Shown here one piece after another: positions 1 to 64,000 of a DNA stretch of 64,000 nucleotides (positions are counted from its first letter, which is position 1; every line of letters starts with the position of its first letter). Made by a program: the position numbers and the translations under genes. The notes beneath the pieces were generated by a model, which was given only the letters and a program-made list of their open reading frames with translations, was not told where the DNA came from and ran no database searches. The DNA comes from Edaphochlamys debaryana (lineage: Eukaryota > Chlorophyta > Chlorophyceae > Chlamydomonadales). The stretch spans positions 2,356,001-2,420,000 of the forward strand of contig JAEHOE010000001.1 of NCBI GenBank assembly GCA_016858145.1. Direction: 5' to 3'.

Positions 1-105
1 TGCCTGCCCCTGCCCTCCTGTGCTGCCCTTCCACACTGCCCTTCCCCCCTCCAAACCCACACCCCACACCCCACACCCCTCACCCAACCTGCCCCCCCCC
101 CCCAG

Positions 106-3100
106 GCTGGTCTCCGAGGCCCAGCGCGTGGGCTTCCCCCTGCTGGTCAAGGCCGTCAGCGGGGGCGGGGGCAAGGGCATGAAGCTGGCCGCGGGGCCGG
201 AGGACCTGCGGGACGCCATACGGTGAGCCGTGCCAGGGCTGCCTGCAGCACGGCTCCTTCACCACGTGTACATGCATTCTCGCTTGGACTACTGGCACTT
301 GCTCCATATTTCTGGCCTCTCTCTCTCCGCGGACCCAGACGTCTGCACTCGTGCCGTAATGCTCGTGCTTCCTGCCCTCGCCGCCCCGCCGCCAGCTCCG
401 CCCGGCGTGAGGCCCTGGCCTCGTTCGGTGACGACCGAGTCATCCTGGAGCGCTACGTGCAGCGGCCCCGGCACGTGGAGGTGCAGGTGGGGGCGGGGCG
501 GGCCGCAACCTGCGTGCGGCAACGGTCTGCTGCGCCCCGCACGCCCTGCCTGCGACCCCGCCCAGTGAACCAGCCCCCAGATCATACCCCAGTCCCCATC
601 CCGCCCCGCCCTCTCCGGCCCCTTACCCACACCAAGCCACTCCCCCCACTACCCACAAGGTGTTTGCCGACCGGCACGGCGACGCGGTGTACCTGTTTGA
701 CCGCGACTGCTCCCTGCAGCGCCGCCACCAGAAGGTCATCGAGGAGGCGCCCGCGCCGGGGCTGCCGGACGCATTCCACAGGTGGGTGCGCGCGCCCCCC
801 GCACCCCGCCCCCCCCCCTCGCTCGAGGAAGCTCGACGTAGCTCTTGCCCGGGGGTCAGAATGGGCGGGTGGGTGCCACAGCGGTGGACAGACGGGTTGG
901 TGCTTTGGGCAGGTGGGGCTCATGAGCCCGCCCTTGCGACGCCAAACCTCAAAAGACCAAAAGATCGCCCCCCCCCGCCCTGGCCGCCCCGCCCTGGCCG
1001 CCCCGCAACGCACCGTTCCCGGACCCACCCACCTCACTGCCCCGACAGGAGTATTGGCGAGGCGGCGGTGCGCGCCGCCCAGGCGGTGGGGTACGTGAAC
1101 GCCGGCACCGTGGAGTTCATCGTGGACACGGACAGCGGGGGCGAGTTCTTCTTCATGGAGATGAACACGCGGCTGCAGGTGGGGGCCGCGGCCTGCTCGG
1201 GTGTTTGGCTTTCTGGAGTCTGGCGGCTTGGCTCTTCTGCGACACCGCGAGCCCTTCGTGCCACGTATGTCGTCAGTGTGTGTGCGGTGCCCAGGTCAGG
1301 TAGCGGGCAGCGGGGCAGCAGGCTCAGTTCGCCCGACGACCACCTACCGGTACACCCTCCCCCCCCCCCCGCCTTCCCGCCCAGGTGGAGCACCCGGTGA
1401 CCGAGGCCATCACGGGCCAGGACCTGGTGGCCTGGCAGCTGGCGGTGGCGGCGGGGGCCAGGCTGCCGCTGGACCAGGCGGGGCTGGCGGCGGAGGCGGC
1501 GAGGCACGGCCACGCCTTCGAGGCGCGCATCTACGCGGAGAGCCCCCGCAACAACTTCCTGCCGGGTGGGGGCGGGGGCGGGGCAGTGAGGGTGGGGGTT
1601 TGGTGTGGAGGGCAGCTGCCTCAGGAGATGGGGCCAAACATGGTGCGTTGATGAGGGGAGGGATGGGAAGGGGTGAGGCGATGGCAAGCAGGGTGCATCA
1701 GCCCGGCGGTCCAGTCCGGTCCGGTCCAATCCCGTGCGCTCATGTCCGCTCCCTCCTCCCACCCACCCGCCCCGCAGGCGCGGGCACGGTTCGGCGCTGG
1801 CGCACGCCCGCCGCCGCCACCTTCGAGAACGCCCCCCTCCGCGTGGACAGCGGCGTGCGGGAGGTGGGCGGGGCGCGGCCGGGAGACCCCTCCTACTCGA
1901 GTTTGGGGGGATGGCGTGTCTGCACGGTCCGCCTGCCAACCCACCTTCTCCCACCCATACCTCCCTCTCCCCACGACGTAAACCCGCTCAATTCCACACA
2001 CCAACTCCCGCCCTGACCACCACCCATACCTCCTTCCCCGCCCTTCAGGGCGACTCCGTGGGCACCTTCTACGACCCCATGATCGCCAAGCTGGTGGCCT
2101 CGGGGCCCAGCAGGGAGGAGGCGCTGGCGCGGCTGGTGGCGGGGCTGCGGGAGACGCAGGTGGGGGGTGCGCAGCACAGCAGGTGGTGTTTCCGCGGGGG
2201 AACGGGCGGGTGGGGCAGGTACTATGCGGGGGAGGGGGGTGTTGTAGCGCCAGACTGCTCCCTCCGACGTAGGCCCCTTGCCTCCCACAACCCCTTGTAT
2301 CTCGCCCTCACCTGTGTCCTCCTCGCCCTCCCACCCTCTGTCAGGTCGGCGGCCTGCCTACCAACGTGCCCTTCCTCATCCGCCTGGCCACGCACCCCGC
2401 CTTCGCGGCCGCCTCCCCCGAGGAGCTCACCACCGCCTTCATCGGGCGGCACCGGGAGGCGCTGCTGGCGCCGCAGCCGCTCAGCAGCGAGGTGGGGGCG
2501 GGGAAGGGGGGGAAAGGAAGGGGGATGGGGGGTGGAAGGGGAAGGGGGGAGGGATAGGGAGGGGGTTGCACAGCACCTATCGGGCCGGGGTGTAGGCAGC
2601 GGGGCCGCGCGTGCGAGGGCGGGCCGGGGTAACGTCGGGGGAGAGCGGGTGGCTGAGGGGCGAAGGCTGGAGTCAGAGGAGGGAGGACGGCTTGCGGGTT
2701 GCCGGGGGCATCCCTGCTCCCACTTCCCCAACTGCTGTCCTTGGTCCCTGAACACTTTAGAAGTCCGCCTTTCTTCCCCCCCCCCCGCCTTTCTCCCCCT
2801 AAGGTCGCAGCCCTGGCGGCGGTGGCCCGGCACCTGCTGCGGGTCCGCTCCGCCGCCGAGGCCGAGGCGGCGGCGGGGCTGGCGGGGCGGCTGGGGCCCT
2901 GGGGCGGGGCCGCGCCCAGCAGCGGCGGGGCCGGGGGCCCCGCGGGGGGTGACTCCTGGCGGGGGTGGCACCGGCACGCGCGCAGCTTCCTGCTGCGGCA
3001 CCCCGAGGGCGGCGAGGGGGCGGCGGTGCGGGCGACGCTGACGGTGCTGGGGGGAGGCGACTTCACGGTGAGCCGGGGCCGCCGGGGACCTGGGAGGGAG

Positions 3101-4178
3101 GGATGCTGGAGGAATGCGGGAGGGGACGCAAGGCGGTTGGGGCAGAGCCGCGGTTGGGAGCTCCGCGCTGGGAACCTCGCTCCAGACTCAACCCCGGGCT
3201 AGAACCACCTCCCCTCTCCTCTCGGGCTTTCATTAGAACTCCCGTCTCCCCTCTTCCTGCACCTGCAGGTCCACACGGAGATGCTGAGCGGCGCCGCGGC
3301 CGCTGAGGCCGACAAGGCACCCGCCCCCGCCGCCCCGACCGCCCCGCACCCCACCGCCCCGGCCGTGTCGGTCCGATGCGCCACCCTCACGTCGGCCGAC
3401 ACGCTGGTGGCCGAGGTGGGCGGCCGCAGGTGTACGGCAAACGTGCTGATGTACGGCAGCGGCGGCGGCAGCGGCGCGCCGGTGGAGGAGGCCCTTGACC
3501 TGTGGCTGGAGGGGGAGCACTACCACTTCACGTGAGGCACGGGAGGGGGGGGGATGGACCGGGCGAAAGGGCCTACGGCGCTCCATTCCTTACGCGCCGC
3601 TGACGTGCCCCCCTGTGTCCCTCTCCCTTCGCGCAGCTGGTCGGAGCCCACCTGGAGCCGCAAGGCGGGGGCCGGGGGCGCCGCGGGGGCGGGCGGCCGC
3701 GTGGCTGCGCCCATGCCCGGGCGGGTGGTGGCGGTGCTGGCGGCGGAGGGCGACGTGGTCAAAGCAGGTGTGCTGCGCTGGCAGAGGGGCGGGGCCGGAC
3801 AGCGCACGGGGCTGTCTTCGAGGCCGAGGCATCTTGCCTGGCAGCCCCGTGCACGCTTGACCCGTCGCGCACGCTTCCCGCGCCCCGTTCCCTGGTGGTC
3901 ACCATGTGAAATGAACTGCAACCCGTCGAGCCCCTCTCCTTCTCCCCCCGTCCCCTCCACCTCCCGCCCCCCCCGCAGGCACCCCCCTGGTGGCGCTTGA
4001 GGCCATGAAGATGGAGCATTCGGTGGTGAGCCCCTCCGCGGGGCGGGTGGCGGAGGTGCTGGTGGGGCCGGGGGCGCAGGTGGCGCAGGGGCAGCCGCTG
4101 GTGGTGGTGGAGCCCGAGGGGGGCGGCGCGTGCGGCAAGGGGGACGGCAAGGCGGGAGGGGAGAAGAAGGCCAAGTGA
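106..4178 (+). CDS. MCCA: 3-methylcrotonyl-CoA carboxylase alpha (biotin-containing) subunit, 5' partial
   Basis: Biotin carboxylase/carrier subunit of mitochondrial 3-methylcrotonyl-CoA carboxylase (leucine catabolism). The N-terminal part lies left of the window; bases 1-105 are intron. Exons: 106-222, 396-486, 660-781, 1049-1178, 1385-1565, 1778-1863, 2049-2159, 2345-2491, 2804-3067, 3269-3531, 3637-3767, 3979-4178; all phases close, giving about 614 residues. Visible in order: the ATP-grasp glycine loop GGGGKGMK, the biotin carboxylase signature [13 protein letters not shown], the carboxylase C-terminal region [10 protein letters not shown], an Ala/Pro-rich middle (BT domain region), and the biotinyl carrier domain with the biotinylated Lys in EAMKMEHSV. 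Propionyl-CoA carboxylase alpha is the main alternative; MCCA is preferred because green plants keep MCC. A TGTAA motif at 4573-4577 could be the poly(A) signal. Confidence 0.95.
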
Positions 4179-4749
4179 GGAGGGCAAGGCAGGATGAGAG
4201 GGGAGGGTGGAGTGGCGCGGAACGTGGGGAGGAACATGCCTCGGCCGTCGGCCCCTGGTGAGCGCAAAGCTTATGACCATAGCGTAACAAAAGGCAGGTG
4301 TGGCGTTTCTTATTATGTGCGTATGCAGGCAACAGTTGTTGGCAGGCACAGACCAGCCCGTCCATTCACTGCAGTTGGAAAGGGGCCTGCAGTGTTTAGG
4401 GCATCGGTTGGTGCAGTTTAGGATTGGCTGGTGAAGGCCCGCAGATGGTATGCGTTGTACACTACGTTGATATGTACAGTTTTATGTTACTGAGGGTTCT
4501 CCGACTTCAAAGCAAGCGGAAAGCCCCCTCTGAGCCCCCTGGGGGAAGTGAGCGCCTAAAGGCCTTCCACTGTGTAACATTCGCTTCGTGACCCTGGCTT
4601 GCATTCGTGCACACGGTGTGCGGCGGCCCATGGTATCGGCCGTGCCCTTCCCCCCTGCCCCCCCACACAGCGGTTGCTTTTACAGTCGCATCATCTCTTG
4701 CCCCTTCTACACAGACACACACAAGCTAAAATCGATCACATAGCACAGT
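4179..4749. other. intergenic, MCCA 3' region and serine racemase 5' region
   Basis: I see no supported gene here. The only motif noted is TGTAA at 4573-4577, the usual green-algal polyadenylation signal, which fits a 3' UTR of about 400 bases for the upstream gene. The sequence just before the next start codon (about 4630-4749) is pyrimidine-rich and probably contains the promoter and 5' UTR. Confidence 0.5.
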
Positions 4750-7700
4750 ATGGACGAGGAGGCTGTTGCAGTAGCGCCGAATGGCCAGGAGGATGCACCG
4801 ACGGGAGCACCGCTCCCAATCCTCGATGAGCCCGACAAGCCCTCAATTTATGCGGCCACCATAGACGATATCGAGCAGGCTGCAGGCAGAATTGCGCCAC
4901 ACGCTCATTTTACCCCCGTCCAGACTTGTCGTTCCCTTGACCAGCTTGCGGGTAGCCGGAGCTTGTTCTTCAAATGCGAGATATTCCAGCGAACGTGAGC
5001 CACTGTGGGCATGGCATCGGGTCTGGAATCGCGAGCTTGCACGCGCGACACTGTAATCTGGCTCTCGACAGCAGCACATCGGCACCATGATGCTTTGGGT
5101 GGTGCATCCGGGCTCGCGGGGGCGCTTGGCAGTCCGCCGACGTGTCGAGTGGTTGGCTACTGCCTGCCCCTGCACACTCGCCACCCCGCGAGCCGCCCTC
5201 GCCTCCACCCGAGCCTGTCCCTTCCGCCAAACATTTAACTCCTTGCAGAGGAGCCTTCAAGTTCCGGGGGGCGTGTAACAGCGTGTTTGCGCTGAGCGAG
5301 GAGGAGGCCTCCAAGGGCGTGGTCACGCACAGGTGAGGCCGCGCCCGGCTGAGCAGCTGCCAGTGCGCAGGGGCTGCACGACTGGTAGTCACCTCTCATT
5401 CACGCTTGTGCTATCACCTACATACCATCACCAGTTCCCCTTACCACGCTCCATCACGCCCCCCCCGCCGGGCGTGTGCCTCCCGCTTGCCCATTAGCAC
5501 CTGTCCCTCCCCGCATGCCTCCACCTTTCGCTACTGTACCCCCAACCCACCGCCACTCCCCCAGCTCCGGCAACCACGCCGCCGCGCTGGCCCTGGCCGC
5601 CAAGCTGCGGGGCATCCCGGCGCACATCGTGGTGCCCCGCACCACCCCGCAGTGCAAGGTGGACGCCATCATGGGCTACGGAGGTGGGAGGGGGCTGAGG
5701 GTGGGGCGTGAGGGTGGGGCACGGGGCAGGGGGTGGGGCGTGAGGGTGGGTGTGTCGGGGCAGGGGGTGGTGCGGTGTGGTGTGGAGCGGCGGGTGAAGG
5801 GGCGGGGCACCGTAAGGCCGGGAAAAGGTTACCGTAGGAGTGCTGCGCATTGCGGGTGATGATGTGGGTCGGGGCGAACCTGGGCGCCAGGGGCCTTAAT
5901 CCCCCCTCCACATCCTCCTCCCCCACCTTTCCCACCCCCCTCCGCGCGCGCAGGCAAGCTGCACTTCTGTGAGCCGACCATGGAGGCGCGCGAGGAGGCG
6001 TGCGCGCGCGTTCAGGCGGAGACGGGGGCGGTCTTCATCCCGCCCTACAACTACGGACCCGTCATCGCGGGGCAGGGCACCATCGCACTGGAATTCCTAG
6101 CGCAGGTGGGGAAAGGGGAGGGGGGAGGGGTTTGAATAGGAGCGATAGTGAAGACACTTGTGTATGTTGGGGAGCCGGCACGGGCCCGGGTCATGGATGC
6201 GGACTGGATGCTGTAAAGCAGAGGACGGAGAGCGGGGGCACAGGGCGCTGCGGAACTCCCATCCCACCCGCGTCTTGGTCCACGGCCCCCCTTTCTTCTT
6301 GCCCCTGTCTGCTCCCCCCGCACCCAGGTGCCCGACCTGGATGCCCTGGTGGTGCCCATCTCGGGGGGCGGCATGATCAGCGGCATCGCGCTGGCGGCCA
6401 AGGCCCTGCGGCCGGGGATAAAGGCAAGCAGCCAGGGGACAGGGGGGGGCGGACGGGAGGTGCGGGGGGCCCTCGGGCGCGTGGCTGTGCAGGGGCGGGT
6501 CAGCGGTGGCGAGGGTCGAGGAGTGGAGGCGCAAGAGAGGCGTGGAGGCGCGTGTGGTATCCGACCCACATCGTCTCACCCGTCATGAACGCGTGTGACT
6601 GCGCCTCGGGCCGCGCAGGTCATCGCCGCGGAGCCCGCGGGCACCAACGGCGCCCCCGACACCGCCCTGGCCAAGATGGCTGGCTGGGTGGTGCCCTGCG
6701 CGCGGACCGACACCATTGCGGACGGCCTGCAGGGTGGGGCCTGGGAGGAGGGGACGGGGTTTGGGGCCCAGTACTTTCGCGCCCTGTCGCACTCCGGCTG
6801 GGCAGGGATGTGCAAGGTTCGGCAACAGGGCATCCATCCCGCGGACCTCCCACTGCTCTCAGCAGCTCTGTCCCTCACCCTGCACCCCGCCTCTCTGCCC
6901 CCGCCAGGCCGGCTGGGCAGCCTGACGTGGCCCGTGGTCCGCGACCTGGTGGATGGGGTGGTGGTGGTGGACGAGGCGGAGATCGTCAACGCCATGCGGC
7001 TCATCATGGAGCGGATGAAGGTGGGGGGCGCAGCGGGCCGGGGGTGGAGGGGGGTGAGAAGGCGGGAAGGGGCGGCGAGGCAAGCTCTGGGAGGGCGGCT
7101 CGTACCTGGCCAGGCCTCATCCGCCGGGCACAATGCCGGGAGCATAGGGGAACAGAGGGAAGTCGGCGTAGACGCCTCCCATCACGCCTCCCATCACGGC
7201 TAGACATACGAGTCTGCATGCGTAGGGTCGGAGGAAAGCGTAGAATGGCCGGTCGGCTACGTATTTTCTACGTATTTTCTACGATATACGTAGGAACTAC
7301 GTAGCTACAACTTCCAAACTACCCCTAAACGTTGGACTTTTGAGCTGAAACTTTGGCTATGGCACGGCTCGGGTCTGTGCAGGTGTTTGCCATGCTTGGG
7401 GTGTGCGGAAGTGACCGGGGTGCATGTGCTGCCATGCAACGGCAACTGCACACCGTGCCTCCGGCGGCTGCCTGCAGCCGCCACTCTCACGCAAGCTGCC
7501 TCCTGGGCCCCACGTCCGGGGGCAATAATCCCCTCCTCGCAACAGCACGCGACAACCAACCTCCTCGCCCAAACAGCCGCGTTAGCACACTCTAACCAAG
7601 CTCACGGCTTGCTCACGGCTCCCAGAGCCGGGGGCAACGCGGGCCAGCAGTTCCCTCCTCGCTGCTAGCCTCCTCGCCGCAGCCTCCTCGCCGCAGCCTC

Positions 7701-8981
7701 CTCGCAACAGCACGCGACAACCAACCTCCTCGCCCAAACGGCCCCCAGAGCCGCAGCCTTGCTCCCGGGCCCCACAGCTGGGGGCAACACGGGCAAGCAG
7801 GTCAGTCGAATTCAGGCGCCGTCTCGGGGATATACTCAACGCCGTCAGCCGTGACCAGCGGCAGCTGCAGTGCAGCCTGCCCGCCCTTCTCTACCCTCCC
7901 GCCCTCGCCGCCCTTCGCTCCCTTCCCGCCCTCGCCGCCCTTCGCTCCCTTCCCGCCCTCCCCAGCCTCTGCTCCCTTCCCGCCCTCCCCAGCCTTCGCT
8001 CCTTTCCCGCCATTCCCGCCGCTCGCTCCCTTGCCGCGCTGCGCGGCCTCCACCCCCTCGCCCTCCCCCTCCTCGATCGCCGCCCGCGCTCAGCACGGCC
8101 ATCAGCACCTCCTCGTCGTACACAACGCCGCGCCCTCCCGCCGCACCCTCCTCCACGCTGTTTTGCCGGATATATATCAGCTTCTCAGCGCGCTCGCGTG
8201 CTAGACGGTTGCGGGCTTTCGTGAAGATGTTGCCCCAGATTGACCAGTTGCGCTCTGCCGCACACGTTGTCGCGTGCATGCGGAGAAGCCGCTCAGCCAC
8301 GGCGGCCAGTGCGGGAAAGCGAGGGGACAGCCACTTTCGCCACACCTTCAACCGCACCGTAAAGTAAGCCCACCACCACGTAGAGGACGTCCGTTTCGCG
8401 TCATTCAGGCTCTTTGCGTACTCTTCCGCGCTCAGGCCGGTTCGCTTATTGTACTTGTAGCCCTCCTTTGGGGACTGTTCGGTGCTCGCCATGTCCTCTA
8501 ATCACTGTGTGTACGTGTCTGGGGCTAAGCGCAACACCAGCAACGTGCTTCGGGCCTTAGCGCTGCATGTCCGGCACCCAAAACACAGCGTGTCACCCCC
8601 GCCGGCCCCCCCGTAGAACGGCCGTAGATAAGCGTATTTCTACGGGGGGTCTAGAGGGTCACCTACGTTCCACGTAGAATTCTACGTAAAAAACGTATTC
8701 GTAGTTTCTACGTTCTAAGGGGCCTCCAACCCTATGCATGCGCCTCTTTGCCCTAAACCCCCCTTGTCCCTCGCCCCCCCCCTCCCCCTCAGCTGGTTGT
8801 GGAGCCCAGCGGCGCCGTGGGCCTGGCAGCGGTGCTGTCGCCCGCCTGGGCCTCGGGGCACGTGACGCGCGAGTGCACGCGCGTGGGCGTGGTGCTGTGC
8901 GGCGGCAACCTGGACCTGGGCGCCAAGGGCTTCTGGGACATGTGGCTGCCCAAGAGCCAGCAGGCGCAGGACGAGGACTGA
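4750..8981 (+). CDS. SRR: serine racemase (PLP fold type II)
   Basis: PLP enzyme that interconverts L- and D-serine and usually also dehydrates serine to pyruvate. Exons: 4750-4994, 5249-5332, 5565-5683, 5954-6105, 6328-6423, 6619-6733, 6908-7020, 8793-8981; 370 residues, normal for the family. The PLP lysine sits in GAFKFRGA (the FKFRG form typical of serine racemase), SSGNHAAALALAAK is the substrate loop, SGGGMISGIA the phosphate-binding glycine loop, and LCGGNLD the C-terminal cofactor-site segment. The intron after exon 5 uses a GC donor (gcaagc). The last intron is 1,772 bp because a hAT transposon sits in it; without element and duplication it would be about 252 bp, and the flanking exons still join in frame. 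Threonine dehydratase or a related racemase/dehydratase is the alternative; no C-terminal ACT regulatory domain is present, which argues against biosynthetic threonine deaminase. Confidence 0.93.
7845..8492 (-). pseudogene. hAT transposase C-terminal fragment (dimerisation domain)
   Basis: Open frame of 215 codons inside the hAT element. Residues about 50-110 match the hAT C-terminal dimerisation region: conserved hydrophobics around SPRFPALAAVAERLL, then CAAERNWSIWG and KARNRLARERAEKL. The BED zinc finger and RNase H-like catalytic core that should precede it are missing; there are only about 240 bases between its start and the element end. After the domain the frame runs into a low-complexity Gly/Arg/Glu tail encoded by a minisatellite (about 7896-8040), so the natural C-terminus is unclear. 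It may be a remnant exon of a once longer gene. Confidence 0.8.
7896..8040. repeat. minisatellite inside hAT element
   Basis: About five imperfect copies of a roughly 27-bp unit built from cgccctcgccgcccttcgct plus cccttcc. On the minus strand it encodes GGREGSEG-like repeats at the end of the transposase fragment. Confidence 0.7.
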
Positions 8982-10582
8982 GGGGCGGGGGGAGAGAGGC
9001 GGGGGCAAGGGGGGGTGGAGAGAGAGGAGATGCGCGGGGCAATATTAAGGATTGAGTGGGCACGGTTTGTAGGCTTGAGAGATGGGATGGTGGGTTTGGC
9101 CAAGGCGGTTGCGGCCGAGCAGGGGTTACTCGGACTGGAGCTGGGGCGGCAGGATACTGGATGGACTCAGCGCTGGGGAGCGGGCATGAGGAGGGAGGAG
9201 GAGGGGGCGACTTCCTCGCACCGATGCGCGAAGCACCAGGGGCGTGACTGCACATAGGTTGACTGACTCAAGGCGGGGGATGAGCCAAATGACAAGGCGG
9301 AGGCAAGGCGAGGCAAAGGAGATAGACGCTTAGGGAAGTGATGTTACATGTGCGGGTAGTCCAAGCGCCGCCGACAACGCTTCGACCCCCCGCACACGCC
9401 TAGCATGGGAGGCGTGAGTGCACTACGGGCAGGGGGCTCTTGGAGCCGCCATCTCTGGCCCGGGCCTGCATAGCAACGCCCAAGGCTGTTCAGTAGGCAA
9501 CCGTAGCAGATGAGCTTGAGCACGGCTGTAGGCCTCTGCACTGACTTATGCACCGCAGGTTGTCGCAGGAGCAGGCGGGGTTGTGTGGTGGGGTGCTCGT
9601 GGCTCGCTTTGCTGCGTGCCAGTGTACGCCTTGGCCGGTTTCTCTTTCACGATGCCCCACCCCCATTCGAACAGCGCACTGGTGACCGGGCCGGCCAGAC
9701 ACGACAGCACTTATGCATGCCACGGTCTGTCCCAACAGACGGTGACCCAATCCGCGCACTCCGCCAGGGGGTAACGGAAGCAGAAGACATTCCCATTACC
9801 ACAGACCGCAGCCGCTATGCTTAACGCTGGCCAACAGCTAGTACAACATGGCCTACCGCTCCCACCGCTCCCAGACTGAGATAGGCAGCCACCACAGTCC
9901 AGTGTGATCCATCCTGACCCCGCAACTGCTAGCACCGCAACTTGACGTCCGCGCCCCAAACCCGCAAAGGCACGGTCGACGCACGAGGGCCCCAACACGG
10001 ACCCATCCTTATTCGCCATCATGGCGTGACTGACCTGCAAGACCTTCTGTCGGGCGGCGGCGCACGGTTGCTGCCGTCGGCCATCGTCCAACGCCCGCTT
10101 GCCGCGCAACACACCCATCGGGACAGCAGCCCGCAACCCCCAATCAACCCAAGAGGGAGGGACCGGCCCCCCTTGCGAGGAGGGGCCGGCCCACGCAATG
10201 CGCGCGCGTAGCTCCCCTGCCATGCGGCACAGCAAAGTGAAGAGTAAATGCAAGCAGCAACTAATAACTCGCAAGCAATATGACGCCCTGCACTACTAGG
10301 CAATGCACCTAGCAAGAAACGCACTCCGCTACTCTACAGAGCTGCACCCATCATACATGAGGACAAGCTACACACACTGCTCAAAGAAGTACCGTATGAT
10401 CACCGCCATAGGATCACAACCGGACAAGAAGACTGGTCACCGCTCCGCGCCGCTCCTCGCTGCTCCGCGCATCTCCCTGTGCCTGGAGGGCCGCCCTCGC
10501 CTGCCCGCTCCCTCAAGGCCCGCCCGTCTCCAAGAACTTCCTCTGCTCCTCAGCTTTCAAGCCGCCATCCATCTGCCGACCC
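8982..10582. other. intergenic, no gene supported
   Basis: 3' flank of serine racemase and 3' flank of the minus-strand gene that ends at 10583. Several frames stay open for 60-190 codons on both strands, but none shows a family motif, a splice-consistent structure or strong codon preference. The stretch 9340-10420 is less GC-rich than its neighbours. I see nothing I would call a gene. Confidence 0.4.
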
Positions 10583-11950
10583 TCAGTGCGCCGCGCTTTT
10601 GTGCGCCCCCTTCCGCCGGTGCTTGCGAGCCTTGCTGCTCCCGTTGGCGACACCGGAAGCGCCCAGCGCCGCTGCGGCCTTGGCCCCCACGGCCGCCCCC
10701 ACCTCGGCCACCCCATCCGCCTCGGCGGAGCCCGCACTGTCGGCGGCGTCCTGCGGAGGCGCGCCGTGGCTGACGTCACTGTCGTCCGTCAGCTCCAGCT
10801 CCGCCACCTCGACGCCCACCGCCACACTGACCGCAGCGGCGGCGTCAGCAGCCGGGACCTCGGCAGCGGAGGGAGGCGTCGGCGGCGCGGTAACCGCGGG
10901 TTTGGCTGCGGCGTCCGTCATGTCGCCCACGCCTGGGTGCGTGGGTGAGTCCGGCAGCGCGTAGCCGCAGCCGTTGGCCTCCGCGACAGCGGGTGAGGCC
11001 TCCGCCACCAGGGCAGGGGCAGCCACGTAGCAGCTCGAGTCGTACGCGTCCTCGTCAGCATCTGGCGCCGCCAGCGCCTCGGTCTCAACCTCTGCCTCCG
11101 CTGCCGGCTGCACCTCCGCCGCAGGCTCCTCGGCCTCAACCACGTCAGCAACGGCCTCCATCAGCGAGATCTCACTGGCCACCGGGGCTGGGATCGGGGC
11201 CGGCTCGTCCTCATCCTCGGCGGGTGGCGTTCGGGGCGAGGGCGGGGGCGGTGTGGCAGGGCGCTCCTCGGCGGCACGGCAGGTCCCCTCGCGCTCAGCG
11301 CCCAGCGCGTCCGGCAGGGGAGAGCATGCCTCAGCCTACGACAGCGGAGGGCAGGCGGATGCCGTGATTAAGAAAGGGCGTTCGTTGTAACATTCGTACG
11401 GCGTGGTAGGCAGCGCACCTGGTCAGCGGTTGGCGCGTCAGCGGAAGTGGGGGTGCACTTGCGGGCAAGGGCGGCCGCGATCGAGCACCAGAGGCGACCA
11501 ACGGTGACCTCCGCTACGCCGCACGTCAAACCATAGATGGCGCCAGCGACGAAGAAGAGGGTGGTGATGACGCGAGCCTGAAGAGGCGTGAGGCGGTGGG
11601 GAGGCGTGATGAGTCGTCGTGGCCGAGGGGCAGAGGGGCAGGCGTTAAGGTCGTGGGGGACACTGGGCTGGTACCCGCAACACCCGCGGGTCTTCCAACG
11701 GGTGTGGTGTGGCAGGAGCAAATCGCTTCATTTGCCGGGTAGCGCCGGGGCTCGGGGGAGCCGGGGGAAAAGCGCGTGGCAGTTGCCAGCAAAACACAAC
11801 CGCCGCAAAATACAACCGTTGGCCGTCCGGACGGAGGCCTCCTCGGGCTCGACCGCCCCGGTGGTGAGACACGAACGCACGAAAGGCTTTGCAGGGGCGG
11901 TGGAGGACCCCGGTGGCGTGAAACGCAGGCGACAAGGCCTTGGCGCGCAT
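10583..11950 (-). CDS. hypothetical acidic Ala/Glu-rich protein with one membrane segment
   Basis: Unrecognised gene. Model: exon 1 11950-11675, exon 2 11577-11419, exon 3 11335-10583; both junctions are phase 0 with donors GTACCA and GTGCGC and acceptors TTCAG and CGTAG, giving 395 residues. Exon 1 encodes a basic, Ala/Arg-rich N-terminus that could be an organelle targeting peptide (inference). Exon 2 has a hydrophobic stretch, VITTLFFVAGAIYGLTCGVA, likely a membrane helix. Exon 3 encodes about 250 residues dominated by Ala, Glu, Val, Pro and Asp, ending in a basic tail (KARKHRRKGAHKS). The large stop-free final exon with consistent composition is the best evidence that it is coding; exon 1 is the least certain part. 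Confidence 0.5.
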
Positions 11951-12424
11951 CGTCTGCTTACCGCCTCAAAGGCCAGGCTGCCGCCTTCAATTGTTGTTAC
12001 CGGCATCGCAGCTTCTTCGACTGGACGCAGCTCGAGCAAAGCTGGCGGGCCGCGTTTCGGGCGCGCTGGAAGCTGTGCCGGGTGCACGCGGCTCTGCCCA
12101 CGAGGGGGTCTGGACTAGGGTCGGGCTGTATCAAGATGATATTTCTGATTAGCAGCTGCTTGGTCTGGTTGAGGGGCGAGGGCGAGGGCGAGGGCACATG
12201 CAAGTGCATGCAGCAGCAGCGCTGTCCCCGCGAACCAAGCTCGATTCCACGCTGCTGAACCGCACAGGTTGAGCTTATTTAGGTGATACGCGTGATACAT
12301 TTTACCTGCTTACGTCTGTCAAGCTTCTTGTTCTGGAAGAAACACGCGGCTGCGGCCGCTGTATCAACTGCTGGCTGACCAATAGGAGTGCAGCGAACAG
12401 GAGCGCTTGAGCGCAGCGGCTAAC
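11951..12424. promoter_or_regulatory. divergent intergenic region (474 bp)
   Basis: Lies between the starts of the minus-strand acidic protein and the plus-strand DBH-like gene and must hold both promoters if both start codons are right. It includes AT-richer patches at 12270-12330. No core promoter element is recognised. Confidence 0.35.
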
Positions 12425-15400
12425 ATGGCCCGGCCTGGTACGCTGACCAGCGAGCGATTCCTGTCACTGATTGTGCTTGCGCTGGGCGTCTTTGCCCCCG
12501 CGGCGCGAGCCGCGAGCTGTTACAAGTATGTCTCTCAGAAGAACTACCCTGCCTGCATACAACTTGAGCCGGGGCTCGTGCTGCATTGGCGCACCACGAA
12601 CGCGGACGACGATGCCAACACGCCGCTCATCGAGTTCGTGGGTGAGGAAAAGTTCCTCTTCGGTGGAAAGGGGAAAGCAGGGACGCTGAGCTGCTGTCGG
12701 GCTTGGGGGGGAGCTGCCTAGGGGAGCCCCTTGGCAGCTCCCTCCAACCCCCTGCCCCCCCCCCACCTGTCTCACGTGCCCGACTTGCTTGGCGCACCCA
12801 CAGCTGATGCCGATGGCTACCTAAACTGGCTTGCGATCGGCGTCTCGGAGGCGGGCTTCAAGGGTGTCGACTACAATGTGGCGATTCAGAGTGGCGCAAC
12901 CTGGATTATGGGGTACGTGCGGGGCCCGGAAGAGCGCGACACCCACCCGCCGACCCGCCGACCCACCCGGGGTGGGTGAATGGCGATCGGCTGGGCGAGC
13001 ATCGCCTCATCTTTCCTGTCTCTCCCTTGCAGTGACTTCTTCACGTTAGACGGGGTCACGCTGATTGACGACCAGGACCAGGACGCTGCCCTGGTGCGCT
13101 GGGGCCTGGGCACGGGGGTTGGGTCACTGGCGGCTCAAACGCAGGCCTCCCCGTTTTGAGCTGTCTTTCGCTTTTAGTCATCAACCTAGTTGGCTAAGAG
13201 CCACTTCTGCCTGGTCCGCCAGATCCCAAGAGGCGCCACCCTTGTGGCCTTACAACCCACATCCCCCACACCCTCACCAACTCAACCCACTGCCTCCGGC
13301 CGGGGACTCGCATCAGCCCTCATCTTGCCCTCCCTCCGCTCCGTCCCATGCTCCTCACCCTACTGCCTCACGCTACCGCCCCAGGTGACGCAACCAAACT
13401 TCGACAACGACAACCACACTCTGGCGGTGTGGACTCGGCCCATGGACTCGTGTGACCTGGAGGATGTGGCCATCTTTGCCAACAGCGAGCGGTCCATCGT
13501 GTGGACCTATGGGTGGGGCGGCAGACGGGGGGGTGGGGGGGGGGGGTCTGGGGGTGCTTGGTAGGGCGCGGGTGGGGGCGGCTGGGGCGCGGGAGCGGAG
13601 GCGGACGGGGCAGGCGTGCGGGAGGGCGCTTGGTGGTACGCCATGTTGTAAGTGTCACAGAGTGGTGCGGATGATGTGGGCCTCAGCATGCGGGAGGCCT
13701 GGCAATGGCGACGGGCCTATGCCGCAGACGGCTGAACCCGGCCCTCGCACCATGCCCCCTGCCTGTGCACATGCAGCTACAACACCGACTGGTCCAACGA
13801 TAAGCTCGTGTTCGGCACCTTTAAGAAGGGCATCGTGACGGGGGTGAAGCTCTTCAACACCGCCACGCCCATCCCCGGCAGCCCGCAGGTGCTTTCGGGG
13901 GGGGCCTTGGGCGGAGAGGCTGCTCGCGGGTGCCCCCACAACTTGCCCCCCTCCCGTGCACCACCACACTAAGGGCAGTCTCTGACACGTGTAGAAGTTG
14001 AGGGTCCCATCGACACCAACCTCTCGACTGAACGCCCCGACTGACGCGTGCGACCCTCACTCTGTTGTCTCTCCCCGCAGACCCAGATCAACCTCACCAT
14101 GCCCGCCTACCCGGTGCCCACCTCCAACTTCAGCGTCACCTGCGTCAACCTGCCGCTGCCCGCGGACGCCCCCTACCACGTCATCTCCTACCAGGTGCGG
14201 GGCCTGGGCCGGGCGGGGCCCAGGGGTACTTCCTAGAGGCGGTGGGCTTTCCACGCGTACCGGGCAGGGCCATAAGCGTGCCGTGCCAAGGGGGCGCGGA
14301 TGAGACAGCGGCGGCCGGGCAGATAGCCAGTGTCGTGGGCCCCCTGTGTCGACGAGATAGCCAGCCAGTTTGCGATCCGCATCCGGTTCCCACCTCGCTC
14401 CCCTTCCTCTCCCCAATGCCGGCCAGGGCTTCAACACCACCAACAATGTGCACCACATCGCGGGCTACGTGTGCGGCGCGGGCGTGGTGCCCATGTTCGG
14501 CGGCATCGGCCAGCCCTACCCCTGCGCCGGCATCCAGCCCACCCTGCCCAACCTCCTGCCCCCGGGCTGCGAGACCCTCAACTGTGCGTGTGCATAAGCC
14601 GGGCTCTGTTGTGCTGCTGCGGAAAACTGGTATCCTCGGATGTCAGAACCAGTGCGGACGTCGCACAACAGGCTCATGCAGCGAGGGGCAGCTGTTGGGG
14701 GGCTTTGGTGCTGTGGGTGAAGGGCTCAAAGAAGGCACCAGCACAATACGGTATGCTGCGCCAGTGTATAAGTCCCAGGGCCGCGGCCGGGAGCGACTTG
14801 GGCATGACGATGTAGTCTAGGTCTCTAGACCAGGCCGTCGCTGCACGCAGCCGCCCTCACCGGCATCTGCCCCCCACTGTCCGGGCCGTGCAGATGTTTG
14901 GTCGCCCGGGGCCGGCCGCTTCACCGCCCCCGCGGAGGCGGGCTTCGCCATCGGCGCGGGCTCTGCGGCCTACATGGTGCTGCAGGTGCACTACTGGAAC
15001 CTGCAGGGGGCGGTGGGCAAGGTGAGGCGCTGGCAGGGGGGCAGGAGGGGCGGGCACGCATGTGGGTAGAGGGAGGTTGCCAACAGGGGCGCGGCGGATT
15101 GGGGGCTGGAGCATACCTTGACGTTTTACTGCCGGTGTGGCGATAGGCACGTGGGCTGCGCGTCCGCACGTCTTGTGTTCACAGCCCTAGGGCTATGGTT
15201 GGCGCGGTCCACGAGCCCTGCACCGCGGCCCTCTGTCGCACGCGCTCACCTGCACGCCCTTACGCCCCCTCCGCCCCGGCAGACTGATTCTTCCGGCCTC
15301 ACGCTCACCTACACGCCCACGCTGCGGAACAACACGCTCGGGGTGCTTACCGTGGGCTCCAACGACATCAAGGTCCCCACCAACACGGACCTCTACTCGC

Positions 15401-17764
15401 CGCGCCCCAACTTCTGCCCCGGCTCCTGCACCGGCCGCCGCGTGCTGCAGCCCGTGACGCTGGTGTCCAACTTCTACATGATGAACAGCCTGGTGGGGGC
15501 GGGGTGGGGGCAGGGCGGGGGCACGGAAGAGGGGAGAGGGTGGGGGCAGGGTGGGGGCAGGGGAGAGGGGGGAGGTGGAGGAGGGAGGAGGCAGGGAAGA
15601 GGGGAGAGGGGGAGGGGGCCAAGGCAGGAGGACGGGGGCGGGGTAGAGGGGCGGCGGAGGCGCTGGGGAGGGCCGAAGCAGGAGGAACGGGGTCGGTGGT
15701 GTGCCAGGGAGGGAGGGTGCGGGTTGCAAGGACCTAGCCCAAACACGCCTGCTGGACCCCTGCACCCCCCTCCTCTCCCCCAAGGGCGCCTCCATCCTGG
15801 TGCGCCACATCCGCGATGGCAAGGCCATGCAGCCCCTGGGCCGCATTAACTACTACGACTTCACCCGGCCGGTGGGGGGGCGGGCGGCGATGGGTGGCGG
15901 GGTTCCCGGCCAGAGTTTGCACAGCCAGTAGGGGCACCTGCACCGGTGTTCGAGAATCCGACCCTCCTCAACCGCATGACATGAGCTGCCCCTTCGCGCT
16001 CCCCCGCCCTTACGCCCTCTCCCTCTAAACTCCTTTTGCTTGATCCGCGTGTGCGCCCCGCAGAGCTTCCAGGGCGTGTTCCCCGACTCGAAGCAGCTGC
16101 GCGCCAACGACTCTCTCATCTCGGTGTGCTCCTACTCCTCCAACAACATCACAAAGACCCCCACCGGCGGCAACGTTTTCACCTACGGACTGGCCCCCTG
16201 GCAGGAGGTGCGCGGGGCACACAGCTCTGGGCAAAAGGGGACGGGTGCACACGCTTCGTACCCCACCGCGCTGCTCTCGTGCCATGCACGCGGTCGCCGA
16301 GGCCTTGGCGCTCGGCCGCCGCCAGCCCGCGCACTCCCCGTCCTCCTCCTGGGACAGCGAGCCCCACGCCAGCCGCTGCTCCCTCGCCTCCTGGCTGAAC
16401 ATCTTGCCGTACAGGCCTGCGTAGCAGGCCTGGCACAGGCGGCGGTGGTACAGCTCATCCCTGCCGTACTCCCACTGCTGCGGCAGGCCCGTCTTCTTGA
16501 GCTTTCTTCTTGAGCAGTGCTGCTCCGCCGGCTTGGGGCTGGCCTCGGCCTCAGAAAGCACGGCCTGCCGGGCCACCCGCCTCGCGCGCTTGCCCTCGGG
16601 TGTCCAGTCTCGCCGCTGCGTGTCGGGTTGGAATGGCTGCGGCTGCGCGCGCTGGCGCTTGGGGTTGGCGCGGGTGCTGGGGGTGCGCCCTTGGGCGCGC
16701 GGCGAGTGAAAAGCAAGTATTCGGTCGCTCACCCCACCTTCCGACCCGCCCCCACCACCCAGATGTGCTTCAACTTCGTCACCTTCTACCCCGTCTCCGC
16801 CATGCCCGGCCTGGACTACTGCGTGTCGGACTTCAAGAACCTGACCACCTGCGCCACGCGCACGCAGCTGGCGGCGCAGGCGGCCGCCAACGCCACGGAC
16901 GCCATGATGGTACAGGTGTGTTCATACTGTGGGGGCGGGCAGGGCTGGGAGGAGGAAAGGTGGGAGGGATTGTGAGGGCACGGGAAGCAGGGCCTGGTTG
17001 ATGGGTATGTGCGGTGGCTTGAGGGTGAGGAGCCAGAAGCCTGGGACGAGTCAGCTTGCCTGGTGCCTGAGTCACGCCCGCCCACTGCCTCCCGGCCCTT
17101 CCCACACACGCGCAAACAGAACGGCACCAAGCTGGCCGTGGGTTCGGTCAACGTGAGTTACTACCGGTCTGACAAGTGCCAGCTGTACGACCAGTCCTCC
17201 ATGGCGCCCGTGCGCAAGCCCAACACGGGCGCGGCTGTGGCGTCCATTGTGCTGGTGAGGGGGGGAAATACTTGGGCTTCAAGGCGGCAGGCAGTCTTTT
17301 CAGAGTTGGTCGAGGGCCTTGTGGAGTGAAGCGGGCGTTCTCCACTGCTCCCCACCTCGCGCCCACCGCTGCCCGCGCTTGCCTCCGCTTTCCCGCGCAG
17401 GTACCGACGGTCCTCCTAACCATCGGGTACATCATCTACAGCAAGTACAGGTGCATGAGGGCAGGCGCACACTATAACATCAGTTAGCAGGGCAGGAGCT
17501 AGGCACGAAGCACCAGCTAGGGGTCAAGTGGCACGCCACCGGACGCCGTAAAACCTTGATACGGCAAAGCGGCGCAGGCCCCGGTCCTCTCCCTTCCCGG
17601 CCTGATAGCTTGGTACGTCACATCCGAACACCCTACACCCCCGGTCCCCTCCCACCCTCACACCCCTCCCGGCCCACAGCAAGCAGGAGGAGCTGGAGGC
17701 CCTGCTCAAGGAGGCGCGCGAGCGGGGCCTCGACCCAGAGGACGTCCTGCTGGCGCGGTCCTAG
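12425..17764 (+). CDS. DOMON/dopamine-beta-hydroxylase-like (copper type II monooxygenase family) membrane protein
   Basis: Fifteen exons: 12425-12641, 12804-12912, 13033-13093, 13385-13512, 13777-13888, 14081-14194, 14427-14583, 14894-15021, 15283-15492, 15785-15871, 16064-16207, 16763-16915, 17120-17254, 17401-17450, 17680-17764; 629 residues. An N-terminal signal peptide (FLSLIVLALGVFAPAARA) is followed by a DOMON domain, then the two copper monooxygenase domains: NNVHHIAGYVC (first-site HH), LQVHYWN (its third His), RHIRDGKAM, and MCFNFVTFYP (Met of the second site). A C-terminal helix spans the exon 13/14 junction, followed by a short acidic/basic cytosolic tail: a type I membrane or secretory protein. 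The HxH pair of the second copper site is absent (MMN at that place), so hydroxylase activity is doubtful. Intron 11 (16208-16762) contains an antisense coding-like stretch. Confidence 0.88.
15493..15700. repeat. G-rich purine minisatellite in an intron
   Basis: Intron 9 of the DBH-like gene begins with about 200 bases made almost wholly of GGGG, GGGCAGG and GAGAGGGG blocks. Many runs of four or more G on the coding strand give high G-quadruplex potential in the nascent RNA. Confidence 0.75.
16240..16729 (-). other. antisense coding-like stretch inside a DBH-like intron
   Basis: The minus strand is open across almost the whole intron and encodes a basic N-terminal part followed by a segment that looks like real protein: KKTGLPQQWEYGRDELYHRR, then LCQACYAGLYGKMFSQ. 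The CxxC suggests half of a small zinc site. There is no ATG at the beginning of the frame, so if real it is an exon of a nested gene or a captured gene fragment. I do not recognise the family. Confidence 0.3.
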
Positions 17765-19067
17765 GGCCGCCACCGGGGATGGGGCAGCGAGGGAAGTGCA
17801 GGCTGCAGGGAGCGGCCCGGCCGCTGCAGGGAGCGCGGACCGCTGGCTGTGGCAGCCAAAGCGCCCGCCCGGCCACGGCGCGCTGTGTGCAAGCGCATGG
17901 CATGCGGGCATGGCCGGGTCGCAGGCCTGGATGCAGGGGCGGATCGCGCTGTGGGCACCTCTGAGAGGAGGGAGCAGGCTAGTGCAGTTCCTGGGGGGTG
18001 GGGCCAGCGGCGGGGAGGTCCGCTGCTGGGGTGGAGGGAGCGCGGAGGGCCAGCGGTTGTGGACGGACTGCGGTCGGACGGTGGGGCCGTATCGGGCCGG
18101 GGTTCTGGTGAAGGGGGGGCGGAGAAGACTGCTCGCAGTGGTGCTGTGAGCAAAGGCGAAAGGCGTGCGACGGTGCGGGGCACCTCTGTGGGAGCGTGAG
18201 CGCGGGGTGCTGGGGTGGTGTGGGGGCTCGAGCCTGAAGCACTGAGTGCGTCGTGAGCATAATGTGTCACTTTGGTGAATTTGGGGGGGGCGGGGTTACT
18301 CGTGCGCGGCGTCCCGATGTGACCAGCACTGTGCGATGGCAAGGGGTGCAGCTGAGGATGAGAAGAGCACGTGCTGCAGTCGATGGAACTGTGAAACCGG
18401 AAGAGATTAGCAGACCGCAGACCGTGTCCCTTACATCCAGGCCGCACCAGCATACCCTGTCCCCTTCCAATTAACTCAATGCTGCACTCAAACGCCCCTC
18501 AGCTCTGCCAAGAAAGCCAACCCGATGCTCCTGCGTACTTTCTACTGCCCCCACCCGACGTCCCCCGGCTACTGCGATGCGGTGCGAGCTCGGGGCCCCA
18601 CTGTAAGAAATAGCACCCCCAGTGTTAGTCGGCCCCTACTAGCCCTGGCCCCCATCACCAGCATGGGGCCAAGTCCAGCTCAGGCAGCTCTGCTCTTCCC
18701 AGCACATGTCCTCCAACCGTGAGCTTGTCGCCCGGCAGTCAATCCTGCGCACCAACCAAGCACTGATCCGCTTCGTTTAACCCCCCCCCCCTCCCAGACC
18801 ACGTCCGCTGGTGCCGACGGTGAAACAGGCTGCATGGTGCCAGGGGCTCATTGGCCTTGTCCCAAGCCTCCGCACCGCCAGCGGAGGTCCGCTCCGAAAC
18901 ACCGCTATTGCCATGCCATCCCACTTCAAGGCTGCCTCTGGTGCACTTACGGGTCCCTTCGCTGCATCACATACCGTGCTCAACTCATACCACCCGCCTC
19001 CCTCCGCCCGCCTCCCTCTGCCCGCCTCCCTCCGCCCGCCTCCCTCCGCCCGCCTCCCTCCGCCCGC
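17765..19067. other. intergenic between convergent genes
   Basis: 3' flanks of the DBH-like gene and the minus-strand TPR gene. It holds a G-rich stretch (17940-18240), TGTAA motifs on each strand far from either stop codon (18602 on plus, about 18430 on minus), and a minisatellite at its right end. No gene is supported. Confidence 0.45.
18992..19066. repeat. 14-bp tandem repeat (gcctccctccgccc)
   Basis: About five near-perfect copies end within a few bases of the stop codon of the TPR gene, so they would be transcribed as its 3' UTR. Confidence 0.85.
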
Positions 19068-21290
19068 TCAGTCCAGCTTGGGGAAGAGGTACTCCAGGCC
19101 CAGGTAGAAGAGCGCGATGAACAGCCCCGTGCCCGCCAGCAGCAGCAGCGCCACGCGCTTGGCGATGGCTGGGGGGGCGGGACCGGGAAGCGGCGTGAGC
19201 CACACGCGGTGTGCGGGGGGAAGGTGTGCTGGTCAGGTCAACGACGCGACGTAGTGCACACGCTCCCCTCAGCCCCCGGCGTTGCACTCCTGCCCATCAG
19301 GGTCAGTGCTGCACCTGTTGAACGCGCAGGCGCTGCCCCTTGGCCTCGCCCCCCCCCCCCCCCGCCTCGTCTGGGGCCACACCAAGCCGGTCGACCGCCC
19401 CCCTCCCGTGCCCTCACCCGCGACGGACGTGTCCACCTCCGCCTGGTCCCCCGAGGATGACCCCATGAAGGAATCCAGATCCTGCTGCATGCCCGCCATG
19501 CTGGAGGGGGCGCGGCTTCGAGCTGGGGCGCCGTACGGCTTGTCGGTTGGTGGGCGGTTGGCCATGGCGATGGTGATCTGCTGCGCGAAACGACGCAGCT
19601 GGATCTCGATCTGCAGAACGGTAGGGGACAGTAGCGAGGCGTGAGAGGATAGAAGGCGCATGATGTTGAGCTATCCTTTCCCGCCACCCTTGAGGACGCC
19701 TGGTAGGCAACCCGTGCGCGGCACCTGATGGCTTCCCTCCGCTCTTCTAGTTGACCTCAGCTCTGTGGGGTATAATCCAGACGCCCTTATCTTCGCCCTC
19801 GAGCTGCCCTCCTCCCAGCGGCCCAATCCCCGGTAGGCGGCCAGTGCTCGGCACCTGACGGTTTCCATCCTCTTCAATAGCTGGCCGCAGCTCTGGCCAG
19901 GCCGTGCTGGGCATTGAAACATCCTCGTCTCCTGCCCTCATAGGTGCTTGGCAGGCAGCAGGTGCGCGGCTCGTGCTCGCTGTCCTCTGCTGGGATGGCC
20001 CAAGGTCGATGGAGCCCCAAAGCCTCACGATGTTCAGATCGTCGCCCTCGAGCAGGCCCTTCCCTTCCCTTACCGTACCGGCCTCCCCTCAGAGAGCACC
20101 CCCCCCGTCGGTGCGTACCTGTGGGGACGTGGCCATGCGTACGTACGTGGGGTCCTGCAGGGCCTGCTCGTACGACAGACCCTGTCGGAGAGCCTCTGCG
20201 GTGCAAGGAGGGTGTGCAGGGAGGCAGGGAACCGCAGTGGGGCGACGGCTCCGAGCCACCAGCAGGTGCCCGCAACGGGCCGTCGAGGGGACCCGCAGCA
20301 CCGGGTCGCCTGCGACATCTCACGTCGGCCAAACGACCCCAGACCTCCAGGCTGCAATGCACTCAAGGGCCGTGAGCCCAACGCCCCCACTCCCTTCTGG
20401 AGTGCACAAGCGTTCCCAGTCCCCCACCCTCCCCGCCGCAGCGCACCCCGCAGGGTCATCTGCGCCAGCTCCACGTCACCGAAGGCCGCGTGCACCGCCG
20501 TCTGCCCGTACAGGGAGGCCACCTTCTGCTGAGGCGTGGGGTCCTGCAGGGATAGGAAAACAGCCCGCGTGCATGTCAAGCCGAAAGCAGGGAGCCGCCG
20601 TGTGCCCGTGGCCGAGGCGCCGTCAACCCTCTGAGCGGGCGCCCAACACTGTGCTCGGCTGGTGTGTGCCGAGGAGTAAGGACACCCCGATCCCACCCCA
20701 CCTCCGCCATGACGTCCTCGTACAGCTTCATGGCCTGCAGCCGGTCGCCCTCCTCGTATTTAGCCTTAGCTTTGACGAGGATGGAGTCGGCCTGCGGGAG
20801 GCGGAGAGACCAGCCTGGGGACAGCAGCCTGGGGACTTGCGACTGGGGAGAGACCAGCCTGGGGACAGCCTGGGGACGTCGTCGTCGTGCACCCCTCGCA
20901 GTTCCGGCAGGAGGGCGACCGCCCCTGACCATCCTAGTGGAGTTGCAGTCCCGACATGCTATTCCCCGCGTCCCCCGAGCGCGTCGAGCGCGACGTCGAG
21001 CGGAGCCATCGCCCATCCACCCGCCGAGCGCGACGGCACACCCCCTTATGCCTAAGGCAACAAGCAACGCGATCTTGAGAGGATTCACCTTTGCGCTTGC
21101 TTGGACGCGCACGGCGAGTGCCCGGCCATTCCGTCCCGGGCGAGCTCCTACACGATAGCAAAGCCCACAATGTCAGGGCCATTTCGTGCTACGTCCAAAA
21201 ACAATCCCGGTGGTACGCACCGGACACGCTGGGCGCAGAGCGACGGCAGGGCCGCGAAGTCGCAAAGGGGCGGGCACGTTGGAGCTGCAT
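19068..21290 (-). CDS. chloroplast TPR-like protein with C-terminal membrane anchor
   Basis: Seven exons: 21290-21221, 21147-21089, 20791-20702, 20543-20447, 20195-20119, 19610-19418, 19168-19068; 228 residues, every junction in phase. It starts with a typical plastid transit peptide (MQLQRARPFATSRPCRRSAP, with VRVQA|SAK as a plausible cleavage site). A helical-repeat (TPR) core follows: ADSILVKAKAKYEEGDRLQA, ASLYGQTAVHAAFGDVELAQ and LRQGLSYEQALQDP. A Ser/Gly-rich linker and one membrane helix (VALLLLAGTGLFIALFYLG) end the protein. Small TPR proteins of this type are conserved in plant and algal plastids; the precise role is not known to me. The gene is divergent from the thylakoid lumen protein gene, 270 bp away. 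Confidence 0.85.
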
Positions 21291-21560
21291 TGTGAAAGAG
21301 CGCAAGTGAATTGTGGTGAAGCAATTGGGGAGCTGCGGGGGTCCGTGGAGGGGCAGTCCGGTGAGGGCAGCATGCGGGCCCCCGGGTCCGCCAAGAGCTA
21401 ACGACGCGCTCCGGCAAGACGATCACCCCCACAGCGCTCGACTTGTGAACTGAGGTGACTTGAAATACGTTGGAGCCGTCGTCGGCTCCGGTCACGGTCC
21501 ACGGCTTGCAGACTACAACATCGCCAACACGGCCAGCCGCTGAGACGGTCGCGAGGACGG
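21291..21560. promoter_or_regulatory. bidirectional promoter region between two plastid-protein genes
   Basis: 270 bp separate the start codons of the TPR gene (-) and the lumen protein gene (+). Both products look plastid-targeted, so shared control is plausible (inference). No specific element is recognised. Confidence 0.5.
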
Positions 21561-23480
21561 ATGCGGTTAGCGCTTGGAGCGTCGGATCACGCGGCGGCGG
21601 GCACGCTACGTGGCCCGAGCCGACAAACCGCGTCGTTGCGCCTGGGCTCACACGCCTGTCCGTGCCCCGCGCTCTACGCCGCGCCCGAGGCTGCAGAGGA
21701 GGCAGTGACATGTAGCAGCAGCGGCAGGACCCTGCCAGAGGCTCTATCGCCAGCCCTCTCCCGCCGCCACGTGCTCAGCGGCGCAGCGGCGGTGGCCCTC
21801 GCCGCCGGCAGCGGCAGCCTTTCCGGCCCTGCTGCCGCCGGCACCGCGCCCGCACCCCCGGCCCCCGCGTCCTTCCTCTCGCCCCTACTCCCGGCACCGA
21901 CCGCCGACTTGCTCGCCCAACTGGAGGGGGCTCAGGCCGTATACTATCCAGGCGTGTCCTGGGCGCGGACCAACCGGGACCGGCAACTTCGCTACCCTGA
22001 GTGGATCGAGGGCGAGTGGCAGGTGACGGCGCGCTTCACCGGCGCCTCGTTCCCGCAGGTGCGAGGTCCTTCCGGGCGCCTCCTCACACGGGGTCCCTGC
22101 AACTCGTTTGCCCAACTGATTAATCACACGGAGCCTTTTGCAACCGACCCAGTCTGCAGCTACCCCATGCAACGCCTTGCTTGCGTCCTCAATACACCAT
22201 CCACAACCCTGAAACCCCGCAACCCCACAACCCCGCAACCCCGCAGGGCCAGCGGCTCATGGGCCGCACCGTGCCGGGCGTGCTGCGCGGCTCCATGGCG
22301 GTGGCGCTGCCGGACGTGGGCGCGGCCATGGACGCGCCGCTGGCCTACCGGGCGCGCTTCGTGCGGGAGCCGGAGGCGCTGGGGGGCGGCGTGGTGGCCG
22401 ACCGGTGCGGCGGGGCTGTGGACGCGGCGAGGTCTGGGCGGCGGAAGCGTTCGCTGCAGGTTCCGGGTGGCAACCTACGTGAACCCTGGGCGACCCTGGT
22501 TCTGGGGGCAAAAATCACAAGACCCTGGCCCTGCCCCTGCTTTGATCTGCTCCCTCCCTGTCCTGCCCCCAGGGTGTTCAACGTGGCTCAGGTCATGGAC
22601 GCCCACTACCGCATGCCAGTCACCCGGCGGGTGGAGTACGCGCCGGAGGACAACCCCACGCGCCTGGTGGGGCCGGGCGGGGACTGGGCTTGGGCATGTT
22701 GGGGCCAGGGGCGGAGCCGGGCGGGGGGCCGGGCTTTGGATCCGGGGTAGTCGGCAGGGGTCCTCACACAGGGCACAGGGGGGGACAATGGTATCGGACC
22801 GAAGTTCCTAACCCGGTCTGCTGTGTCCTCGCCTCCGCGGCTCCGCCGCTGCCGCACAGACGCTTGTGTGGGCGACTCCCCGCCGCGAGACCTCGGTCAT
22901 CAGCGAGGACCTGCGCAAGGCGGAGCTCATCATCAACAACCGCAGCAGCACCACCCTGGGGGGGGGCGACTTCCTGTGCGCCGAGCTGTACAGGCGAGGC
23001 CGCGGGACAGACGGGGAGCAGCGACAGAGGGCCCTGCGTGATCCGCCATCAAGCTGCTGCCCTTGCTGCCCCGGCTGGCACGTTCGACCGCGGCCTGCGA
23101 GGAACTCCCTGCTGTCCTTCCTGCTCATATGCTTTCTGCTGTCCCACCTGCTGCCTGCCCAACCTGCCTCGCTGCCCTGGCCCTGCACCCGCCTGCCCTG
23201 CCCTGCACCCCGCAGGCAGATCACGCAGGCCGCGGCGCAGGGCTCTGTGGGGGACTACGAGGTCATCACTCGCTACACGCTGCAGGGCCCCGGGAGGGAG
23301 GCGGGGGGGCAGGCCGCCGCCGGGGGCGAGGCGGGCGACCAGGGGCCCGGCGCGGCGCGTGCGGTGCGTGCGGTGCAGCGCGTGGCTGCTTTCCTGCAGC
23401 CCCAGGACGCCGCATACTTCGAGGCGGGCAATAAAGCAGTTGCGCTGTACGACTATGTGTACGACATGGTGCGGGTGTGA
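21561..23480 (+). CDS. thylakoid lumen protein with twin-arginine-type signal (DUF6816-like, tentative)
   Basis: Five exons: 21561-22058, 22247-22404, 22573-22666, 22860-22993, 23216-23480; 382 residues. The N-terminus is bipartite: an Ala/Ser/Arg-rich plastid transit region, then SRRHVLSGAAAVALAAGSGS, a twin-arginine plus hydrophobic segment that would direct export to the thylakoid lumen. The mature part has YPEWIEGEWQVTARFTGASF, typical of plant and cyanobacterial lumen proteins with a lipocalin-like barrel, then VSEDLR-type and NNRSSTTLGGGDF segments and a C-terminal YDYVYDMVRV. The fourth intron has a GC donor (gcgagg). The family name is from memory and only tentative; the localisation argument is stronger. 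A TGTAA lies about 265 bases after the stop, inside a downstream transposon. Confidence 0.83.
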
Positions 23481-24735
23481 GGCGCGGAGACGGGCAGGCG
23501 GGGCTGGGGGGGCTCGAGAGGGGGTGTTTGTGGGGCTGCCTGAGCGGGACACAATAACGAGGGCTGCGAGTGCACCGAGTAGCTGGGCGGCCGGCTGGAG
23601 CTGCATGTTGCTCAGAGGTGGTATGGGTATGGAACAGTGGGGGTGCGTGCCTATTTGAAGCTTTTCATCTGCGTCCTTGTGTGCATGGCTGTGCATCCTG
23701 GGTTACCTTCAACGCAAACGCAAACGCGTTTAAACGAAACGCGTTGTAAACGCGGGGCGGCGCTGTTGAGCGTTTGCAAACGGAGCGTTGGCCAAACGAG
23801 CAAACGAGCCGCGGGGTCGTTGCAACACGTTTGGGTATGGCACTGCCGAGCTTCCCCGCCGCCCCGGCCTGCCCCATGTGGTAATTGCGAGGAAGTGCTT
23901 GCGGATCCGAGGTGCCGTGCCATAGGATTGGTACTCGCAATGCACCCACACATAATACATCAATGCCTTACTATCGTCGAGGACTTTGACGCAGACGTAC
24001 TCGGGGTGAGACATGATGTCTCTCGAGATGGCGCCTGAAAGCGACCACGACCTTTGGGCCAACTATGTGTGCCTTGGGGTCCAAAGTACCCTTGAAACGA
24101 CCGAAAACGCGATAAGATCGCGCGTGGCAGTACGGCGGAACCCCAAACTCCCCTCCCCGGTATCGTTTGGAGGCCTCGTTTTGGCACGTTTCTCAACGAA
24201 ATCCTGTTCGTATGCGTTTAAAACGATCGTTTGGGACCCAGCCTGAGCGTTTGGGGTAACCCAGTGTGCATCTCGAGTGATCTGCCCGTGTGGCATGCGC
24301 ATCAGTAGGCGCGGCTTAGCACCTCCTCTCCCACGGACCTGCAGTTGGGACAGAGGTTCCGTGGCTTGTTTCCATGTGCCCCGTAATCACGGGGCGTCTG
24401 TAACTTCTCGCTCATAATTACGAGTCCAGCTATCTAGATCCCATACCGCTGCAACCCAGCTCGCCCAAGCGCGCATCCCCACTGCCCTCAGCCTGCCCCT
24501 CTCCCAGCCCCTACACACGTGCCCACACCCTACCCCCACTCTCGACGCTCACGTGCACGCCACCAGCATGCCGGTACCCGCCCGAGCCCTCACGCCCCCG
24601 ACTCCACACCCAACAAGCCCATGCGCCCATGCACCACACCATCATCCCGAGGCCCGGTGGCCTGCTCATGGGGGGCCGGACCCTGACAGCTGCACGTTGC
24701 ATTGGCCACCGCATTCCCCAGGCCCGGCGACCCGC
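23481..24735. other. intergenic between convergent genes, holding a hAT element
   Basis: 3' flanks of the lumen protein gene (+) and HAD gene (-). Apart from the 567-bp transposon, I see no gene. Confidence 0.5.
23698..24264. mobile_element. 567-bp non-autonomous hAT-like transposon with intact ends
   Basis: Perfect 10-bp terminal inverted repeats CTGGGTTACC (23698-23707 and complement at 24255-24264) and a perfect 8-bp target duplication TGTGCATC (23690-23697 and 24265-24272). Both ends are filled with AAACG/CGTTT subterminal motifs in both orientations. The middle of the minus strand (about 23880-24062) has a frame with VWVHCEYQSYG followed by RIRKHFL, resembling a degenerate BED zinc finger (Cys and His spacing kept, second Cys replaced by Gln). 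Its ends differ from those of the element in the serine racemase intron, so this is a different hAT family. Confidence 0.9.
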
Positions 24736-27471
24736 TCATGCCGCCAGCAGCTTGGCAAAGCCCTGGGCGTCCACGATGGTGATGGCGGGGTGGGCCTCGG
24801 CGCGCGCCCTCTCCGCGGGCGTGTTGTAGCCCCAGTCCACCAGGTACAGCTGCCAGTTGGAGAGCGAGGGGTCTCTGGGGTGGGGGTGGGGTGGGGTGGG
24901 GTGGGGGTGGGGGTTGCGGTGGGGTCTGGGAGCGCGAAGGCATCCGGGATGAGGACGGGCAGGGCCTGGCGGCAGGAGCAGGAGAATACTTGAAGATGAG
25001 GCCTTCATTGGGGATAGGGTCTGACGCAGGCCGCGACTAGCTGCCCCCCTGACGCCACGCTAGCGCCCCCTTCCTCCCGATCACCCATGCACCCACTTGG
25101 CGACCTTCTCCAGCGTGCTCAGCTTGTCCTCCACAAACAGCCGTGCGCTCGCGTCCGGGTGCTGCGCCGCCAGCGCCGCCAGCACCTCGCCCTTGGGCCG
25201 CCCCGACACCGTCTGGGAGAAGATGCGGTCCCCGGGGAAGGGCACGGAGGCCATGTCCCGCATCAGGATCTCCGTGTAGTGGGCCTACAGTAGGGTGGGG
25301 AGGTGGGGGTAGCGCGGCGGATGTAAGTGGGTGGATGTCGATAGGGGGTTCGGGTCAGGGGTTGGCCGCTTGGTGCTTAGTACATGAACGGGCCTGCGGG
25401 TTGGACTTGCAGGCCGGGACGTAGCGCGGGATGGGCCCGGAGCTTTGGGGTTTGGGTTTGACCCCGAGAGTTCGAATGGGCCCGGTGCAGGGCTTGGGTT
25501 GGGCCTGGAAACTACTGCAGGAACGGGCAGACCGCCGTCTGGGCCCACACACAAAAAAACAACGAAGGCAGCCGCGTAAAAGCCAGCGCGTTTTGACCAC
25601 TTAACCAGCTACGCGCAGTTCTAGGCCGCAGCGTCCAGCGCTGTGATTGTCATCCTGCAGCATGAACCGGAAGATAATACCCATCGCCTTTGATACAAGG
25701 ACAAGGACAGCTAGCTCGAGGCTCAATCGAGTTGAGACTGGGCCCAGGTCGAGCCTTGCCCTGGGCCCGGCTTCGGGGTTTGGCCATACGGTAGGCCCGC
25801 GGTCCGTTCCCGCCTGCAGCCAAGGCCGATACGGTCCACGGCCCTATCTCCCGGCGTCATTAAGCCCAAAGCCCACCATCACAATCTGCGAACACGATCC
25901 CGCGCCGCGTCTAGCCGCCCAAGCCCCGCCCGTCCGCCACGCGTCTGCCCCCCTCCCACTTCCTTCCCCAGCGTGCGTGCGTGATGGGGAGCACGCGCAC
26001 CCACCCACCAAGGCTGAGCTGCACGCCCGGGCCTCTTACAACCTAGCTACCGGCAGCTACGGTAAGCCGGGCGACAGCTGACAGCGCCCAGCGCTCTTGC
26101 GCTCAGGTTCACCCATCGCAAGACGCCCCTCACACCGGCCCTGCGCCTCCTTCCCTTCCCGCCCCAGCCCTCCCCCCACCCCTCCCCGCCCCTGCCTGCT
26201 TGGTGGTGACGATGTAGACCTGGTGGTGCTGCATGGCCGCACGCACGGGGTCAGCCACGCCCGCGTAGATGCGGTTGGGCGCCAGCCAGCCCGCCAGGTC
26301 GCTGGCGATCCAGTCGTCGCGCACGCGCCCAAACAGCTCCACCATCTGGCGGGTTGTGGGTGAGGGGGGTGCACGTTTGGGGCTGAATTTGGGGCGCCGG
26401 GCAACAACCAAGATTACGCACGCTGGACGGTCGCTTGGTACAGTCCATGCAGGCAAGGATGCAGCTCAGTGAGCTGTTGGGGCAGCGGGGGGCGTGCAGG
26501 CTGCAGTGCCTCCCTCCCCTCCCCTCTGATGTCCCTCGAGCCGTAGGGCGCTGTGCGTGAGGCAGTCCAGAGAGGGCCTAAGGGGAGTAAGGGCCCGCAC
26601 TGCGGTACTCACGTCTGCCCGCTTGAGCCCCCACTTGGCCATGGAAGCCGGCAGCAGCTCCTCCCACGTGGCGAGCATTTGCTCGGGGCTGACGCCCTCG
26701 TACAGGCAGCGGATCTGTACGATGTTCTCGTACCTACGGCGGGGCACATGGAGGGGGCGGATCTGAGCATGTGAGAGTACGCACGCCAGGCCGCGCTGGC
26801 GCTTTTGTGAGCGGAGTCAAGCGGCCGCTCTGCTGCACATCACTCCCGTTCTAAGCCCGTCGCTGCCGCTGCTGAGTCCCGCGCACCCGGTCTCCACCAC
26901 GGGCCGCACGATCCGCATCTTCTCCACCAGCTCCCCCTTGCGCGCCTCCGCTTCGGGCGTACGGAAGATCTCAGGCCACTGGATGGCAGCCGCCTGGGAC
27001 AGATTAGGATGGAGGGTGTTACCAGGGTTTTATCAAGGCGGAAGGTTGGGGCCCGGGGGTGGGGTTTGGGACTGGGGCCAGACCATGCACGCCCGCTCGG
27101 CCGCTGCCCGGTGAGCAGACCTCTCTGCCTGGCGTTCTCTCCTGAAAGGCTCCAGTCAGCACCCGTAGGAATCTCCAGGGCTTGAAGGTGGGGCTGTGCT
27201 CCGTGACATACCCACAGACCCCATACAGGCGTGCCGCTGATGCCAGCTTCCACGGCCCCCCTGACTCCCAACCCTTGCGTACCCGGAACGCCGAGAGACT
27301 GCTCTCCCCTACGGAGTCGCACACGACGCCATCGAAGTCCAGAGCGATGAGCTTCTGCTTGGCCCCCGCGGAGCAGGCCACGCCACGCAAAGCTGGATGC
27401 ATCGCCCGAACCGCGACGGGCGCAGCCGTTGCCGGCCTTGCGACCCGACGCGCGCTAAGCTGTCCGATCAT
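24736..27471 (-). CDS. HAD-superfamily hydrolase-like protein, probably plastid
   Basis: Six exons: 27471-27283, 26993-26887, 26733-26613, 26345-26196, 25284-25097, 24874-24736; 297 residues. All four HAD motifs are visible: motif I LIALDFDGVVCDS (nucleophile and acid/base Asp), motif II VYIVTTKQ, motif III SGRPKGEVL (Lys), motif IV ARLFVEDKLSTLEKV (Asp). An alpha-helical cap lies between motifs I and II, and YLVDWGYNT is typical of a plant/algal branch of the family. A basic Ala-rich N-terminus suggests plastid import (inference). A phosphatase role is likely; the substrate cannot be told from sequence. The fourth intron has a GC donor and is 911 bp, several times longer than its neighbours. 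Confidence 0.88.
24877..24918. repeat. simple (ggggt)n repeat
   Basis: Short pentanucleotide-type run next to the acceptor of the last HAD intron; on the transcribed minus strand it forms the C/A-rich tract before the acceptor. Confidence 0.8.
25340..25860. other. GGGCCC-rich island in HAD intron 4, possible old transposon
   Basis: Two clusters of GGGCCC/GGGCCTG-type motifs (25386-25510 and 25735-25805) flank a less GC-rich centre with an A-run (25551-25559). Motif-rich ends around a different core recall non-autonomous hAT elements, but I could not find a convincing inverted repeat or target duplication. Confidence 0.25.
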
Positions 27472-27608
27472 TGGTGCGTATGTAGTGCAGTGTAGCAGCG
27501 GCTAGCGGGCTTGCATGGAGTCCCACTTACTGACTGCTGTACAGGCGTTGTCGGGCCGAAGGCAGCAATGCGCGCCATAACCAAAAGTCGGCGCTGCCGT
27601 GTAGACTG
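27472..27608. promoter_or_regulatory. 137-bp bidirectional promoter region
   Basis: Separates the start codons of the HAD gene (-) and the nucleotidylyltransferase gene (+). The 5' UTRs must be short or overlapping. No specific element is recognised. Confidence 0.5.
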
Positions 27609-30512
27609 ATGCCGCTAGGCGCGGGCATCATACTAGTTGCGAAGCCGGTGTTTGGACTGGCGCGCTGGGCGTGGAGCGGAGCTTGCACTGCCATCGGGAG
27701 CGTGGCGCACGGCTTCAGGATGCTACCAGCACTGCAAGCCAAAGCGCGGGCGCGCGCGCTTGGGGGCTGGGCGAGAAGTGGCCAACACATGCGCTGCCAT
27801 GCCCCGGTCGCCTCGGTCGCCAGCACCGCCCGGCCCCAGGAGCTAGCCCCAGAAGTCGAGTCGCTCATACACAGCATTCACGCGAACAAAAGCAAGGCGG
27901 TCGTCTACGCCACGGGCGGGGCAGTGCAGGTACGAGGAGGGGGTTGAGGGGGCTGCCGGCGGCACGGGGCCAGCTGGCGGCACGAGGGCAGCTGGCGGCC
28001 CCCTCACCAACCCGCTTGGCCGCTGTAAGAGGTTAAGTCACTGCCCTTGAATCTCTCATTTTCCTCCACTTATACAGCTCCTTATGCTGCTTCTGGCCTC
28101 AATTCTCCCGCCTTCCAGTCCATAAGCTGGCTGCTGTCCGTGCCGGGCGCCTCCGCGACCGTCCTGGAGGCCTGCGTGCCGTACTCCCGGGACAGCCTGG
28201 TGGACATCTTGGGCAAGGTACGGCACCACCTGCGCACGGCAGCTTGAGTCCCGCCCTTCCCAGCTGCAGTCCCCTCTGTCCTCCGGCCCCGAGCCCCTCC
28301 ACGCGGCCAGGCTGCCGGCGCTGATCTGCACACGGAGCCCATCCCTGTCCTCCTTAGCCTGACCCCTTCGGCGCTGGCCCGCAGGAGCCGGAGCAGTACT
28401 GCAGTGCGGCCACGGCGGGGGCCATGGCGGCGGCCGCCTACCGCCGCGCCGCCACGCTGAGTCCCTTCGGCAGCAGCGTGGTGGGGGTGGCGGCCACGTG
28501 CTCCCTAGCCACGGTGTGTGTGGGGGGGGGGGGGGCGCCGGGGGCTGCGGTGGGGAAGCTGCGGCCCTGGGGCGGATGGAGGGGGCACGATGGAGCCGAG
28601 TGATAGGGGAGGGGCCTTGGGGCTGGGCCCCGCTTAAACCTCCCACCCAAGGCCCCTTCCTTGACTTCATTCCCTTACCTAACCGGTCCTCCCCTGCCCT
28701 CCCCCCCCCAAGGTGCCGCTCAAGCGGGGCGAGCACCGCGCCTACGTGGCGGTGCACAGCGGCGGGGGCAGCCGCTGCGTGGGCCTGACGCTGGCCAAGG
28801 GCGCGCGCAGCCGCGTGGGCGAGGACGACCTGGTCAGCAGGCTGCTGGTCAAGGTGGGGGCGAGGGGGTGGGGGTCCCCAGAGTGAAGGGTTGTCGGATG
28901 CGGAAGCACAGGGCGCCTAATTTGCACCTGTTTGTGGCAGTTGGCAGGCGTGCGTCCGAGTGCTTAAAGGCTGTGTTCGGGAACCCTGCCGGCTGACGAG
29001 TGCCAAGAAAGTTGCCTTCGGGGCCCCTGCCGCCCCCCGCTTCCCCCTGACGCCCCCACAGCTCCTCGCAGAAGCCACCGGCTGCGACGCCTCCGCCTTC
29101 CCGCTGCCACTGCTGCCCCCGCCCGCCGCCGCCACGCCCGCCGCCTCGCCCGCCCCCGCCGCCTCCGCCGCCCCGTACGACCTGGTCACGGACGAGTGCC
29201 GCGCGGCGGGCGACCCCCTGCGGCGGCTGCTGGCGGGGGAGGTGCGGTGCGTCGAGTACTGCGGCCAGGAGGTGACGGTGGACGCGCCGCGCAAGGGCCG
29301 AGTGTACCTGCCAGGGTCCTTCAACCCGCTACACATCGGTGGGTGGAAGCGGTAGCAATGAGCGGCTGCCCAGTGACAGACTGCAGCGGGGCAGACAGGC
29401 GGGGGAGCTAGACTTCAGGAATGGGTGCACACTCGAGGTGGTCAGACGTAGTGGGTCCAACCAGATGGGTGGTTGGGAAGGAGGATGTTGAACCCACTCG
29501 TGTTTACAGGATTGTCAGCCACCGTTGGCGGGTGGGGACGGCAGGATTGGCGGGCGGCGGTCAGTGCAGCATGCCCTCCGCTCTCTCAAACCGCCCCCAG
29601 GCCATCGCAAGCTGCTCCAGGCGGCGGTGGCGGCGGTGCGCAAAGAAGAGGGGGACCACATCGAGGGCGCCTTCGAGATCACCATCGAGAACCCAGACAA
29701 GGCAGGTCCAGGCACTGCCGCCGCTTAGGTATACTGCCAGGGCGGGACGCATCCCCCCATCGGGTGCACGGCGGAAGGGCTGTGGTAGTTCGTGAGGCTG
29801 GCGTAAACGACCCTCCAGCTTGATGCCGCATACCCTCCGCATCGGCCTTCCGCCCAGCGCGCCCTTGCAAGCCCCCCTCGGCCCTCCCTTCGTCACTCTC
29901 GTCCTGCCTCTCTGCCCTCCCTCCCCCCTCTCCCTCTCGTCCACAGGGCCTGCTGGAGGAGGGCGAGGTGCGGCGGCGCGTGGCCCAGTTCGTGGACCTG
30001 GGCCTGCCCGTGGTGGTCACCCGCTGCCCGCTCTTCACGCTCAAGGCGGGGCTGCTGCCGCGGTCGTACTTCGTGGTGGGGTACGACACCGCCGTACGCC
30101 TGGTGCTGCCCAAGTACTACAAGGATTCGTACACGCAGATGCTGCTGGACTTCGAGGGGTGGGTGCGGCGAGGCGTTGCTGGAAGCTCCTCTTCTTGCAG
30201 TTGATGCGAGGCGGGGTGTGACACGTCAGGGGCGCGGGAGGAGCATGGGCGCCCGCAAGCAGCATCAGTCCCGACCCTCTCACCCCCTGTGACCTCACGC
30301 TGGCTGCCCTCCCCCACAGGCTGCGCCAGGCGGGGTGCTCGTTCGTGGTGGCTGGGCGCAAGGACGCGGCTTCCGGCAGCTTCCTGTCCCTGGCTGACGT
30401 GGACATGCCCCCCGAGCTGGCCGACCTCTTCCCGCCGTCCCTGGCCCTCAGCGAGGAGTCCTTCCGACTGGACATCTCCTCCACAGAGCTGCGGCAGCGG
30501 CAGCAGCGGTAG
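27609..30512 (+). CDS. CinA-like / nucleotidylyltransferase fusion protein
   Basis: Eight exons: 27609-27929, 28119-28217, 28385-28513, 28713-28853, 29062-29338, 29601-29701, 29947-30158, 30320-30512; 490 residues. After a hydrophobic/basic N-terminus (residues 1-75, possibly organellar), residues about 80-250 resemble the CinA C-terminal domain: ATGGAVQSISWLLSVPGAS, VLEACVPYS and a GVAATCSLAT block. A Pro/Ala linker follows, then a nucleotidylyltransferase domain with GSFNPLHIGHRKLL (HxGH) and LDISSTELR (ISSTxxR). The HxGH plus ISSTxxR pair is that of the NMN/pantetheine adenylyltransferase superfamily; plants have a related protein with the same order. Substrate unknown. The sixth intron has a GC donor (gcaggt); the GT three bases further on would break the frame. 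Confidence 0.88.
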
Positions 30513-31769
30513 GAAATAGCAAGCGGAGTGCAGGTAGCAGATCTACGACGTCCCCCCATTGGGTGCGCGTGTCGTTAGCTCCTGGTGAGCGTGCGTAGCG
30601 CTCGAAGTGCTCGGAGTGCTGGGCAGGTGAGAGGGGTCCGTGAGGGCGGGGGTTGGCGGAAAACAACGTGGCAGGAAGCCGCATCGTAGAGGCGAAGCAG
30701 CCGCGCTCCATAGCCGGGGGGTGGAGAGGTTTCTTGAGGTTGGTTGCTGGCTGCGATGGTTACAGCAGGAACCGCCTCCAGAAGGGGAGGGCTTGAGCGA
30801 GAGCGCCACCTACTGGGTGTGCCACCTGCACACCGACACCCATGCAACGTGTGTCGCTTCGTTGATGTCTTCTACCCATGCAACGTGACAGACTTTCGGT
30901 CGTCACGCCACACCGCTGGGGCCGGGCCCCCGTCAATATTCTACCGCCGTGTCTTCAATCATTGTCAATCAATGCCAGGACGCCTGGGGGCTCCTGCACA
31001 GCCAATCCACCATCGGGGACTCGCAAGAAAGGCTCGTCCGCCGGTATTGTCTCCGAGCCTCTTGGTGGGGCGGCACTGGGCGTGCGCGGTGGTGCGGCTG
31101 GTGCGGAAGGAAGGAGGGCGGAGACAGCGCCAATGCACAGCGCGGGTCTGGGCTGCCGCTTGAGTGGAGGCTTGTGCGCTTGTCTGATGGCTTGGCGGAC
31201 TCCTTGGAGCGTGGAGGAAAGGGGGCGTGTGCCCAGGAACCTGGGGGAAGAGGGGGGAAGAAGCGGCCTAATCCGATCCCGGACGCGGGCCCGGCCTGGG
31301 CCTCCATTTACGCGCTACCCCACGTCTGTCCGACACGCTCTCAGCTCTAGCTTTCCTCTCTCTGGAGCAGTCTTGTTGCCGCCCGCTGCACCTTCCCGCG
31401 GTCCTCCTTCGACGGGTACCATTCGGCCCGAGCAGGTCGGACATCAACCGGAGCCAGCGTCCAAACTGTTTACAGCTCCTTCGCGTATAGCTGGACAACC
31501 ACCGCATCCACAACGCTTCCGAGGCCATACCTTGACACCGCACCTGACATCGGCAGGTTGACCCTCGTTGGTAAGGAAGCTGCGAGCGCCCCCGAGCACA
31601 GTTTGGTTCTCCAAGAGGCATCGCTTGCGCGGGAGCTCCTCGTTCTTGTCCAGCGCGGCAGCGGCAACCTCGCGAGAAGGCCGGAACGGCTGTTGACGTC
31701 GTTTCGCGACTGTTCACGGCCCCAGGCAGAGCATCAAGGCGAGAGCTCGGGGCTGCATACGCGTGAGCC
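30513..31769. other. intergenic, no gene supported
   Basis: 3' flank of the nucleotidylyltransferase gene and 5' flank of the CYSTM gene. A direct repeat of cccatgcaacgtg occurs at about 30839 and 30876. A frame of more than 200 codons stays open on the plus strand (30878-31561), but its composition is not protein-like. The promoter and 5' UTR of the next gene are expected at the right end. Confidence 0.4.
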
Positions 31770-33315
31770 ATGTCAGGTGAGCTCGCTGACCGCTTCGGCT
31801 GGCAGGGCGCATGTGGCTGAGCGGTCGGGGCTGCACCAAAGGGCGGGCTGCCAACAGCGCACTCCGATCATGCTGAGGATGCTAGCGCTGGCAGCGGAGC
31901 ACAAGGGCTTTACGGGCACCCGCGCGATGCGTGGACCCGATGGGCTCTCCCCGCCTCTAGTAACCCAGGCGCGCCAGCGGCAAGTGGCCAGCACCCCTAA
32001 ACTGGACCACGGTCAGCGCCCGAGCAGCCAGCTTACGCATCTTTGACCACGGTGGCCGTTGAAGGCCGGCGCGGGCAGCCCGTGCACCGGCCCTGCCCGC
32101 GGCCGCTCAAGCCAGGGCCGAGCGTCGAGCAAATGTGCCATGGGCTGGGCTGCTTGCACTTGGAGCGCGGTGCCGGATAGCCCGCAGCCGCTCAAGCCAG
32201 GGTTGAGCGTTGGGCAAGGGCCCCCTTGGCTTGCACTCGAAGCGTGGTGGCGCATAGGGGTGCGTGGTGTGCACAGTTCGTAAACGGGGGACGCTGGTTT
32301 CACCAGGTCTTGTCCGTGGCCGCAGGCTACCCGCCTCCCGGGCAATACGATCCCAACTACGATCCATCCAAGCCCGCCGCGGGTACGCTGCGAAGCCAGC
32401 ACGCCTAGCAGGCCAGCTTAAATCCCGCAGCTGTGACTTGTGATGTTTTGGGGACAGCCAATGGATCCGGCATAGCACAGAAGCATGTGACGGTTCTTGC
32501 ACGGAGAGCTGACACGGTGCACCCACTCCCTCCAGGCTACCCCGCATACGGGTCACCGCCGCCTCAATATGGGGCTCCTCCAGGGTACCCACCTCCTTCG
32601 GGCTACGGCGCTCCGCCTCCTCCGGGTGAGAGTGGTAACTTGGAGTTTGCCTCAGTCGGCACCGCCTAGCCGACAAGCTTGCATCGCTGTGGCTATCGGG
32701 TTGACCTTTGCAACGTGTCGCACTGACCGCAACACCCTTCCATCCGGCCGCAGGCTACGGCGCACCACAGGGATATCCCCCTCCGCCTCCGCCAGGTGGG
32801 GTCGAGCCCGGGGACGCGCTTTCGCCTGAGTCGCACCCTTCGCATATGGCTGTGCGGCGCCCAGCTCCGCATGCGGCGTCGGGGGTTCATCTCACTGTGC
32901 TCCCTCACTCTCTTGCTACCTGCAGGCTACCCAGGCGGCTACCCGCCCCCCCAGCCAGGGGTGTACGCGCAGCCCGTGTACGTCACGGGCCCGCCCCCGC
33001 AGCAGTACCAGCACCACCATGAGAAGGAGGACAACAGCGCAAAATGGTAAGGAGGCGGCGAGGCTCTGGGAAGGCGCCAGGGCGGCAAGTGAGGTTGCAT
33101 GCTGAGGAGTAAGGAGTCAAACGCTGGGGTCTGGGCGGGCGATTTGGGCGAGCCTGGATTAGGAACGCTTGCGGCGCCGGTGCTGGGTTGCAAGTTTTGG
33201 GGATGGCCGAAGCGCCAGGGTGCTTATCGGGAGACATTGCCAACCCCCGTTCCGCAGGTGCTGTGGCCTGGGAGCCCTCGCGGCGCTGTGCTGCTGCTGC
33301 CTCATGCTCGACTAA
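31770..33315 (+). CDS. XYPPX-repeat protein with C-terminal CYSTM module
   Basis: Six coding exons: 31770-31776 (only ATG TCA G), 32326-32382, 32536-32625, 32754-32795, 32926-33046, 33258-33315; 124 residues. The first coding exon is 7 bases and joins in phase. The body is a string of GYPPP and QYGAPPG repeats (flexible, low-complexity), then a His/Glu/Lys patch, then a short hydrophobic Cys-rich tail CCGLGALAALCCCCLMLD, the hallmark of CYSTM proteins, which sit at the plasma membrane and are linked to stress tolerance in plants and fungi. Function is inferred from architecture only. Exons 2-5 all begin GCTAC in phase 1 and encode one or more repeats each. Confidence 0.85.
32096..32249. repeat. 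imperfect tandem duplication in CYSTM intron 1
   Basis: Two diverged copies (32096-32172 and 32181-32249) share cccgc.gccgctcaagccag, a GAGCGT.G.GCAA block and a cttgcact..gcg.ggtg block. Confidence 0.7.
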
Positions 33316-34477
33316 GGGCAGGGGCCTGGCGGTGACCGGCTGGAGCTGGCGGACTGAGGTTGCGGACGAGGACAGGGAGCCGCGCCTGGACCAGTGCAGC
33401 CCTCAACAACATGGGCGGCTGGGGCCGCCGCATGGGCCCCGAGCTCTGGGCCAGGCTCTGGCTGATGCCCCGTGGGCTGCATGGGACGGGTGGCGGCTGG
33501 CGCTGCTGGAGGGCCGCCGGCGGGAGCTGCCGTGGAGAGGCGAGCTGCGGGTGCCCTGCCAGTGAGGCACATAATCCTCACTGGGATTGCCGCGGAAGCT
33601 TGACGGGCGGTCGCTTTGGGGGCGGCTGGCAAGCGAAACGTGGTCACGGGCAGCATGCGGCTCAGTGCGGAGCTGCACCAGCAGCGCGGTCGCGGGGTCG
33701 CAATGGCTGGACGGCGGGCTCTGTGCTGAAGAGCCAGCTGGATGACTTGGATGACTTGCATCATGCACAAAGCTTGACGTGGGCTCAGTGACATTCTCTT
33801 ACAGGTAGCCTGCGCAGGAAGAGTGGGTCACGCGCATGACCTAACCCCATCGGACGGGGCCAGCTGGAGGAGGCGGGTAGGCGGTAGGTGACGACGGGGG
33901 TTGGCTCATTGGGTATGCATGGAGCTCACTGCAGCGCACGCTGAGCTATTGATGGATGGCATAGCGGCACCGATGGGACGGGGCGGGCGAGCAGTCGGCA
34001 ACGGATGCTGGTGGTACATGTAGGGGGGGCCCATTGACGTTTGTGGGTTTGTCGACTGAACAGGTTTGGTCCCACACACGGTCACCTTTGTAAATTCCGC
34101 TTCATCATCTTGGAATTCGAAACTGGTGAAGCCCAATACACGGCACGCTGTAACACTATCAAGGATATTCGTATTAAGTACTGAGCCCATACAAGTCTTG
34201 TTACACGGGTCACGGGCACCAGCCGTTAACTCTCGTACGGGCCATGGGCCAAAGGGACGTGTGTCCAGTCCTAACCCAACCACACAGCCTTACGTCTTCA
34301 CCTACTGCCCCATGCGCTCCCTTCCTGGCCTCGTCAACGGCACCCCTGGTTAGTGAGGGCCCCCAGCAATCACAGCGCTTCGGCGACCGGCTCTCTACCA
34401 GGCACTAGGCTCTCCACAAGGCACCAGCCCTTCACCAATTCCGGGCTTGAACGCATCCAATGACGAGCGCCCCGCCT
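33316..34477. other. intergenic between convergent genes
   Basis: 3' flanks of the CYSTM gene (+) and the helical protein gene (-). A distinctly AT-richer patch lies at about 34030-34230; the minus strand there is open for some 125 codons but shows no motif I recognise. It may be a transposon remnant; no inverted repeat or target duplication was found. Confidence 0.35.
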
Positions 34478-35725
34478 CTACTTGGCCGCGTTGTTGACCC
34501 GGCCGAAGTGCTCCTGGAGCTGAGGCAAGACGGGCGGGCAAGACGGGCGTCAGGCGGGAGGGCAAGACAGGCTCAGCTGCCCGTTGGCCCACCGTGAACA
34601 TGCCCCGCCGCAAGTGCGCCCTCGGCTACCTCCACTCATTCCCGCATGCACCAAGCAAAGCGTGCCGCCCTCCGCTGTCACCTCAGCCCTGGCCCCCTCC
34701 GGTCCCCTGCCCCACCTCCCGCGTCTCCTGGTCGATTCGCTCCCGGGCCGCCGCCAGCGTCTCCTGCAGCGCTGGGGAGCCCAGGAACGCCCGCCCCTCG
34801 GCGGCGTCCTGCCCCAGGCGGATGTCGTCCAGGGCCCGCTGCTGCGCCCCCTCGTCCGGGTCGGCCTGGGGGCGCTGGCTGAAGCGCTCCTTGAGCTGGG
34901 CAGGGGTGGGCAGGGGTGGGGGTGGGCGGGGGTGGGCGGGGGTGGGCAGGGGTTAGAAGAACATCAACGAAGCGAAGCGCTTGGTGGCCAGGGGTGGAGT
35001 AGCGCCAAGGTGGTGTGGTGTCTTCGGCGCCGGACGCATTGCTGAGTATGAGGGGCAAGAGCTGCAAGAGCTGGGGCTATGAGGGGCAAGAGCTGCAAGA
35101 GCTGGGGCTAAGGCGGCATGAGCTACTGAGGCGCCGGCTGCTGGCATACCAACGTCGTGGAGCATCTGATGCGTGGAACAGGCAAGAGGCAGCTTCGTCA
35201 TTCTTCCCGTGCGCCTTGAAGCGTCGCCGCCTGCCCCCGCCGCCTAGCTTTGCCCCCTCCGTCCCGCCTTGCCCCCCCCCCATGCGGCCGCTTCCCACCA
35301 TCTGCGTCTCTGCGTTGATGCGCTCCTGCGCCCCGCGGATGGTGTCCTGCAGCGCCTCCCCGCCGCCCTGCCCCCCCTCGGCCTGGGCCCCGCTGGGCTC
35401 CCCCGGTCCCGCGCCCGGCTCCACGGGCGCCTCCCCTGATCTGGTCTGGCTGGAGGGCTCAAAGGAGGGGCGCTGCGGAGCAGGGGGAGATAACGAGGTT
35501 CAGGTGGAGAGAGTGTGGGGTGGGGGCATGGCTCGGCGCCGGGAGACCCAGCTGCACTGAGGCCGGCAGGAACCTCTCCGGTAATTCCCTCTGCCGCACC
35601 TGATCCCGCTCGTGTGCCAGCGGGTCGCGCAGCGCCGGCGGCTGCCGCAGCTCCTCGGCCTCGCCGCGCAGGTAGCCCGCGGCCTGCTCCAGCGCGCCCG
35701 CGGCTGCGTCCAACAGCTTGGCCAT
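34478..35725 (-). CDS. small helical protein with exon-encoded repeats, function unknown
   Basis: Four exons, all phase 0: 35725-35600, 35472-35299, 34895-34716, 34519-34478; 173 residues. Mostly charged and Ala-rich, predicted helical or coiled coil, no signal or membrane segment. Exons 2 and 3 end with the same module, ALQDTIRGAQERINAETQM and ALQETLAAARERIDQETRE, and exons 3 and 4 begin alike (LKERF, LQEHF). I do not recognise the family; the amphipathic repeats recall LEA or apolipoprotein-like helices. It is divergent from an LEA-like gene 257 bp away, which hints at a shared stress role (inference). Confidence 0.75.
35049..35110. repeat. perfect 31-bp tandem duplication in an intron
   Basis: Two identical 31-bp copies (35049-35079, 35080-35110) containing aggggcaagagctgcaagag, in the second intron of the helical protein gene. 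Identity of the copies points to a recent duplication. Confidence 0.95.
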
Positions 35726-35982
35726 GGCTTTGACACGATAGCTTGCGCTGAGAGTGCAGCACGTCAATGCGTGAGGAGAGGGTTCACGCTGGCTGCGGCG
35801 GGGCCGCGGAGGTGGGCCCGGCCCGCGGATGACGCAGGGTCACCGGGCGCGTGCCTTCTTCAGCGCGCCGTTGCACAGCACGTGCAGGCATTCCCCCCAA
35901 AGCACACTTCCAGCACCCACTCCAAGCACCAGCACCCCAACACCCTAATAGCCCGCAGCAGCCGGCATTTCGCCTCTCAGCC
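35726..35982. promoter_or_regulatory. 257-bp bidirectional promoter region
   Basis: Separates the start codons of the helical protein gene (-) and the LEA-like gene (+). No specific element is recognised. Confidence 0.45.
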
Positions 35983-37593
35983 ATGTCTTCCGCCGGCGAC
36001 GACCGCACCCTGATGGAGCAGCTCAGCGATGCCGCCACTAACGCCTCGGAGCGGGTCAAGGACGCCCTCAGCACCGCGCCCGAGAGCGTCGAGGTGCGGC
36101 GCCTCGGGGGGAGAGTGTCGGGCCGAGGAGGGCGCTCTCGAGATGCGGGCGGCTGCTGGAGGCGCTGGAGGCCTCGCCGCACCGCCATTCCCAGCCAGCT
36201 CGCGCCTGCTAGCTAGTCCACGTAGCAGCAGCTCCCGCCATGTCCGAGAACGTGCTCGATGTTGTGCGCGACGCCGTAATGGACGCCGCGGCGCGTGTCG
36301 ACCAGGCCCTGGGCCCCGACAGCAGCGACGTGGGGCCGCGGGCCTGAGGGCGCCACATGCAGAGGGAAACCGCTGTGCTTGCGCCCTAGCTGCCGGGACC
36401 TGCTGCCAGTCCCCCGTCCTGCTTTGAGCCCCTGCCGCCGCGCGTGACCCACCCTCCCTTGCCCCTTTCCCTCCCCCTACCTGTCCCCCTTGCCCCCAGA
36501 CGGTGGAGGTGGGCGGGCGCCGTGACGCTGACGTGGACGCCGACGCCGCGGCCCGGCGCCTGGAGGAGAAGACCAATGAGGCGGTGGACTCGACCCGCGA
36601 GGTGAGGGGGAGGCGAGGGGGGGGGAGGTGGAGCCGAGGGGCAGGGGAGTGAGGACGTGCCGGCAGGAAGCGATGGCAGGGCTTAGACGGTCGCTGTGAT
36701 GGGTAGGTGGGGAGAACAGGGTGGCGAGGGCTCGTCGCCCACCACCCCGCAACGGCCGTGTTAGCCCTGCCGCAGGCGCCGGGGGCCCTTCCAACCTGTT
36801 TTGCTTCCTCTTCCTTCTTGCCTCCTCCCCCGCCCCTGCAGACCGCCCGGGACGTGAGCGACCGCGTTACCGAGGTGGGAACGGGAAGGTGGTAGGCTGG
36901 TGGCTCAGTTGCCCCTTTCCTGACCATCCTAGATCTTACCCACCCTGCCGCCTACCCCACTTACCTTCCTCCCCCGCGTCCGCACCTCAAGCCACCTCTC
37001 CTCCCGCCCTGCTGCTCTCCTACGCCTCCCCGCCCCTCCGCAGACCGCCCGCAACGTGGGCGACCGCACCAGCGACGCTCTGCAGAGCGCCAAGGACACC
37101 ATCGCCGACGACGCGCACCAGGTGTGTTGGGATGCCTGGAAGGACCTGTGGGGGCGGCAAGGCCAACCGGGGACTGGGCTGAACTGAGAGGGGGAAAAGC
37201 AAACCAAGCCGAGTGTGCGTACAGATCTGGTATGCAGAGAGCTACGGGGGCAGTCTAGAACCGGGCTGCGGACATGCGGAGGGGGGATTGGGTTGGGCCG
37301 AGCAATGCCGCGTCATGGGTACCCTTCGATGGGTTGCCGCGGCCGGTGTTTCACTGGCAGGCGGCAGCACTCGGGCCCCCTGGCACATGCACATCCCCAG
37401 CCTCCTCCCATTAAACCTCATCTCCCCCCCCCCTGCCGCCCAGGCCCGCCAGGCCCTGGACGACACGGCCACCGTTGTGGCGGATAAGGCCCCCGGCAAG
37501 GACACGCAGGACCCCCGCGCCGTGGAGCAGTCGGAGGTTAACCCGGGCTTTGAGACCGCTCATGACATGTCTGAGAAGGTTGAGGACGTGTGA
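35983..37593 (+). CDS. LEA-like (group 3-type 11-mer repeat) protein
   Basis: Five exons, all phase 0: 35983-36093, 36500-36601, 36842-36874, 37044-37121, 37444-37593; 157 residues. Hydrophilic, rich in Ala, Asp, Thr, Glu and Arg, without hydrophobic core, signal or Cys. Exon 3 encodes exactly one 11-mer, TARDVSDRVTE, and exon 4 begins with its sister TARNVGDRTSD: the amphipathic 11-residue periodicity of group 3 LEA proteins, which protect membranes and proteins during drying or freezing. An alternative first coding exon may lie at 36240-36329. The helical-amphipathic reading is strong; the LEA assignment rests on composition and periodicity. Confidence 0.75.
36240..36329 (+). other. possible alternative first exon of the LEA-like gene
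   Basis: ATG followed by 30 open codons ending at a phase-0 donor (gtgggg). It would splice directly to 36500, as the annotated first exon does. The peptide (DVVRDAVMDAAARVDQALGP) resembles the end of the annotated first exon (LSDAATNASERVKDALSTAP). It cannot be inserted between exons 1 and 2 without a frame break, so it would have to be an alternative start. Confidence 0.4.
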
Positions 37594-38169
37594 AGGAAGG
37601 TTGAGGAGGTCTGGCAGCGGGATGGAGAGCGGTGGAAAGCGGTTGGGAGAAGAGCTGCGATGGGTCAGACGCTGGGGAGGGCGCGTGGGTGTGTTGGGTT
37701 GGCTCACACGTGATCGACGTACCCGCTCGCCGGTTATGGCCGTTCAGTCCCTCCCCCTTTCAAGTCTGAGCTCCTGCTGGCTTGAGTCACCGACCCCGTC
37801 CCTGCTGTGGTCGGGATAGTAAATCACTCCCCGACCATCAGAGCCATCTGCGACACAAGAGCGGACCAAGCACACAGCCCGTACGGCCTTCGCGAATGCG
37901 TTCCAGTTGATCTCATCAGACCTCCTGTGGTGTCCGGGTGCCGCGTTTGCCAGGAATGCATGGGACGCGAGCTGCGGGTCGGTGGGGTCATGACCGGCGC
38001 CCAGCGGCAAACACCAAGCTGTGATACATTTGTGGCACCCAACGAAATCCCTCGTGAACCCTAGCCTTTACGTGACCCTAGAAGACCGCTTAGCACCGTG
38101 ACCCGCCTTCAGTTTCCAAATGCTTCTCTGACCTTCCTGGGCGCCTGAGCGCGCCAGTAGCGCAGCAAG
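37594..38169. other. intergenic, LEA-like 3' flank and K+ channel promoter
   Basis: No gene is supported. The stretch 37800-38110 is less GC-rich than the flanks and probably holds promoter and 5' UTR of the channel gene. Confidence 0.4.
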
Positions 38170-41100
38170 ATGCCAACGATGTCTTGGAACCGCGTAGAGG
38201 GGTTTGAGGGGAACGAGGCGAAGCTCGGAGGCCAATTGTCCTCGCAGAGCTCGCTCGATAGGAACAGCGGGCCGCTTCTGACGGACAAGGAGTACCGTCA
38301 CAGCGACTACTACGTGGCCAACGGGTCGCTCAAGTAAGCTGTGCCGCGACGGCACGAGGCCCTGGTACAGTCAAGCAATCAGCCTTGACCCGCGACGGCG
38401 GTGTGGGCTGCTGCGCTCGCAGACGGGCATCGAGCAAGGATGAGACGGAGCTGGTGGACTTGCGGGACGGGGAGCGGATGGGGGCCTTCCAGGAGGAGGG
38501 GCAGGTGGGTGGCCGGGCTCGACGTGCGTGCCTATGCCTCCAGTAGCAGCTGGCAGCTGTTCCCCTCAACCGACCCGCACCTTGCGCAGCACTCTGAGTA
38601 CAACCGGAAGAAGCGGCTCTTCGTGGTTCTTCCGGACTCCAGGTTCAGGAAGCTGTGAGTGACAGGGGCATGGGTCCTGGGCATGGCCTGCTTGGGTCCA
38701 AGTTCGGGGCCTTCCCTGAGCCACCCGCTGACACTCCCGCCCACTGCTCCCCAGGTGGATCAACATCCAGCTCATCGTGGTGCTGTATATCATTTGGGTC
38801 ACGCCCGTGCGCGTGGTGAGCTAGGGAAGGCCTTGCTTGTTGGCCCAGCCTGGACCCTCAACCGGCTTCCTCATCTGCGTGGCGCCCCGGATGGTCATAG
38901 TGTCATTAGACCAAGTGCACACAGCTAACCTCCTCCACCTCCTGCCGCGTCCCTCAGGGCTTCGATAAGCCCGCTACGGGGTTCTGGTTCTGGTTCGAGG
39001 GCCTCATTGATTTCTTCTTCTACACGGACCTGGTCCTCAACTTCTTCACCGCCTACGAGGTACGCCCCCGGAGGACCCCAGCAGCAGCCACGGGGGTCTG
39101 AGGCGCCGTGTTTGACGCTCGCCGCACGAGAGACCTGGCACGGGGACCTGGCAGGGGCTGCGGTCCGTTGCGGTCATGAAGGCTGCTACTCCAGTGGCTG
39201 CGGGCACGGCGCCAACAAGGCGCTGGCCGCTGTGCTGGGGGTCCCCGAGGGCGCTGGCCTGGACTCCACAGCTCTGCAAACGGCCTCTCCCCCCCTCATG
39301 CTCAATCCCTCTTGCGTGCACGCAGCACCCGGTGACGGGGGAGCTGATCACGAACCACAGAAAGATCGCGGCGCGGTACCTCAAGACCTGGTTCATCATT
39401 GACCTGCTGGCCACGTTCCCCAGCGACTATGTCGTCCGCTTCGTGGAGGTCAGCGGGGGCCGGGCGGCTGCAGGGAGAGGCGGGGCCAGCAGCGGGGGAA
39501 GAGGACCATCTGGGTCGGGCTGTCTCGTTTTGCACGCGGCAGGTGGTGACCTTGTCGCGAGAAGCTGGGGGTACTGAGCCTGGGCCGCATGCCGCAGAGG
39601 CACCAGGCGGCTGACACCGAGGTTGCCCCGACACTCACAGCCGAAGTCCACCCCCCTCACCCGCTACTCGCGCTCGCCGCCCTCGCTGCTCCTCCCCGCA
39701 GGGCACGTGGACGTGCAGCATCCGGGGCGGCTGCGACCTGGTGGTGCGCAACGACTCGGCCGCCAGCATCGTGGTCATGCTGCGCATGCTGCGCGTGTTC
39801 CGCATCCTGTGGATCTTCAAGAACTTCAACGTGCTCTCCGTGGGCACCATCCTGGGCCGCCTGCAGGTGCGCGCCTCCGCCTGGGCCTCCGCGCTCCGCC
39901 CCTGCCCCCGCCTCCGCTCTGCCTGCGGCCGAGCGCATGCACAGAGAGCGAATCCAGGTAGCAGCGTCCAGTGCCTCACGAGCCCTCTCGTGACGTATTG
40001 CGGCTCTCGTCTCAGCCGGGTTTCCCTCCTGCCCCCATACCTTCCCCTGCCCTATGGCCCCTGCCTCACACCAGGACGAGTTCTACGCCGCCCGCTGGGT
40101 GATCTCGCTGGTGGAGCTGCTCATCGTGCTGGTGTTCCTGGGGCACCTGTCGGGCTGCTTTTTCTACCTCTTCTCGGGGCCGCGCTGGTGGACGGCAGGT
40201 GCGGCGCGGGCGGGGAGTCCAGGGACTGGGCAGGGGAAGGGCCGCACCCTGTGGTGGTTGCAGGTGGCCTCGGGGTGGGATTTGCCCGGGACTCGATGAC
40301 ACCGGGTGAAATTTGCTCGGGACTCGGAGCCATCGCCGACGGTGGCGCTTCTCTTGGCCTTGCCCAACCTGGCAACCTTCTGCTGCCCCTGATCCCCGAC
40401 GTGCGCACACGCAGAGGAGAAGAAATTGATAGACGGGGGCGAGCTGAGCACGTGGGTGCTGGACAAGCTGGGCGGCTACTACACGGTCATCATGCCCACC
40501 CCCATCTCCGTGATGCCGGACGGATCTCTGCCGTACCCGAACGACGTGACCGCGCAGGTACGGTCTGCGTGGCCAGAGACGTTCCTCTGCTTGGCCGCAT
40601 AACGCCGAACTCCCACTGCAGCACGGCTGAGGACCGCAGCCCCAGCATGCCCCCAGTGGCCAGCGCCCATCTTGACCCCGTGCTACGCCCCCTTTCTTGC
40701 GCCCGCAGGACCCGGCCAGCGGCGCCTGGTACTCGTGCCCCGAGTACTACTCCATGGTGGCCTGCCCCAGCTGCAAGGGCGTGCCCAAGCTGCGCTGCCT
40801 CACGGACTTCAGCTTCCCCTACAGGTGGGCCCGTGAGGGGCAGGCCATGCGGTGGGGGTGCTGGGCGAGGCGCCCTGGGGCACGGTGTGAGCAGGAGTTG
40901 TCGTGACCAGCCTTAGCGGCTCCCCATGCAAACACCCTGCACTCTGCTGCAATGCTGCGTTTCCCAAACCGTCCTCCGCCCTCTCCTTCCCTATCCCTGC
41001 ATCCCAGGTACATCACCTCCATGTACTGGGCCTACACCACCATGACCACGGTCGGCTACGGAGACATCTACGGAACCACAATCGCGGAGAAGGTGGAGAT

Positions 41101-43142
41101 GGGGCCGCTGTGCTGGGGCTGGGGCTGGGTGTGCAGGTGACGCAGCTGGTGTTGAGCCCCACGCTTGCCGTAGGTGTGGGTCAGCCATACGTCTCTGCCG
41201 TATAGCCAATGCTGCCAGCCCGCACCCCCCTCCACCACACACAGACCAACAGCCCCCGACACACAGCCCTGATGTCCCTTGCTGCTTGCCTCCCCCCTCT
41301 CCCGCACCCAACCAGGTGTGGTGCATGGTGACCATGGTCATCGGCGGCTTCTTCCTGTCCTTCTGCTTCGGCCGCATGGCCTCCATCATGTCCCGCCTGG
41401 ACGCCGACAAGGTGGCGCGCAGCGAGCAGCTGCACGAGCTCAGCGCCTTCATGCGCGACGTGGAGCTGCCGCGGCCGCTGGCGCGCAAGTGGGTCGGCGC
41501 CGGAGGCGCTCGCGGGGGCGGCGGGGCTAGGGGGGGCCCCCGGAGCGGTGATGTGGGTTTGACGGGGATTGGACAGCCGAGCTTGCGGCGGTTGATGTGG
41601 GGCAGCCGCGCGTGCTTTTGCGCTGCCGGCCGCTGCTGAGCACACGATGCGGCGCCTCTGCCGCTTCTGCTCCTCCTCCCAACGTCCCCTTCAACCCCAT
41701 CCATCTGTTCATCTCCCATGCCCCACCCCCACCCCCATCCCTCATGTTTCCAGGGTGCTTGAGTTCAACAAGAAGCAGCGGGTCAAGGCCTACGATCGCC
41801 AGGCCGTGCTGGCGCGGCTGCCGTTCGAGCTGCGCTCCAAGATCCTGCGCCACCTGTACATGCCCACCATCGCCAAGGTGCCGCTGCTGCAGACCATGTC
41901 CGAGGACGACGTCTTCCTCACCGACCTCTGCGTGCGGCTGCAGCCCACGCACTTCTCGGCCGACACGTTCGTGTACATGCGGGGGGAGAGCGGCGCCGAC
42001 GTCTTCATTCTGCTGCAGGTGGGGGACGGGTCGGGCGGGTCGGGGCGGGGTCCCTGTTGAAGGCTAAAAAGGAAGGGTCGGGTGCCGCAGTCAAGGGCGG
42101 CGCCCGGCACTCTTAGTCGCAGCCGTGCACGGCGGTTTGCATGGGGCTGGCCCTGTCTTGCAGCATGGAGCGGTGCGCTCGTGGCTGCGCTTACACGCCG
42201 TGCACCCGAAGTAGTTTACTGGTGCGGGCTCCTCCACCCGGCCGGTGACCGCCACCACTCAACCACCCTCCCTCCCCTTCCTCCCTGCCCCCTCCCCCCT
42301 TTACCCCCAAAGGGTGAGCTGCTGGTGCTGGCCACGGACCAGCGCACGGTGCTGTACGCCGTGCCCGAGGGCACCGTCTTCGGCGAGAACTCGGTGCTGC
42401 GCATCGTCGCGGGCGACGACCCCAAGGTCAAGCGCCGCGACAACGTGTTCTGCAAGACTCCCTGCGACATGCTGCGGATACCCGAGGACGACATCCGCGA
42501 CCTCATAGACCACTACCCCGAGCTGATGCGGTAGGGGCAGTGGGTGCCGGAGTGGCTAGGGACCGGGCGCTTGGCGAGCGGCTGGTCTGGGGATTTTGCG
42601 GGGTGCCGCGTAGGCCCCCCTGGTGCCTCGTAGGCTCATGTGCAGTCCCCGCCTAGGGGCGCGCGTGGACGGCATCAGGGCGAGCGCACTGTGCTTCCCT
42701 GGCTGCGCCGCACCTCACCAGCCTTTCTTCTCCCCCTCACCGCCTCCCCATCCCCACCCCCACCCCCAATCAACCCCCACACCCGCCCTCCCCCAGCGGC
42801 CTGCGCAAGCTGGACGCGCTGCGCCTGGCCCGCACCAACGAGAAGCTGACCACCATCCGGGAGCAGCCCGACTCGGTGGCGCCCTCGGCGGACGACGGCG
42901 AGGGCGCGTCACTGCTGGCGGCTGTGGCCCCCACCGGCGGCTCCGCCTCCGTGGGCAAGAAGGGCCTGTCCTTCAGCGGGCTGCTGGGGCTGGGCAGCTC
43001 GGAGAACCTGCGGGCGCTGCCGGGTGCGGGTGTGGGCGCTGGCGCGGGGCCGTCCGGCACGCAGCGGCTGCCGTCCACGGGGACCGTCAACTTGGCTAAC
43101 GGGGTCAAGCCGGGTGCGACGAGTGGGCCGTCGCTGCAGTGA
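38170..43142 (+). CDS. voltage-gated K+ channel with cyclic-nucleotide-binding-like domain (EAG/plant-type)
   Basis: Fifteen exons: 38170-38333, 38423-38504, 38590-38654, 38755-38815, 38958-39059, 39326-39448, 39702-39866, 40075-40198, 40415-40557, 40709-40824, 41008-41092, 41316-41488, 41754-42018, 42313-42530, 42797-43142; 743 residues, all junctions in phase. Six membrane segments: S1 IQLIVVLYIIWV, S2 GLIDFFFYTDLVLNFFTAY, S3 TWFIIDLLATFPSD, S4 voltage sensor LRMLRVFRILWIFK, S5 ELLIVLVFLGHLSGCFFYLF, pore TTMTTVGYGD (K+ selectivity filter), S6 VTMVIGGFFLSFCFGRMASI. A C-linker and a CNBD-like fold (FILLQGELLVLATD, VFGENSVL) follow, then a Gly/Ala/Ser-rich tail. The N-terminus is short, with no PAS domain. 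The S5-pore linker is long (about 105 residues) and has four clustered Cys. KCNH versus plant Shaker type cannot be settled here. Confidence 0.93.
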
Positions 43143-44566
43143 GGCAGGGGCGCGGACGTTGGGGCGTGTGGAGGGGGTCGGGGTGAGCGAGGGTGCGAGG
43201 CGTGAGAGTAGAGTGGCAGCTGGCAGGCGAGTGAGGCGTGAGCAGGGGCAGAGGTGTCGTCAGGGGTGGCGGCCACAGAGGTTAACGAGGAGACTGGGCG
43301 ATGTGAGCCCTTCATTAGTGTGATCGGGGAGGGAAAGCATTGATCACTTATGCCGGCAAGGATGTTGCGAAACGCGTGTTCGGGCTGCTACAGTGTGGAG
43401 CCTGGTTTGGGTTACAGAAATAGTGGATTAACTGCCTATCAGACGTGCTTTAGCAGACTCCAGAGCGGACTGCTAGAGGCGCCCGGTGTGTGTGGGCGGT
43501 GCTTATGGTGTGGGTGGCGGGGTGCGAGTACGCGTGAGCAGGACTGCGTGATTGGGCTTTCCTCTCCTCCTGCAAGTGCACTTTCTGCTTTCTCCTCCGA
43601 CTCGTCTCTCACGTACATACGGTACCGTCTACAAGGACCTGCGGTCCCACTCCACGCTGGGACCAGGATGGGTTGCCCTGCTGCGTTCGAAGCAGACCGC
43701 TTCCCTCTTCTTGGACGCCTGCGTGCTTGGACCCGCCCCGTCCCCCGTCCCCAGGGCCCCGTTGTGCCGCTGCTGCTCTGCGCCCGGCCCAGTAGTGACG
43801 GAGCCCTGCCCGACGGGTTGTCCGCCACCGGTGCAGCTCTGCGGTGGCAAAGGCTAAGGGGCCTCGGCGGCCATGCCGTATGTAGCGTCGGCGCCCACGT
43901 CGACCGCCTACGTTGAGCCTGAAGGAGAGCCTTTTGCGCGTTGCCACTCCCGGAAAGGTTCCTGGCTGGAGGGGACGACTGCTACGGGTAAGCAGGACAG
44001 GTGGGCACTGCAGAAGCGGGAGAAATGTGCGGCCGTGCGGGTGCCGGCGGGAGGCGGCGGGGGAAGACCTGGGGGGGCCGCGTGTCGAGCCTGTCGAGCG
44101 CCTCCGCCGGACCGTGAAGAAACGTCCGTATGGGCTGTACAATGGACCCACGCGCGCAAGCCACAACCCTCTTCCCTCTCTTACAAGACCCCACAGCAAG
44201 ACAAGCCGAAGAGCGCGCTGTGAAAGGAGACAAGACGTTCTTGTCGCGCTTGCTTGGCACTCCTGCAGGACAGCCCTCCTGACGGCTCCTGCGCTCCCGC
44301 GGTCGCGACCAGTCGCGGTGTACTAACATACTTCCAAGACACACGAAGACCTAGCGTCGTCCACGGCATCCAGCCCGGCCGACCTGCCCGGCAGGCCGAC
44401 ACAAATACCAACTCACAACTCAAAGCTCACTCCTAATATACACATAAGTAGCACTGCTGATCATACAGCAGCAGCAGCGGTTGTTCATTCTGCGAAACTT
44501 GCTCTCTTTTGGTGGACCAAGTAGGGTATCCGGCCCTGATGAGCTATCACGTAGGCAAGTAGGAGG
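43143..44566. other. intergenic, no gene supported
   Basis: Between the K+ channel and cyclase genes. Frames of 100-190 codons are open on both strands (for example 43350-43916 plus, 43609-44199 minus) but none has motifs or splice support. The right end (44430-44566) is AT-richer and probably the cyclase promoter and 5' UTR. Confidence 0.4.
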
Positions 44567-47500
44567 ATGGTCGCAGCGCTGGGCACAGCCCGGCCAGTGC
44601 ACCGACGGCCAGGCACATGTCGTCGGGCTGGAGGGAAACTGGCCCGCTTGCGGGCTGTGCTGCAAGCGCTGGCAGTGGCCCTAGTGGTGCTAGCTTGGCG
44701 GCCCGCTGTAGCCTCTCTGGCCTCAATCCTGCTGGTTGACAGCGGACCGCGGTTTGTTACTGTTTTGGCGGAACTGGCCGCAACGCCGCCCACGGGCGCG
44801 ACCACGCTGCTCCTTACAAGGGTAAGCAAGTTCGTCGCTGAGCCCTGGTGCTTACGGCGGTCGGAGAGTGCCCAACCGGCGGCGGTCGAACGCACGCAAA
44901 GCCCGCGGTCTGGGGTGCCTTCCACACGACCCCACCACGCTGCCGTGTGCTGCGTGGGGCCCGGCAAGGCGACAGCAAGCCCTTGACGTGCAGCCGCAGT
45001 GGATAGCGGGCCCCCAACCCTCACACTCCCGCTGCCATCCTTCCTCCTAGCAGTGCGGCTCGCCCACATACCGGTGCCTGCCCCCCACCCCCTTCCGCAC
45101 GCCCCCGCACCCGGCTGGCCCTCCATCTACCGCACTCCGCTGCTGCCCGCTCACCCCTTAACCGTGCCCTCAGGACATCGTGGTGGAGCAGTCACTGTGG
45201 CCGGCCGAGACCGCCACTAGTGCCCTGGCCCTCAAGAGCAACGTCACGGTGGTCGGGTCTGTGCCAGGGAGCTCCGGCGCATACTCGCGGCTGGACCTGG
45301 ACTGGTCTTACCGCAAGCTCAAGCTGGCGCCGGGAGTGGCTTTCACGATGCAGCACCTTGTGCTCAGCAACTTCAGATCCAAGGTGCGGCACGCGCCTGA
45401 TGGCCGGTCTGGGCTGGGGCACACACGGCCGAATGAGTCGAGCCATGCATTTTGTCGTCTGCCGCGCCCTACCGGTACCTCCCCCGGTCACGCCTTGGAG
45501 CTCACCCCGGTTCCGCCCCCGGCCCTGCCCATGCTTACCCGCAGTTTGGCAACGACTTTGGTGAGGGGGGCCCACGGTGGGCGGTGATCTTAAGAGGGGC
45601 GGTCGTCACGCCAGGACTCCACGCCAGCTCACGTCACACCGCGTGTCGGGGGCTGTGCTAGCCCGCCCCGCCCCACCCTATCCCACCCTGCTGCCCCCGT
45701 CCCACCCCACAGACCTGCTCACGTACGGCCCGGGGGCGCTGCTGGTCCTGCAGGACGTGGTCTTCGACTTCCCCCTCTGCGTGGCGGCCTCCATCTCGGT
45801 CGCGGGCGTGGGCCGAGTGCCCCGCTCGCCCCGCGCCCCGCCCGCCCTGGGCACCAACACGAGCGCTGGCGTCTTCCAGCTCGCCGTGATCTGGCCCAAC
45901 AACACCTACTGCTACCCCTCCTTCGCCAGCCCCTCGGTCTGCACCTTTGACGGCGTACGCTTCGTGAGTCACAGCGGCCGGCTGCATGCCGGACACGTGT
46001 CGGTGTGTGTGCATGCTGCGGCTCACAGCCCTGTCCGGCATGTGCCGGCGTCCGGGCGCGAGGCCCTGACCCGCAAGGCTCTGGATGATAGACCACGTGC
46101 AACCCGACTTGTGCCCGTCGGTGCATATGTCTGCAGGTGGATGTGTGGCTGGAGGTCCCCACCATAGCGGACTTCCAGGGAGCTGGGGGTTATGATGTGT
46201 GGTATTCCAATGTCACGCGGGCGTGCCTCGCCATGATGACAAGCGAGTAAGCAGGGGCGTGCGGGAGGGCGGAGTGGGTTGCGCTGTTGGCAGGAGGGGC
46301 CAGGCCGCAGCGGCTGGGGTGACGGCCTCAGACAGTACTTGAGCACAGGGGAAGGGGCGACGTGGGAGGGAAATGGGGGCAGCCATTTGAAGACTGGGTC
46401 AGGCCATGCGGCACGCTGAGCCGTACGTGCTGAGTCGTGCCGAATGTTCGCGCCCCTTGCAACCCTTGGTCCCTCTCTTCAGGTGTGTGAGCTCGCTGGG
46501 AGCTGCGACGGTGAGAACGCCTACGGCGCAGCGCAGCTGTTTCCTAGTAGACCGCCTGAGGTCTTGGGCATGACGCAGTCACCCTGCACAGAGGTAGCGG
46601 GACCCCGCTCTGTCTGACACGCTCCCACCCATCATGTTACCGCCTGCAGTGCTACAACAACGCAGTGTTCAATCTGCAGAGGGCCAAGTCGGGAGGCGAC
46701 CAGGGCGGCGACGACCCGCAGCACCTGGCCATCATCCTGCCCAGCGTCATCTGCGGTAGGGGCCAGCTGGGGTCCTTGTGCGCTTGGTCCTGGAGCTCTT
46801 TGGGGCTGCAACAGCGCGTTCCTTGAGCGGTGTACCCCCCTGGTGACCAATGGACACGCCCCTGACCTCCTCCCTGCTCTTCCTCCTCCTCCCTAGGCAC
46901 CCTGTTGCTCCTGGGCCTGGGCGCGTGCGGGCTGTGGCTGGCGCTGGGCCCCACGCACGCGCTCATGGCTCGGCGGCGCCGCCTGAGCCCCCCGAAGGCC
47001 GGGACCGACACCACCCTGGGTGAGGCGGGGCGTTGCATGGATAGCTGCGAGGGCTAATGCGTTTGCTCGGGCCTCCCATCAACGTACGGTTGAGCAAACC
47101 CCTAGGTCAAATGGAGACCAGCGCGGGGTATGCCCGGCAGGAGCATAGCCGTAGCGGCGCCCGAAGCAACTGGGCCCGGCTCTGGTGACCGACGGCACGC
47201 GGCACGTGCGCATCCCCCCACTGCTCCAACCTCGTTGCTGTGCGCTGTGTGCTGTGTGCTGTGTGCTGCGCCCGCAGTGGTGACCGACATCGAGGGCAGC
47301 ACGGCGTGCTGGGAGGCGCTGCCCTCGGATGTCATGAACACGGCCCTGGGGCTGCACCATGGGGCCGTGCGGCGGCTGGCGCGGAAGCACCACGGGTTCG
47401 AGTTCGGGACGGAAGGTGAGTTGTCACTGTGTGGGGGCGAGCAGCGGTGACGGGGGCTGCGGTGACCGGACGTCAGCAGCTCGAGAGTCCTGGCCCAAGC

Positions 47501-50500
47501 AGATTGGCGTATGCCCAATGCCCTGTTCTTGTACGAGATCTAATAACTGATTGCCCATCTCTTGTCCACGTCCCACGTCCTTGCGCCTCCGTCTACCATG
47601 CGCCTCCTCCGCGGTCGACGCCCAGGCGGTGAGCCCCGCACGCGGCCGCGCTTGGCTCAGTGTGCTGCTTCTAGCCCTGCACCCTCCGCTGGTCGTTTGC
47701 ACACTGTGCGCTTGATCTTCACAAAGCCGCTCACCTCTCCTTTGTCCCGCCCTTCCTCCTCCCCAGACTCCTTCCTGCTGGCCTTCCACGACCCCCTCTC
47801 CGCCGTGTGCTTCGCCGCCGAGCTCCAGCGCGCGCTGCTGGAGGAGCCCTGGCCGCTGCAGCTGCTGCACCTCCCCGCCCAGGTGCGGGTGCGACCGCAA
47901 CCCCTCTCCTTCTGTCCCGCTCTCTGCTTGTCACTGGACCGTATGCCCTGGCTAGTCTCACTGGCTTTTTCCTCGCCCGTACAGTCCCCGACACCGGACA
48001 CGAAGCACCACACTCACAAGTCACAACCCCTGCTGACTGCTTCCGCGCCCTCGCCCACAGGTGCCCGTGTGGATGGCCCGCTCGCCCGTGACCAGCTCCG
48101 GCCAGGCGCCCGACCTGGTGCACGCGCCCAGCGGCGGCGTGGCGGTGCAGCAGCCCAGCATGTCGGCACTCAGCTTCCTGGTGCAGGGGGGCGGCGGCCG
48201 GGGCGCCCTGGACGGGGACGACGGCGACCGGGGCGATGACTCGGCCATGCCGGCGGCAGGGGGGCGGGCGGGCCTTCACCCGACCGCCTCGGCGCTCAGC
48301 TGGCGCGGGCGGCTGCTGGGCGGCCGGCTGCACCCGCACCTGGACGGCGCCGCCAGGGCCAAGCGGCGTCGCGCGTCGCAGCTGATGCTCGAGGCGCCGG
48401 CGCCGGTGGGTGGCCGCTCAGGGCGGAGCGTACCGGTAGCTGATCGGCTCAGTGGCCGTGTGCTGTCGCCTGCCTGTATCGTATGGCTTGTTGGCAGCTG
48501 CGCAAGGCACGCCCATTCAGGACGCTGCTCTATCTTGCCATGGAACCTAGCCCCTCGAGCGACCGTGCCTAACCTTTCCTGAAACCCCTGCCCCTGCACG
48601 CAGGCCCTGGACGAGGCGCCGGGCGACCTGGGCGGTCGCACCTACCTGCGGCAGCTGGAGGACGTCTGGCACCGCACCGACGACCCCGCCGCCCCCGCCA
48701 CCCCCGGCGGCCCCGGCCCCGGCCCCGGCAGCTGCACCCACGCCGGCAGCGTGCTGCTCTCCATCGTGGGCTCCTCCGAGGACGGCGGCGCCTCGCGCCG
48801 CTCCAACACCGGCATGGTCTCAATGGCACCCAGCGGCGGCTCCAAGGGCCGCAGGAGCCCCAACGCATCGCCGCTCTGGCACGGCCCCAGCAAGGCCGGG
48901 TCGCAGGGCGAGGGGCACGCGAACGGCGGCGGGGCCGGCGTGGGCGCGGCCGGGGCGGTGTGCATGTTCCGGGGCCTGCGGGTGCGCGTGGGCATGACGT
49001 CGGGGGTGGCCCCGGATGACTGCCGTGTCAACGAGACCACGCGCAAGGTCCAGTACAGGTGCGGGCGCTGTTGGGGATCTGGGTGGGGGCATGCGGGGGC
49101 GGGCAGAAGTAGGCCAGCGCGGTGCTTGAGGACGGCGCTGGTTGGAACCGCTGGATGGAGGCAGGGGCGCGGGGCCCAAGCCTCACGGCAGGGCGGGCAA
49201 ACGCCGCACCGGCTGCGGCCGCACTGAACGCACGGCCTAGCCAAACTGCCGGCCAGGCCAGGGTCCGCCCGCCAGGGTACACCCGCCTGCTACCACCATG
49301 CGGCGTCTACGCCCTTCACGTGGCTTACATCGCGGCCACCCCACCTCTCCTCCCGCCCAATCTCCCCCAGCGGCCGCCCGCTGGCGTGCGCCAAGGCGGT
49401 GTGCGACGCGGCCCAGGGCGGCATGACGCTGCTGAGCCCCGACAGCTTCCGGCAGCTCGCCTGGGCGGACGACGCGGAGGCGCCCGCGGTGGTGGTGTTC
49501 CACATGGGCGACTACACGCTGCCCTCCGGTGCGGCACCTTGGGGGCCGGGGTCGGGGGAGGAGACCCGGATAGCTGCACACTGCGATGGAACCCGGTGCC
49601 GGTAATGATGGGCATGCGGCGTTGGGAAGATCCCCGGGGCGGGGGCGTGCCTCGCTCGCTCTACCAGTACCAGATCCGGCCCGAGCCTTCAACCGGCCCG
49701 CCCGCTCCCCCCCCCCAGGCATCTCCCACCTGTGGCCCGCCGAGGCCGCTGCCCATCTACCAGGCGCTGCTGCCCGAGCTGGCGGGGCGGCTGGTGGCAG
49801 TGAGGGCCATGCGCAACTTCATGCAGGTGGGCAGAGCGCAGGCGGCTTCGAGTCCCCGCGCACTTCCCGGTGCGCCTCCGAGAATGCCGCATGCCAAGCC
49901 CACCGACACATGGCTTGTGCTGCACAGCCCTGGGCGCGCACGCACAACGTTGACCCAGAGCTTAGGAGCGGACCTGGCACCCACGCCCCTGCAACCGCCC
50001 CACCCTTCTCAACACCCGCCCCCATCATCCGCCGCCCCCCGCCAGGTGTCCCTGGGCGCGCTGGAGGCGCCCGTGGGCCGCGTGACGGTGCTGTTCATGC
50101 ACGCGGTGGGCTACGCGCACCTGGCGGCCTGGAACGGGGAGGTGCTGGCGCAGGCCTCGCTCACGTACGCGGCGGTGGTGAAGCGCCAGCTGGCGGAGGC
50201 GGGGGGCTACCTGGTGCGTGGGAGGCGGGGGCGGGGGCGGGGCGGGGGCGGGGGCGGCGCGCCCGGGAACCTGGCGTGCTGAGGGGCGCGCGTGGCAAGG
50301 GCCGAGGGTGTGAAGATACCGGCGGCCAAGGACGAAAGTCCCGTGCTCGCACCCGCGTCATGCACCCGCACTATCGCCAAGCGCCCGCGCCCACCCGCCT
50401 CCCCTTCCCCGCAACCCCCCCAGGTGGAGCTGGCCGACGGGCTGTGCCTGGCCGCCTTCACGTCCACGCCCGACGCCATCGCCTTTGCCCTCAACGTCAA

Positions 50501-51907
50501 GGACCGCCTGCTCACCGCCGACTGGTGCGCCGGGGGCCTACCTGGGACCGGGGCCCGGGGCCGGAGCTGCTCCAGGCATGAAACCGTCCACTGCGCGGCC
50601 TCCCCCACCTGTCCCCTCCCTGCCTCCCAAGGCGCACGACCACCTCCACCCACCTACAGCATGCGCGTCCCTCTCCACCCCCCTCCTCCCCGCTCACACG
50701 CCTCACCTTCCATCCGCATCACAAAACCCTTCCCACCCCCCTCCCGCCCACCCACACGCAGGCCCTCGGAGCTGCTGGAGCACGAGCTGTGCGAGGTGGT
50801 GGAGACGGGCGTCATCACGCAGGCGCAGGCGCGGCCGCCCTCGGTCGCGGGCGGGGGCGCGGGGCCGGGCGAGGGCGGCGAGGCGTCGTGCATGATCAGC
50901 AGCCAGGTGGTGCTGCGGGGGCTGCGCATCCGAGTGGGCGTGGACGTCAGCGCGGACGTGCACATCGAGATCTCGCCATCCACCGGCCGGATGTCGTACA
51001 GGGGCAGGTGGGTTTCTTGAATGAACTGTCGCTTGTACAGTTGGCTTGCGAGTTGTGACCGCCCTGCTGCGCCCCCCTGCATGCTGTGCATGCTGCGCTA
51101 GATGCCTTCGGGCTGGACCCTCCTAACCGCCCGTGCCGCAAACTCCTCCCACCCACCCACCCCACCCCACCCCACCCCACCCCTCCCCCAGGGTCATGAA
51201 CCGCGCCGCCCGCATCTCCGCCAAGGCCACCAGCGGGGCCGTGCTGGTGTCGGAGGAGGCCTGGGCGGCCTGCAGGGGCGCAGCGCACCTGGCGGCGCGG
51301 GCCGTGGGCTGCGTGGAGCTCAAGGGCATCGGCACGCTGCAGCTGTACGCGTGCGGATGTGAGTGGCTAGCTCGCTGGTGTGGTGGCACGGCACAGCGGT
51401 GGCGTGGGATGCAGCGTCGGAGGCTTGAAGGAAATTGGCCGGGGGAGGGGGTGTGCGGGGGGCGACAGGGGCTGTGAGAGTCAGTCCACGCCGTGCCCCC
51501 TGCTGACGTGCCCGCTGCCGGTGTGTTTGTTCGCAGGGAGGGAGGGCCTGCACCGCCTCGCCTCCACGCGTCGCGGCAGCACTACCATCAGCTTCTGCGG
51601 GCACGGCGGTTCGCAGTACAGCGTCAGGTACGGCAAAGTTCCTGGAAGGGGCCGCGCCGCCGTGTTTGTTGTGCGTTATGCACTGCAGCCTCACGGTGTG
51701 AAGCTTCACGCCAGGTCCTGCTGGCCTGAACCCGCTCGCGCCTTGACCTGCCCTGCTCCTGCAACCCTTACCTTGTTCCCGTTCAGGATGGGACCACACA
51801 CCAATGACGGCACCCCGCCGCCCGAGGACGCTCAGCAGCGGTCCCAGGGGGTGCAGACGCAGGCGGCTGTCCTGGTGGAGGCGTCAACACAGACCGACCC
51901 CATGTAG
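44567..51907 (+). CDS. receptor-type class III nucleotidyl cyclase with tandem catalytic domains
   Basis: Exons: 44567-44821, 45174-45383, 45545-45560 (16 nt), 45713-45963, 46137-46246, 46483-46510, 46650-46755, 46897-47019, 47278-47415, 47626-47628 (proposed 3 nt), 47767-47882, 48061-48405, 48604-49058, 49371-49528, 49719-49826, 50046-50213, 50424-50524, 50762-51007, 51192-51358, 51537-51627, 51787-51907; about 1,104 residues. Signal anchor (LQALAVALVVLAW), extracellular beta-helix/pectin-lyase-like domain with N-glycosylation sites, membrane helix (IILPSVICGTLLLLGLGACG), then C1 (VVTDIEGST, GTEGDSF), a Ser/Gly-rich insert of about 270 residues, and C2 (GRVMNRAARISAKATSGAVL). Metal Asp residues lie only in C1, the Asn/Arg pair only in C2. 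The summed exons carry one base too many between exons ending 49528 and 49826. Product (cAMP or cGMP) undetermined. Confidence 0.88.
47626..47628 (+). other. candidate 3-nucleotide microexon (gcg) in the cyclase gene
   Basis: The trinucleotide is flanked by cgcccag and gtgagc. Exon 9 ends in ACG GAA G and exon 11 begins AC TCC TTC. Direct joining gives T-E-D-S-F; with gcg included the codons become GGC and GAC, giving T-E-G-D-S-F, the near-invariant class III cyclase motif. The frame is kept either way, so only the motif argues for it. Confidence 0.55.
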
Positions 51908-53622
51908 CAGCTAGCACACTGGCACTGTGGAACTAAGTCATAAAGAAGATTCCGGAGTGTTGTCTAGCTTTGCCAGTATTCTTCATTCTTCTGACGGCTT
52001 GAGGCACTCGCTGCCGGCAAAGCCGGGCCTGCCATACCGACTACGGGGGTGGGAGCAAAGGCTGTGCTTGGCTGCGCTGTGCTGGGCCGAGGATGACGAA
52101 GATATGCCTACCTAAGTGGAGTGAGTGCATAGCACTGGTTCGTATGGGCTCATCGACGCGAGCCCGAGGGTATTGGGGCCAGGCGAAGGGCGTGCTGTGC
52201 GTGTTGTGAGGGAAGCAAAGGCACGGAGTGAAAGGCTATTACTCTCTGGATTGTCTTGCCTCCCCTGGAGACGCAGGCCTGGCCGCGGGCCTGATAGGGG
52301 TTCTTTAAGCGCTATGCTTGTGGGTTGGTCATCATCATGACTTGGCTGGAGCTTGGTGGTGGTAAGTTGCCTTGGGGCTTGTGCCAATGACAATTCAGTC
52401 AAGGTAACTACATGCTGACCCATAGGGACGGCAGTTCCTTCATGCTGTTCGCTTCATACCCTGGTCACTTTAAGTACTATCTATCTGGGCCCCCCTGGGA
52501 CCTAAGGGTGGAGCCCCTGGGACGTAAGGGTGGGGTCACGCTTCAGGTTCCGTCCACACAAGATGCGCTGCCCTCGCATGCGTGCTTTAGGGGCTCGTGA
52601 CGGGGTCACTTCGACGGGTCACTTGCGGGCGTTTACTCGAGTGGTGACCAAGTACTTTTAGGGGCAGACTTTCCTCGCGCCTCGTTTCGTTTACCGTCAT
52701 GAGGGGGGCAGACACCCTTGGGCAGACTGTGGTGAGGACGAGGTTGTTCCGTTAGGGTTGCCAGGATGGTGCGCTGCCGACTTCGGTCAAGCCTCGCTGC
52801 CCAAGGCAGCACGCGGGCGGATGATCTTGAGGGTGAGGCCATGCTGCCGTTTCCGCACAAACCAGATATGCTGCCTTTTACAACCAGCAAGGGTCTCGCG
52901 TGTTGCCCTTTGAGAGGGTCGCTTTACTCGCTTCTTATCTAGGGTCAGCACATCCTCTGTGCTGTCTTCGCATGCGTACCGTAGTAGAGGGGGCTCGTAC
53001 ATGACAAGATCAACTTTGGGGTGTGGTGGCCGGTGGTAACTGGTGTTGATTAATACCGGTATATCCGTTGGATGGGTCTTCAAGGTGTTGGTCGACTGTG
53101 AGCGTAATAACAACTGTTGACGACGTGTGCGGTCGATGCGGGGCCTATCTGGCTGTCTGTGAGCGGCGGGACGCTGTGGGAATCCTGCACTGGACTCCAC
53201 GGACACCACACGGCTCGAGAGTACTGCCTGGTGGCAAGCGGCTAGAGGGGTGGCGGGGTGGACTGTCGAATTGTACAATTCTTGCATTGATACTTGTCAT
53301 TCCTTCCGTTACTTCAGGCGCTCTATTGTGCTATGAGCGTGGCCTAGACTTGCCTAGAAGCCATGAATGTGAACTGTGCGTCAATGTGAGATGTAATAAC
53401 ACCGCCCCCCCCGACACGCCTCTCCCCGGTCAGGTCCAGCACACTTCCATAACCTCACCTTGCAATCCCACATCCCAAGTCTCCCAACTGTCAGGGCTCG
53501 TGCCCACGCTATGGCTGCCACAACCGTACAACTGGTAATCCCAGGTCAATGCGGCACCAGCCACCCGCTCGGGCCGCTCCGTGTTAACCCTCTCCTCTCT
53601 GCCTCCATCGCAGCCCCTAGCT
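51908..53622. other. intergenic between convergent genes
   Basis: 3' flanks of the cyclase (+) and AlkB-like (-) genes. Contains a two-copy 22-bp tandem repeat (52492-52513, 52514-52535; two mismatches). From about 52620 to 53400 the GC content drops; the minus strand there has an ATG-started frame of 166 codons (53287-52787), rich in Arg, Lys and His, with no recognised motif. It could be a gene fragment or transposon remnant; I do not call it. Confidence 0.4.
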
Positions 53623-56592
53623 CTATGTCGCTCCTCCTCCCCGCATGGCCTCGCTCCAGGCCGCCTCACCAGGTTCCCGTGTCGCCGCCACCGGCCCAGC
53701 CGCCTCCGCCTCCGCACCACGCGCCCAGGCCCCCGCACCCTCCGCCGACCCCGGACCCGACGCCAGCAGCTGCCGGTTGCGTGCGTTGACTTGGTCGGCT
53801 GCACGCAAAGTGTTCCAGGGCGGCGGGGGCACGGGCAGGTTTCGGGTAACGGAACACACGAGTAGGCTAGTTCGATCCGGGGCCGGGTACATCCACGCCC
53901 GGGCCATGTCGGGCAGGCGTATAACGGACCCCTCCCCTTGCCGCCTGCCGGTCCCCTTTACCTCCCCTCCCTCGCACCGCATGCCCCGTGACCCTTACTT
54001 CTCCCTGCCCCCCTCCTTCCCCTGCCCCTGCCGCCCCACCCCTCTCGTCCATGAGCGCCATCCACAGGGGCGGTACGAAGGTGGCCAGCGCCAGCAGGTT
54101 GATGGGGCCGGGGAACAGCGGGGCGCCGGGGCCGGGGCGCAGCCAGGCGTAGCTGCGGGCGGCGAGGCGGGTGGAGGTGGTCCGGGAAGGTGGGAGGGGC
54201 GAGGGGCGACCATGAGCTGACGTCGCCCGCCCGTCCCGTCCCGAGGCTTCACGCGCTCACTGTTATTAAAGCCTGCACTCAAGGTCCGCCCCGTCTCCAA
54301 GGAAGGCCGGCCCCACCCCACCTCTTGAACGCCACACGGTGGTGGTCCGCGTGGATAAGCACCCGGTACAGCACGCCGTTCTGGGGAATGGTGGGAATGG
54401 GGCGGGGAGTCGAGGCGGTGGAATGAGGAGTCAGCGCCCCCAAAGCGGCCCGCTCCGTGCCGCACGAAACAAGCCGGCCCAGAGGCGGCTCCCGCGCTAA
54501 ATACGTGGCTTCTCCCGGCCCCCACCTCCCAGGGGTATAGAGATGTCCAGCTGTTGAGCGGCGTGAGCGGGGAGTAGCGTTGCGGCGGTGGAGGTGCGTG
54601 CGGTCCAGGCGGTGCCGCGGCAGTCGACGAAGACGCGCCAGCCGCGGAGTCCACACGAGACGTTGCGGATGGAGACGCGGATGCGGATTCGGATATAGGA
54701 GTGGAGGAGGGTGTTGCAGAGGTGGAGGCGGTCGTTGCGGCGTTGGATGTGGGGGAGGGCGGCGGCAGGGGTGGGCGCGAGAGGCCGTAGTGCAGGGCGT
54801 AGTCCAGGGCCGACATGTACGACAGCATGATCACGGATGCAGCCAGGTGTACGGCGGCGGCCAGCGGGCCGAACGCTAATCCGATGGCGGCGGTCAGCAG
54901 CGGCTGGGCGATGAAGGACATCAATGCCCTGCAGTTGGAGCAGAGGGCAGGGTGTGGATAGGTGTGACTAATGCAGAGGCTAAGAGCGTCGGAAGCTGCC
55001 AAACGCAGGGAGGCGAAGGAAGGTATGAGACATGAGGTGAGGCCATTGCACGTCTGGGTCTGGGCCCAGCGCACCCGTTGTGGATGCTGACCACGGGGTG
55101 CCCCGCCCGCCTGCACTCCTCGCACGCCAGCTGCCAGGCCTGCGCGGAGGGGGGCAGGGCATCACCCCACCTGTAGCACAGCAGCCAAACGCTCTGTCGC
55201 GCCGCCCTCCGGCAAGCATGCGGGCACGCCCCGCCCCCTTCCCCCCCCCCCACCTCTGTGTAGCTGCCCCCCAGGTACCCCGCCATGTATGTGTAGATGT
55301 CCATGCCCCGGGGCGCAGAGGCGTAGTCCAGGGGGGTGCAGGCGTGGAGGTGGTGCTGGTGGTGGGCCCTGGGGGCGGCGGGGGTTGGAGGAGGACGAGG
55401 GGGGTGGGGTTGAGAGCCTGCCCGCCGTGCAGTGCCTGGCAACTGGACTGCTGACGCTGCCCCCCTAACCTTCCCCCCTCGCGCTCCTCCCCCTTTCGCT
55501 CCCCCCGCCGGCCCCCCCAACGCCAACATCCATAAACGGTAGTAGCTGCTGACCCTCGCATTCCCTTGCGGCGCCATACCCTGTTACCCTCCCCTTTCCG
55601 GGCCCCCCACCTGTAGTAGGGGTACCACCAGTGCAGCGTGAGGTGCAGGCGGGCCGCCGCCAGATGCAGGGGGTGGCGCGAGTGGATTAGCTCGTGGGCC
55701 GCAGCCAGCGTGGGGGCTGCGGAGGGGAGGAGGGTAACCCTCGGCCTGAGCACCAGACCTGGCGGCCCCCTGCCCCCTTCGCATTGCCTGGACTGCCCAG
55801 CGGCCTCTGGCGTCCCTGGATCACAAACCCTCTCGCAACAGCCCAACGGCGCGTGTGACCCTCCGCTCTTCCCAGCCCCGCCCATTGCATGTACCGCTGC
55901 CCGCCCCGCCCACCCGCGCTGGTGGCCAGGCTGTAGGTGAGCAGCGCCAGCGGCACCGGCTGCAGGGGTGCGGCGGCCACGGCGACCAGGCAGCACAGCG
56001 CTGCGCCCAGGTGCGCCGCCACCCCCAGGGCGGGCAGCAGGCGGGAGCCCAGGTCGTCGGCGGGGGGGGGCTGCGGGAGGGGGGACGGGGGCGGGTTACG
56101 CGGAGAGGTCGGGTAGCTGAAGCTGGGCGACACCGGAGGGGACGACACGGGGGGAACGACACGGGGGAATAGGGGACCTGGCCGCTGGGCACGTGGTCCG
56201 CACGCACGTACCCGGGCGCCGGGGGGCAGGGCGGGGGGCGGCTTCTCCCCCAGGGCCAGGTCCAGGGCGGGACCCAGCACGTGGAGCGCCAGGGGCCCGG
56301 CGGCGCACAGCAGCGCGCGCAGCCAGGGGGTCGCATCGGGGGCCAGGACCCCGGCGTAGGCTGCTGCGGCCACGACTGCTGCTGCCGGCTGCGCGAACGG
56401 GGCTGTCCAATCAATGAGCGCCAGGCGCGCTTCCGGGGGTGCCTCCTGGGCGACCGCGACTCCCTTGCGGGCCAACGTGGCACCTCGCCTAGCCGGCGTC
56501 CGTGCCGCACGGGGGCCCAAGAGGTTACGTAGAGGCCCTAGCCTTGGCCGAGCCCCACCGCAGCGGTGCAGGAGCCCAAGCGGCGAGGACAT
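53623..56592 (-). CDS. AlkB-like membrane di-iron alkane/fatty-acyl hydroxylase
   Basis: Nine exons: 56592-56208, 56069-55914, 55716-55611, 55368-55254, 55139-55075, 54928-54526, 54380-54322, 54152-54040, 53798-53623; 525 residues. Several hydrophobic helices surround the His clusters of the AlkB family: HELIHSRH (box 1), AHHQHHLHA (box 2), LIHADHH (box 3), plus the family signature ending HYGL (DYALHYGLSRP) and NSWTS before box 3. Such enzymes insert oxygen into a terminal C-H of alkanes or acyl chains with rubredoxin or ferredoxin as donor. About 85 Ser/Thr/Pro/Ala residues are inserted between HYGL and box 3. The N-terminus (residues 1-45, Arg/Leu/Ala-rich) may target plastid or mitochondrion. 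Exon 1's donor is chosen as GTGCGT at 56207 because it restores phase. Confidence 0.87.
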
Positions 56593-56812
56593 GTCGCGGG
56601 ATTGTGTGTCGGGATTCGTGCCTGGCAGAAAACGCCTATGAGCTGGGACGATCCTCAAGTCACGTCACGGGTGGTGTGCAGCAGGAGGCTTGTGGCGAGC
56701 GCTTCAATTTGCGCCTGTGTCGCTGGGCGGGATCGCGGAAGCCCCAACTGTGGGTCCATCAGTGGATTCGCGGTACACCGCTCCTCGTGCCATACACTTA
56801 GGTCAACACACG
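56593..56812. promoter_or_regulatory. 220-bp bidirectional promoter region
   Basis: Separates the start codons of the AlkB-like gene (-) and the first BTB-like gene (+). No specific element is recognised. Confidence 0.45.
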
Positions 56813-59367
56813 ATGCAGGGCGCGTTCTCTGGAGCCGCGCGCTGGGCGTGGGGCATCTTCCAACAAGCCCGCGGCGCCTCGTCCAGCCCGCAGCAGGGAC
56901 AGCAACAGCGGGGGGATGGTAGCAATGGAGCTAAGCGCGGAGTGGTCATAACAGCGCCCGAGGCGACGGCCTGGCCCGATGAGGGCTCGCGCCCTGCGCT
57001 AATCTCCCGCACGCTGGCCCGCCTGAGCGCTGTGGGCAGCAGCCTGCTGGAGCTTGCGGAGGACGACGGCGACGCCCCTGACCCGGCAGACTCTTCCTCG
57101 TTGGAGGTGCCAGGCGTGCCGGGTGCCGTCCCATCCGCCGGCGTGACAGCGCTGGACAGCTGGGCGCGGAGCCAGCCCATCTCCCAGGAGGCCCCGGAGC
57201 CCAGCGACAGCCCCGCCTCCTCAGACGCCCTCATTGCCGGGCCCTGGCTCTCCCGCTGGCTGGCCGACCACGCCGGCCCAGAGCTGGCGGCCGCCGCCCA
57301 GGCCGCCGACTTCCTGGGCTGCCAGGCCTTCACGCAGCTGTACGTGGAGGTGCAGCTGCTGAGGGTGGCGCTGCTGCCCGAGGCGGACCTGCTGCGGCCG
57401 GCGGGGCGGTGGGGCGCGCGGAGAGAGCTGGTGCTGCCCCCGCTGGCTCGCCTGACCGAGGTGGGTGGGGTCTGGGGTGGTGAGAGGGGCCAGGGCCGAG
57501 CGAGCGCCAGCTGCATTGGCTGGCAATAAGTGGCTGCTGGGGATGGTCAGCGCGAGGTGAAACCGGGAGCATCTTGTTCGTGGCGGAGGCGAGTTCGGCG
57601 GTTGAGGCAGACTTGGTTTACTCGCTTTCGCCTCCCCCTCCCACCAGGCCGACTTCGACAAGCTGCCCCGCCAGCAGCGGCACTACGAGCTGCAGCGCGT
57701 GGAGCGGGAGCGGGGGCAGGCGCAGGGCTCCGCGGAGCAGCAGCAGCCCGGCAGCACCAGCGACCCGGGCCGCGCAGACTCCAGGGCAGCTGCCGGCCAG
57801 GCTCAGGGCCAGGGCCAGGCCCAGGGCGAGGGGGCACGGGACGGCGGGGCGACGCGCACGGCAGAGCAGGAGTGGGACGACTGGTACCGGCAGCCGGACC
57901 ACTGCCGTGCACCCTCGTCCGAACCGGGTTCGGGGGACGGGGCGGACGAGGCGGGCGACGCTGGGCAGCCCTCTTCAGAGCCCCCAGGGGACGCGCCCCC
58001 GGGCCTGCCCCCGAGGCATCTGGCCCCCGGGGAGCTGGAGGCGCTGGTGGCGGGGGTGGTGGGGGGCAACATGCTGCGAGCCACCAGTGCCACGGAGCAC
58101 GACGTGCGGTGCGTGACGTGACTTGGCGTAGCATGGGCACGGGATGGGTCTTGTGAGGATGCACGTGGGCGCAAGCATTTGGAAAGGCCTTTCTGGCGAG
58201 TTGATTCCCGTTGTGCTGGCTCGGGTAGCTCTGTACTTGACCCCTTCAACAGCGCACACATGATGTCTGCTCAAGGCGCATTTGCCGTGTGCTATCGCAG
58301 GGTGGGCCTGTGGGAGCTGGGCCTGACCCCCCTGCTGTCAGCGGGGCGGCAGGACGCAGCCACAGTCACTCAGCGCCGCGCCCCGTACCTTCGGCTGCCA
58401 CTGGAAATCCCCGGGGCGGCAGGGGGCGGCGGGGGCGCAGCTGCGGCTTCGGCAGTGTCGGCCGAGGTTGCACGCCATTACGAGGTGGGCGGGGGTCGGG
58501 TCTAGCTCAGGTAGGACATCTGCGCCATCTGCACAGTAACACCCAGGCTACATGATAGACTTTGGAACGTTAACCCAGGCGATAGGACACCCCTGATCAT
58601 TCTGCCGCCAGGGCAGGGCATTGGGGACAGAGGACCGGTATTGGGTAGCTTACAGCTCTGATGGTGCTCCTGCCCCTCTTATCCCTTCGTCCAGGTGGAG
58701 CGTGTGACCATGGAGGCAGAGGCACACGACCAGGTGAGCGCCGTGGGCCGACCGGGCCTGCTTGCTTCTGGGCAGCTGGCTGGCAACGGCCCTAGTGCAG
58801 AGCATTTACACAACCGTTACCCAGCGTGGGCTGAGCTCGTGTCCCTTTGCTACTCAACCGGCCCCGCCCCAGGGCTGGAGCAGCTTCCCCGAGGACCACA
58901 ACACCACCCGCAACTCCTGGACATGGGGGGAGGTGGTACTGTTGGGGCCGGGCGGGGCGCCCGTGCGGCCGGGGGAGCCGCCCCGCGCCTTCACCAACCT
59001 GCACGCGGTGGAGCGGTGGCAGACGCACACGCACGCCTGGGGCCCGGAGACCGAGCTGGTGCAGGACCTGAACCGCCTGGTCTTCGCCCCAGGGCCCCGG
59101 GCAGAGGGGGCCGCGGGCGGAAGTGGGCGAGGGGAGGTCGCGGAGGGTGCTGGCGGTGGTGGCAGTGGTGGGGTGGAGGCAGGGGAGCAGCAGGCGGAGC
59201 AGGGCGGGGAGGCGCAGGGCGGGGGGCACCAGCTGGTGTTGGTGCTGGGCGCCAGCTTCCCCGGCTGGAGGAACTTTGTCCGGCGGGGGCAGCTGACGGT
59301 GCACCTGCGGCCGCGGGGGCTGCCGAGCGCCGGCGGCGCAGCGGCGGCGGCGGCGGGCGGCGGGTAG
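56813..59367 (+). CDS. BTB/SKP1-fold-like protein, paralogue A
   Basis: Five exons: 56813-57460, 57648-58108, 58301-58484, 58695-58733, 58873-59367; 608 residues. Exon 1 encodes a region that reads as a BTB/POZ or SKP1-like fold (VVITAPEATAW, SRTLARLS, SLEVPGVPG, ALDSWARS, AAAAQAADFLGCQAFTQLYV). Exon 2 is a low-complexity Gln/Gly/Ala linker. Exon 5 carries a module with DHNTTRNSWTWGEV, FTNLHAVERWQTH, LVQDLNRLVFAP and ASFPGWRNFVRRG that I do not know from named families. The same architecture is found in the convergent gene ending at 60354, so the two are paralogues. BTB/SKP1 proteins usually act as ubiquitin-ligase adaptors; that role is only inferred. The ATG at 56813 is the first in frame. 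Confidence 0.75.
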
Positions 59368-60353
59368 GGATGCTGGCGATGCTCAGGGACCTGCAGGGTG
59401 TCTGTGCTGTGCATATCTGTACATTCATGTGTTCCGCATGGGAGCTCTGTATACCGGTATTCTGTGGCTGTGTTGCGAGAGGCTCAGAGTAGAGGTAGAG
59501 GAAGAGAAAGTGCAAGCGGCGCCGGCGCGTGCCAGGCTCAACGATAGGCGGGCATTGGCAGTGGACGGAGTTACTGAGCGGTGCTTGGTGGTGCTTGACC
59601 CTTGCCCAGCCTAGACTGTTCCTGTGAACCTGCTGTTGAGAACCTGCTGTTGAAACCGAGGCAAGCTATGTCTGGCGCCATGGGCGGTGGAAGGCATGGA
59701 CTCAGGACCTGGCCCCAGGGAAGATTCGGTCTCAGGGGGAAGGTTCGGTCTCACAAGTTCAAGGACCAACGTCCTCGTCTTACATTGAAAAGGTGGCCTC
59801 AAGGTGGCCCGGAAGCTCCGCCCCCCAGCCATATCGCTCAGCTGGGCGATCCCATGGTACCAGAGCGCACCTTCCCTATCTCACGCTTCACGAAGCTGCG
59901 AAGCACTCTCTGCCATTGCATGTCGCTACAGTATATGTACCGCACACCGTATCAAAGGCCGCCTTATGTACGGAGACATGGGGCGACAAAGCCTGACGTG
60001 TTTCACTACAGGTATGGTCAAGCCTCCCAAATGCCGAAGTCCATATGGCAGAGTGGCACACACCTCACTGCCCAGAAGGTCCACCCTCCCGCGCTACCAG
60101 CCTACCGATGATCAACTCTGGAGTTGGCAGCATCAGCCCGACATCTCAACTTGCAGCTTCTTCGACCCAGGTCTTGCCGAGGTAGTACATTACGCCAGGC
60201 CGCAAACCAGCCACCACACGGCCAACACACAGTACCCTGAGACGCCCGTCACACCTGAGCTGCTAACCGTACCTCGTCTGCGCCCCAAGCCCTACGCCCG
60301 CCCTCGGTACCGGTATCCAGCTGGCTGACGTGCGCTGACGCACCTCCCGCTCA
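59368..60353. other. intergenic between convergent BTB-like paralogues
   Basis: Less GC-rich than its surroundings. Frames of about 170 codons are open on the plus strand (59602-60111, 59804-60328) without recognisable motifs. A short direct repeat gaacctgctgttga occurs at about 59625 and 59640. No gene is supported. Confidence 0.4.
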
Positions 60354-62424
60354 CTACCGCGCCCGCAGGACCACCGAGAGGCTGGCGCGGTTGATGAAGT
60401 GCGTCCAGCCCGGGAAGATGCCCGCAATCAAGAACTGCAGCCAGACCGCCGCGCCCTCCGGCCCCGCCCCCTCCAAGCCCTCGCCCAGCCTGTTCAGGTC
60501 CTGCACGATGGCCGCATCAGGGCCGAGCTGGACGCTGTGCTCCTGCCACTCCTTGACGGCGTGCAGGTTGGTGTAGGCCCGGCCGTAGCCGTCGGGGCGG
60601 GCGGGGAGCACAACGTCGGGGCCGGCGTTGGCCAGGAGCAGGGCCAGCTCGCCCCAGGTCCAGGAGTTGTTGGTGGTGTTGTGGTCGTCGGGGTAGCTGC
60701 TCCAGCCCTGCGGTGGGGGCACCGGAGGAAGAGCAGCAAGACTGGAGCCCACATCACCAAGGAGTACCGAGTATCTGCCTCGGGCGGCAACCTGACTGAT
60801 CTTTGCGTACAGTACCGTAGCGGGATGTTTCGACCCCCCCGTTCCACACACCTGGTCGTGTGCCGTAGCCTGTAGCTGCAGGCGGATTACCTCGTAGTCT
60901 CGCAGGACCGCCAGTGGCAACGGCAGTGCCAGGTACTGCTCCTTGCCGTCGCTCATACGGTCTCCCTCCTCGCGGTCCGCGGTGACCTCAGGCTGGAAGT
61001 CCAGCCCGCACAGCACCGACCTGCGGTTAAGTTACGGATTCACTAAACGACGGGGGGGCCACGGGGCTCACGGGCCGAGCACATAGGGCCGGGGTTCAAC
61101 CCAGCTCTCCAGCTCCGCTAGCCGGGGATAACATGTTGATGTCTCAAAGTTTACACGCTTCTGACACGTTAGCTACGTGCCTACTGGGTTCCCAGGAGGT
61201 TCCACACAATGCTAGTAGGCTCTAAAGCCCCGGGCCGCTTCGCTGGGCCCGTAGATACCCCTAAAGAAGTACCCTGCGGTGCGTGTTACCAAAGTCACCA
61301 AGCCCCTGCCAGACTGCCCAGAGGCTTGCAGCAAGCCACGGTTTGGGCCCCGCAATCCGCAAATCCAAATGCCCAGTCCGCAGGTCAACCAAGCGCCTCA
61401 GCGTCCCTCCAGCGCCTCACCCCCGCGCAACCCGGCAAAACCGCTCCAGGCGCCGCCCCCTGCGCGGCCATGCTTGGCCCGGAGCAGCGGCAGTTCCGCA
61501 GCCAGGCTAGCCGCAGAGCCCCTTTCCAGTCGGGGCCCCACCGTCCCACTCGCCTGACCACCTCGGGCCGGGGCTCCAGCTCCCGCAACCAGTCCGAGCC
61601 GCACAGTCCCGCCGTCACGGCCTCGAAGTCCTCCAGCGGCAGCCGGCGGGCCTGCAGCGCGGCATTGCCACCGCCCGCCGCCGGCTGCGCCCCGGCTGGG
61701 CGCACGGATGGCAGCAGCTCAAGCGCCTCCTGTGTTACACGAAGGGCACAGGGCTCAACACTGCAAGCTACAAGGCGATGTCCCTAGCATGACGCGTCGA
61801 CTGATTCTCGACCATGCACAAGCGATTCTACCTGCAGCGCCCACCCTGCAGTCAGCAGCCCCTCGGTAGCCTTACCTGCGTCAGCACGCGCTCCTGCGCC
61901 GCGCGGCTGAGCTGTAAGCCCTGGCCCAGCTGGTCCTCGTCCGCCAGCGCATAGCGCAGCAGCTGCAGCTCCAGGCCCAGGCGCAGGAAGGAGCCGCAGC
62001 CTAGGAAGGCCGCCGCCTGCGCCGCCTCAGCCGCGATGACGGGGTCGCCGCAGCCGCTGGCGAGCAGGAAGGCTAGCAGGGCCTCGCCAGTGTAGCCAGG
62101 GAAGGGCGCGACAGGTGCCGGCGCGGCTCCTGCCGCCTCGTCCGGGGGTGGGGGGGCCGGCTGGAGCCCAGCCCAGGACTCAAGGACCTGCAGGCCGCGG
62201 GCTGAGATGGATGCGGGCACGCCTGGGACCGTGACGTTCGCAGGCGTGGTCCCAAGCGCGTCTCCGGCGACCGCCTCCAGCAGGTCCAGCACCACGGAGC
62301 ACCTGGCGGCTAGAAGGCCCGAAACCACAACGCTGGTGTTGGGCTGGGCCTCATCCTTCGTGCCTTCTGGCAATGGAGACGGGGCCTGCCGGGCGTGCGT
62401 TTGTTCAGGCGGCTCGTCGGGCAT
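60354..62424 (-). CDS. BTB/SKP1-fold-like protein, paralogue B
   Basis: Four exons: 62424-61876, 61729-61542, 61020-60852, 60707-60354; 419 residues. Exon 1 has the BTB/SKP1-like region (TSVVVSGLLAARCSVVLDLL, VTVPGVPASIS, ALLAFLLASG, AEAAQAAAFLGCGSF). The final exon has the same module as paralogue A: DHNTTNNSWTWGEL, YTNLHAVKEWQEH, IVQDLNRL, GIFPGWTHFINRA. It is shorter because the linker and glycine-rich insertions of A are missing. Exon 3 corresponds to exons 3 and 4 of A (both end in AHDQ), so one intron differs between the copies. The exon 2 donor at 61541 was chosen because it is the only one found that closes phase. Confidence 0.75.
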
Positions 62425-63274
62425 GTTTGAGTGTCTAAAGAAAGCTCAGATGGATTGGAGGACTTGTATCGGGAGAGGCGCACCACCAGCTCTTCCGACG
62501 CTTCGTCTCGCGGAGTCCCAGGCCCAGCAGGGTTTCGGAGGGTCTGTGGGCCCGAAGCCGAGACATGCCAGGACCCTGTCAGCTCTCACTGATTTACTCT
62601 AGCTCTATATGCGTTGTAACAGCAGGCCTGCGGGCCGAGCGGCTGGGCCTACCAACAATCGCTCGACATCCTGGAAAGCCGCTCACCGGAGGGACCCAAG
62701 CAACGTTACGATGCACGGCGGGAGTAAGTCAAGGACGTTAGACTATACTAGAAGGGGCGAAAGAGGCTGCGGACGGGGACAAGCAAAATGGCGACCAAGT
62801 GCGCGGGAGCTGCTTGAGGTGCAGGCACGTTGGATCCGTGCCGCCCACAACCAGGTCAATTTGCTGTGTTCACGCAAGCGGTTGCCGCGGGGTCACGGGG
62901 AGTGACCTTGCCACCCTGGCCGATGAGGCACCTGCCAATCCCGTTCTTGACCTTCGTCGTCGTGAGCGCGTCTCAGGCTGTCCGTTGTTGCCAGCGTCAC
63001 CTCCTCTAGATATAGCGACGCAGCAGACATTACGGCGTTGTTGCTTGTCAACACTTGTCCTCATTACTTCTAATTCCAGGCGCTTTAGCAGCAGCTTCCC
63101 GCTGTGACCGAAATCCCTGGCACATCTCTTTTACAAGTATTGTGACCGCTGGTACTTACAGCGCCAAACGTGGGGAAGCGCCCGTGCTGGCGTGAAGGTC
63201 CGCAATTTTCCGCGGCCTCTGGCGCTGCCGCGCGACAGGCAATTGACGGCAGTAGTCGTAGTATAGCTTGAAGA
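62425..63274. other. divergent intergenic region (850 bp)
   Basis: 5' flanks of BTB-like paralogue B (-) and of the small membrane protein (+). Short open frames only; no motif recognised. Confidence 0.4.
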
Positions 63275-63876
63275 ATGGGGCTTCTGTGGCTCCTAAGCGC
63301 CACGGTCGGGGACCTTCTGAAATCCACGTTGGGCGGTGGCACCACCAAAGGCGGCCGCAAGCAAGGCGGGGCAAGTGGCAAGGCCGTCAACGAGGAGCTA
63401 CTGTCAAAACTTCAAGGTCGGTTGGACCTGACGGACGAGGCAGGCGATAGGGAACGGTCCCCTAACACTCTCTGGGCTGGAGCACGAGGTCAACACCCGC
63501 GGCGGCCCGCGGGGGGGTGGGGGTCAGCGACTCTCTCGTCCGCATACTCGCTCTTATGTAGCCTCCCTCCTCCCCCCCTCCAGCCCGGTGTCTACTGGGC
63601 GCTTGCGCCTTCGCAGCCGTGGGCACGCTCCTGGCCCTCCCTACCCTCCTCGCCTTCGGCCTCCTCCTCCTCCCCGCCTGGGGAGTGGCAGAGGTTGTGT
63701 TCCTGTTCTGGTATCTATGGGCCTACCACCGGCTCAACAGGCAGCCGCGTCCCCACCGGCCGCCCCCCGATTACAACCCCCGCACCGTGTTTGATCGCTT
63801 CATCCTCCAACAAGCCTCCATCAGCAAGTATATCGACATCAAGGCGCGTATGGGGCCCACCTACCGGGCGGCCTGA
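63275..63876 (+). CDS. hypothetical small membrane protein, possibly 3' incomplete
   Basis: Two-exon model 63275-63416 and 63584-63876 (144 residues plus stop). Exon 1 gives a hydrophobic start (MGLLWLLSATVGDLL) and a Gly/Lys-rich stretch. Exon 2 gives two strongly hydrophobic segments (GTLLALPTLLAFGLLLLPAW and AEVVFLFWYLWAYHRL), then YNPRTVFDRFILQQ and YIDIK. The donor at 63417 (gtcggt) fits phase but is weak; a donor at about 63490 also fits. The short tail after YIDIK ends at a TGA; a GC donor right after that Lys codon would instead lead into an exon beyond the window, as expected if this is the N-terminus of a larger enzyme, perhaps an alpha/beta hydrolase. Family not recognised with confidence. 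Confidence 0.45.
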
Positions 63877-64000
63877 ACCGGGCTTGGGCTGCAAGGCCGG
63901 GGAAGTTGCCGTTAGGAAAACTGCCAAGCCCTGGACCAGCGGAGGACACTTCGGGGTGGTGGCAGGGGGGGTACCAGTGGTTGGGTGGATGGGCCCTGAA

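Follow-up and report, generated by a model that had tools for sequence, protein, structure and literature searches.

Can three nucleotides lying between two introns form an exon that completes the catalytic motif of an enzyme? This question is raised by HYH03_000414, a class III cyclase gene located in a 64-kb stretch (the window, GC content of about 67%) of the 142-Mb genome of the green alga Edaphochlamys debaryana. Two exons encoding its first cyclase domain are separated by 351 nt, and the public model of the gene (protein P0001) omits the trinucleotide gcg that lies between them, hence reading T-E-D-S-F. The trinucleotide is preceded by CGCCCAG and followed by GTGAGC, and its inclusion (G|GCG|AC) encodes Gly-Asp and gives T-E-G-D-S-F. 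The junction reads ...ACGGAAGGCGACTCC with gcg and ...ACGGAAGACTCC without it.

A candidate exon of three nucleotides in HYH03_000414

We read the bases of the locus directly and confirmed the original prediction of a gcg exon at this place whose inclusion restores the Gly residue. The prediction had called both flanking splice sites good; this held for the donor, which ranks first, and the acceptor proved weak in the window gene (see below). The 16-nt and 28-nt exons that had been considered genuine in the same gene were borne out as well (Table 1). That the trinucleotide would complete the catalytic motif is supported by the presence of the same exon in a sister gene, by the Gly-Asp pair of related proteins and by the lack of a one-intron alternative, all described below. 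However, this claim has to be amended in one respect: the residue absent from the public model is the turn Gly preceding the metal-binding Asp, and the Asp codon itself (G|AC) forms with or without gcg.

Table 1. Features of HYH03_000414 in the window and the corresponding candidate microexon of its sister gene on contig C18
Feature	Position	Strand	Description
Gene HYH03_000414	44567..51907	+	Class III cyclase, two cyclase domains; exon models, public protein P0001, stop codon read
16-nt exon	45545..45560	+	Frame kept; residues present in P0001
28-nt exon	46483..46510	+	Frame kept; residues present in P0001
Exon before microexon	47278..47415	+	Carries VVTDIEGST (first metal Asp); last bases ACG GAA G
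Intron A	47416..47625	+	210 nt, GTGAGT...CGCCCAG, phase 1 (G|GC)
Candidate microexon gcg	47626..47628	+	3 nt; would complete GGC (Gly) and supply the first base of GAC (Asp)
Intron B	47629..47766	+	138 nt, GTGAGC...CCCCAG; interrupts the Asp codon (G|AC)
Exon after microexon	47767..47882	+	AC TCC TTC... (DSFLLAF), preceded by CCCCAG
Second cyclase domain, several exons	50046..51358	+	RVMNRAARI present, both metal Asp absent
Candidate sister microexon gcg	C18:890619-890621	minus	CCCCAG|gcg|GTGAGC

As described in PMC6592433, class III cyclases bind their metals through two Asp residues and stabilize the transition state through an Arg and an Asn residue, and in membrane cyclases these residues are distributed over different halves. 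The nearest solved structures are those of the trypanosome cyclases GRESAG 4.1 and 4.3 (1fx2 and 1fx4), which resemble HYH03_000414 in the TDIE-ST and GDSF segments and in the Asn/Arg motif. Indeed, the TDIEGST segment of domain 1 aligns with TDIESST of the GRESAG proteins and its TEGDSF segment with their TVGDSF, and domain 1 thus carries the two metal-binding Asp residues of one catalytic half. Its other active-site positions are kept, and at the Asn/Arg place it reads SGRPLACAK (matched by eye). In domain 2, RVMNRAARI aligns with RTSNMAART of 1fx4 and provides the transition-state Asn and Arg, and the two metal places read LFMHAVG and LADGLC. Since domain 2 lacks the metal Asp residues, domain 1 is likely the sole metal-binding half, and it is probably the hairpin of this half that the microexon completes. 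Unlike the GRESAG cyclases, HYH03_000414 combines two unequal domains in a single chain, each providing part of the catalytic residues, and the motif of domain 1 is split by two introns.

Inserting the Gly residue keeps the reading frame and restores a conserved sequence (TEGDSF). Against the PF00211 profile (cut-off, 21.9 bits), the domain 1 fragment of the window gene scored 22.2 bits with Gly and 11.6 bits without it, and the corresponding fragment of the C18 sister scored 19.3 bits with Gly, which is below the cut-off, and gave no match without it. P0001 itself belongs to this family through domain 2 (33.4 bits). The form lacking the Gly residue would presumably be inactive. A hydrophobic segment of the protein, judged by eye, is encoded near 46897-46960.

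Conservation in a sister gene and strength of the splice sites

A DNA search of the same genome retrieved matching exons on the minus strand of contig C18, which correspond to HYH03_005431. There, one exon ends with GCA ACA GAG G followed by GTGGGG, and the next one starts with AC GCC TTC after CCCCAG. Both sisters hence have the same layout, with CCCAG|gcg|GTGAGC located between an exon that ends with the G of the Gly codon and an exon that starts with AC. The public model of the sister (P0121) likewise skips gcg and reads T-E-D-A-F. The two exon 1 proteins are 65% identical, and the genes pair with a support of 83/88 in a tree built from 37 rows and 58 columns, in which most other forks are weak. 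Conservation of the trinucleotide among relatives thus consists of one diverged paralogue of the same genome. The original prediction had named orthologues reading T-E-D-S-F as evidence against the exon. Two database entries nominally fit this description, but they are the gene models of HYH03_000414 and HYH03_005431 themselves rather than transcripts.

The longest string common to the two introns, CCCAGGCGGTGAGC, has 14 nt and lies at offset 205 in the window intron and 203 in the C18 intron; no other common string exceeds 9 nt. In 1,000 shuffled intron pairs, the longest common string averaged 8.9 nt, reached at least 13 nt in three pairs and had a maximum of 15 nt. Furthermore, YAG-NNN-GTRAG was found in none of 25 control introns of paralogues, and AG-GNG-GT was found in 3 of them. 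A chance origin of the shared string is unlikely on the basis of both the shuffles and the control introns. The 13-mer pattern YCAGGCGGTGAGC, defined only after both copies had been seen, occurs at 46 sites on both strands of the genome compared to 4 sites for the reversed pattern, so that approximately 6e-5 occurrences would be expected in a 350-nt intron read on one strand. The other 44 sites could either mark the ends of ordinary exons or be additional 3-nt exons.

The probability of a fortuitous match had been put at roughly one in ten. This is a fair estimate for the loose string AG-GNG-GT, which appeared in 3.6% (window intron) and 7.2% (C18 intron) of 3,000 dinucleotide shuffles each and occurs at a rate of 0.22 per 351 nt on both strands of the window. 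Strings that match the splice consensus are far rarer. YYAG-GNG-GTGAG was obtained in 1 of 3,000 shuffles of the window intron and in none of 3,000 shuffles of the C18 intron, and YCAG-NNN-GTGAG has a single occurrence in the 64-kb window when both strands are counted, at 47622. Among the 19 modelled introns of HYH03_000414, scanned with the last three intron ends placed a base or two off, only the microexon intron has YAG-NNN-GTRAG, and gcg is the sole AG-NNN-GT string in this intron.

We then scored the splice sites with a position weight matrix (PWM) trained on 30 introns, 15 from HYH03_000414 and 15 from paralogues. The intron B donor ranked first among the internal GT dinucleotides of both genes (23 in the window intron and 14 in the C18 intron). 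The intron A acceptor ranked second of 15 AG dinucleotides in the window intron and first of 15 in the C18 intron. Its score in the window gene (1.66) is below that of the lowest training site (5.58), and the C18 acceptor scored 7.78. The outer donor and acceptor of the window gene are strong (11.85 and 9.88, respectively). When all microexon candidates of 1 to 30 nt were ranked, gcg came first in both introns (18 candidates in the window and 11 in C18). The C18 intron contains a second string, AG-GGG-GT, whose GGG exon would also yield Gly-Asp, and its sites are weaker than those of gcg. Both sites of gcg look functional and leave introns of normal size on either side (210 and 138 nt in the window; 208 and 170 nt in C18). 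A one-intron route to Gly-Asp was searched for among GT-AG, GC-AG and AT-AC pairs (365 in the window intron and 410 in the C18 intron), and none of them gives TEGDSF or TEGDAF.

The Glu-Gly-Asp junction across the family and the origin of the two introns

The original prediction relied on class III cyclases keeping Gly-Asp almost without exception, and this was upheld both in protein databases and in the genome. The pattern TxGDx[FYL] was present anywhere in the protein in 117 of the 120 homologues listed out of 214 found. Two of the remaining three read E-G-D on alignment, and the last one is the model of HYH03_000414 itself. Eight further proteins comprised the sister P0121 (TEDAF), five proteins with TEGD, and P0123 and P0124, which had no pattern match (unaligned). 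The protein searches retrieved no whole-length close relative among the matches listed beyond the two genes' own models; one of these searches, with limited lengths, scored 7,985 candidates sharing most words, and the C18 sister was not listed in it though present in the query.

A protein search of the same genome with the cyclase domain gave 83 matches, and the Glu-Asp junction was read at 52 loci, the rest being duplicates, additional exons of genes already covered, or unread. Glu-Gly-Asp lies within one exon at 19 of these loci. A phase-0 intron is found at GAG|GGC (or GGT) at 16 loci, a phase-1 intron within the Glu codon at 4 loci and a phase-1 intron at GAGG|GC at 5 loci (L070, L080, L081, L084 and L091, with GAAG|GC in L084). 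At 3 more loci, only the second exon was read, with GGC-GAC or GGC-GAT after AG. Gly-Asp is thus encoded without a microexon at 47 of the 50 other loci, several of which are near-copies of one another, and a microexon is required by the window gene and its C18 sister. The junction was unreadable at L073, L074 and L082, and L011, L080, L081, L082 and seven other loci were assigned by hand. All 25 introns of the other paralogues at this place have GT-AG ends. Genome-wide, at least 163 matches to PF00211 were obtained with 150 of 261 candidates scored, which suggests a strong expansion of the cyclase family in E. debaryana.

Intron A occupies the position (G|GC) of the single intron of the five phase-1 paralogues, whereas intron B (G|AC) was found only in the window gene and its sister among the loci read. 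We thus hypothesize that the family intron at G|GC-GAC came first and that the ancestor shared by the two sisters acquired another one at GGC-G|AC, three bases farther along, before the gene was duplicated. An intron gained three bases 3' of an older one would leave a 3-nt sliver as an exon and, given that five paralogues have a single phase-1 intron at the place of the upstream intron, the microexon looks like such a leftover. The phase-1 loci are scattered in the tree instead of forming one group, and a common descent of intron A across all five is not supported by this tree. Taken over L010 and L060 to L094, introns interrupt the TE/GD junction at four places spanning about seven bases (within the Glu codon, after it, within the Gly codon and within the Asp codon), which could be read either as an intron hot spot or as intron sliding. 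We also considered a mobile intron (introner) as the source of intron B and rejected it: the window copy matches nothing else in the genome, and the C18 copy has two short ones of 41 to 53 nt.

An exon of three nucleotides is too small for both splice-site complexes at once, and introns A and B would therefore have to be removed one after the other. If intron B left first, the transcript would return to the single-intron arrangement of the five paralogues, and if intron A left first, the result would be an ordinary exon ending with GAAGGCG before GTGAGC. For plant microexons, PMC8831610 describes what appears to be a consecutive removal of the two neighbouring introns, with a tendency for the upstream intron to be detained. 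The public models probably omit gcg because read mappers and gene finders seldom recover such short exons. The E. debaryana annotation is described as built with STAR and BRAKER (PMC8226300), which would account for the omission.

Alternative readings and comparison with known microexons

Taken together, the DNA of one genome and the public protein models indicate that gcg is very probably a genuine 3-nt coding exon of the functional mRNA, supplying the Gly residue and starting the Asp codon in the TEGDSF hairpin of domain 1. The 351 nt could instead form a single intron, the protein being truly T-E-D-S-F, the Gly codon having been lost in the ancestor of the sisters and the domain being degenerate or tolerant. 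Both public models, which were made with RNA-seq, do join the outer exons directly, and the strong outer sites together with the weak inner acceptor of the window gene fit such an intron. We nevertheless consider this quite improbable: it leaves unexplained the 14-nt string common to both introns and absent from the 25 control introns, no listed homologue that was checked, apart from the two own models, reads T-E-D-[S/A]-F (P0123 and P0124 giving no motif match), and the other active-site positions of domain 1 are intact. The string could also be a recursive splice site or another conserved splicing element within one intron, since acceptor and donor lie nearly back to back and a two-step removal of the intron is conceivable. 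A zero-length ratchet, however, would read AG|GT, and here the three intervening bases encode just what both genes lack. Together with the absence of the string from the control introns, this makes such an element very improbable.

The exon could finally be a regulated cassette, inclusion giving a competent enzyme (TEGDSF) and skipping a likely incompetent one (TEDSF), which overlaps with our preferred reading and does not compete with it. The length of three nucleotides preserves the frame, the skipped form is the one present in both public models, and strong outer sites combined with a weak inner acceptor could permit skipping in the window gene. The inner acceptor of the C18 sister is nonetheless ordinary and ranks first there, and we regard regulation of this kind as unlikely. 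If it were true, the alga would toggle the sole metal-binding hairpin of a two-domain cyclase between a competent and an incompetent state, in two sister genes.

This locus would add a candidate from a chlorophyte alga to a documented kind, the ultrashort coding exons. Plant microexons of 1 to 15 nt are well documented and often missed, and Chlamydomonas reinhardtii was one of the ten species studied in PMC8831610. The survey of PMC11096116 detected none of 45 conserved microexon clusters in Chlorophyta; C. reinhardtii is reported to have been excluded when these clusters were built (PMC8831610). Like the plant microexons (Yu et al. 2022, PMC8831610), among them the 1-nt exons of APC11 and VPS55, gcg would be a tiny coding exon between two introns that is kept between relatives, missing from the public annotation and completing a protein motif. 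Unlike them, it is known from DNA alone, whereas the plant exons rest on RNA-seq and RT-PCR (PMC8831610), and it belongs to another gene family. It further differs in that its paralogues reveal how it probably arose, through a second intron next to an older one. A 3-bp micro-exon has been described in Drosophila homothorax (PMC7392893); it resembles gcg in having three bases in a coding region but belongs to an animal gene and is alternatively spliced. A description of the gcg exon of HYH03_000414 was not found in our literature search.

We thus propose gcg as a candidate 3-nt exon with a visible origin, the one-intron state being still present in relatives of the same genome. The catalytic motif is probably misrepresented in two public models, which could lead to working cyclases being called defective. 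The locus would also be a cheap and clear case in which to test whether an alga splices minimal exons stepwise.

Three other features of the two genes were observed. The reading frame shifts at the same place in both sisters (49371-49826 in the window; about 1440-1370 on the minus strand of L009), just after a conserved stretch (VVVFHMGDYTLPSG; VAVLHLGEYG), and both public models evade the shift by omitting part of this stretch. This could reflect a misassembly, a piece of exon that has become intronic or a further splice that has escaped recognition. The public model of the sister ends with a HlyIII-like membrane domain (PF03006, residues 1378-1510 of P0121) that is absent from the window gene, and two adjacent genes may have been fused in this model. 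Finally, a short repeat of the ctgtgtg type lies at about 47235-47270 of the window, just 5' of the exon preceding the microexon, and has several genome matches at 94-97%.
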